The position numbers and the translations under genes are program-made. From assembly GCA_014879635.1 (NCBI GenBank), contig JACSRR010000201.1:1-39780 (forward strand): 39,780 nt of DNA. Reading direction: 5' to 3'. This document shows, in pieces, positions 1-39,780 of the stretch; positions within the stretch are counted from its first letter, which is position 1, and every line of letters starts with the position of its first letter. Origin of the DNA: Ignavibacteriaceae bacterium. GTDB lineage: Bacteria; Bacteroidota; Ignavibacteria; Ignavibacteriales; Ignavibacteriaceae. The notes below the pieces were generated by a model. The model was not told the origin of the DNA, ran no database searches, and saw nothing but the letters and a program-made list of their open reading frames with translations.

Positions 1-52
1 GAGATCTACACTCTCTCCGTCGTCGGCAGCGTCAGATGTGTATAAGAGACAG
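1..52. other. Nextera i5-side sequencing adapter (artefact)
   Basis: Not genomic. Bases 1-11 match the end of the Illumina P5 arm, 12-19 (TCTCTCCG) look like an i5 index, 20-33 are the Nextera read-1 overhang (TCGTCGGCAGCGTC), and 34-52 are the Tn5 mosaic end AGATGTGTATAAGAGACAG. The adapter was left on the contig, so genomic sequence starts at 53 and nothing can be said about what lies upstream of the first gene. Confidence 0.98.
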
Positions 53-60
53 GAATAATT

Positions 61-771
61 ATGAGTAACATCCCTTTCTGTAACAATTGTGGTTCAGAAC
101 TTCAAGCCGACCAAATAGATATTGCAAATGATACAGGTCATTGTTTAAAATGCAATACTACTACAAAATTAAGCAGTAATTTTGAAATTTTAGACGAATC
201 TATTCAACCTCTTGAAAAGTTGACTAATCCCCCAACAAAGTCAATTACTTTAGCCAAAACAGGTGAAAATTCTTATGAAATCAGACTCAGTCGTTCAAGA
301 AGCAGGGCTTCCGGTATCGCTTTGCTTGTATTCAGTGCTATTTGGTTTTCTTTTCTATTTTTCCTTGGTGTTTTCACTGATCTTGAATTATTTTTCTCAC
401 TATATATGATTCCTTTTTGGATTGTTGGTACCGGTTTGGTAATGTATGGTATTAACCTTATTACTGAGATCCAAAAAATTGCTATTAATTATGATAGTAT
501 CACAATTTCAAAACAACGGTTAATAAAACCGGTAAACCTTAGTATTAATTTTAAAGATATAATCTCGATAACCATTGAAATTTCAAGATCGGATTCAGTT
601 GACTCTAACGGTGGAACTTCAACAAGTTATCACGAATTTCCTACAATTACATACAAAAACGGTAGAAAAACTTTTTTTGAGACTGCAAAGTTAGGAGAGA
701 AGCATTGGGTAATAGGTTTCTTAAATTCTATTTATTCTAATGCAAAAAAGCTGAACAAAGATATTGTCTGA
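61..771 (+). CDS. Zinc-ribbon membrane protein of unknown function
   Basis: A 236-residue protein that I cannot assign to a named family. The N-terminus is a small zinc ribbon (C7-x2-C10 ... C28-x2-C31). Two hydrophobic segments follow, at about residues 83-105 and 110-133. The cytosolic C-terminal part (about 135-230) is rich in beta strands and resembles the PH-like tails of many small bacterial membrane proteins; that fold guess is weak. The ATG at 61 directly precedes the zinc ribbon, but only 8 genomic bases lie upstream, so the ribosome binding site is lost and a slightly earlier start cannot be excluded. It stands alone; the next gene starts 134 bp downstream. Confidence 0.75.
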   Translation: MSNIPFCNNCGSELQADQIDIANDTGHCLKCNTTTKLSSNFEILDESIQPLEKLTNPPTKSITLAKTGENSYEIRLSRSRSRASGIALLVFSAIWFSFLFFLGVFTDLELFFSLYMIPFWIVGTGLVMYGINLITEIQKIAINYDSITISKQRLIKPVNLSINFKDIISITIEISRSDSVDSNGGTSTSYHEFPTITYKNGRKTFFETAKLGEKHWVIGFLNSIYSNAKKLNKDIV

Positions 772-838
772 AATATCTCTTCCTAATCTTTTATTTTTAA
801 ATGATTTTTATCAATAATACCGGCAATATTTAATATTT

Positions 839-872
839 TTGCTTCAAATTCATTAATAAGTGCTTAACTTCG
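839..872 (+). promoter_or_regulatory. Candidate promoter of the ATP-grasp gene
   Basis: TTG at 839-841, a 23-bp spacer, then TAACTTCG at 865-872. This resembles the Bacteroidota primary-sigma pattern TTG-N17-23-TAnnTTTG with one mismatch in the -7 box. It lies about 35 bp before the ATG at 906. Pattern match only. Confidence 0.3.
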
Positions 873-905
873 TACATTTAATTTTAAAAACTTTCGGAGA
901 AATAA

Positions 906-2117
906 ATGGCTATTGAAAAGCCCGTCACAATTTTAGCAATTTCCAGTTACCACAAAGGTCACGATTTCCTCAAAGAAGCCAAAAGACAAGGTGCAAGAGT
1001 TCTTTTTTTAACTTCTCAATCTCTCCAAGATGCCGAATGGCCTCGCGAAAGCATAGATGAAATCTATTTTATGCCCGATAATAAAAAAGAATGGTACATG
1101 CCTGATGTTATCAAAGCCGTCAGCTTTTTAGCAAGAAAAGAAAAGTTGGATAAAATTGTTGCTCTCGATGATTTTGATGTTGAAAAAGCTGCCTCAATTA
1201 GAGAACATTTAAGAATACCCGGTATGGGCGAGTCACAAGCTCGTTTTTTTAGAGATAAATTAGCTATGAGGATGCGCGCAAAAGATGCAGGGATACCTGT
1301 ACCCGAGTTTATAGGTGTTTTTAACCATGACGACCTGAATAAATTTGCTTCCGTTGTCCCTTTCCCGTTTATGGTTAAACCTAGAATGCAGGCAGGTTCA
1401 ATCGGCATGAAAAAAGTTAACTCCCCAATGGAAATGTGGGATGTTATTAATGCTGCTGCTGAAATGCAATCATTTTATTTAGTCGAAAGATTTATCCCGG
1501 GTATCGTTTGCCATGTTGATACTATTATGTATGAGGGTAAAGTTAAGTTTGTTGTAGCAAGCGAATACGGTCTTCCCCCTCTTGAAGTTGCCCACCAAGG
1601 TAGAGTTTTCACTTCAAGAAATGTTCTAAGAGATACAGAGCTTGAATCTGAATTGTTTACTCTAAACGAAAAAGTTCTCTCGTCGTTAGGTTTGCAAACA
1701 GGAGTATCACACACCGAATTTATCAAAGCAGCTGACGGTAGCCTCTATTTCTTGGAAACTTCGGCAAGGGTTGGAGGAGCACACATTTCGGATTTAGTTG
1801 AAGCGGCAACGGGTGTGAATCTATGGGCTGAATGGGCAAAAATTGAGAGCCTTCCTAAAGGCAAAAAATATTCAGCACCTAAATCAAAGAAAAACTATGC
1901 CGCATTGCTAAATTCACTCGCTAAACAACAATGGCCTGATATGTCTGGTTATAATGCTCCAGAAGTATTTCTGAAAATGAACAGGGAATATCATGTTGGT
2001 TTAATTCTACAATCAAATAAATACGAGAAAATTTCCGAATATTTAGAAACTTACACAAACCGTTTCTACAATGATTTTTTCACATTTGTACCGATGGCAG
2101 ATAAACCGACAAATTAA
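906..2117 (+). CDS. ATP-grasp family ligase, substrate unknown
   Basis: A 403-residue protein with a Rossmann-like pre-ATP-grasp domain (about 1-110) and a central ATP-grasp fold (about 115-310). Visible residues are the nucleotide-binding Lys158 in PFMVKPR, the hinge VERFIPG around Glu194, and the metal-binding acids Glu271 (HTEF) and Glu284 (LETSAR). These enzymes activate a carboxylate as an acyl phosphate and join it to an amine or thiol. The layout resembles carbamoyl-phosphate-synthase-like or amino-acid ligases, but the substrate cannot be read from the sequence. The ATG is preceded by GGAG 8 bases upstream. It is monocistronic, closed by the hairpin at 2135-2169, and has no biosynthetic neighbours to suggest a pathway. 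Confidence 0.85.
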   Translation: MAIEKPVTILAISSYHKGHDFLKEAKRQGARVLFLTSQSLQDAEWPRESIDEIYFMPDNKKEWYMPDVIKAVSFLARKEKLDKIVALDDFDVEKAASIREHLRIPGMGESQARFFRDKLAMRMRAKDAGIPVPEFIGVFNHDDLNKFASVVPFPFMVKPRMQAGSIGMKKVNSPMEMWDVINAAAEMQSFYLVERFIPGIVCHVDTIMYEGKVKFVVASEYGLPPLEVAHQGRVFTSRNVLRDTELESELFTLNEKVLSSLGLQTGVSHTEFIKAADGSLYFLETSARVGGAHISDLVEAATGVNLWAEWAKIESLPKGKKYSAPKSKKNYAALLNSLAKQQWPDMSGYNAPEVFLKMNREYHVGLILQSNKYEKISEYLETYTNRFYNDFFTFVPMADKPTN

Positions 2118-2134
2118 TCTGCATATAACTTTTT

Positions 2135-2169
2135 AAAGGTGGAGTTCTCAAAGAATTTCACCTTTTTTT
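2135..2169 (+). terminator. Rho-independent terminator after the ATP-grasp gene
   Basis: A 14-bp stem (2135-2148 with 2152-2165, two G-U pairs) closes a CAA loop and runs into seven T residues (2163-2169). It sits 17 bp after the stop at 2117. It lies between converging genes, but the T-run is strong only for plus-strand transcripts. Confidence 0.85.
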
Positions 2170-2177
2170 CAGCTAAA

Positions 2178-2954
2178 CTATCCAAATATTGTTGCTGATG
2201 TTCCCCCGTCAACTGTTATTAATTGTCCGGTTATATACGATGCATGATCCATTGCTAAAAATGAAACTAACGACGCAATTTCCTCAGGTTCTCCAACTCT
2301 TTTCATAGGAGTTCTTTCAATAATTCTATCGTACTTTACCTTATTCTCAAAAACTGATTCAGTAAGCGGAGTTCTTATGTACCAGGGAGCAACAGAATTA
2401 ACTCTTATGTTAAATTGTGCCCAATCATTTGACAATGACCTCGTTAATTGATTTATTGCGCTTTTTGCACTTGCATAAGGGAAACCGGAACCGACATCAA
2501 ACTGCGACCCGATTGAACTTATATTTATTATACTTGCTTTGCCCGAGTTTTTGAGCAACGGCAGTAATAATCTACAAAGTGAAAGCGGAGAAAAATAGAG
2601 CAAGTCAAACAAATATTTGATTTCTTCATCTGTGTATTCTTCATTTGGCTTTCTGATGTTTGTGCCGGCATTGTTGACAATAATATCAATTTTTGAGTAT
2701 TTCGAATTTATCTCATTTGCAAATTTTTTGGTTTGTTCAATATCTGACAAATCTACTTTATATAGTTCAAGAACCGGACTGTTCGCAATTTTACTCATTA
2801 AATCATTTTCTAAATTTGTTAGATCTTCTTGATTTCTTGCACAGAGTATTAGTTTAGCCCCTAAAGTAGCAAATTGAACAGCAATTTCACGCCCTATTCC
2901 TTTTGAAGCACCAGTGATTAAAGCTGTTTTTCCTAATAAATTCCATTGTTTCAT
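2178..2954 (-). CDS. SDR family NAD(P)-dependent oxidoreductase
   Basis: A 258-residue classical short-chain dehydrogenase. The cofactor loop TGASKGIG is at residues 14-21, NNAG at 94-97, the catalytic Ser near 147, and the YxxxK pair is Tyr160/Lys164. An Arg at 40 after the second strand suggests a preference for NADPH, as in tropinone-reductase-like and gluconate 5-dehydrogenase-like members. The C-terminal ITGQLITVDGG is the usual family ending. The natural substrate cannot be inferred. The ATG at 2954 has AAAGGA upstream. The gene lies just after the terminator of the lipoprotein gene, so it probably has its own promoter. Confidence 0.9.
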   Translation of the reverse strand: MKQWNLLGKTALITGASKGIGREIAVQFATLGAKLILCARNQEDLTNLENDLMSKIANSPVLELYKVDLSDIEQTKKFANEINSKYSKIDIIVNNAGTNIRKPNEEYTDEEIKYLFDLLYFSPLSLCRLLLPLLKNSGKASIINISSIGSQFDVGSGFPYASAKSAINQLTRSLSNDWAQFNIRVNSVAPWYIRTPLTESVFENKVKYDRIIERTPMKRVGEPEEIASLVSFLAMDHASYITGQLITVDGGTSATIFG

Positions 2955-2967
2955 ATAAATTCCTTTA

Positions 2968-3016
2968 AATAAAAAAACCGGTATCCAAATCTATTGAAAA
3001 ATTTAGATACCGGTTT
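2968..3016 (-). terminator. Terminator after the lipoprotein gene
   Basis: An 11-bp perfect inverted repeat, AAACCGGTATC (2975-2985) with GATACCGGTTT (3006-3016), and a minor inner AAAT/ATTT pairing. On the minus strand it is followed by TTTTTTTATTT (2968-2977). It starts 15 bp after the stop of the gene at 3032-3421. The loop contains TAGATTTG (2986-2993, minus strand), which matches the TAnnTTTG -7 box and could belong to the next gene's promoter. Confidence 0.85.
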
Positions 3017-3031
3017 AAGAAATTAGGAAAA

Positions 3032-3421
3032 CTATTTGGAAGCGGTTATTTTCCAATCGCCATCCTCTTTAACAACAAAAACCTTATCTTTTTTGGAAGT
3101 ACCGTCATTGAAGAGAATTTCGTATCTCAGTTCTAATATGCCATCTTTCTTTTCTTTTTTCCCACCGAACACAATCTCCTTTATACCCCCTTTTTGCTTT
3201 ATCTGCTCAGATTGTTTTTCAATTCCGGCATCAATTTTTTCTTTGCCTAATAGAGTTACAGTTGATTTTGAAATATAATCAATTGCACCCTTGTCATTGT
3301 TTTCAACTTTTTTCATAAAGTCTTTCACCAAATCTTCGGGTGTTGAAGGTTTGCTTCCGCAACCTTGAATAAAAAGAAATAAAATGATTAAAGCTGAAAA
3401 TAGAAAAGCAAATTTTTTCAT
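3032..3421 (-). CDS. DUF4878-like lipoprotein
   Basis: A 129-residue secreted lipoprotein. A basic start (MKK), a hydrophobic stretch and the lipobox IQGC with Cys21 predict lipidation and envelope anchoring. The mature part begins STPEDLVKDFMKKV and ends with an EDGDWKI strand, the layout of DUF4878 and related NTF2-like small lipoproteins in this phylum group. Function is unknown. It is transcribed after the YiiX-like gene with only 13 bp between them, so the two probably form an operon, closed by the hairpin at 2968-3016. Confidence 0.8.
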   Translation of the reverse strand: MKKFAFLFSALIILFLFIQGCGSKPSTPEDLVKDFMKKVENNDKGAIDYISKSTVTLLGKEKIDAGIEKQSEQIKQKGGIKEIVFGGKKEKKDGILELRYEILFNDGTSKKDKVFVVKEDGDWKITASK

Positions 3422-3434
3422 TTTTGTCCTCTGT

Positions 3435-4061
3435 TTATTTTTTGATTATTATTTGAAGGTTTTTGTTTGATGCTATCCTTCCCGGAAGTATTAATTTTTT
3501 ATTGCCTGTGGGAAAAGAAACTTCGTCGAATTCACCGCTTGAAAGATCTATTCCGTATTTGTAGTATGCGTGATAAATCAACTCTGTACAATATACTTTG
3601 GCGGTGTCTTGCAAATTGTAGTCGTTGTCGAATGGAGTTTTTTCCTTAAATAACCGGATAGAGTATTCTGCTGCTTTGTTTGCAACACTGCTATCTTTGA
3701 CCCTAAACACACCAAAATTAGAAGTTCTATCTTGCTTAAGGAAAACTTCTAAACTTTCCTTTTTAACATAATCCCCTTCACCGGGTTCTTCTTCGGGAAC
3801 TGAATGAACTACCGAGATTTTCTCATTTTCAAGAAAAATAATACCCACATGAGAATATTGCGACTCTTTATCTACTGCCAAAACTGCTATACTTATTAGG
3901 CTAATACCCCTTCTAAAAATTAAATCACCATTTTGCAATAATGACACATCAATGCTATCAGCGTAAGAACCGAACTCAAAATATCTCTTTTTGATAGGTT
4001 GAGGCATTATAACCACTAAAATCAGTGCTGAATAAAATATTATTTTAACCGCATTCTGCAT
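3435..4061 (-). CDS. YiiX-like permuted papain-fold hydrolase
   Basis: A 208-residue protein with an N-terminal signal or anchor segment (about residues 5-20) and a circularly permuted NlpC/P60-type domain. The motifs are NGDLIFRRG (44-52), SHVGII with the likely catalytic His71, and VYCTELIYHAY with the likely catalytic Cys158. His comes before Cys, as in the YiiX/YaeF group. Family members act on amide, thioester or lipid substrates in the envelope; the actual substrate is unknown here. The ATG at 4061 is the only reasonable start. It is upstream of, and probably cotranscribed with, the small lipoprotein at 3032-3421. Confidence 0.8.
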   Translation of the reverse strand: MQNAVKIIFYSALILVVIMPQPIKKRYFEFGSYADSIDVSLLQNGDLIFRRGISLISIAVLAVDKESQYSHVGIIFLENEKISVVHSVPEEEPGEGDYVKKESLEVFLKQDRTSNFGVFRVKDSSVANKAAEYSIRLFKEKTPFDNDYNLQDTAKVYCTELIYHAYYKYGIDLSSGEFDEVSFPTGNKKLILPGRIASNKNLQIIIKK

Positions 4062-4193
4062 ATTTACCTGAAAATCAAAATATTGCGACTCTTAGCAAAT
4101 CATTGATTCCCTTTACATATTTAAATTTATTTGCTTCCTTATCATCAAAAAGTATTCCATTTTGTAATCGGAGTGAAGTATGTTAAATGAATT

Positions 4194-4209
4194 TTGGCAC
4201 ACTTTTTGT
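4194..4209 (+). promoter_or_regulatory. Sigma-54-like promoter (-24/-12)
   Basis: TTGGCAC at 4194-4200 is an exact -24 element. TTGT at 4206-4209 differs from the consensus TTGC in one base. The GG of the -24 box (4196-4197) and the GT of the -12 box (4208-4209) are separated by exactly 10 bp, the spacing sigma-54 needs. Transcription would begin near 4220 and run into a region without a convincing gene. I see no paired enhancer sites upstream. Confidence 0.4.
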
Positions 4210-4569
4210 TAATCTACGGCGGTTTTACTTAAATTAATTGATTGAATGCAGGCACTTAGATCTTACTATGTTGTTTAATAGTTTATTTTTGGGAGCGCAT
4301 TTGTTTCCGGGAGCCAACTATTTAGAAATAGCATTTCAGTTAATTTTAAAGTTCAAGTTAGTACCGGTAAGGGTGAGAAAATTAGAAAATCTTTGCGGGG
4401 ACAATTTTCAAGTTAGTAAGATATCTTAATCAATTCAGTTGATTACTTGTTATAAGTGATTTCTCAAAGAAAAAATAATTTGTAAGTCAGAACAGTAGAA
4501 CAACAAGTCAAAAGCCTTAATTATCTCATCATCATCCCTATCAATTGTGAGTTACTAAAAGAAGATTTA

Positions 4570-4602
4570 AAATAAAAAAGTCCGGATAAAAACCCGGACT
4601 TT
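4570..4602 (-). terminator. Terminator after the CBM48 gene
   Basis: A 9-bp stem AAAGTCCGG (4577-4585) with CCGGACTTT (4594-4602) around an 8-base loop. It is followed on the minus strand by a T-rich tract (complement of 4570-4579). It lies 22 bp after the stop of the gene at 4625-4942. Confidence 0.85.
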
Positions 4603-4624
4603 CAAAACTTGCTTTATGAAATGA

Positions 4625-4942
4625 TTATTTCGTTAAATCAAGAACACAATTCTGAACGCTAACAAATGTTGAAGTAACATAACCATCAGCTTCAGCATCA
4701 TTTAACCAGTTTGAACCATCAAGTACATATCTGTACTGGTATGATTTACCTGATTCTAATTCTAACATTGCTGAGAATGAACCGTCTTTCTTTAATTTAC
4801 TCATTTCGCCTTTTGCAGCATCCCAATTATTGAAATCGCCAACAACCGAAGCGGCTTTGTAAGCTTTACCTTCTTCTTTCGGAATTCTGAAGGTTACTTT
4901 ACAAACATTTGAATTTTTTATGTATTGTTTTTTTATAGACAT
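4625..4942 (-). CDS. Stand-alone CBM48 / glycogen-binding-like protein
   Basis: A 105-residue cytosolic protein made almost entirely of one early-set immunoglobulin-like domain. The signature GDFNNWD (35-41), YQYRYVLDG (68-76) and Trp79 match the CBM48/AMPK glycogen-binding family found in isoamylase, branching enzyme and AMPK-beta. No catalytic domain is attached, so it may bind alpha-glucans or act as a small adaptor; the role is unknown. The ATG at 4942 is preceded by AAGGAG. It is monocistronic, with a TATATTTG box about 40 bp upstream and its own terminator, which points to a separately expressed gene. Confidence 0.85.
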   Translation of the reverse strand: MSIKKQYIKNSNVCKVTFRIPKEEGKAYKAASVVGDFNNWDAAKGEMSKLKKDGSFSAMLELESGKSYQYRYVLDGSNWLNDAEADGYVTSTFVSVQNCVLDLTK

Positions 4943-4982
4943 AGAATCTACTCCTTATATATTATAGTTAAAATCTAATGTT

Positions 4983-4990
4983 CAAATATA
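4983..4990 (-). promoter_or_regulatory. Candidate -7 box of the CBM48 gene
   Basis: TATATTTG on the minus strand is an exact match to the Bacteroidota -7 pattern TAnnTTTG, about 40 bp before the ATG at 4942. No convincing TTG lies at the expected -33 distance, so only the -7 box is called. Confidence 0.4.
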
Positions 4991-5011
4991 ATTAATATTT
5001 CACACTTTTAA

Positions 5012-5047
5012 CGGTATTCGTCCCGTTCGGGCGTCTGTACGGGCAAC
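5012..5047. repeat. GC-rich palindromic patch, possible repeat remnant
   Basis: A GC-rich island in AT-rich intergenic DNA. CCCGT (5022-5026) pairs with ACGGG (5039-5043), and CCCG (5022-5025) alternatively pairs with CGGG (5028-5031). It looks like a fragment of a dispersed palindromic repeat (REP or MITE type), but no second copy occurs in this window, so this is only a suspicion. Confidence 0.25.
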
Positions 5048-5134
5048 ATTTAATGTTAAATTAACATTGAAGTATTCTAAATTAAATTGTTTGCTTTGAT
5101 TACTCCCGGCTTTAAGAAAGACATGTTATATTGA

Positions 5135-5164
5135 TTGAACTGCTTTTATAAGATTATATTTTTG
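5135..5164 (+). promoter_or_regulatory. Promoter of the DUF1207-ABC-LolA-like operon
   Basis: TTG (5135-5137), a 19-bp spacer, and TATTTTTG (5157-5164) match the Bacteroidota primary-sigma consensus TTG-N17-23-TAnnTTTG exactly. Transcription would start near 5171 and give a leader of about 140 nt before the ATG at 5315. Confidence 0.5.
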
Positions 5165-5314
5165 TACAATTAAGCTCTTTTTTTTGATATGCGATTTATT
5201 TTTCAACACTTATCGCACAACTCATTATACTGAAAACATTACTAAGATTAAAACTTTTTTATTTATAAATCTATCTGCAAATTATTAACAAGATTTGTAA
5301 CATTTTGGAATTAT

Positions 5315-6181
5315 ATGCTCTACTACCGGCTATTGTTTTTATTGATTCTAATCAGACCCTGTCTAACATTCACTCAAGAGTTAGACCGGAGTTTCGAATT
5401 TTTACCCGGCTCAAACTCTTTCCCTTCACTACAAAGCAGTATTTACGAACCTCGTTTTGGTGTGCTTTATTCTCCTGATGATCAATCATTAGGAGTAAGT
5501 ATCGGTAATTCTTTTGATGCTGCAAAATTTACTTTTTCTGATTCCTCATTTCTTACAATAGGTTTAGACTTTTTTGCTTTTGCAAGAGTTACCGATTATA
5601 AAGAATTTAGGTTGCAAGTCTCGGCGGTAGATGGCTTATTCGGCGGTAACCTCAATTACAGTTTTAAACTTTTCAGTTCCCAAAATCATATAAGATTAAG
5701 ATTTATACATCATTCAGCCCATTTAGTTGACGGAAGTTATGATTCAAGTTCTGATACCTGGATTGACGGCAAAAAACCTGTTCCTTATGCAAGAGATTTT
5801 ATCGATATTACATTTTTGAACCACCGCAAAACATGCAATATTGACTTATTGTCATATTTTACCACCGCCTACTCTGTTTTACTTAGACCGGTAGGGCAAA
5901 AGAAAGTATTTTTTCGCTCGGGATTATCTTTGTATTATAAAACTCCGTTTTTGGATATTAAAAACAAGAAGGCATCTGCTTTTTTTTCTTATGATTTCCT
6001 GTTAAACGGATTAGATTCATACAGAGGGAACAATGAATTACAATTAGGTGTTAGATTTGGTGAAATAGAACATACCGGATTGCTGGTGTTTTTTAGTTAT
6101 TTTAACGGGGCAAATATTTACGGTGCTTACTATAAAGAAAATCTTCAAAAAATAGGTGCCGGTTTTTCAATTGATTTTTAA
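5315..6181 (+). CDS. DUF1207-like outer-membrane protein
   Basis: A 288-residue protein with an N-terminal signal peptide (about 1-20). The body consists of alternating beta strands and ends in a phenylalanine (GAGFSIDF), as outer-membrane beta-barrels do. FLPGS near residue 29, EPRFGVLYS around 45 and the late RGNNELQLGVRFG block recall DUF1207 proteins; I assign this from memory of the family. Function is unknown. It is the first gene of an operon and is followed 9 bp later by an ABC transporter ATPase, which suggests an envelope export or maintenance role. No strong Shine-Dalgarno precedes the ATG. Confidence 0.7.
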   Translation: MLYYRLLFLLILIRPCLTFTQELDRSFEFLPGSNSFPSLQSSIYEPRFGVLYSPDDQSLGVSIGNSFDAAKFTFSDSSFLTIGLDFFAFARVTDYKEFRLQVSAVDGLFGGNLNYSFKLFSSQNHIRLRFIHHSAHLVDGSYDSSSDTWIDGKKPVPYARDFIDITFLNHRKTCNIDLLSYFTTAYSVLLRPVGQKKVFFRSGLSLYYKTPFLDIKNKKASAFFSYDFLLNGLDSYRGNNELQLGVRFGEIEHTGLLVFFSYFNGANIYGAYYKENLQKIGAGFSIDF

Positions 6182-6190
6182 GGATTTAAT

Positions 6191-7105
6191 TTGAGCGAAA
6201 AAGTTATTGAGATTAACAACCTCTCCAAAAAATTCAAAGATATTCTTGCTGTAAATGGTTTAAGTCTGAATGTTTACGAAGGTGATGTTTTTGGGTTTCT
6301 TGGACCAAACGGAGCCGGTAAGAGCACAACTATTAGAATGATGCTTTCGTTGATTTTTCCAACCGCCGGAGATATAAAAATCTTTGGGAAATCTATAAAT
6401 TCTCATAGAATAGAGATTTTCAAAAATATAGGTGCTATAGTTGAAAAGCCTGATTTCTACGGCTATTTGTCTGCTTTTAATAACCTGGAGATTTTAGGGA
6501 AAATCTCACGGATTAACCCCGATAAAAATAAGATTTACGAGATTCTTGAATTAGTTGGTCTAAAAGAAAGAGCTCACAGCAAAGTTAAGACTTTTTCTCA
6601 CGGTATGAAACAGAGACTCGGATTAGCACAGGCACTCATTCACGACCCAAAACTGATCATTTTAGACGAGCCTACCACAGGGTTAGACCCGCAAGGTATG
6701 AAAGAAATTCGTGACTTGATAATCTATTTGAGCAAAGATAAAAACAAAACAATTTTCCTCTCCTCACACATTCTTCATGAAGTTGAATTAATTGCAACAA
6801 GAATGGTTATAATCAACAAAGGTAAAACCATTATAGAAGGTAATGTAAATGCATTACTTGATGCGGCACACCTAAAAGTTCAATTTACTGTCAGTGATCC
6901 TGATAAAGCACTTTCTCTGATTAACGAAAATTCGTATGTTGATAAAATGGATGTTCCTGCAGGTAAAAACTTAATTCTTTTTATGAGTCAGGATAAAATA
7001 GCTTTGTTAAACAGACTTTTTGTCGAAAATGGTATCGAAGTTTCTTCAATTGTTCCTACCCGGTCATTAGAAGAGTATTTTTTAAGTTTGATGGAGAAAA
7101 ATTAA
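6191..7105 (+). CDS. ABC transporter ATP-binding protein
   Basis: A 304-residue nucleotide-binding subunit. Walker A is GPNGAGKST (38-46), the signature region is SHGMKQRLGLAQAL, and Walker B is LIILDEPTTGLDP. An additional C-terminal domain of about 80 residues follows, typical of ATPases paired with ABC-2 (NatA/CcmA-like) permeases. The start is TTG at 6191, supported by AAGGA 6 bases upstream and by the family N-terminus; there is no ATG nearby. Its stop is directly followed by the ATG of the permease (7106), so the two are translationally coupled partners. Confidence 0.93.
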   Translation: MSEKVIEINNLSKKFKDILAVNGLSLNVYEGDVFGFLGPNGAGKSTTIRMMLSLIFPTAGDIKIFGKSINSHRIEIFKNIGAIVEKPDFYGYLSAFNNLEILGKISRINPDKNKIYEILELVGLKERAHSKVKTFSHGMKQRLGLAQALIHDPKLIILDEPTTGLDPQGMKEIRDLIIYLSKDKNKTIFLSSHILHEVELIATRMVIINKGKTIIEGNVNALLDAAHLKVQFTVSDPDKALSLINENSYVDKMDVPAGKNLILFMSQDKIALLNRLFVENGIEVSSIVPTRSLEEYFLSLMEKN

Positions 7106-7945
7106 ATGCTACTTACATTAACCGGTATCGAACTATTTAAGATTTTTAAAAAGTGGCGTACATACATCGGTTTTATTACCATCTTTGTCCTTGTAAGTTT
7201 GATAGAGGTATCAATTCTTATCGAAGGTTCAAACTTTTTGAATTCGGTAACTCAGAATTTACAATCTACATTCGTTTTTGTCGGTAATTTTTTGAACGGA
7301 TATTTAATCTCTTATGTAGTTTTAGGGGCAATAACAGTTCATATTCCCTTTTTAATTACACTTGTTGCAGGAGAACTTTTAGCAGGTGAAGCCACTGCAG
7401 GCACTTACCGGATGTTAATTACAAGACCTGTTACAAGAAACCAAATTCTAACTGCAAAATTAATTGCAGGTATGATTTACACTCACATGCTTGTTGCATT
7501 TTTAGCAATTTGTTCATTAGGTTTTGGCGTTTTACTTTTTGGTGTAGGTGAGTTAATAGTTATCGGAAACGAAATCACTATCTTTGCTCAAGATGATATT
7601 TTGTGGAGGTTTTTATTAGCCTACGGAATAGCAGGGTTATCAATGAGCGTTGTAACTTCTCTCGCATTTTTATTCTCATCATTGGTGGAAAATGCTGTTG
7701 GACCAATAATTAGTACTATGGCAGTAATCATTGGTTTTGTGATACTTTCTGCAATTAACATCGAGTTTTTTCAAGAATTGCGTCCCTTTTTGTTCACTAC
7801 ATATATGATGTCTTGGAGAACCGCTTTTAGCACTCCCGTTGATTTTGAAGCTTTTTACACTGCAATAGCTGTTCTATTTGGTCATATTGTAGTTTTAACA
7901 GGTTTAACTTATTTCATCTTTTCTAAAAAGGATATAAATTCATGA
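7106..7945 (+). CDS. ABC-2 type transporter permease
   Basis: A 279-residue integral membrane protein with about six hydrophobic segments (roughly 18-40, 62-90, 120-150, 165-195, 200-218 and 245-272). GELLAGEATAGTYRMLITRPVTR in the first cytoplasmic region is the coupling-helix signature of ABC-2 permeases. It is the membrane partner of the preceding ATPase. The stop overlaps the next start (ATGA at 7942-7945), so the LolA-like protein is translated in step. The transported substrate is unknown; the flanking outer-membrane and LolA-like genes hint at an envelope lipid or lipoprotein. Confidence 0.92.
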   Translation: MLLTLTGIELFKIFKKWRTYIGFITIFVLVSLIEVSILIEGSNFLNSVTQNLQSTFVFVGNFLNGYLISYVVLGAITVHIPFLITLVAGELLAGEATAGTYRMLITRPVTRNQILTAKLIAGMIYTHMLVAFLAICSLGFGVLLFGVGELIVIGNEITIFAQDDILWRFLLAYGIAGLSMSVVTSLAFLFSSLVENAVGPIISTMAVIIGFVILSAINIEFFQELRPFLFTTYMMSWRTAFSTPVDFEAFYTAIAVLFGHIVVLTGLTYFIFSKKDINS

Positions 7946-8640
7946 TTTTCAGAATAAATATTTTTATTCTTCTTTTTACTTTTTCGATTTTAGCTCAAAC
8001 AGAGAGCGAAAAAATTCTTGCAAAGTCAAAAGAAGTGGCAGAGTCAATCAAAGATTATACATGCAATGTTGAAATTAAAATTGATGTTGAATTTCTGAAA
8101 GTGCCTGATAATAAAGCCAAACTTTACTATAAATATCCGGATAAAGTAAAAATTGAAACCGACGGAAGTTTTGCGCTAATGCCAAAAGAGGGTCTAAATT
8201 TTTCGCCCGGTGCTATTTTAAACCAAAAATTTACGAGTATTTATGAAAAAGACGAAACAATTGACGGCGTGAATTGTGCAGTTATTAAAGTGATACCAAC
8301 CGGGAGTGAGTCAGATGTTATTCTTTCAACTTTGTGGATTGACAGGTCAAATTATTTTATTCGTAAAATGCAGACTACAACTAAAACTAACGGTACTTTC
8401 CAAATTTCTTTGAAATATGATACTCAAAAATACAAGTATGCTACGCCTATCGAATTAATTTTCAGTTTTGAAATTGCAAAATTTAAATTACCGCGTATGA
8501 TGAATAATGACAAAGATAAGAAAAAAGATGACGGTAAAGCCAAAACAGAAGGAAGAGTTTTTGTTAAGTATTCAAACTATTTAATTAATTCAGGATTAAA
8601 AGATAGTTTTTTTGATGAAGTTGTTAAATCTAATAAGTAG
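7942..8640 (+). CDS. LolA-like periplasmic protein
   Basis: A 232-residue protein with an N-terminal signal peptide (cleavage likely after ILA near residue 18). The body looks like the half-barrel LolA/outer-membrane lipoprotein-sorting superfamily: a helical start (SEKILAKSKEVAESIKDYT), then long amphipathic strands with KLYYKYPDKVKIE (61-73) and the LWIDRSNYFIRKM strand. A Lys/Asp-rich insert lies near 188-197. Such proteins carry hydrophobic ligands across the periplasm. It overlaps the permease by 4 bp and is the last gene of the operon. It may be a dedicated carrier for the ABC pair rather than housekeeping LolA. Confidence 0.75.
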   Translation: MIFRINIFILLFTFSILAQTESEKILAKSKEVAESIKDYTCNVEIKIDVEFLKVPDNKAKLYYKYPDKVKIETDGSFALMPKEGLNFSPGAILNQKFTSIYEKDETIDGVNCAVIKVIPTGSESDVILSTLWIDRSNYFIRKMQTTTKTNGTFQISLKYDTQKYKYATPIELIFSFEIAKFKLPRMMNNDKDKKKDDGKAKTEGRVFVKYSNYLINSGLKDSFFDEVVKSNK

Positions 8641-8659
8641 ATATTTTAGAATGCGAGTT

Positions 8660-8986
8660 TTACTTAGCCTCGCCGCTAAATATTTTTAGTCCGGCAATTC
8701 CGGTAACAATTAGCAGAATAAAAAATATTCTTATAAAATCTTTAGACTCATTAAACAGTACCATCCCTAAAATTGCGGTGCCAACAGCGCCTATACCTGT
8801 CCAAACTGCGTAAGCGGTACCAACAGGTAAATGTTTCACCGAAACTGATAACAACCACATACTAACTATCATTAATGCTACGGTTATTATTGACGGAACA
8901 AGTTTTGAAAAATTTTCAGAATATTTCAAACCAACTGCCCAGCCAACCTCTAATATTCCTGCAAGTAATAAAATCCACCAGTAGAT
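8660..8986 (-). CDS. sugE: SMR family (SugE/Gdx-like) exporter, apparent ATC start
   Basis: A 108-residue four-helix small multidrug resistance protein. [19 protein letters not shown] is the SugE/guanidinium-exporter signature, so guanidinium or quaternary amines are the likely proton-antiport substrates. No ATG, GTG or TTG lies in frame before residue 20; the first conventional codon (TTG at 8929) would remove helix 1 and the essential Glu. Reading back, [13 protein letters not shown] is intact, and an ATC at 8984-8986 places that Glu at residue 13, exactly as in the family. AAGGAG (8996-9001) lies 9 bases before the ATC. It is 20 bp downstream of the M14 peptidase gene and probably in its operon. 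Confidence 0.8.
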
Positions 8987-9006
8987 AGTGTAAATCTCCT
9001 TTTTAA

Positions 9007-10200
9007 CTAAAATTTGACAATAGAACTCTGCTCTTCAAATAGTGATAATTTGAACGGATTTTTGACGCTTAGATAATATTCAGGTAATTCTTGAGAATGC
9101 GGTACTAATTTTATCTCCCCTACAGTCTCTAAATTCACTGTATAATTTTCTAAATTGAACTCAAAATAAGCCCGGTTATACTCCTGAACAAACTCATACT
9201 CAAAATTAAATGCTCTCTTTTGTGAATCTAAATTTTCTTTTACTTTAATAAAGAAGTCAGAAGTAAGCCCTTCTTCATTTTTAACACCTCTGAGCCTAAT
9301 ATCTGCCAGATTCTTAACATTAACAATTAACGAATTGTAAACTGTTTCATCATAATTTTCATATTTTTTTGAGGCAATTGAGTCAAGCAGTTCTAAGATA
9401 GTAATAAAACAAATTTTGCGTGCGAAACTTCTTTCAATGTCATCGCTCCACCCCCCGCATTCAACAAGAATAGTTGATGACCCCATTAGTTGAAACCGGT
9501 CGCCAAAAGCTGAACTCTCAAAATCCTCCGGGTATTTTGCAATATGTCCCGGTATAAACTCAGAAATAACCGGTATTACCGATGAAATTACTTTTTTTGC
9601 AAGTAATCTGTTTACAGGTACATTATTTTGCTCGTCAACGGGAGGAGCCATAAATGAAATTAAAGCCGAGAGTCCCGTATCCCCGGCTGCATGGCACCTG
9701 TCTTGGTCGTGTAAATTAAAACAAAAATGAGGTTTAAACTCATTGTAAAGTTGCGTAAGGAATTTTGCTTCGGGAGTTTGTAATTCTATAGAATCTCTAT
9801 TAATATCAATTCCCTGCAAATTCTCTCTTGTAAAAGCTGTTGCGCCATCGGGATTCAAACAAGGAACAATAAGAATAGTTAATCTGCTTTTGAGATATTT
9901 AAAGAAACCGGGGTCATAAGAAGAGGCGAAAAAATAAAAGATGTCGAATATTGAAAGTTGGGCTGTAGGCTCATCACCGTGCATTCTTGCCCACATTAAA
10001 ACTTTAGTAGCCCCTGTTCCAATTTTTAAGACTGGGATTTGTTCTCCCGTAAAAGAATTTCCGGTTTTGTAACGAACAAACCCGCTATATTTTTCGGCAA
10101 ACGAAACAGCAATTAGATTCTCGTCTTGCCCGCTTGCTCTTCCTCTATCAAAAGGATATTTTAATTTTTCGTAGTTATTGTAAAAATTGTAAGAATGCAT
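9007..10200 (-). CDS. M14 family zinc carboxypeptidase-like protein
   Basis: A 397-residue protein with a carboxypeptidase A-like domain (about 45-275) and a C-terminal beta-rich extension of about 110 residues. Zinc ligands are His74 and Glu77 in RMHGDEPT and His164 in NLHDQD. NRD (134-136) supplies the substrate-binding Arg, and Glu247 in ILVECGG is the likely general acid/base. No signal peptide is visible, so it may act in the cytoplasm on peptides or cell-wall fragments; the substrate is not determined. It lies 21 bp after an outer-membrane protein gene and 20 bp before the SMR exporter gene. No Shine-Dalgarno is visible before its ATG. Confidence 0.88.
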
Positions 10201-10221
10201 TAGATAAAAAGGAGGCTTTCG

Positions 10222-10869
10222 CTAATACATTGTGCCAATGTTGATAGTCAAAAAGAAACCGCCAATTGTTTCCTTATTTCTACCGGTCATACCTTCAACA
10301 CCACCGTCAAAAAATTTAATAACATAATATCGAAGGTTAATACCTACAACAGATGATCTGTTAAGCCCGAAATTAGCTCCCATTCCTACATACCCGCCGG
10401 CAGCCAAATAAGTTGTTGCCGAACCAAATGCACTAAAAAATTCTTTTTCGAAAGGAGTTGTGAATACCAATGAAGGTCCGAAACCTGCATTTATATAGGG
10501 TCTTAAATTATCGGTGAGACTTTCTGAAAATAATCTGTATTGAAGTCCGAAATTGAACGGTACCTGAAAAATCCTGTTCTTTTTGCCCATAACAATAATT
10601 CTGCCGAAGTAATCAATATACTCTACTTCCTTTTCGTCTTTAGATTCCGAAATAGAAAAGTCTGTAAAAAATGTGAGGTTTTCTGCTAACTCTCTTCTGT
10701 AAAAGCCGCCTAAACCAAAACCGCCTTCGCCAATCATCAAATCTAAACCGAGTGTATTTTTAGGGAAAAGGGTCTTTTCATCATTGGGTACCTCTTTTCC
10801 GATACGCTGGGAAAATATTTCTCCGCCTGTTAAAATAATTAACACGAACAATAGCACAATTTTTTTCAT
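10222..10869 (-). CDS. Outer-membrane beta-barrel protein
   Basis: A 215-residue protein with a signal peptide (MKKIVLLFVLIILTGGEIFS, cleavage near 20). A barrel made of alternating strands ends in an aromatic residue (NIGTMY). FRPY-like strands, GAGFGPSLVF-type turns and glycine-rich hairpins fit the eight-stranded PorT/OmpA-barrel-like proteins common in Bacteroidota relatives. No specific function can be given. It is the first gene of a probable operon with the M14 peptidase and the SMR exporter. Confidence 0.75.
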   Translation of the reverse strand: MKKIVLLFVLIILTGGEIFSQRIGKEVPNDEKTLFPKNTLGLDLMIGEGGFGLGGFYRRELAENLTFFTDFSISESKDEKEVEYIDYFGRIIVMGKKNRIFQVPFNFGLQYRLFSESLTDNLRPYINAGFGPSLVFTTPFEKEFFSAFGSATTYLAAGGYVGMGANFGLNRSSVVGINLRYYVIKFFDGGVEGMTGRNKETIGGFFLTINIGTMY

Positions 10870-10969
10870 AGCAGTACTCTCAAATTTCTTTTTGCTAAAT
10901 TACAAATTAATTAAACTATAAAAAGAGCCTTAATTTTTACACATACATTTATAGATAAACAATAAAAGT

Positions 10970-11650
10970 TTAATTACCGGTTTCAAAATATTGAAACCTT
11001 CTTGCACCCATATATTTATCTGTGTAATACTTAGTATCAAATGACGAAATAATTATCCCCTGTTTAGTACTTGCGTGGGCAAAAAGTCTGTTAAAAAGAT
11101 AGATACCCACATGACCCGGACGGGCGCCTCTTCTTGTATCAAAAAAGACTAAATCACCGAACTTAAGATTTTCTAATCCCTCAACAACTTCACCCTGTTT
11201 AAATTGATCTCTTGCAGTTCTGTATAAACTATGATTTAAAACCGTTTTATACATTAGAACTGTAAAACCGCTACAATCAAGCCCTTCTTCGCGAGTATTT
11301 CCACCCCACTTATAGGGAACATTCAAACACCTGATAATTTCAATCATCAATTTTTCTCGCAGAGTTAGCTCTGTAGCGTTACTCTCACCCAGAATTGCAT
11401 CATTAACAATTTCGTCATAACGGGTTGTTTCGTCATAAGGCAAATCATAATCTTCAAACTCTTCAAAGTCAGAAAGTTCGTCATTAACTTCGGGTAAATT
11501 TTGATTACCATTTGCGTACCTGCCTGAATTAGAATCACCATGCTCTTGTTTACCGGTACTTCCGTATCTCTCGTTAGTACTTGAAACAGAACAGCCGGAA
11601 TAGATTAAAACTCCGGCTGATAATAAAATAGTTAAGATGAACGACCTCAT
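10970..11650 (-). CDS. NlpC/P60 family lipoprotein endopeptidase
   Basis: A 226-residue lipoprotein. Its lipobox is IYSGC with Cys20, then an Asn/Ser/Glu/Asp-rich linker (about 21-85), then an NlpC/P60 domain. The catalytic triad is visible: Cys126 in LDCSGF, His180 in RPGHVGIY and His192 in FAHAS. Such enzymes cut peptide crosslinks in peptidoglycan, so this is probably an envelope-anchored cell-wall hydrolase. It starts 1 bp after the stop of rpoD, so the two are almost certainly cotranscribed, which is an unusual partner for a primary sigma factor. Confidence 0.9.
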   Translation of the reverse strand: MRSFILTILLSAGVLIYSGCSVSSTNERYGSTGKQEHGDSNSGRYANGNQNLPEVNDELSDFEEFEDYDLPYDETTRYDEIVNDAILGESNATELTLREKLMIEIIRCLNVPYKWGGNTREEGLDCSGFTVLMYKTVLNHSLYRTARDQFKQGEVVEGLENLKFGDLVFFDTRRGARPGHVGIYLFNRLFAHASTKQGIIISSFDTKYYTDKYMGARRFQYFETGN

Positions 11651-11651
11651 A

Positions 11652-12506
11652 CTACCCTAAGTATGCTTTCAAATTTTTACTTCTTGATGCGTGACGAAGT
11701 CTTCTAATAGCTTTCTCTTTGATCTGACGAACTCTTTCACGGGTTAAGTTAAATTTTTCACCTATTTCTTCTAAAGTTAAAGAATGTTCTTTACTTAAAC
11801 CGAAATAGAGTCTGATAACTTCGGCTTCTCTTTCAGAAAGAGTTGATAGAGCTCTCTCAATCTCGGTTTTCAGAGATTCAATCATTAATGTTTGGTCTGG
11901 CGAAGGTTGTTGGTCATTAACAAGAACATCTAAAAGTCTGTTATCCTCACCTTGAGCAAACGGAGCATCCATAGAAACATGTCTGCCGGATATTTTTAAA
12001 GTATCTGCAACTTCATTAACATCCATATCCAATTCACCTGCAAGCTCGGCAGCTGTGGGTTCTCTTTCATATTCTTGTTCAAGATTACTAAATGCTTTAC
12101 CGATTTTATTAAGAGCGCCAACTCTGTTTAACGGAAGTCTAACAATTCTTGATTGTTCAGCTAAAGCTTGTAAGATAGATTGTCTAATCCACCAAACAGC
12201 GTACGATATAAACTTAAAACCCCTTGTTTCATCAAATCTTTTAGCAGCCTTAATTAAACCCAGATTACCTTCGTTAATCAAATCGCCGAGCGATAAACCT
12301 TGGTTCTGATACTGCTTAGCAACAGAAACCACGAAACGCAAGTTGGCTTTTGTTAGCTGCTCTAATGCCAATTGGTCACCCTGTTTAATTCTAACAGCAA
12401 GCTCAATCTCTTGGTCGGGAGTTAAAAGTTCAACCTTACCGATCTCTTGTAAGTATTTGTCTAACGATTGGCTTTCGCGGTTAGTATATTGTTTTGTAAT
12501 TCTCAC
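11652..12506 (-). CDS. rpoD: RNA polymerase primary sigma factor RpoD/SigA
   Basis: A 284-residue sigma-70 factor. It has region 1.2 ([19 protein letters not shown]), region 2 with the core-binding and -10-recognition block ([35 protein letters not shown]), region 3, and a region 4 helix-turn-helix ([20 protein letters not shown]). Region 1.1 is missing, as in the short primary sigma factors of Bacteroidota and relatives. The start is GTG at 12506: an in-frame TGA lies immediately upstream and GGAG precedes it. It lies 26 bp after two microcompartment vertex genes and 1 bp before an NlpC/P60 gene. Confidence 0.93.
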
Positions 12507-12532
12507 TCAGTCTTCTCCGAATTAATATCAAT

Positions 12533-12805
12533 TTAATCAATTACATTGTTTGTGTGGTCAACTATTCCCACAATAGAAGCATCAACGGGAGCGTGGTCAA
12601 CCATGAGGGGTATTACTGCTTCACTTGCGGTAATGTATATAACGGTTTCTCCTCTTCCGGCACCCATTGTATCAGCAGCAATTATCGGTGCGCCGCAATT
12701 AGTATTGTCAGAAGTAACCGGTTGAATAATTAACAAAGAAATTCCCGTTAAAGTTTGATATTTCTTTGTAGCCCAAATATTTCCGATAACTCTCGCTAAA
12801 AACAT
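12533..12805 (-). CDS. EutN/CcmL microcompartment vertex protein (second copy)
   Basis: A 90-residue BMC-P domain protein. MFLARVIGNIWATKKYQTLTG is the characteristic N-terminus, followed by the DTMGAGRGETVI block (residues 45-56) and a closing VDASIVGIVD strand. Family members form pentamers that cap the vertices of microcompartment shells. It starts 3 bp after the first copy, which it resembles but does not duplicate closely, so this is an old paralogous pair. No hexameric shell gene (BMC-H or BMC-T) or encapsulated enzyme occurs in the window, so a satellite shell locus or a shell-independent role is possible. Confidence 0.88.
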   Translation of the reverse strand: MFLARVIGNIWATKKYQTLTGISLLIIQPVTSDNTNCGAPIIAADTMGAGRGETVIYITASEAVIPLMVDHAPVDASIVGIVDHTNNVID

Positions 12806-12808
12806 AGC

Positions 12809-13084
12809 TTACTCTTCTTTAGGAACATCAAGCTTATCTACAATTGCCATAATAACTGCGTCAATCGGCTTATTTTTAGTAAAATTTGTTTGACGGGCAG
12901 AACTTCCCGTTGCAACTAAAACAATTTCACCCTCACCAGCACCCACACTATCAACTGCAATCACAAAGTTAGATTTTTCGTTGTACTCAAGGTCTAATTC
13001 TCTAACAATTAAAAATTTAGCACCTGTAAGATTTTCATCTTTTTTAGTTGCCCAAACAGTTCCGATTACTCTTCCGATAATCAC
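12809..13084 (-). CDS. EutN/CcmL microcompartment vertex protein (first copy)
   Basis: A 91-residue BMC-P domain protein. It has RVIGTVWATKKDENLTGAKFLIV at the N-terminus, DSVGAGEGEIVLVATGSSARQ (residues 45-65) and a final PIDAVIMAIVD strand, all typical of EutN/CcmL pentamers. The start is GTG at 13084: an in-frame TAA is directly upstream, and GAGG lies 5 bases before the GTG. It is the first gene of the group that continues with the second vertex gene, rpoD and the NlpC/P60 lipoprotein. I see no clear promoter in the AT-rich 230 bp upstream. Confidence 0.88.
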   Translation of the reverse strand: MIIGRVIGTVWATKKDENLTGAKFLIVRELDLEYNEKSNFVIAVDSVGAGEGEIVLVATGSSARQTNFTKNKPIDAVIMAIVDKLDVPKEE

Positions 13085-13314
13085 TTATGCCTCATTAATT
13101 CAATTATCTTTGCTTAAAATTGTTCCGGAAACTAAAACATATTTTTCAACATGCTCTTAATTAGATGTTTTGAAGAGAAATCTGTTTCAATTCTTTTGAT
13201 ATCTGTAAACTTTAAATACTAATTGAATTGTATCTGTTTAATAAAAAATAAAATTCTGCAATGCAAATTTAATTATTAATTAATTAAAATGCTTTGTGTT
13301 CGCTGATTATATTT

Positions 13315-14487
13315 TTACTTGGATTTAATTTCAGAAAGAAATTCTTTTCCCGAAAGTGAGTTTTCAATATCAAAATACTCTGCAACTGTTTTTGCTGCAT
13401 CCGAAAATGAATCTCTAATGCCCAGATTGACCGAAGGCAATTTCTCCGAGTAAACTAATAAAGGAACATATTCACGGCTGTGATCTGTAGATTTTGTTGT
13501 GGGGTCATTTCCATGGTCAGCCGTTATTATCAATAAATCATCTTTTGACATTGAGTCAATTATTGTTTCAAGATTATCATCAAACTCTTTAAGCGCTTTT
13601 GAAAAACCTTGGGGGTCATTTCTATGTCCAAAGTAAACATCAAAATCAACCAAATTAGCTAATATAAAGCAACCCTTAGTTTTTTTCATAAATTTCAATA
13701 TTTGCTTACAGCCATCTTCATTTGACTCAGTATGGATAACCTCTGAAATAGAGCGGTAATTGAATAAATCACCAATTTTACCAATGCCTACAGTTCTTAA
13801 ACCATTCTCGTACAGTAAATCCAAGAGAGTATCACCGGTTGGTTCAAGCGAGTAATCAACTCTATTTGTTGTCCTTACAAAAGAACCGGGTTCTCCTATA
13901 AAAGGTCTTGCAATTACTCTGCCTACTATATTATGCTTTAAAACTTCGTTTCTTGTTATCTCACAAATTTCATACAACCTGTCTAAACCAAAATGTTCTT
14001 CGTGCGCAGCAATTTGAAAAACAGAATCAGCTGAGGTATAAACAATCGGGAAACCGGTTTTAATATGTTCTTCGCCCAACCTGTTAATAATTTCAGTTCC
14101 TGATGCCGTACAATTTCCGAGAAATCCGCCGCATCCTGTTTTTTGTAAAAATCGATCCATTAACGCCGGCGGAAACCCTTCGGGAAAATACTCGAAGTCA
14201 ATTTTTGAATGAAGCCCCATTAATTCCCAATGCCCGCTTGTAGAATCTTTTCCTTGCGATATTTCTTTCATTTTACCGAAAGAAGCAAGAGGTTCAATTG
14301 CAGGTTCAACACCTTTAATTGGTCCTATATTTCCGAGACCTAATTTTTGCAAATTAGGCAAATTTAAACCATTTGTAACTTCCGCAATATGTGCTAAAGT
14401 GTTGCTGCCTTGGTCGTTATAGGCAATTGCGTCAGGTAATTCACCAATTCCAACGCCGTCAAGAACAATGAAAACTACATTTTTAAT
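13315..14487 (-). CDS. deoB: Phosphopentomutase DeoB, apparent ATT start
   Basis: A 390-residue enzyme of the alkaline-phosphatase superfamily that interconverts (deoxy)ribose 1- and 5-phosphate in nucleoside salvage. The N-terminal metal-site motif VVFIVLDGVGIGELPDA is present, with DSTSGHWELMG and the late TADHGNDPTT metal site. The family N-terminus maps to an ATT codon at 14485-14487; no ATG, GTG or TTG lies between it and the in-frame stop at 14506-14508. The first conventional codon (TTG at 14361) would delete the catalytic Asp. TGAGG (14493-14497) sits 5 bases before the ATT and overlaps the stop of the upstream gene, so the two are coupled. Usual family length is about 390-410. Confidence 0.88.
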   Translation of the reverse strand: MKNVVFIVLDGVGIGELPDAIAYNDQGSNTLAHIAEVTNGLNLPNLQKLGLGNIGPIKGVEPAIEPLASFGKMKEISQGKDSTSGHWELMGLHSKIDFEYFPEGFPPALMDRFLQKTGCGGFLGNCTASGTEIINRLGEEHIKTGFPIVYTSADSVFQIAAHEEHFGLDRLYEICEITRNEVLKHNIVGRVIARPFIGEPGSFVRTTNRVDYSLEPTGDTLLDLLYENGLRTVGIGKIGDLFNYRSISEVIHTESNEDGCKQILKFMKKTKGCFILANLVDFDVYFGHRNDPQGFSKALKEFDDNLETIIDSMSKDDLLIITADHGNDPTTKSTDHSREYVPLLVYSEKLPSVNLGIRDSFSDAAKTVAEYFDIENSLSGKEFLSEIKSK

Positions 14488-14494
14488 AACTACC

Positions 14495-16456
14495 TCAGGT
14501 TGTTTTTATAATCCGGTTTGATCTTTCTGAAACTGTTTTAGTTAATGTTAATTGAGCTTTTTCAATAAGGTTTTCAACCGTACTCTTTTCATTCACGGGT
14601 AAAACAACACCCGAGATTGTAATAGTTGTTTTTTTAGAGTACAACGAGATAGGTTCACCCGATACTTTACCTCTAAGTCTCTCAGCCCAAACAAAAGCTT
14701 CTTCCTGCGGCAAATTGAACCTGTAAATAGCGTAGGTTTTATCATTTATTTTGCCTAAAAGTGACATTGGCTCAACTTCATTAATCAAAATTTTTGCTAG
14801 AGCGTTACTTGCCTTTTTAACCGGATTAGTTTCAAATAAGTTTGGGTCATAAATTAAAGCATCTAATTCTAAAAGGATAAAACTACCCGGTAATTTAAGA
14901 ATTTTTGTTTTTTGTAACTCACCTTGCAACCGCTCTAAAAAATAGGCTTTTGTGAATACATTTGTTTCAACATCCCTTGTTATAAATCTTTTGAGTGTTG
15001 TTTGCATATTTTGACTAAAAAGATAAAAAGCAAGTGCCCCGAGAGCATTAAAAAGAAACATCGATTCTTGTGAAGTAAAAGCTCCTGTTCTTTTGCTTTC
15101 GTAACATACTGCACCGTAGCAGAAATCTTTATATACAAGAGGGATAGTCATAAATGACCCGGTTAACTCAATATTCTCATTTTCCTTAAATCTTATAAAC
15201 TTGCTATCAGAAAGGTCATTAATAATTCTGGGACTTTTACCACTTATACTTTGGTAAACTATACTCAGCCCCTCTTCTAAAATTGTTCCCTCTCGCAAAT
15301 AACTTTTATTCGTATTATTAAACACAACTGCAGCAATTGATTTATTAGTGTTTGGGTCTGTTTGAACCAGAACACATTGGTCACAAGAAATAAGTTGAGC
15401 TAAATTGTCATAAACTAATGTATGAATATCTTCAGGAGTTTCAATTCTCAAAAGATTTTCATAAAGTTTGTCAACTAATTCCAACTTTTGTTCTGCATTC
15501 GCATTGTTAAATTTGCTCTCAAAAAGCCCAAGATATAGTATAATTAGTCTAACATATTTTCCTAAAGTATAAATGCTTTCTTCACCAAATGCATCATTTT
15601 CCTTAGAGTCAATTAAAAGCACTCCAATTAAACTGTTTGAGTATTGCACCGGAACTGCGGCAACACTTCTTATCTTCTGTGATTCAATATAGTATTTAAT
15701 ATTGTCTGATTCTGCCGCCGGTAATAACTCTGCAATAAAATTTGCTTTTTCGGATTTTACAACATTACTTAAAAAATCATCCTCAATTTCTAAATGTGAA
15801 TCAATTAATTGTTCTTTGTTACCTGAACTTAACTTAACAAATATTTTTTCACTTGATTTAATATATCCAAAATAAATTGCTGTATGAGCAGACTGAGCTT
15901 CTCTAATCACTTCTAAAAATAGCTCGAAAACATGATTAATCTCTTCTCTTTTACTCCCAAAATTCGGAATTGTAGAATTTACAATCTCTCTGAATTTCCG
16001 GTTTATTTCGTCTGTGTCTGTTTCATAAGTTTTAGAATGAATTGATACTTTCTTAACTGCTTGTTCGCTTGAAGTTGTATAATGACTACCGTTATGAGAT
16101 ATAGGAATTGGAACAACAGGATTTTCTGAAGTATCAGGATATTTTTCAGCGCTCGTAGTTTTATCCTCATCCTGATGAGGTAAAGCCGGAGAATCTTTGG
16201 TTATTGTTTGAACAATCGTGAAACCTTCATCAGAATAAACGGGCGATTCAGCAGAGTTTGTGTTTGATGAAGAATGTACGGAATAACTACCAGACTTATT
16301 ACTTAGTCCAAACAATGCATCTCTTTCACTGTAAGCATAAATTGCAAGCATAATCAAGAAAATAGCAGATATGATTGAGGCAACTGTTCCGCCAAAAACA
16401 ATTAGCAACATTAATGAACCGGGAAGCACTATAAAAAGTAGGGATTTTTTAATCAT
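14495..16456 (-). CDS. Membrane GAF-GAF protein with degenerate GGDEF-like domain
   Basis: A 653-residue protein. Two N-terminal hydrophobic helices (about 5-42) are followed by a Ser/Thr/Asn-rich low-complexity linker (50-150). Two GAF-like sensor domains follow (about 170-310 and 330-485), and then a C-terminal region shaped like a diguanylate cyclase domain (about 495-645). Where a working cyclase has GGDEF, this one reads LLGKINDKTYAIY (566-578), so catalysis is very unlikely. It may bind a nucleotide or serve as a dimerising signalling module. The stop overlaps the ribosome binding site of deoB, so the two are cotranscribed. Confidence 0.75.
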   Translation of the reverse strand: MIKKSLLFIVLPGSLMLLIVFGGTVASIISAIFLIMLAIYAYSERDALFGLSNKSGSYSVHSSSNTNSAESPVYSDEGFTIVQTITKDSPALPHQDEDKTTSAEKYPDTSENPVVPIPISHNGSHYTTSSEQAVKKVSIHSKTYETDTDEINRKFREIVNSTIPNFGSKREEINHVFELFLEVIREAQSAHTAIYFGYIKSSEKIFVKLSSGNKEQLIDSHLEIEDDFLSNVVKSEKANFIAELLPAAESDNIKYYIESQKIRSVAAVPVQYSNSLIGVLLIDSKENDAFGEESIYTLGKYVRLIILYLGLFESKFNNANAEQKLELVDKLYENLLRIETPEDIHTLVYDNLAQLISCDQCVLVQTDPNTNKSIAAVVFNNTNKSYLREGTILEEGLSIVYQSISGKSPRIINDLSDSKFIRFKENENIELTGSFMTIPLVYKDFCYGAVCYESKRTGAFTSQESMFLFNALGALAFYLFSQNMQTTLKRFITRDVETNVFTKAYFLERLQGELQKTKILKLPGSFILLELDALIYDPNLFETNPVKKASNALAKILINEVEPMSLLGKINDKTYAIYRFNLPQEEAFVWAERLRGKVSGEPISLYSKKTTITISGVVLPVNEKSTVENLIEKAQLTLTKTVSERSNRIIKTT

Positions 16457-16500
16457 TTATTTATTTTATTAGGCGTCTAAAATATTCCATAAATTACAAT

Positions 16501-16532
16501 ATAAGATAGTTTGTTAAATGTTCTCTTGCAAA
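16501..16532 (-). promoter_or_regulatory. Candidate promoter of the GAF-deoB operon
   Basis: On the minus strand TTTG (16529-16532), a 20-bp spacer and TATCTTAT (16501-16508) resemble the TTG-N17-23-TAnnTTTG pattern, with two mismatches at the end of the -7 box. It lies about 45 bp before the ATG at 16456. The remaining intergenic DNA up to 16744 is AT-rich and shows no gene. Confidence 0.35.
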
Positions 16533-16744
16533 AAAAACAGCATTGATTATTAATTTTTTTAACAATTTTTTAGATAATTTTTCTATGAATATTTAACAAA
16601 AAACTATAGTACTTCAGATTAAGTACAAATGATAGTTAATTATAGATTTGCAATTTAAGAAAATTAATTAAAAAGAGAGATTAAACCGGGAGAAATTGAG
16701 CAACTAATTAACTTTTAAGTACTAACTTTTAAATTAAGACAAAA

Positions 16745-17326
16745 CTACAAATTATTCAAAATAAATTTGACTAAAGTTTTTTGATATTTTGAATTCTTGA
16801 TACTATAAAGGAAAAAAGACTCATCTCTAACATAACCGGGATAATTTTCCGAAAATATTTTCAAATTTTTACTCATTTCTTTTTGATTGAGTTTATCCGT
16901 TTTAGTTAGTAATTTGATATCGCGAAACCCCTTAGCTGTAACAAAATTATGGAAATCGCCATCTAAATTTGAATCAGGAACAAATGCATCAATTAAATGA
17001 ATAGAAAGAGCAATATTCTTGCTAAAATTAAAATATTTATCGATAACATCAGCCCATTTTGCCTGTTCTGACCGGCTAACTTTAGCGTAACCAAAGCCTG
17101 GTAAATCGACAAAATAAAACGATTTTTCTATAAGATAATAGTTTATGGTACGGGTTTTACCGGGAGTTGAACTCGTTTTTGCTAATTTTTCACGGTTGCA
17201 AATTGAGTTAATAAAAGATGACTTGCCCACATTTGATCTACCGCACAACACAACCTCGGGAAGCCCTGTAGTGGGTAACCCTTCGGTGTTAAAGTAAGTG
17301 CCGGTATATTCAGCAGAGCGAAACAT
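16745..17326 (-). CDS. engB: Ribosome biogenesis GTPase EngB (YihA/YsxC)
   Basis: A 193-residue GTPase needed for late 50S subunit assembly. G1 is GRSNVGKSS (29-37), the G2 Thr is in STPGKTR, G3 is DLPGFG and G4 is TKTD. I chose the ATG at 17326. A TTG 42 bases earlier (17368) is in frame but lies inside the terminator of the ribosomal operon and would add 14 residues with no family match. It follows rplQ in the same direction, beyond that terminator, so it probably depends on read-through or a promoter I did not find. No Shine-Dalgarno is visible. Confidence 0.9.
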   Translation of the reverse strand: MFRSAEYTGTYFNTEGLPTTGLPEVVLCGRSNVGKSSFINSICNREKLAKTSSTPGKTRTINYYLIEKSFYFVDLPGFGYAKVSRSEQAKWADVIDKYFNFSKNIALSIHLIDAFVPDSNLDGDFHNFVTAKGFRDIKLLTKTDKLNQKEMSKNLKIFSENYPGYVRDESFFLYSIKNSKYQKTLVKFILNNL

Positions 17327-17350
17327 TTTGGATATAGGAGATAATGATTT

Positions 17351-17389
17351 TAAAAAATAAAAAAGCAACCCGTTAAACAGGTTGCTTTT
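17351..17389 (-). terminator. Terminator of the ribosomal protein block
   Basis: A 10-bp perfect stem AAAAGCAACC (17361-17370) with GGTTGCTTTT (17380-17389) around a 9-base loop. On the minus strand a long T-rich tract follows (complement of 17351-17364). It starts 18 bp after the rplQ stop and marks the end of the operon. Confidence 0.92.
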
Positions 17390-17407
17390 GAATTCTAAGA
17401 ACTCTAA

Positions 17408-17866
17408 TTAAGCTTCAGCTTTTACTTTTTCTTTAGCTGCGGCTTCTTGTTGCTTTTTAACTTCGGCTTTAATCTCTTCTTTTTGAGAAGCTGACTCATT
17501 AGCTACTTCATTATAGTCAACTAATTCAATTATAGCCATTGCTGCAGCATCACCTAAGCGAAAACCTGCTTTAATTACTCTTGTATAACCACCCGGTCTA
17601 TCACCTACCATAGTTACAATATCATTAAAGAGAGTTTTAGCAGCTTCTTTATGACGCAGAGTATCCATTACGGTACGCTTATCTGTTAAAGTACCTTTTC
17701 TCGCTTTAGTAATTAAAGGCTCAACAAAACTTCTTAATTCTTTAGCTTTAGCAAGCGTTGTTTTAATTCTTTTATGAAGTAAAAGTGACGCAGCCAAATT
17801 TCTTAACAAAGCTGTTCTGTGAGAAGCAGTTCTATTTAATTTCCTTGATGTGACACGGTGTCTCAT
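17408..17866 (-). CDS. rplQ: 50S ribosomal protein L17
   Basis: A 152-residue protein at the 50S exit region. The core ([20 protein letters not shown] to [11 protein letters not shown]) is standard and about 118 residues long. It is followed by a tail of about 34 residues rich in Glu, Lys and Ala (from 119 on) that is absent from E. coli L17 and probably disordered. It is the last gene of the block, 18 bp after rpoA and just before the terminator at 17351-17389. Confidence 0.96.
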
Positions 17867-17884
17867 ATTCTAACCTTCCGTGAA

Positions 17885-18877
17885 TTATTGATTTTCTGAT
17901 TCTTCTTTTAAATACTTGTCTATATCCATACCAAACTCTAAACCAAGTTCTTCAACTATGTTCATAAGTTCTGATAAAGATTTCCTGCCAAAATTTCTGA
18001 ATTTTAACATTTCAGCTTCATCTTTTGAAACTAATTCGGCAAGATTTTTAATGTTTGCTGCTTTAAGGCAATTATGCGATCTAACGCTAAGTTCAAGATC
18101 ATCAACATTAGTTAAAAGAATCTTTTTAATTCTCTCTTTCTCTAAATCTTTTTTCTGAACTTGCGGAACTTCTTCTTGCTCAACATTCATATTGATAAAC
18201 AATTGAAGATGATCACGCAAAATTTTAGCAGCCTGTGTAACAGCGTCATCCGGAGTTACAGAACCGTCAGTAAAAACATTTAATGTTAATTTTTCATAAT
18301 CGTTTTTATCACCAATTCTAACATTAGCAACATCATAAGTAGCGTTTAAGATTGGCGAAAAAATTGAATCTATAGCAATCATACCAATTGGGAAATCGGG
18401 TTGTTTGTTCTCGTTAGCCGGAACATATCCTTTACCTTTACCAATTCTTAACTCTACATCAAACTTAGCATTTGAATTTAAAGTAGCAATATGAAGACCG
18501 GGATTCAAAATTTCTATATCCGGTGAAGCCTTTTGCAAGTCATCAGCAGTCCATTCTTTTTCACCGTTAAAGCTTAAGTCAATCTTAGTAGCTTTTTTAT
18601 TAATTAATTTAAACCTAACCTGTTTAAGGTTAAGAATAATTTCGGTAACATCTTCAACTACACCCGGGATAGTTGTAAATTCATGTAAAACATTAGAAAA
18701 CTTAACTGCAGTTAAAGCAGAACCCGGTAGCGATGAAATTAAAACTCTACGCAGAGAGTTACCTAAGGTTACTCCGTAACCTCTTTCAAGCGGTTGAACC
18801 GTGAACTTGCCGTAAGTGTCAGAAAAACTTGATTCTTCTAATACTACATTTTCGGGCATTTTTAATAATACACTCAT
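17885..18877 (-). CDS. rpoA: RNA polymerase alpha subunit
   Basis: A 330-residue subunit of normal length. The N-terminal dimerisation domain (about 1-230) includes LERGYGVTLGNSLRRVLISS. The C-terminal domain (about 250-320) contains the DNA- and activator-binding helices NVDDLELSVRSHNCLKAANI and FGRKSLSEL. It nucleates polymerase assembly. It sits in the alpha operon between rpsD and rplQ, with a 29-bp gap from rpsD and 18 bp to rplQ. Confidence 0.97.
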   Translation of the reverse strand: MSVLLKMPENVVLEESSFSDTYGKFTVQPLERGYGVTLGNSLRRVLISSLPGSALTAVKFSNVLHEFTTIPGVVEDVTEIILNLKQVRFKLINKKATKIDLSFNGEKEWTADDLQKASPDIEILNPGLHIATLNSNAKFDVELRIGKGKGYVPANENKQPDFPIGMIAIDSIFSPILNATYDVANVRIGDKNDYEKLTLNVFTDGSVTPDDAVTQAAKILRDHLQLFINMNVEQEEVPQVQKKDLEKERIKKILLTNVDDLELSVRSHNCLKAANIKNLAELVSKDEAEMLKFRNFGRKSLSELMNIVEELGLEFGMDIDKYLKEESENQ

Positions 18878-18906
18878 TGAAATATCCTCTAAATTATTCA
18901 GTATGA

Positions 18907-19533
18907 TTATTTAGAATAGAGCTCGACAACTAACTGCTCATTTGCATTTAGAGGGATATCTGCTCTTTCAGGCACTTGTAAAAATGTACCTGTTAAATTG
19001 GCTTTATCTATAACCAACCATGAGAAAACACTGTCTTTTACCCTCTTAAGAGATTCATGGATAGGATCCAGTTTTTTGCTCTTTTCTTTAATTTTGATTA
19101 AATCACCGGGCGACAATAAATATGAAGGAATATCAACTATATGATTATTTACTAAAATATGTCTGTGGCTTATTAACTGGCGAGCTGCTTTCCTAGAAGA
19201 AGCAAAACCAAGTCTATAAACAACATTGTCTAGTCTTCTTTCTAATAGTTTAACCAAATTTTCGCCTGTTATTCCTTTTTGACGGCTTGCCTTTTCAAAT
19301 AAATTTCTGAACTGGGTTTCTAATAAACCATAAGTTCTTTTAATTTTCTGTTTTTCTCTAAGCTGAATACCGTATTCAGATATCTTTGATCTTCTAGATG
19401 TACCGTGCTGACCCGGAGGATAATTTCTCTTTTCGATAGGGCACTTTTCACTAAAGCATTTAGCACCTTTCAAAAACAGTTTTGTTTTTTCTCTCCTGCA
19501 TAACTTACAGACGGAACCTGTATATCTTGCCAT
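18907..19533 (-). CDS. rpsD: 30S ribosomal protein S4
   Basis: A 208-residue primary 16S-binding protein of the 30S body. It carries an N-terminal zinc site, C9-x2-C12 ... C26-x4-C31, which many bacteria have lost, and an S4 RNA-binding domain ([20 protein letters not shown] onwards, about 95-160). In other bacteria S4 represses its own operon. ATG start; 25-bp gap from rpsK. Confidence 0.97.
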
Positions 19534-19558
19534 TTAATTCTTCTCCGATTCTAAAATT

Positions 19559-19945
19559 TTATACTCTTCTTCTCTTGGGAGGTCTGCAACCATTATGCGG
19601 AATTGGTGTTATATCTCTGATAGAACTAATCTCTAATCCACAATTTACTAATGCTCTGATTGCTGATTCCCTGCCGGCTCCGGGACCTTTAACCCTAACC
19701 TCAACTTTCCTCAATCCTAAATCGTATGCTTCTTTAGCTGCAGCTTCTGCAGTTACTTGAGCAGCGAACGGAGTGTTCTTTCTTGAGCCTTTAAAACTAT
19801 TTCTTCCGGCTGAAGACCACGATATCGTGTTACCGTAAACATCTGTTAATGTTACTAATACATTGTTAAATGTAGCTTGAATATGAGCCAATCCGTTAGC
19901 GTCAACTACATTCTTTTTTTTGACTTTCTTTACCGATTTAGCCAA
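19559..19945 (-). CDS. rpsK: 30S ribosomal protein S11
   Basis: A 128-residue platform protein that contacts 16S RNA helices near the E site. The conserved [33 protein letters not shown] and late [13 protein letters not shown] blocks are present. The start is TTG at 19945, with CGGAGG at a good distance and no alternative. The N-terminal arm is lysine-rich ([11 protein letters not shown]). It lies between rpsM and rpsD. Confidence 0.97.
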
Positions 19946-19968
19946 ATTAATAAACCTCCGGTTATTTC

Positions 19969-20352
19969 TTATTTCTTAGCAGCGGCTTTCTTTTTGCCCG
20001 CAACTGTTTTTCTCTTACCTTTTCTTGTTCTAGAGTTTGTCCTGGTTCTCTGTCCTCTTGCCGGCAAACCTCTTCTGTGGCGTAGACCTCTGTAAGTTCC
20101 AATGTCCATCAATCTTTTTATATTTTGCTGAACTTCAGATCTTAGAGCTCCCTCAACTTTAAAATCGGTTTGTATTACTGATCTTATCGTACCGACTTCA
20201 TCCTCGTTTAAGGAAGATACTTTTCTGGTAGGATCAATATTGGCTTTATTTAAAATTTCTAAAGCATTAGTTTTACCTACACCGTAGATATACTGTAATG
20301 CATAGTAAACTTTTTTATTTTTGGGTAAATCTATACCGGCTATACGTGCCAA
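19969..20352 (-). CDS. rpsM: 30S ribosomal protein S13
   Basis: A 127-residue head protein that contacts P-site tRNA and forms intersubunit bridges with L5. [10 protein letters not shown], the helix-two-turn-helix [12 protein letters not shown] and the [16 protein letters not shown] motif are all present. The C-terminal tail is very basic ([17 protein letters not shown]). The start is TTG at 20352, required by the conserved N-terminus. It lies 15 bp after rpmJ. Confidence 0.97.
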
Positions 20353-20367
20353 ATAAATACTCCTTTT

Positions 20368-20481
20368 CTATCCTTGACGTTGTTTATGTTTTGGGTTACT
20401 GCAGATAATCCGCAAAACGCCTTTTCTTTTAATTACTTTACAATTATCGCAAATTTTTTTGACTGATGATCTTACTTTCAT
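20368..20481 (-). CDS. rpmJ: 50S ribosomal protein L36
   Basis: A 37-residue protein: ATG at 20481, TAG at 20368-20370. It begins [20 protein letters not shown] and has the zinc ligands Cys11, Cys14, Cys27 and His32, so this is the zinc-binding form. It lies 11 bp after infA and 15 bp before rpsM, the standard position in the alpha operon. Confidence 0.96.
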
Positions 20482-20492
20482 TTGTCTCTCCG

Positions 20493-20711
20493 TTATTTAT
20501 AGCGGTATGTTATCCGCCCCTTGGTCAAATCATAGGGCGATAGTTCAACCGATACCTTGTCTCCTACTAATATCTTGATAAAATGCATTCTCATTTTACC
20601 CGAGATATGGGCTAAAATCTCATGTCCATTATCTAATTTAACTTTAAAGTTTGCATTAGGCAATGTTTCTGTTATAATTCCGTCAACTTTTATTGGTCCT
20701 TGTTTCGACAT
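20493..20711 (-). CDS. infA: Translation initiation factor IF-1
   Basis: A 72-residue S1/OB-fold protein that occupies the 30S A site during initiation. Length is exactly standard. The motifs [20 protein letters not shown] and KGRITYRYK are intact. Its ATG directly abuts the map stop codon with no gap, so the pair is coupled. Confidence 0.97.
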
Positions 20712-21473
20712 CTAATTAACCGTCAATATTTCCGGATTACCGTTAGTAATCAAAATTGTGTGTTCAAAATGTGCCGAAGTTGACCCGTCTTTTGTTTTTA
20801 TTGTCCAACCGTCAACGCCTTCAAAAACATCGTATGTTCCTGCATTCACCATTGGTTCTATGGCCAAGGTCATTCCGGCTTTTAATTTTTTCCCTGTACC
20901 TTTAATTCCGTAATTCGGTATTGAAGGTTCTTCATGTAAATACTTACCTACTCCGTGCCCGCATAATGCTCTTACTATTGAAAAACCGTTTGATTCTACA
21001 TAGTTTTGCACGGCATAAGAAATATCATGAACCCTTTTAGATTCTCTTGCTTCTTCTATTCCGAGATATAATGATTTTTCAGTAACATCCATAAGCTTTC
21101 TTTTTTCTTCGCTTATTTCACCAACTGCAACTGTAATTGCAGCATCGCCATAATATCCGTTTTTAACTACACCAACATCTATTGATATAATCTCACCTTC
21201 TTTTAAGGTTCTTTCCGAAGGTATTCCATGAACAACTTCATCTTCTACCGAAGTACACAATGAAGCCGGATACGGAATCGCTCCCGGAATTCTATAACCT
21301 TTAAAAGCCGGTTTCCCTCCGTTCTTTAAGATGTTGTCTTCAGCTATCCTGTCTAATTCTTTTGTTGTAACACCGGCTACAATATACTTTTTTACAATTT
21401 GTAGAGTTTCTGCAACAATTTTACAGCTCTCTCTAATATATTCTATCTCTTTTTTAGCTTTGAGAAAAATCAT
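20712..21473 (-). CDS. map: Type I methionine aminopeptidase
   Basis: A 253-residue metalloenzyme that removes the initiator Met from nascent proteins. The five metal ligands are recognisable: Asp in ISIDVGVV, Asp in YYGDAAITV, His in CGHGVGKYLHEEP, Glu in LAIEPMV and Glu in HFEHTILI. There is no N-terminal zinc-finger extension. It starts 1 bp after secY; adk, which separates secY and map in many bacteria, is absent here. Confidence 0.96.
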   Translation of the reverse strand: MIFLKAKKEIEYIRESCKIVAETLQIVKKYIVAGVTTKELDRIAEDNILKNGGKPAFKGYRIPGAIPYPASLCTSVEDEVVHGIPSERTLKEGEIISIDVGVVKNGYYGDAAITVAVGEISEEKRKLMDVTEKSLYLGIEEARESKRVHDISYAVQNYVESNGFSIVRALCGHGVGKYLHEEPSIPNYGIKGTGKKLKAGMTLAIEPMVNAGTYDVFEGVDGWTIKTKDGSTSAHFEHTILITNGNPEILTVN

Positions 21474-21474
21474 A

Positions 21475-22809
21475 CTAGCGTCTTCTGACGAACTTGTTCC
21501 CTTTCATAAATCCGTCGTAATGTCTCATTACAAGCATAGAGTTAATTTGTTGCATTGTATCAATAACAACGCCAACCATAATTAACAAACTTGTACCGCC
21601 GTAAAACTGAGCAAATTTGCCCGACACATTAAATCCTGATACAAATGCCGGCAGGATAGCAACTAATGCTAAGAAAAATGAACCGGGAAGAGTAATTTTT
21701 GTCAATATATTATCAATAAATTCAGATGTTTGTTTACCTGGTCTTATTCCCGGAACAAATCCACCTTGTCTTTTCATTGAGTCAGCAACATCTTTTGGAT
21801 TAAATGCAATTGCAGTATAAAAATATGTGAAGAATATAATGATTATAGCATACACTATTGAATAGAGCGGAGCTGTATAATCAAAGTGCCTTGCCATTGA
21901 TTGCATAAATTCATTTTCCGGGAAAAATGAAAGCATTGTATTGGGTATAAACATTATTGATTGAGCAAAGATAATAGGCATTACACCCGCTGTATTTACT
22001 CTTAAAGGTATATACTGAGTTGTTCCGCCGTACACTTTTTTCCCGACAACACGCTTTGCATACTCAACAGGAATTCTTCTTGTACCTTGAGTAACTAAAA
22101 TTACACTTGCAATAACTAAAACTAAGAAAGCTAAAAGGATGATCTCAACAATTAACCCTCTCTGACCGGTTGCAATCAACTGATACTCATCTAAAACTGC
22201 ATACGGAAGCCGGTCAATAATACCTATAAAGATTATAAGTGAAATACCGTTTCCGATTCCTCTTTCAGTTATTTGCTCACCCATCCACATCATAAAAACA
22301 GTAGCTGATGTAAGGATAATAATAGATGAAAGAGTAAACATAAACCCTTGAACTTCAGGCGGTACAATCGGAATACCGTTAGCTTCTAAGCTATAAAGAC
22401 GGATTGTAACACCCCATGCTTGAAACGCTGAAAGAACTACCGTACCGTAACGGGTAAGCTGAGTAATTTTCTTTCTGCCTTCCTCACCTTCTTGCTGAAG
22501 TTTTTGGAAATAAGGAACAACAGCACCCAACAATTGAATAATAATTGAGGCGCTGATGTATGGCATAATACCTAAAGCAAAGATAGCAGCGTTTGAAAAC
22601 GCCCCCCCTACAAACATATCATATAAACCGAAGAGATTGTCTGTTGACTGATTAGCCATAGCGTCTGAAAGAACTTTGGCATCAACTCCGGGTAATGTTA
22701 TGTGAGCACCCACTCTAACTATAAATAGTATAAAGAGGGTAAAGAGGAGTCTTGTTCTTAACTCTTCTACTTTGAATATGTTTCTAATTGTCTCTAATAA
22801 TTTCTGCAT
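21475..22809 (-). CDS. secY: Protein translocase subunit SecY
   Basis: A 444-residue channel subunit with ten predicted membrane helices. LFTLFILFIVRVGAHITLPG is the first. The cytosolic loop GEEGRKKITQLTRYGT, EQITERGIGNGISLIIF, and the ribosome-binding C-terminal loop with FIPGIRPGKQTSEFI are all standard. It lies between rplO (18-bp gap) and map, as expected for the spc section. Confidence 0.97.
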   Translation of the reverse strand: MQKLLETIRNIFKVEELRTRLLFTLFILFIVRVGAHITLPGVDAKVLSDAMANQSTDNLFGLYDMFVGGAFSNAAIFALGIMPYISASIIIQLLGAVVPYFQKLQQEGEEGRKKITQLTRYGTVVLSAFQAWGVTIRLYSLEANGIPIVPPEVQGFMFTLSSIIILTSATVFMMWMGEQITERGIGNGISLIIFIGIIDRLPYAVLDEYQLIATGQRGLIVEIILLAFLVLVIASVILVTQGTRRIPVEYAKRVVGKKVYGGTTQYIPLRVNTAGVMPIIFAQSIMFIPNTMLSFFPENEFMQSMARHFDYTAPLYSIVYAIIIIFFTYFYTAIAFNPKDVADSMKRQGGFVPGIRPGKQTSEFIDNILTKITLPGSFFLALVAILPAFVSGFNVSGKFAQFYGGTSLLIMVGVVIDTMQQINSMLVMRHYDGFMKGNKFVRRR

Positions 22810-22827
22810 TTTTTACCGGGATAAAAT

Positions 22828-23286
22828 TTATTCTTTTTCTGCTTTACCGCCAGCTGCCTCAATTTTCTTTGCTGCGGTTTCGCTGTAAGCATCAACTTTG
22901 AGATTAACCACTGTGGTTATCTCACCGTTTCCAAGAATTTTAACAGGTTTTAAAGCGGATGAAATAAGTCCGGCTTTAAACAATTCTTTTTTTCCAATCA
23001 ACTCGGGATTGAGTTTACCTTTTTCAATAGCAATTTGAAGAACATTCAAATTGATAGTTTGAACATCAACTCTAAAAGGAGGAGTAAAACCTAATTTAGG
23101 AATTCTTCTCTGTAAAGGCATCTGACCGCCCTCAAATGATGCTTTAATAGAAGCACCCGAGCGTGATTTCTGTCCGTTCATACCTCTAGTAGCAGTTTTA
23201 CCGTGACCTGAACCTGCTCCTCTACCAACTCTTTTTCTTTTTTTACGGGAGCCTTCGGCATATTTTAAATTGCTTAAATAATCCAT
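22828..23286 (-). CDS. rplO: 50S ribosomal protein L15
   Basis: A 152-residue protein, normal length. The glycine-rich N-terminus GRGAGSGHGKTATRGMNGQK contacts 23S RNA; FEGGQMPLQRRIPKLGF follows. ATG start, 6 bp after rpmD. Confidence 0.97.
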   Translation of the reverse strand: MDYLSNLKYAEGSRKKRKRVGRGAGSGHGKTATRGMNGQKSRSGASIKASFEGGQMPLQRRIPKLGFTPPFRVDVQTINLNVLQIAIEKGKLNPELIGKKELFKAGLISSALKPVKILGNGEITTVVNLKVDAYSETAAKKIEAAGGKAEKE

Positions 23287-23292
23287 GTTCTA

Positions 23293-23478
23293 CTATGCCT
23301 CTTGAATTTCTTCTATTTTAATTAAATGTGCAACTTTTCTGATCTGCCCTCTTAATTGAGGAGAATCATTTTTTACTACTGACCGGTTTGGTCTGCCTAA
23401 ACCGAGAGCTTTAATAGTAAGCTTTTGGGTTAAAGGTCTATCGATAATACTACGGGTCTGAGTAATTTTAATTTTCAT
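23293..23478 (-). CDS. rpmD: 50S ribosomal protein L30
   Basis: A 61-residue protein: [19 protein letters not shown], then [16 protein letters not shown] chose the ATG at 23478. An in-frame codon at 23529 would add 17 residues unlike any L30 and lies deep in rpsE. The chosen start overlaps the rpsE end by 11 bp, with GGAG 9 bases upstream inside rpsE, so translation is coupled. Confidence 0.95.
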
Positions 23479-24004
23479 CTTCTTTTGCTCCAACTTTGGT
23501 TCCGAACATTTCATTAACGGAAATACCACGCAAATTGGCTATGTCACCTGCATCTCTCAAAGACATTAAACCGGCTAAAGTAGCTTTAACTAAGTTGTGG
23601 GGATTACTTGAGCCTAAAGACTTTGTTAAGATATCTTGAACACCGGCTGCTTCAAGCACGGCTCTAACACCACCGCCGGCAATCAAACCAGTTCCGGGAG
23701 ATGCCGGCTTTAATAAAACTTTGCCTGCACCAAATTTTCCGATAACTTCGTGAGGGATAGTATGCTTACTTAATTGTACTGATTTAAGATTCTTTTTAGC
23801 GTCTTCGGTACCTTTTTGGATAGCGTCAGTAACCTCATTAGCTTTACCTAAACCGATGCCAACCTTTCCGTTACCGTTCCCTACAACAACAATAGCATTA
23901 AAACCAAATCTACGGCCACCTTTAACTACTTTTGCTACTCTGTTTATATGGACTACTTTGTCCTTTAAATCGCCGGTTTCGGATTGATTTCTAACTTGCT
24001 TCAA
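23468..24004 (-). CDS. rpsE: 30S ribosomal protein S5
   Basis: A 178-residue protein near the mRNA entry site, involved in decoding fidelity. It has the double-stranded-RNA-like fold ([37 protein letters not shown]) and the ribosomal C-terminal fold ([22 protein letters not shown]). The start is TTG at 24004, with GGAG 8 bases upstream and no ATG alternative. Unusually, a tRNA-Gln gene separates it from rplR. Confidence 0.97.
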
Positions 24005-24042
24005 TTTAATAACTCCGTTGCGTTTCTAATAATAATAATTTG

Positions 24043-24113
24043 CTGCCGGATGAGGACTCGAACCTCAACGTACGGCTCCAAAGGCCGCTGTCCTACCATT
24101 AGACGATCCGGCA
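24043..24113 (-). tRNA. tRNA-Gln(TTG) inside the spc operon
   Basis: A complete 71-nt cloverleaf. The acceptor stem TGCCGGA/TCCGGCA is perfect. The D-arm carries TAATGGTAG, the anticodon stem is GCGGC/GCCGT, and the loop CTTTGGA gives anticodon TTG for CAA codons. The T-arm is TGAGG/CCTCA with loop TTCGAGT, and the discriminator is G. CCA is not encoded. It lies in operon direction, 11 nt after the rplR stop and 38 nt before the rpsE start, so it must be cut from the ribosomal protein transcript unless it has its own promoter. Confidence 0.96.
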
Positions 24114-24124
24114 ACTTTGTAAAC

Positions 24125-24484
24125 TTAGAACTTCAGGCCGCCTTCTCTAGCGCCTTCAGCTAAGGCTTTTACCCTGCCATGATATCTGTAGCCGTTTCTA
24201 TCAAAAACACAAGTAGTGATACTTTGTGCCAATGCTTTTTCGGCTAAACATTTTCCAACAAGCTTTGATTTAGAAGTTTTGCCTTTTAAGGATTCTAAAT
24301 CTTTTACTGAATCTTTAGTTTTTGTTGAATAAGCAACTAAAGTTTTACCATTTACATCATCAATAAGCTGCGCATAAATGTGATTCAGACTTCTGTAAAC
24401 AGTTAATCTTGGTCTATCAGGAGTACCCGATACTTTTTTTCTAACTTTTGCTTTTATTCTTTTTCTTGAGTCAACTTTTGACAT
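24125..24484 (-). CDS. rplR: 50S ribosomal protein L18
   Basis: A 119-residue 5S-rRNA-binding protein with [21 protein letters not shown] and [24 protein letters not shown] at the end. I chose the ATG at 24484 because GGAG lies 6 bases upstream. The in-frame TTG at 24496 overlaps that ribosome binding site and adds only MELK. It ends 11 nt before the tRNA-Gln gene. Confidence 0.96.
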
Positions 24485-24499
24485 TTTTAGCTCCAACTC

Positions 24500-25039
24500 T
24501 TATTTACCGGCAACCTTGCCTGCTTTTCTCTTGATAACTTCATTAGAATATTTAATACCTTTTCCTTTGTAAGGTTCAGGCTGTCTGAATGACCTGATCT
24601 TAGCAGCTACGGCACCAACGGCTTGCTTGCTAATACCTGATACTACTATCTGGTTAGGTGTAGTAACTTTAACCTCTACATCAGAAGGCGGTAAAAAATA
24701 GATAGGATGTGAATACCCAATAATTAAAAGCAGATTTTTATCTCTGGCTTCAACTTTGTAACCAACCCCAACTATATCAAGTGTTTTAGAATAACCTTCT
24801 GTTACACCGGTAACCATATTCTGAATAAGAGCCCTGGTTAAACCATGTAACGCTCTTGATTCTTTTTGATCATTCGGTCTTTCAACAACAATAGAGTTGT
24901 CTTCTTTTTTAACCGATATAATAGGGCTAAATTGTTCTGATAACTGCCCTTTCGGACCTTTAACGGTGAGTATATTATTACCCAATTCTACCGTTACTCC
25001 TCCGGGTATATCAACCGGTTTTTTACCTATACGCGACAC
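24500..25039 (-). CDS. rplF: 50S ribosomal protein L6
   Basis: A 179-residue protein at the factor-binding base of the stalk, with two repeated domains (about 1-80 and 82-175). SRIGKKPVDIP, LDIVGVGYKVE and the C-terminal EPYKGKGIKYSNEVIKRKAG are standard. The start is GTG at 25039, the only non-ATG start among the 50S genes here. Confidence 0.97.
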   Translation of the reverse strand: MSRIGKKPVDIPGGVTVELGNNILTVKGPKGQLSEQFSPIISVKKEDNSIVVERPNDQKESRALHGLTRALIQNMVTGVTEGYSKTLDIVGVGYKVEARDKNLLLIIGYSHPIYFLPPSDVEVKVTTPNQIVVSGISKQAVGAVAAKIRSFRQPEPYKGKGIKYSNEVIKRKAGKVAGK

Positions 25040-25058
25040 TTATAAATCTCCGTGAATT

Positions 25059-25451
25059 TTACCAAATATAACAGATTACTTCACCGCCAACATTCTCTAT
25101 TTTGGCTTGCTTTCCGGTCATAACACCTTTAGAAGTTGACAAAATTGCCACTCCGTATCCGTTGAGTACTCTCGGAAGTTCGTCTGCGGGAACATATTTC
25201 CGTAAACCGGGGGTGCTAATCTTTTTTAACCCTGAAATTACGGACTTTCCTTGATTGTATCTGAGCAAAATTTTAATAATGTTTTGCTTGTCATCTTCAA
25301 TCACTTCGTAATCTTGGATATATTTATTATCTTTTAAAATCTGCGCTATGCTTACTTTCATATTTGAAGAAGGAATTTCCACTCTTCTTTTGTTTGCTTT
25401 AACTGCGTTTCTAATACGAGTTAATAAATCCGCTATTGGATCACTATGCAT
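25059..25451 (-). CDS. rpsH: 30S ribosomal protein S8
   Basis: A 130-residue primary 16S-binding protein. [13 protein letters not shown] at the start, and [14 protein letters not shown] with GGEVICYIW at the end, are the family signatures. In E. coli S8 represses the spc operon. ATG start, 12 bp after rpsN. Confidence 0.97.
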
Positions 25452-25463
25452 TTACCGCTCCTT

Positions 25464-25733
25464 TTACCAACTTGACTTTCTAACACCGGGTATCTCGCCT
25501 TTGAGAGCTTTCTCTCTGAAGACTAAACGCGATACACCGAATTTTCTATAAAAGCCTCTTGCTCTGCCGGTAAACATACATCTGTTATGAAGTCTTACCG
25601 GTGAAGAATTTTTGGGTAACTTCTGCAACTCTTCGAAATCACCGGCGGCTTTTAATTCTTCTCTTTTTGCCTTATACTTTTCGTATAATTTTACTCTTTT
25701 TGCTTCACGAGCAATCAAACTTAATCTTGCCAT
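25464..25733 (-). CDS. rpsN: 30S ribosomal protein S14, zinc-free long form
   Basis: An 89-residue protein of the long type. [20 protein letters not shown] replaces the CxxC pairs of the short zinc-binding form, so it needs no zinc, in contrast to the S4 and L36 encoded nearby. ATG start, 11 bp after rplE. Confidence 0.96.
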
Positions 25734-25744
25734 TTATTCCTCTG

Positions 25745-26422
25745 TTATTGATTAGCGCCTTTTTTTCTGAAAGGCATTCCGAATAACGAAAGCAGTTCAA
25801 ATGCCTCTAAATCGGATTTTGCCGAACTAACTATTGTAATATCCATACCCAAAATTCTTACCACTTTATCAACATCTATTTCGGGGAAAATAATCTGCTC
25901 TTTTACACCGAAAGTATAATTACCTCTACCGTCAAATGATTTATCGGATAATCCTCTAAAATCACGAACACGAGGTAACGCAACATTGATAAGTCTATCC
26001 ATAAATTCATACATTTTTTCACCGCGAAGGGTAACTTTAGCACCAACATTCATACCGGCTCTTAACTTAAAGTTAGAAATAGCTTTTTTAGCTTTTCTGA
26101 TAGTAGGTTTTTGACCTGTAACCGTTTCAAGTGTTTTAACGGCTTCGTCCATTATTTTTGCGTCGGCAATTGCATCACCAACACCCATATTAACTACTAT
26201 TTTTTCAACTTTAGGGGTCTGCATGATATTAGTATAGTTAAATTTCTTCATTAAAGAAGGAACTATCTCTTTTCTATATACATGAAGCAAACGGCTCGGG
26301 ATTTTTACATCCGGTTCTGAACTAGCAGCAGCTTTTTCCTCTTTAGAAACTTTACCTTCTTTTTTAGGATTAGCTGTTTTACCCGCTGCTTGATTTGCTT
26401 TTTTATCTTTTTTATCTGCCAT
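25745..26422 (-). CDS. rplE: 50S ribosomal protein L5 with N-terminal extension
   Basis: A 225-residue protein. The L5 core (about 43-225: [54 protein letters not shown]) binds 5S rRNA and touches S13 and P-site tRNA. In front of it is an extra stretch of about 42 residues rich in Lys, Ala and Glu that usual L5 proteins (about 180 residues) lack. The ATG at 26422 is the first in frame, and no internal ATG sits at the core boundary, so the extension is probably real. Confidence 0.95.
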
Positions 26423-26440
26423 TTATAAACCTTAAGAAAA

Positions 26441-26779
26441 TTACTTTAACATATCGCCGCTTTTTTTAGCAATACGCGCGGACTTTATTTTACCTGTCTT
26501 TTCATCTTTAATTAATAAGGCTCCTACTCTTGAACCTTCTTTCTCTTTAGCATCATAAATCATCACATTAGAGATATGAACAGGCATTTCTTTTTCTGTT
26601 ATGCCGCCTTGAGGATTTTTCTGCGAAGGTTTAGTATGTTTTTTTCTCATATTAACACCTTCAATAATCACTCTTTTCTCTTTTTTGACGACTTTAAGAA
26701 CTTTACCTCTTGTACCTTTATCGTTGCCGGCAACAACAATAACTTCATCGTCTTTTTTAATTCTAAGTTTATGGCTCAT
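26441..26779 (-). CDS. rplX: 50S ribosomal protein L24
   Basis: A 112-residue assembly-initiator protein with a KOW motif (DDEVIVVAGNDKGTRGKVLKV) and GVNMRKKHTKPSQKNPQGG. ATG start, 8 bp after rplN. Confidence 0.97.
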   Translation of the reverse strand: MSHKLRIKKDDEVIVVAGNDKGTRGKVLKVVKKEKRVIIEGVNMRKKHTKPSQKNPQGGITEKEMPVHISNVMIYDAKEKEGSRVGALLIKDEKTGKIKSARIAKKSGDMLK

Positions 26780-26787
26780 TTCAACCT

Positions 26788-27156
26788 CTATAATACTTCA
26801 GGAGCTAAAGAAACAATCTTCATAAATTCTTTTTCCCTGAGCTCTCTAGCAACAGGACCGAATATACGGGTTCCTTTAGGATCCTTTTCTTTACTTAATA
26901 AAACTGCGGCATTTTCGTCAAATCTGATATACGAACCATCATTTCTTTTAATTTCTTTTTTGGTTCTAACTATAACAGCTTTAGCAACATCACCTTTCTT
27001 AACAGAACTGTTTGGAATAGCAGATCTAACAGATACAACAATAAGATCACCTATACTTGCGTATCTTCTATTACTACCGCCCAGAACTCTAATACATTTT
27101 ACTCTTTTAGCGCCAGAGTTATCGGCAACAACTAAAATTGTTTCTTCTTGAATCAT
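26788..27156 (-). CDS. rplN: 50S ribosomal protein L14
   Basis: A 122-residue protein of exact standard length, located at the subunit interface. [36 protein letters not shown] and [20 protein letters not shown] are intact. It lies 14 bp after rpsQ. Confidence 0.98.
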
Positions 27157-27170
27157 CGCTATACTCCGGG

Positions 27171-27440
27171 TTACTTAGCTTTCGTAATTATTTCAACTAA
27201 GCGCCATCTTTTATTCTTGCTCAAAGGTCTGGTTTCCATAATTTTAACGGTATCACCAATTGAGCACTCGTTATTAGGATCGTGCGCCATTAACTTTTTA
27301 GTTTTCTTAAAATATTTTTTGTAAATAGGATGCGCTACTTTCTTTTCGATAACAACAGTAATGGTTTTTTCCATTTTGTTGCTTTTAACAATACCCACAC
27401 GGGTTTTGCGCATTCCTCTTATTTCGTTTTTTTCTTCCAT
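27171..27440 (-). CDS. rpsQ: 30S ribosomal protein S17
   Basis: An 89-residue OB-fold 16S-binding protein. [19 protein letters not shown], the [20 protein letters not shown] loop and [18 protein letters not shown] are standard. The first nine residues (MEEKNEIRG) are a small extra arm. ATG start. Confidence 0.97.
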
Positions 27441-27458
27441 CTGAAATCAAACTCCTGC

Positions 27459-27665
27459 TTATTTGTTGCCGGTTTCTTGCAGTTTTCTTTGAGTAAGAAC
27501 TGTGTTTAACCTTGCTATAGTCTTTCTCGAATTTTTTAATTTAGAGGTATTCTCAAGTGTTTTAAGAGCATGAGCAAAGCGATCATCTATTAGATTAACA
27601 TATTCTTTAGTTAATCTCTCTTCTAATTCTTGAGTGGTTAATTCTCTGATTTCGTTTATCTTCAT
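27459..27665 (-). CDS. rpmC: 50S ribosomal protein L29
   Basis: A 68-residue helical hairpin protein near the exit tunnel. MKINEIRELTTQELEERL and the late KTIARLNTVLTQRK are typical. It sits between rplP and rpsQ. Confidence 0.96.
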   Translation of the reverse strand: MKINEIRELTTQELEERLTKEYVNLIDDRFAHALKTLENTSKLKNSRKTIARLNTVLTQRKLQETGNK

Positions 27666-27680
27666 CTTTCCGTTCCTTTG

Positions 27681-28097
27681 TTATTCTATATCAGGACGTG
27701 AAACAATTTTTGTTTTAATCGGCAACTTATAAGAACATTGCTGTAAAGCTTCGTGGGCTAATTCTTTAGTTACGCCCGATACTTCAAACATAACTCTGCC
27801 CGGTTTAACAACGCATACCCAAAATTCCGGAGCGCCTTTACCTTTACCCATACGGGTTTCTAAAGGTTTTTTCGATACCGGTTTATCGGGAAAAATTCTT
27901 ATCCAAACTTTACCGTCTCTTTTCATTTTTCTTGATAAAGCAATACGGCAAGATTCTATTTGCCTGCTGGTAATCCAAGCCGGCTCTAAAGCTTTTAATC
28001 CGAATTCACCGAAAGATACATTAGTACCTCTTTTGGCATTTCCTTTTCTTCTGCCTCTTTGCGATTTCCTGAATTTTACTCTTTTTGGTAATAACAT
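27681..28097 (-). CDS. rplP: 50S ribosomal protein L16
   Basis: A 138-residue protein near the A and P sites. [19 protein letters not shown] at the start and [20 protein letters not shown] in the middle are intact; this second block contains the Arg that is hydroxylated in some bacteria. The ATG has GGAG upstream; 20-bp gap from rpsC. Confidence 0.97.
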
Positions 28098-28117
28098 TTT
28101 CTAAAACTCCGGTTTCT

Positions 28118-28759
28118 TTAATCTGATAGTCTTTTGCCTAAAATTTCACCACGGCAAATCCAAACTTTGATACCAATTGAACCGTAAATGGTTTCTGCTC
28201 TTCCGTAAGAAAAATCGATATCTGATCTTAAAGTATGAAGAGGAATTCTGCCTTCTTTATACTGTTCGGTTCTTGCCATTTCTGCTCCGCCTAATCTACC
28301 GGAAAGCATAATTTTTATACCTTCAGCTCCGGCTCTCATAGTAGAAGCGATAGATGATTTCATGGCTCTCCTGAACGCTATTCTACCTTCAAGCTGTTTT
28401 GCAATTGACTCAGCTACTAAATAAGCATCTAATTCAGGCTTCTTAAATTCCGTTATCTGGATTTTAACATCTTTATTTGTTAAAGCTCTTAATTCTGCTT
28501 CAAGTTTAGTTATTTCAGATCCGCCTTTTCCAATTACAACTCCGGGTCTTGGCGTATGTAAATTAACTTCAATATTTTTTGATGTTCTATCAATAACTAT
28601 TCTGGAAATATCACCTCTTTTGAACTTTTTCCTGATATAGCCTCTTAAACTTTCGTCTTCTTTTAATTTTGAAGCGTAACTTTTAGCTTCAAACCAGTTA
28701 GAGTCCCAACCCCGGATAATTCCAACTCTTAAACCTATAGGGTGTGCTTTTTGACCCAA
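28118..28759 (-). CDS. rpsC: 30S ribosomal protein S3
   Basis: A 213-residue protein at the mRNA entry channel. The KH domain with GVVIGKGGSEI (about 74-84) and the C-terminal RLGGAEMARTEQYKEGRIPL block are present. The start is TTG at 28759 (GQKAHPIGLRVG), preceded by GGAGG. It begins 2 bp after rplV. Confidence 0.97.
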   Translation of the reverse strand: MGQKAHPIGLRVGIIRGWDSNWFEAKSYASKLKEDESLRGYIRKKFKRGDISRIVIDRTSKNIEVNLHTPRPGVVIGKGGSEITKLEAELRALTNKDVKIQITEFKKPELDAYLVAESIAKQLEGRIAFRRAMKSSIASTMRAGAEGIKIMLSGRLGGAEMARTEQYKEGRIPLHTLRSDIDFSYGRAETIYGSIGIKVWICRGEILGKRLSD

Positions 28760-28761
28760 GA

Positions 28762-29121
28762 CTATTCCTCCGAATACTTATTTATGGTTTCTACAACAAC
28801 GGTTAAGTGGCATGAACGCTTTTTAATTCTATAAGCACGCCCTTGCGGAGCCGGTCTAATTCTCTTCAAACTGGGTCCTTGGTCAACCATAATTGTCTTA
28901 ATAATCACTTCTTCAGGTCTAACACCAGCATCTTCGTTCTTGTTAACAAGATTAGCTAACGCTGACTTGATGGTGAATGCTACATCTTTTGATGCATGCT
29001 TAGGATGAAAAGATAACATTCTAATCATATCCTGTGCATTTTTGCCCCTCACTAAATCAGCGATTAATCTCATTTTACGAGGGGATGACGGTATAAATCT
29101 TTTTACTGCTCTTGCTTCCAT
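28762..29121 (-). CDS. rplV: 50S ribosomal protein L22
   Basis: A 119-residue protein whose beta hairpin lines the exit tunnel. SSPRKMRLIADLVRGKNAQD and RIRPAPQGRAYRIKKRSCHL (about 90-109) are standard. No deletion is visible in the macrolide-resistance loop. ATG start. Confidence 0.97.
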   Translation of the reverse strand: MEARAVKRFIPSSPRKMRLIADLVRGKNAQDMIRMLSFHPKHASKDVAFTIKSALANLVNKNEDAGVRPEEVIIKTIMVDQGPSLKRIRPAPQGRAYRIKKRSCHLTVVVETINKYSEE

Positions 29122-29127
29122 TATAAC

Positions 29128-29415
29128 CTACCTAGACTTTGATGCTTTTTCGGCTTTAGTACCGGGGTGGCCTCTAAATATTCTTGTCGGTGAAAATTCA
29201 CCTAATTTATGACCTACCATGTTTTCTGTCACATAAACCGGAATCATTTTATTTCCGTTATGTACGGCAATGGTATGCCCAACGAAATCAGGAATAATCA
29301 TTGATGCCCTAGACCATGTCTTGATTATTTTCTTTTGATTGGCATCGTTAAGCTGTTGAACCTTTTTCAATAATTTGTAGTGAACAAAGGGTCCTTTTTT
29401 TATTGACCTCGGCAT
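29128..29415 (-). CDS. rpsS: 30S ribosomal protein S19
   Basis: A 95-residue 30S head protein. [39 protein letters not shown] and [16 protein letters not shown] are all canonical. ATG start; 12-bp gap from rplB. Confidence 0.98.
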
Positions 29416-29427
29416 ATTCTCTCTCTA

Positions 29428-30252
29428 TTATTTCCTGCGTTTAACAATATATTTATTTGATTCTTTTTTATGCTTTCTTGTCTTCAAGCCTTTTGCTTGC
29501 TGACCCCAAGGTGATACAGGATGACCGCCGCCTGAAGTTTTACCTTCACCACCACCCATTGGGTGATCAACAGGGTTCATTGCAACACCTCTTGATTGTG
29601 GTCTTATTCCTAACCATCTTGATTTACCTGCTTTACCAAGGCTTATGTTTTCATGATCAGAATTTCCTACAACACCGTATGTTGCCATACATTCAACTCT
29701 AACCATTCTCATTTCGCCTGAGGGCAGTTTTAATTGGGCATAATCACCTTCACGGGCAACTAATTGAATAGATGCACCGGCACTTCTCGCAATTTGTCCC
29801 CCTTTTCCGGGTTTTAATTCAACATTGTGAATAAAAGAACCCAAGGGAATTTCTTTAATAGGAAGTGCATTACCAACTCTAATTTCGGAGCCGCTACCGG
29901 CTGAAACCATTGCTCCAACTTTTAAACCTTCGGGAGCTAATATGTATCTTTTTTCGCCGTCAACATAATGCAATAAAGCAATTCTGCAGGTTCTATTGGG
30001 GTCATATTCTATAGAAGCAACTTTAGCGGGAATATTAAATTTATTTCTTTTAAAGTCTATAATTCTATAGCGTCTTTTATGACCGCCGCCTCTATGACGC
30101 GAGGTAATTCTTCCTTTGTTGTTTCTACCACCCGATTTACCGATACTTGTGGTTAAAGATTTTTCCGGTTCACTTTTAGTAATTTCTGTAAAAGCGGAAA
30201 CCGATCTGAATCTTGTTCCGGGTGAAGTAGGTTTAAATTTTCTAATAGCCAT
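29428..30252 (-). CDS. rplB: 50S ribosomal protein L2
   Basis: A 274-residue protein needed for peptidyl-transferase centre assembly. [40 protein letters not shown] and the [14 protein letters not shown] motif with its conserved His are intact. The ATG has GGAG upstream; 24-bp gap from rplW. Confidence 0.98.
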
Positions 30253-30276
30253 TTATTTCTCCGGTATCAGGTAATA

Positions 30277-30570
30277 CTAAACTTGTTCAAATAAATTAAT
30301 TGTTTCACCTTTTAACAGGGTAATATATGCTTTCTTGAACCTGGGTGTTTTACCCACGAACCTGCCGCTTACTCTGAAAATGTGTTTGAATTTTCCTTTA
30401 TAGCGTACAGTATTAACCGATTTTACCTTTACTTCGAATTTCTTTTCAACAGCTTCTTTAATCTCAAATTTGTTAGCATTGTAATCTACAATAAAACTGT
30501 ATTGATTTTTGGAAGACTGCAGCTTTGTATTCTTTTCGGTAAATAGAGGTTTAACTAAAATCTGTTTCAT
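30277..30570 (-). CDS. rplW: 50S ribosomal protein L23
   Basis: A 97-residue exit-site protein that docks trigger factor and SRP. VKPLFTEKNTKLQSSKNQYS and FEVKVKSVNTVRYKGK are family blocks. ATG start, 8 bp after rplD. Confidence 0.96.
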   Translation of the reverse strand: MKQILVKPLFTEKNTKLQSSKNQYSFIVDYNANKFEIKEAVEKKFEVKVKSVNTVRYKGKFKHIFRVSGRFVGKTPRFKKAYITLLKGETINLFEQV

Positions 30571-30578
30571 ATTTACTC

Positions 30579-31220
30579 TTAAACTGCTTTTTCTTGAGAA
30601 TATATTTGATTTAAGTTTAATGCTGCACTCTTGCTTACAATCAATACTTGACTGTTAAGAATATCATAAGTTGTTACTAACTTTGATTCAGCTACATTAA
30701 CTTTTGGCAAATTTCTTGCTGATTTATAGACTTCAGGCAAATTTGAACCGGTTAAAAATAAAACTTTTTTACCGGTGACTTTCAAGGCGTCTAAAAAGTT
30801 AACAAACTCTCTAGTTTTTGGAATTTCAAAGTTAAAATCTTCAACTACAATAAATTGATTGTCTTTAACTTTATATGAAATAGCCGACCTTTTAGCCAAT
30901 GCTTTAACTTTTTTAGGCATTTCTTGTCTGTAATCTCTTGGTCTTGGGCCAAAAATTCTTCCGCCGCCAACCCAGAGAGGAGAGCGAGTTGTTCCGGCTC
31001 TAGCACCGCCTCTGCCTTTCTGTTTCCAAGGCTTTTTACCGCCGCCTCTTATTTCATTTCTTTCCTTGCTTTTGTGAGTACCTTGTCTTTGATTTGCAAG
31101 ATACATTTTCACGGCAAGATAGAGAACATGATCATTAGGTTCGATATTAAATATCGAATCTGAAAGCTCTAAGGTCTCTCCGGAATTTGAACCGTCTTTT
31201 TTAAGTACTTCGAATACCAT
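30579..31220 (-). CDS. rplD: 50S ribosomal protein L4
   Basis: A 213-residue protein. Its extended loop (about 65-100, GGGKKPWKQKGRGGARAGTT) lines the exit tunnel. In E. coli L4 is the autogenous repressor of the S10 operon. No macrolide-resistance change is evident in the KPWKQKG region. ATG start, 16 bp after rplC. Confidence 0.97.
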   Translation of the reverse strand: MVFEVLKKDGSNSGETLELSDSIFNIEPNDHVLYLAVKMYLANQRQGTHKSKERNEIRGGGKKPWKQKGRGGARAGTTRSPLWVGGGRIFGPRPRDYRQEMPKKVKALAKRSAISYKVKDNQFIVVEDFNFEIPKTREFVNFLDALKVTGKKVLFLTGSNLPEVYKSARNLPKVNVAESKLVTTYDILNSQVLIVSKSAALNLNQIYSQEKAV

Positions 31221-31236
31221 TTCTTAACCAAATATG

Positions 31237-31857
31237 TTATTTGTATAATTCTACAATTGAGTTAATTGCGCCGGGTATTGCACCTTTAACTAAAATTAAG
31301 TTTTTCTCTGGAACAATCTTGATAATTTCAAGATTTCTGACAGATACATTTTGATAACCCATTCTACCTGCCATTCTTTGACCTTTAAATACTCTTGAAG
31401 GATACGAGCTACCACCTATTGAACCGGGTGCTCTTAAACGATCTGACTGGCCGTGGGTTGTTCCGCCTACGCCGCCAAAATTATGCCTTCTCATTACGCC
31501 TTGAAATCCTTTACCTTTGCTTTTACCGCGAACTTTTATCTTTTCGCCTTCTACAAAAAGTGAAACATCAAGGTTATCACCGATATTTAATTCACCGGTT
31601 TCATCAACTCTAAACTCTTTAAGAACTGCTGAAAGCTTCAACTCATTTTTCTTAAAGAAACCTTTTTCAGGTTTGTTTAATGCCTTCTCCTTAGCTTCGC
31701 CAAATCCTAACTGAACAGCAGAATATCCGTGTTTGTCAGGAGTGCGTATAGCGGTGATTTGGCATGGTCCGGCTTCTATCATTGTTACCGGTACTCTTAC
31801 ACCGTCTGCTGTATAAACAGCCGACATACCTAATTTTTTACCAATAAGACCTAACAT
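31237..31857 (-). CDS. rplC: 50S ribosomal protein L3
   Basis: A 206-residue protein that starts 23S folding. MLGLIGKKLGMSAVYT and the central GGTTHGQSDRLRAPGSIGGS loop, with the Gln that is methylated in other bacteria, are standard. I chose the ATG at 31857 because GGAG is 6 bases upstream; the in-frame TTG at 31869 overlaps that ribosome binding site. Confidence 0.97.
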   Translation of the reverse strand: MLGLIGKKLGMSAVYTADGVRVPVTMIEAGPCQITAIRTPDKHGYSAVQLGFGEAKEKALNKPEKGFFKKNELKLSAVLKEFRVDETGELNIGDNLDVSLFVEGEKIKVRGKSKGKGFQGVMRRHNFGGVGGTTHGQSDRLRAPGSIGGSSYPSRVFKGQRMAGRMGYQNVSVRNLEIIKIVPEKNLILVKGAIPGAINSIVELYK

Positions 31858-31874
31858 CTTCTTCTCCAAATCCC

Positions 31875-32183
31875 TTATAGTTTAATTACTATGTCAACCC
31901 CGGCGGGTATGTCTAACTTGCTTAAGGAATCGATTGTTTTTGAGTTTGAATTATGAATATCAATCACTCTTTTGTGAGTTCTCGTTTCAAATTGCTCTCT
32001 TGATTTTTTATCAACATGAGGTGACCTCAACACGGTAAATACTGTTCTTCTGATCGGAAGCGGTATAGGACCGGATACCACCGCACCTGTGCTTTTTACG
32101 GTTCTAATTATCTTCTCAGTTGATTTATCAATCAAAATGTGATCGTAAGATCTTAATTTTATTCTAATCTTCTTTCCGGCCAC
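31875..32183 (-). CDS. rpsJ: 30S ribosomal protein S10
   Basis: A 102-residue protein of the 30S head, also the NusE partner in transcription antitermination. [20 protein letters not shown] and the [10 protein letters not shown] ending are canonical. The start is GTG at 32183. It is the first gene of the S10 section, 75 bp after tuf, and a terminator-like hairpin lies in that gap. Confidence 0.97.
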
Positions 32184-32200
32184 GAGTTATTTCCTTACAA

Positions 32201-32234
32201 TTTTTAGAAAGAAAAAGGGAGGTTTGCTCCCTTT
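32201..32234 (-). terminator. Terminator or attenuator between tuf and rpsJ
   Basis: An 8-bp stem AAAGGGAG (32214-32221) with CTCCCTTT (32227-32234) around a 5-base loop. On the minus strand it is followed by TTTTCTTTCT (complement of 32204-32213). It lies 24 bp after the tuf stop and only 30 bp before the rpsJ start. It should end or reduce transcription from the str section; the space left for a separate S10 promoter is very small. Confidence 0.75.
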
Positions 32235-32258
32235 CTCGTATTAACAAATAATTTATAA

Positions 32259-33464
32259 TTATTCAATAATCTTAGTTACGGTTCCTGCACCTACTGTTCT
32301 TCCGCCTTCACGGATAGCAAAACGCAATTTCTCTTCCATTGCGATATCAGTGATGAGTTCAATTGTCAATTTAACATTATCACCGGGCATAACTATTTCT
32401 ACGCCTTCAGGTAATGTTGCAACACCGGTAACGTCTGTTGTTCTGAAATAAAACTGAGGTCTGTAACCATTCTGGAACGGTGTATGTCTTCCGCCTTCAT
32501 CTTTCGAAAGAATGTAAACCTCTGCTTCAAATTTCTTGTGAGGAGTAATTGTTCCGGGTTTAGCCAAAACCATGCCTCTCTCAATTTCTTTTTTATCGAT
32601 ACCACGCATTAAGATACCTGCGTTATCACCTGCTTGTGCAAAGTCAAGTTCTTTTCTGAACATTTCTACACCGGTAACAACTGTCTTTTTGTTTTGACCT
32701 AAACCGACCAATACAACTTCTTCTTGAATCTTTACTGCGCCTCTTTCTACTCTACCTGTAGCAACTGTACCACGACCGGTAATTGAGAACACATCTTCAA
32801 CAGGCATCAAAAATGGTTTGTCAATTGCTCTTTCAGGAATAGGAATGTATGAATCAACTGCCGCCATTAATTCCCAAATACAATTGTATCTCGGATCATC
32901 CATTGGAGCATCTGATGTACCTGCTTCTAAAGCTTCTAATGCGGAACCTTTAACTATCGGAATATCATCACCGGGGAATTCGTATTTGCTAAGCAATTCT
33001 CTTAATTCCATTTCAACTAATTCGATAAGTTCAGGATCATCCATCTGATCAACTTTATTCATGAACACAACCATTTTAGGAACGCCTACTTGTCTTGCAA
33101 GAAGAATGTGTTCTTTTGTTTGAGGCATAGGACCGTCAGTAGCGGCAACAACTAAGATTGCACCGTCCATCTGAGCAGCACCTGTGATCATGTTTTTAAC
33201 ATAATCCGCGTGACCCGGACAGTCAACATGCGCATAGTGTCTATTTTCTGTCTGATACTCAACGTGCGCTGTAGCAATGGTTATACCACGAGCTTTTTCT
33301 TCCGGTGCGTTGTCAATTGAGTCATAAGACCTTTTTGCTGATAAACCTTTGTTCGCAAGAGCCATAGTAATGGCAGCGGTCAAGGTGGTTTTTCCGTGAT
33401 CTACGTGGCCGATAGTACCCACATTCACATGTGGTTTACTTCTATCAAATTTTTCTTTAGCCAT
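32259..33464 (-). CDS. tuf: Elongation factor Tu
   Basis: A 401-residue GTPase that delivers aminoacyl-tRNA. G1 is GHVDHGKTT, the switch I block ends [16 protein letters not shown]3 is DCPGHADY and G4 is NKVDQMDD. The ending [19 protein letters not shown] is intact. The ATG is preceded by AAAGGAG. It lies 39 bp after fusA and is followed by a terminator-like hairpin, which may give it a transcript level different from rpsJ. Confidence 0.98.
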
Positions 33465-33503
33465 GTTAGTTATTCTCCTTTGTAGTTAACATTTCTACTT
33501 AAA

Positions 33504-35603
33504 CTAAGCTGTTGCTGCTGATTTTCTACCGCTTGATTTTTCCGATATTTCGTCTGCTATAGACTTAGGCACTTCGGAATAGTGCGCAAACTGCATTGAA
33601 TAGATTGCTCTTCCCTGAGTCATTGATCTTAGAACGGTTGCATAACCAAACATTTCAGAGAGTGGAACTTTCGCTTTTATAACCTGAGCATCTTTTCTCG
33701 ATGTAAATCCTTCTATTCTGCCTCTTCTTGAGTTTAAGTCACCCATTACATCTCCGAGATATTCTTCGGGTGTAACAACTTCAACATCCATAATTGGCTC
33801 TAGTAAAACCGGTTTAGCTCTCTTACATCCTGCTTGGAATGCCATTGAACCGGCAACTTTAAAGGATATTTCATCTGAGTCAACATCATGATAAGAGCCA
33901 TCATAAAGTTTAACTTTAACATCCACCATTTTGAACCCGGCTATAACGCCGTTTCTCATAGCTTCTTGCACACCTGAAGATACCGCAGGTATATATTCTT
34001 TAGGAACAACACCACCGATAATTCCGTTAATAAATTCGAAACCCTTGCCCGGTTCGTTAGGTGAAATTTCTAACCATACATGGCCATATTTTCCTCTACC
34101 GCCTGACTGTTTAACGAACTTACCTTCTTGGTTTACAGATTCAGTTATAGTTTCTCTGTAAGCAACTTGCGGTTTACCCACATTTGCATCAACTTTAAAC
34201 TCTCTTTTTAATCTATCAACAATAATTTCTAAGTGCAACTCACCCATACCTGCAATTAGAGTTTGACCGGTTTCTTCACCGATGCTAACTCTGAAGGTAG
34301 GGTCTTCATCTGCTAATTTAGAAAGTGATTCAGATAATCTATCTTGGTCAGCCTTTGTTTTAGGCTCAATTGCAATTTCAATAACAGGTTCAGGGAATAC
34401 CATTCTTTCCATTACAACCGGATCGCCTTCATCACAAAGAGTGTCTCCGGTTTTGGTGAATTTTAATCCTACTGCTGCGGCAATATCTCCTGCCCTAACT
34501 TCTGAAATTTCTTCTCTGTGGTTAGCATGCATTTGCAACAATCTTGAAATTCTTTCTTTCTTACCGCTTACGGAATTAAAAATATAGCTTCCTGCATCCA
34601 ATTTGCCACTATAAACTCTAAAAAATGTGAGTTTACCGACAAAAGGATCATTCATAATTTTGAATGCCAAGGCAGTAAATTTCTCATCTTCCGAAATATT
34701 TCTCTCAACATTATCGTTAATACCGATATGGTGAGCATCAATTTTTCCGAAATCTATAGGAGCCGGAAGGAAATCAATAACCGCGTCAAGGAGGTTTTGC
34801 ACACCTTTATTCTTAAAGGAAGCACCGCAAAGAACCGGTATAATCTTATTTTCGATTGTAGCTTTTCTTAAAACATTTGAAACTTCTTCAGCTGAAATTT
34901 CTTCACCTTCTAAATATTTCATTAAAAGAGTATCATCAACATCCGAAACTGCTTCAAGCATTAAAGTTCTGTATTCTTTAGCTTTTTCTAAAAGGTCAGC
35001 CGGAATTTCGATATCATCAAAAGTTTTGCCAAGTGTATCGTCATTAAACATTCTTGCGTTAAACTTAATCAAGTCGATAATTCCTGCGAACATATCACCT
35101 TGACCAACCGGCAAGTTTATAGGAATAGCATTTGCTCCTAATCTCTCTTTAATCATATCGAGAGCGTTATAAAAATCTGCGCCTATTCTATCCATTTTAT
35201 TAATGAATGCAATACGGGGCACACCGTATTTATCAGCTTGACGCCATACTGTTTCTGATTGTGGTTCAACACCGCCAACCGCACAAAACAAAGCAATTGC
35301 ACCGTCTAAAATTCTAAGTGATCTCTCAACCTCTACGGTAAAATCAACGTGTCCCGGGGTATCAATAATATTAATATGGTGATCTCTCCAGAAGCAGGTT
35401 GTAGCTGCACTGGTAATAGTGATTCCTCTTTCTCTTTCTTGCTCCATCCAATCCATAGTAGCGGCACCGTCATGAACTTCGCCAATTCTGTGGAGCTTAC
35501 CTGTATAGTATAAAATCCTTTCAGTAGTAGTAGTCTTACCCGCATCAATATGCGCCATAATACCAATATTTCTGACTCTATTTATAGGTGTCTTTTTGCT
35601 CAT
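33504..35603 (-). CDS. fusA: Elongation factor G
   Basis: A 699-residue translocase GTPase, normal full length. G1 is [10 protein letters not shown]3 is DTPGHVDF and G4 is NKMDR; domains II to V follow (for example [20 protein letters not shown] in domain IV). It catalyses tRNA-mRNA translocation and, with RRF, ribosome recycling. ATG start, 32 bp after rpsG. Confidence 0.98.
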
Positions 35604-35635
35604 AAAGTAATAATTAATCCTGTCTATTTATCAAT

Positions 35636-36103
35636 TTACCACTTAAAATGTGCGAAAGCTTTGTTAGCTTCAGCCATTTTATGGGTTTCTTCTTTTTTCT
35701 TAACCGCAGAACCTTCATTATTAGAAGCAGCGGTTAGTTCACCTGCCAATCTTTCTGCCATTGTTTTTTCACTTCTCGAAGAAGAATATTTCTTTAACCA
35801 TCTTAATGCTAAAGCTAATCTTCTTTCAGGTCTTACTTCCATAGGTACTTGGTAAGTTGCACCGCCTACTCTTCTACTTCTAACTTCGATGATTGGCTGA
35901 AGATTTGAAATAGCTCTTTTGAAAACTTCCAAACCGGGTTTACCGGTTTTTGCGGAAATTAAATCAATAGCTCCGTAAACTACCTTGCGTGCTGATTCCT
36001 TTTCACCGCTATCCATAAGAATATTAATAAATTTAGCAATAACTAAATCATTATAAATTGGATCCGGCTTAATGTATCTTTTTGGTGCTCTTTTCTTTCT
36101 CAT
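35636..36103 (-). CDS. rpsG: 30S ribosomal protein S7
   Basis: A 155-residue primary binder of the 16S 3' major domain, and the autogenous regulator of the str operon in E. coli. MRKKRAPKRYIKPDPIYND, RRVGGATYQVPMEVRPERR and MAEANKAFAHFKW are canonical. ATG start, 3 bp after rpsL. Confidence 0.98.
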   Translation of the reverse strand: MRKKRAPKRYIKPDPIYNDLVIAKFINILMDSGEKESARKVVYGAIDLISAKTGKPGLEVFKRAISNLQPIIEVRSRRVGGATYQVPMEVRPERRLALALRWLKKYSSSRSEKTMAERLAGELTAASNNEGSAVKKKEETHKMAEANKAFAHFKW

Positions 36104-36106
36104 ATT

Positions 36107-36496
36107 CTACTTCTTTTTAGCATCTGCTTTTGGTTTTTTAGCTCCATACTTTGAACGGCTTTGTTTTCTATCTTTAACGCCGTCTGAGTCAAGAGTGCCT
36201 CTAATAATGTGATATCTAACACCGGGTAAATCTTTAACCCTTCCGCCTCTAATTAAAACTATAGAGTGCTCTTGAAGATTATGACCTTCACCCGGAATGT
36301 ACGCAGTTACTTCAATGCTATTAGTTAACCTAACTCTCGCAACTTTTCTTAAAGCTGAATTTGGTTTTTTAGGCGTTGTTGTGTAAACTCTTGTACATAC
36401 TCCACGCTTCTGCGGGCTTGCACCTAATGCCGGTGCTTTGTTTTTAGATAAAACGACAACACGGCCTTTTCTTACTAATTGATTTATCGTCGGCAA
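36107..36496 (-). CDS. rpsL: 30S ribosomal protein S12
   Basis: A 129-residue decoding-centre protein. [20 protein letters not shown] and [16 protein letters not shown] keep the wild-type residues at the usual streptomycin-resistance positions. A short Lys-rich tail ends the protein. The start is TTG at 36496, with AGGAG 8 bases upstream. It is the first gene of the ribosomal block. Confidence 0.98.
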
Positions 36497-36540
36497 AAAT
36501 CGTCTCCTTTTTCTACCATAAATTGAAAAAATTCAGACTT

Positions 36541-36571
36541 TTAAAATACATAAAATTTTTATTTTAGCAAA
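36541..36571 (-). promoter_or_regulatory. Candidate promoter of the str ribosomal block
   Basis: On the minus strand TTTG (36568-36571), a 19-bp spacer and TATTTTAA (36541-36548) fit TTG-N17-23-TAnnTTTG except for the last two bases. Transcription would start about 35-40 nt before the rpsL TTG start. It is the best match upstream of rpsL. Confidence 0.4.
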
Positions 36572-36736
36572 GACAAAGACAGATATTCTTGTAAATATTT
36601 CTGTTTTATCTTGAATATACATTATTTTTATTGACTCGGAGGCTAATCACTCTGCGGCTTCAACGGTTATTAGGGGTTGTAAGTTAACCATATCCGGGTT
36701 GTGACTTTTTTTTCTGCCTCTCTTTGAGGTCTGTTC

Positions 36737-36752
36737 TATCGCAAGTGCGATA
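36737..36752. promoter_or_regulatory. 16-bp palindrome, possible operator
   Basis: TATCGCA-AG-TGCGATA is a perfect 7-bp inverted repeat with a 2-bp centre, located 8 bp before the TTG of the plus-strand promoter. The symmetry suits a dimeric helix-turn-helix regulator, in an activator-like position near -50. The regulator is unknown, and none is encoded in the window. Confidence 0.4.
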
Positions 36753-36760
36753 TTATCTTA

Positions 36761-36788
36761 TTGACAAAGAACATATTTTGTATATTTG
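36761..36788 (+). promoter_or_regulatory. Promoter of the D-lactate-dehydrogenase-like gene
   Basis: TTG (36761-36763), a 17-bp spacer and TATATTTG (36781-36788) match the Bacteroidota consensus TTG-N17-23-TAnnTTTG exactly. The predicted start is near 36795, giving a leader of about 190 nt. Confidence 0.5.
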
Positions 36789-36799
36789 AGCTATGCAAT

Positions 36800-36920
36800 A
36801 TAATTGGTGCAGAAATATTTTCCAAATGTTTTACTGTTTTTTATGTAAATATTTTTCCTCAATTAATTTTATACACCAATTATCCGTTTTTCAACCCGTT
36901 TTTTCCGTTTTTTATTGCTC
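36800..36920 (+). promoter_or_regulatory. Possible structured leader or attenuator
   Basis: ATAATTGGTG (36800-36809) and CACCAATTAT (36874-36883) form a perfect 10-bp inverted repeat around a 64-base loop. It begins almost at the predicted transcript start. Three CCG-plus-T-run units follow the second arm. The arrangement could be an RNA stem that closes a leader domain before a T-rich pause or stop, or two distant DNA half-sites. It does not match a riboswitch class I know. Confidence 0.3.
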
Positions 36921-36982
36921 GTCTTTCTTTATTTCAGTTAATTTCAAATGAAAATAATTTATTTTTCTTAGGCTTACTTTTT

Positions 36983-39761
36983 ATGCTTACTACCGTTCAA
37001 GAATCTTTTCTCAATGAAATTAAATCTGTAGTCCCTTCCGAAAGAATCTACACGAACAATATCCGCACCCTTGCTTACGGAACCGACGCAAGTTTTTACA
37101 AACTTACTCCCGCTGCCGTAATTAAAGTTGAAAATGAAATTGAAGTTACTTACATCATAAAAAAAGCTAACCACTTTAATGTTCCTGTTACTTTTAGAGC
37201 TGCCGGTACAAGTCTTTCAGGGCAGGCAGTAACCGATTCAGTGCTTGTTCTTCTCGGTGATTCATGGAAAAAAATCTCAATCTCAGATGATCTTTCAACT
37301 GTTACTATGCAGCCCGGTATTATCGGCGGAAATGCTAACCGGTTCCTTTCGCAGTTTAAGAAAAAAATTGGTCCTGACCCTGCCTCAATAAATTCTGCCA
37401 AAATTGGCGGAATTATTGCTAATAATGCAAGCGGAATGTCAAGCGGTATTAAATACAATAGCTATAACACTATTTCAGAAGTTAGGCTCATTTTTAACGA
37501 GGGCACTATACTTGACACTTCCGATTCTACATCTGTATCAAATTTTTTAGATTCAAAAAAAGAAATGGTCTCTAAAATTCTTGAACTCAGAAATAGAATA
37601 CTCTCTGATGCTGATTCTTTATCTAAAATCAAAACAAAATATCAGATTAAAAATACAACCGGATACGGAATAAATTCTTTAGTCGATTTTGAAGACCCCG
37701 TCGAAATTATTAAGCATTTAATTGTAGGTTCCGAAGGTACATTAGCTTTCCTTTCCGAAGTTAGCCTTCAAACTATCGATGATTATCCCGATAAAGCTAC
37801 TGCATTAGTGATTTTTCCAAATATCGCTACTGCTTGCAGGGCAATTTCGCCACTTAGAGATTGTTATGTAAACGCAGCCGAGCTAATGGACAGGGCTTCT
37901 CTAAAATCTATTGAAAATAAGCCGGGATTACCCGGCTATTTAAAAGGTTTACCCAAAAATGCTACTGCCCTGCTGATTGAAACTAAGGCACCTTCTCGCG
38001 ATATTTTAAGAGCACAAATTAATCAAATTATTGAGGCACTGAATCCGTTTAACCTCCTGCTACCTGTTGAGTTCACAATTAAACCTAATGAGATTAATAC
38101 TTTATGGGGTGTTAGAAAAGGACTTTTCCCCTCAATTTGCGTAGAAAGAAAAGAGGGTACAACCGTAATTATCGAAGATATTACCGTCCCTTATCCCGTA
38201 TTAGATAATGCTCTTATTAGCCTTCAAGAATTATTTGTTAAATATGAATATTACGACGCTATTATTTGGGGTCACGCCTTTGATGGGAATGTCCACTTTG
38301 TGTTAAACCAAGATTTTGGTATCCCCGAAGAAAAAAAGAGGTATCAAGGATTTATTGACGAACTAGTTCAATTAATAGCAATTGATTTCGGCGGTTCGTT
38401 AAAAGGCGAACATGGTACGGGAAGAAACATGGCTCCGTTCGTTAAATTTGAATGGGGAGAAACGATTGCCGGATATATGAAAGAAATTAAAGATATTTTT
38501 GACGCCAAAGGTATCTTAAATCCGGGTGTGTTAATTAGTGACGACCCTCAGCTTCACCTGAAAAATTTAAAACCAATGCCCGTATCTCATCCACTCATAG
38601 ATAAGTGTATTGAATGCGGATTCTGCGAACCTGCTTGCGTTTCTCGCGATTTAACTCTTTCGCCAAGACAAAGAATCTCAGTTTTCAGAGAAATATCTTC
38701 GTTAAAAAAATCAAATTCCGAACCTCATTTGCTCTCGCAGTTGATAAAAGATTACGCTTACGATGCTAAGGATACTTGCGCCGCAGACGGCTTGTGTGAA
38801 TTAAGTTGTCCGGTCAGTATTAATACTGGAAACTTGATTAAAGCTTTGAGAGTAGAAGATTCCGGCAAAATGGGGAATAAGATTGCCATGATGATTGCTA
38901 AGAATTTTGCTTCTGTGCTTTCAATTATGCGATTTGCATTAAATGTTGTCTATATAAAGCGTTCTATTCTGGGTAAATCAGTGATGAATTGGGGGATGAA
39001 TCTAATACGCACTATATCAGGCGGTAGAACCCCTATTTGGTTGGATTCACTTCCGAAAGGGGGTAAATCTATTCACAGTTCGAAAACAAAACCGGCAGAA
39101 CCTGCAAAAACAGTCGTCTATTTTCCGAGTTGTATTAACCGTTCAATGGGAGCTTCCCGGCAGTTTAATGATATGCGTTCACTCCCCGAAGTTACCGAAA
39201 GTTTGCTTAAAAAAGCGGGTTACACTATTGTTTATCCGGATAACTTAGGCAATTTATGTTGTGGAATGCCTTTCTTAAGCAAAGGATATAAAGAAGCCGG
39301 ACTCTTAAAAGTTAAGCAGCTTGAGGATGAATTATTAAAATGTTCCGGCAACGGACTTTATCCTGTACTCTGCGATATGAGCCCTTGTCTTTATACGATG
39401 AAAACAAATTATAGTAATTCCGTTTTAGACCTGTATGAACCTGCTGAGTTTACCCTCAAATTTTTGAAAGAACATCTTGATTTTAAACCGGTAGAAAATA
39501 AAATTACTGTTTACCCGGTTTGTAGTACAAGAAAAATGGGGCAGGATGAAAATTTGTATGAATTAGCAAAACTTTGCAGTAATAATGTCTTAATCCCGGA
39601 GGTAGAACATTGTTGCGGATTTGCGGGAGATAAAGGATTTAATGCTCCCGAGCTTAATCATACAGGATTGCGTGACTTATCTGCGCAAATAAAGGGTAAA
39701 GATCTTGAAGGGTATGCCACGAGTAGAAGTTGCGAACTCGGTTTAACCGATAATACAGGAG
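36983..39761 (+). CDS. FAD/Fe-S D-lactate dehydrogenase-like oxidoreductase (partial)
   Basis: 926 residues are readable before the contig ends; family members have about 940-970, so only a short C-terminal piece is missing. The N-terminal FAD-binding domain has RAAGTSLSGQAV (from about 72) and the FAD-oxidase C-terminal domain has KGEHGTGRN (about 473-481). A ferredoxin-like part follows with CIECGFCEPAC (542-552) and CAADGLCELSCPV. Two CCG domains follow, with GNLCCGMPF and HCCGFAGDKGF. This is the fused GlcD-GlcF-like type that oxidises D-lactate or another 2-hydroxy acid and passes electrons to the membrane quinone pool. The ATG at 36983 is the only conventional start; the Shine-Dalgarno is weak. 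The reading frame continues into the adapter, so the last codons there are artefact. Confidence 0.92.
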
Positions 39762-39780
39762 CTGTCTCTTATACACATCT
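39762..39780. other. Nextera mosaic-end adapter (artefact)
   Basis: CTGTCTCTTATACACATCT is the reverse complement of the Tn5 mosaic end also present at 34-52. It is library sequence, not genome, and it truncates the D-lactate-dehydrogenase-like gene. Confidence 0.98.

Follow-up and report, generated by a model that had tools for sequence, protein, structure and literature searches.

The deoB gene of an Ignavibacteriaceae bacterium, encoding phosphopentomutase, is almost certainly translated from an AUU codon, at positions 14487-14485 on the minus strand of the 39,780-nucleotide stretch of DNA analysed here (the window). The homologous codon is AUU, AUC or AUA (together, AUN) in 20 genomes from 12 genera, all belonging to the window's family (f1). 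The codon is probably retained to hold initiation down, as is known for infC, pcnB and the Staphylococcus aureus genes cvfC1 and ccpN.

A phosphopentomutase gene that opens with ATT

The deoB frame extends from stop to stop over positions 13315-14505 (minus strand), and the gene counted from ATT (13315-14487) comprises 390 codons. Read on that strand, an in-frame TAA (14508-14506) is followed by AAA CAA CCT GAG GTA GTT, the ATT, and then AAA AAT GTA GTT TTC ATT GTT CTT GAC, the last of these being the codon for Asp10 (14460-14458). ATG, GTG and TTG are all absent from the deoB frame between the TAA and a TTG at 14361-14359, which is codon 43 and whose use would delete Asp10; the sequence-only reading, which had proposed the ATT start, was thus correct in finding no conventional codon in this interval. 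It was also right in placing TGAGG just upstream: the Shine-Dalgarno core GAGG (14496-14493) stops 5 nt short of the ATT, and the surrounding TGAGGT pairs with CACCTCC with a duplex energy of -6.9 kcal/mol. This core overlaps the TGA stop (14497-14495), located 7 nt before the ATT, of an upstream gene on the same strand (14495-16456). That gene, whose end abuts deoB, encodes two GAF domains (Pfam match 8e-10) and a degenerate GGDEF-like C-terminus (weak, below cut-off).

The product counted from ATT matches the phosphopentomutase family TIGR01696 of NCBIfam over residues 4-381 with 472.7 bits, against a cut-off of 341.2, and NF003766 with 535.3 bits. Its alignment with the Bacillus cereus phosphopentomutase structure (PDB 3m8w, E 5.9e-121) begins at residue 2. 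Asp10 pairs in this alignment with the Asp in the equivalent motif of 3m8w, which we take to be the metal ligand Asp13, and is invariant in all 20 AUN genes. The conserved N-terminus with its Asp is therefore encoded upstream of the first conventional start, as had been claimed.

Other features were noted in the window, all on the minus strand. Directly after deoB, two tandem genes (12533-13084) encode EutN/CcmL microcompartment vertex proteins, and deoB may belong to a microcompartment pathway for sugar phosphates. After rplQ, a terminator-like hairpin of 13 pairs with its T run (17361-17389) overlaps the TTG start of engB/yihA (17368), with deoB downstream of it; at this site relatives carry a conserved sequence that closes with a T run, such as GGTTACTCTTTTTTT. 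Between rplR and rpsE, inside the cluster of ribosomal protein genes, lies a tRNA-Gln(TTG) gene (24042-24113).

Distribution and history of the AUN start

We collected deoB from the order and, after dropping duplicates and one contig-edge artefact, retained 146 usable genes. At the position homologous to the window's ATT, these have ATG (76), TTG (31), GTG (19), ATT (12), ATC (7) or ATA (1) and no other codon, that is, NUG in 126 genes and AUN in 20, the window gene included. The position is therefore the start codon of the family. Alignment with close relatives had been suggested as a check, and in it the nearest clades all have ATT, ATC or ATA, with ATG confined to more distant members of the family. 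The condition that had been named as refuting the proposal, ATG in relatives as a sign of an assembly error or strain-specific mutation, thus did not refute it. One genome (G033) holds a second deoB (L106, contig C66) that starts with ATG and groups with a sister family; it is probably contamination of the draft.

On a species tree built from 31 concatenated proteins and rooted on G056, one clade with support 100/100 has an AUN deoB in all 14 of its members. Outside it, G018 also has an AUN codon (ATT) and is the sister of six ATG genomes. The deoB tree itself gives three changes between AUN and NUG and about five swaps among ATT, ATC and ATA. These patterns suggest that AUN had either a single origin, at the base of the family, with reversion in one branch, or two origins. 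Although the third base varies within the AUN clade, none of the genomes in it has turned to AUG, and other genes in these genomes mostly start with ATG (483 of 591, about 80%). Judged by this distribution and by the Shine-Dalgarno sequences described below, the AUN codon of deoB does not reflect a sequencing error and is best read as a weak start that has been maintained.

The alternative that survives best, though we consider it unlikely, is that the codon has no regulatory meaning: the clade would tolerate AUN, through a relaxed IF3 or a changed initiator tRNA, and deoB would simply have drifted. One ancestral change could indeed account for most AUN cases. However, a drifting codon would be expected to return to the ATG used by most other genes, and here the third base has kept changing. 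Tolerance should also be visible elsewhere. Setting deoB aside, 49 aligned gene families from the ribosomal and cell-wall clusters showed no AUN start; rpmD of the window and other apparent exceptions proved on inspection to have ATG. A wider screen comprised 773 gene tests in AUN genomes and 306 in NUG genomes, covering a few per cent of a genome, and the 101 rows it flagged were judged by eye. Only deoB was judged to lack an NUG start, the remaining rows being antisense frames, genes with NUG placed as in their homologues, or broken frames. Genome-wide use of AUN was thus seen in neither survey.

The initiator tRNAs that we found carry only a CAT anticodon. An Ile-type initiator was considered, as GGGCTNATAACCC matched with GAT or AAT in G006, G007, G008 and G012, but none of these matches is recognised as a tRNA by ARAGORN. 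An altered anti-Shine-Dalgarno sequence was likewise rejected: the canonical CACCTCC is present in G007, G009 and G034, wherever the end of the 16S gene could be read, most genomes giving no pattern match.

The gene for IF3 served as a positive control for the detection of AUN starts. Located by tblastn throughout the order, infC has an AUC start after GAGG in most genomes, including most of those with an AUN deoB. This is the expected result and validates the start-codon method; retention of AUC also argues against a general tolerance of AUN starts. In the window's own genome, by contrast with these, infC (L194, G000:C190:337-840) apparently starts with ATG without a clear Shine-Dalgarno sequence, which is a point in favour of drift, as autoregulation may be altered there. 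Genus g10 has TTG or ATA. The infC starts in these genomes point to a possible loss of IF3 autoregulation in this branch.

Sequence upstream of the AUN codon

A second alternative, in which AUN would encode an internal Ile of a protein begun further upstream, through a non-canonical start, a frameshift or readthrough out of the GAF gene, appears very improbable. Its appeal is that only Ile codons replace NUG at this position, and that some distant deoB genes have ATG or GTG ahead of an Ile or Val codon here. However, in 18 of the 20 AUN genes an in-frame stop lies 0-10 codons upstream with no NUG in between; in one of them (L060 of G002) the stop TGA directly adjoins the ATT, with no codon in between. 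The other two (L020 and L180) have an in-frame TTG at least 9 codons upstream, in sequence without homology to the deoB N-terminus. Amino-acid identity in the deoB frame among the 20 genes is 0.05-0.28 at codons -12 to -1, the 0.28 at codon -3 reflecting the GAG of the Shine-Dalgarno sequence, and rises to 1.0 at codon 0; in-frame stops occur at many upstream positions. Relative to deoB, the GAF gene occurs in each of the three possible frames. Conservation that starts at the AUN codon, together with all three upstream frames, rules out any conserved fusion, frameshift or readthrough. The Shine-Dalgarno spacing also fits initiation at the AUN codon, with pairing ending 1-7 nt before it across the 20 genes.

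The upstream gene ends 7, 8, 9, 10, 14 or 15 nt before the AUN start, except in G099, where the same method gives 77 nt. In that genome the sequence before deoB (L059) reads ACAAAG where the congener L180 reads ACATAG, so that the GAF frame may continue into deoB in this one case.

The last alternative, a sequencing or assembly error or a decaying gene start, could be suspected because the window comes from a single draft genome of 480 contigs, but it has next to no chance of being correct: 19 other genomes, among them the one-contig G007 and the six-contig G009, have AUN at the same position, which rejects assembly error for the trait as such, the exact third base of the window's own codon being less certain, and the deoB frame is intact and scores far above its family cut-off.

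Shine-Dalgarno sequence and start codon

We return to the reading that we favour, a start kept weak by selection. A Shine-Dalgarno sequence precedes the AUN codon in all 20 genes, with a median energy of -6.55 kcal/mol (range -3.9 to -10.2), whereas the median for the 52 NUG deoB genes in this family is +0.5 (p 9e-11); the gap from the upstream stop to the start is likewise shorter, with a median of 9 nt versus 33 nt (p 5e-6), although both p values treat related genomes as independent when there are only 2-3 independent switches and 1-3 independent pairs. Other genes have similar Shine-Dalgarno energies in AUN and NUG genomes (-5.9 versus -5.6, p 0.29), so the difference is specific to deoB.

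The NUG deoB genes of the family lack a Shine-Dalgarno sequence relative to other genes (p 6e-21), and in sister families 44 of 74 deoB genes have a GTG or TTG start, versus 22% for other genes (p 2e-11), bearing in mind that the genes used for comparison come mainly from the ribosomal and cell-wall sets, are highly expressed and favour ATG and good Shine-Dalgarno sequences. Together, these observations suggest that weak initiation of deoB seems to be general in the order, some lineages achieving it with a weak codon and others by lacking a Shine-Dalgarno sequence. This apparent trade between start codon and Shine-Dalgarno sequence makes selection for low deoB initiation testable. A hairpin over the deoB start was considered as well and rejected, as fold z-scores average +0.8 and the region is, if anything, open.

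Comparison with known systems and a possible mechanism

To our knowledge, few bacterial genes keep a non-NUG start. The infC gene, encoding IF3, starts with AUU, AUC or AUA and is autoregulated. Like infC, deoB keeps its AUN start across species with a Shine-Dalgarno sequence upstream, but its AUN codon is conserved in one family only and, as its product is a metabolic enzyme, it would have no autoregulatory loop. The sequence-only reading had named infC and pcnB as the main genes with AUU starts; this holds for those two but needs updating, as S. aureus cvfC1 (AUU) and ccpN (AUA) have conserved starts with strong Shine-Dalgarno sequences and about 10% of the output of AUG (PMC13009471). They share with deoB the conserved AUN start and the strong Shine-Dalgarno sequence, although they are unrelated genes from another phylum and deoB is located tightly behind its upstream gene. 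Chromosomal pcnB of Escherichia coli is translationally limited by AUU, according to the account of Binns and Masters (2002) given in PMC13009471; as far as that account goes, AUU is common to both genes, with deoB swapping AUU, AUC and AUA across genera. Another case is Streptomyces sigR, with a GTC start repressed by IF3, an effect shown by mutation (PMC5472188). It resembles deoB in having a non-canonical start, missed by annotation, within a gene pair, but its codon is GUC and it encodes a stress regulator.

In all 20 genes the AUN codon matches fMet-tRNA(CAU) at its first two positions but not at the third. IF3 tolerates nothing but Watson-Crick pairing at the first two positions and selects against weak pairing at the third (PMC10158994). 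Drawing on work with infC, pcnB, cvfC1 and ccpN, we propose that the Shine-Dalgarno sequence would hold the 30S subunit at the deoB start, probably assisted by ribosomes terminating on the GAF gene 7-15 nt upstream. The ordinary initiator tRNA would pair there despite the mismatch, and IF3 would reject most of the resulting complexes. DeoB would then begin with Met, at a low rate on the order of a tenth of that from AUG. Selection probably keeps the start weak because little DeoB is needed, or because it is needed at a level that follows IF3 activity. That the AUN codon serves IF3-dependent regulation is a tentative suggestion by analogy. Equally speculative is its extension, in which DeoB synthesis would be coupled to IF3 activity and lineages that went to AUG would have kept output low through loss of the Shine-Dalgarno sequence.

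Implications

We found no earlier report of an AUU start for deoB in the open-access literature, and nothing relevant, by title or abstract, among start-codon reports on Ignavibacteria. The finding points to a systematic annotation error, because gene callers limited to ATG, GTG and TTG would trim DeoB. The expectation that they would clip the active site is borne out in 11 of the 20 genomes, where the first downstream NUG lies beyond the metal-binding residue, and does not apply to the remaining genes. It also adds to the genes with a conserved non-NUG start a metabolic one, spread over 12 genera. If the proposed coupling to IF3 is true, the exchange between pentose phosphates and nucleosides would respond to translation-initiation capacity across the family, and this response would run through deoB, which shares its strand with rplB and lies about 15 kb downstream of it.
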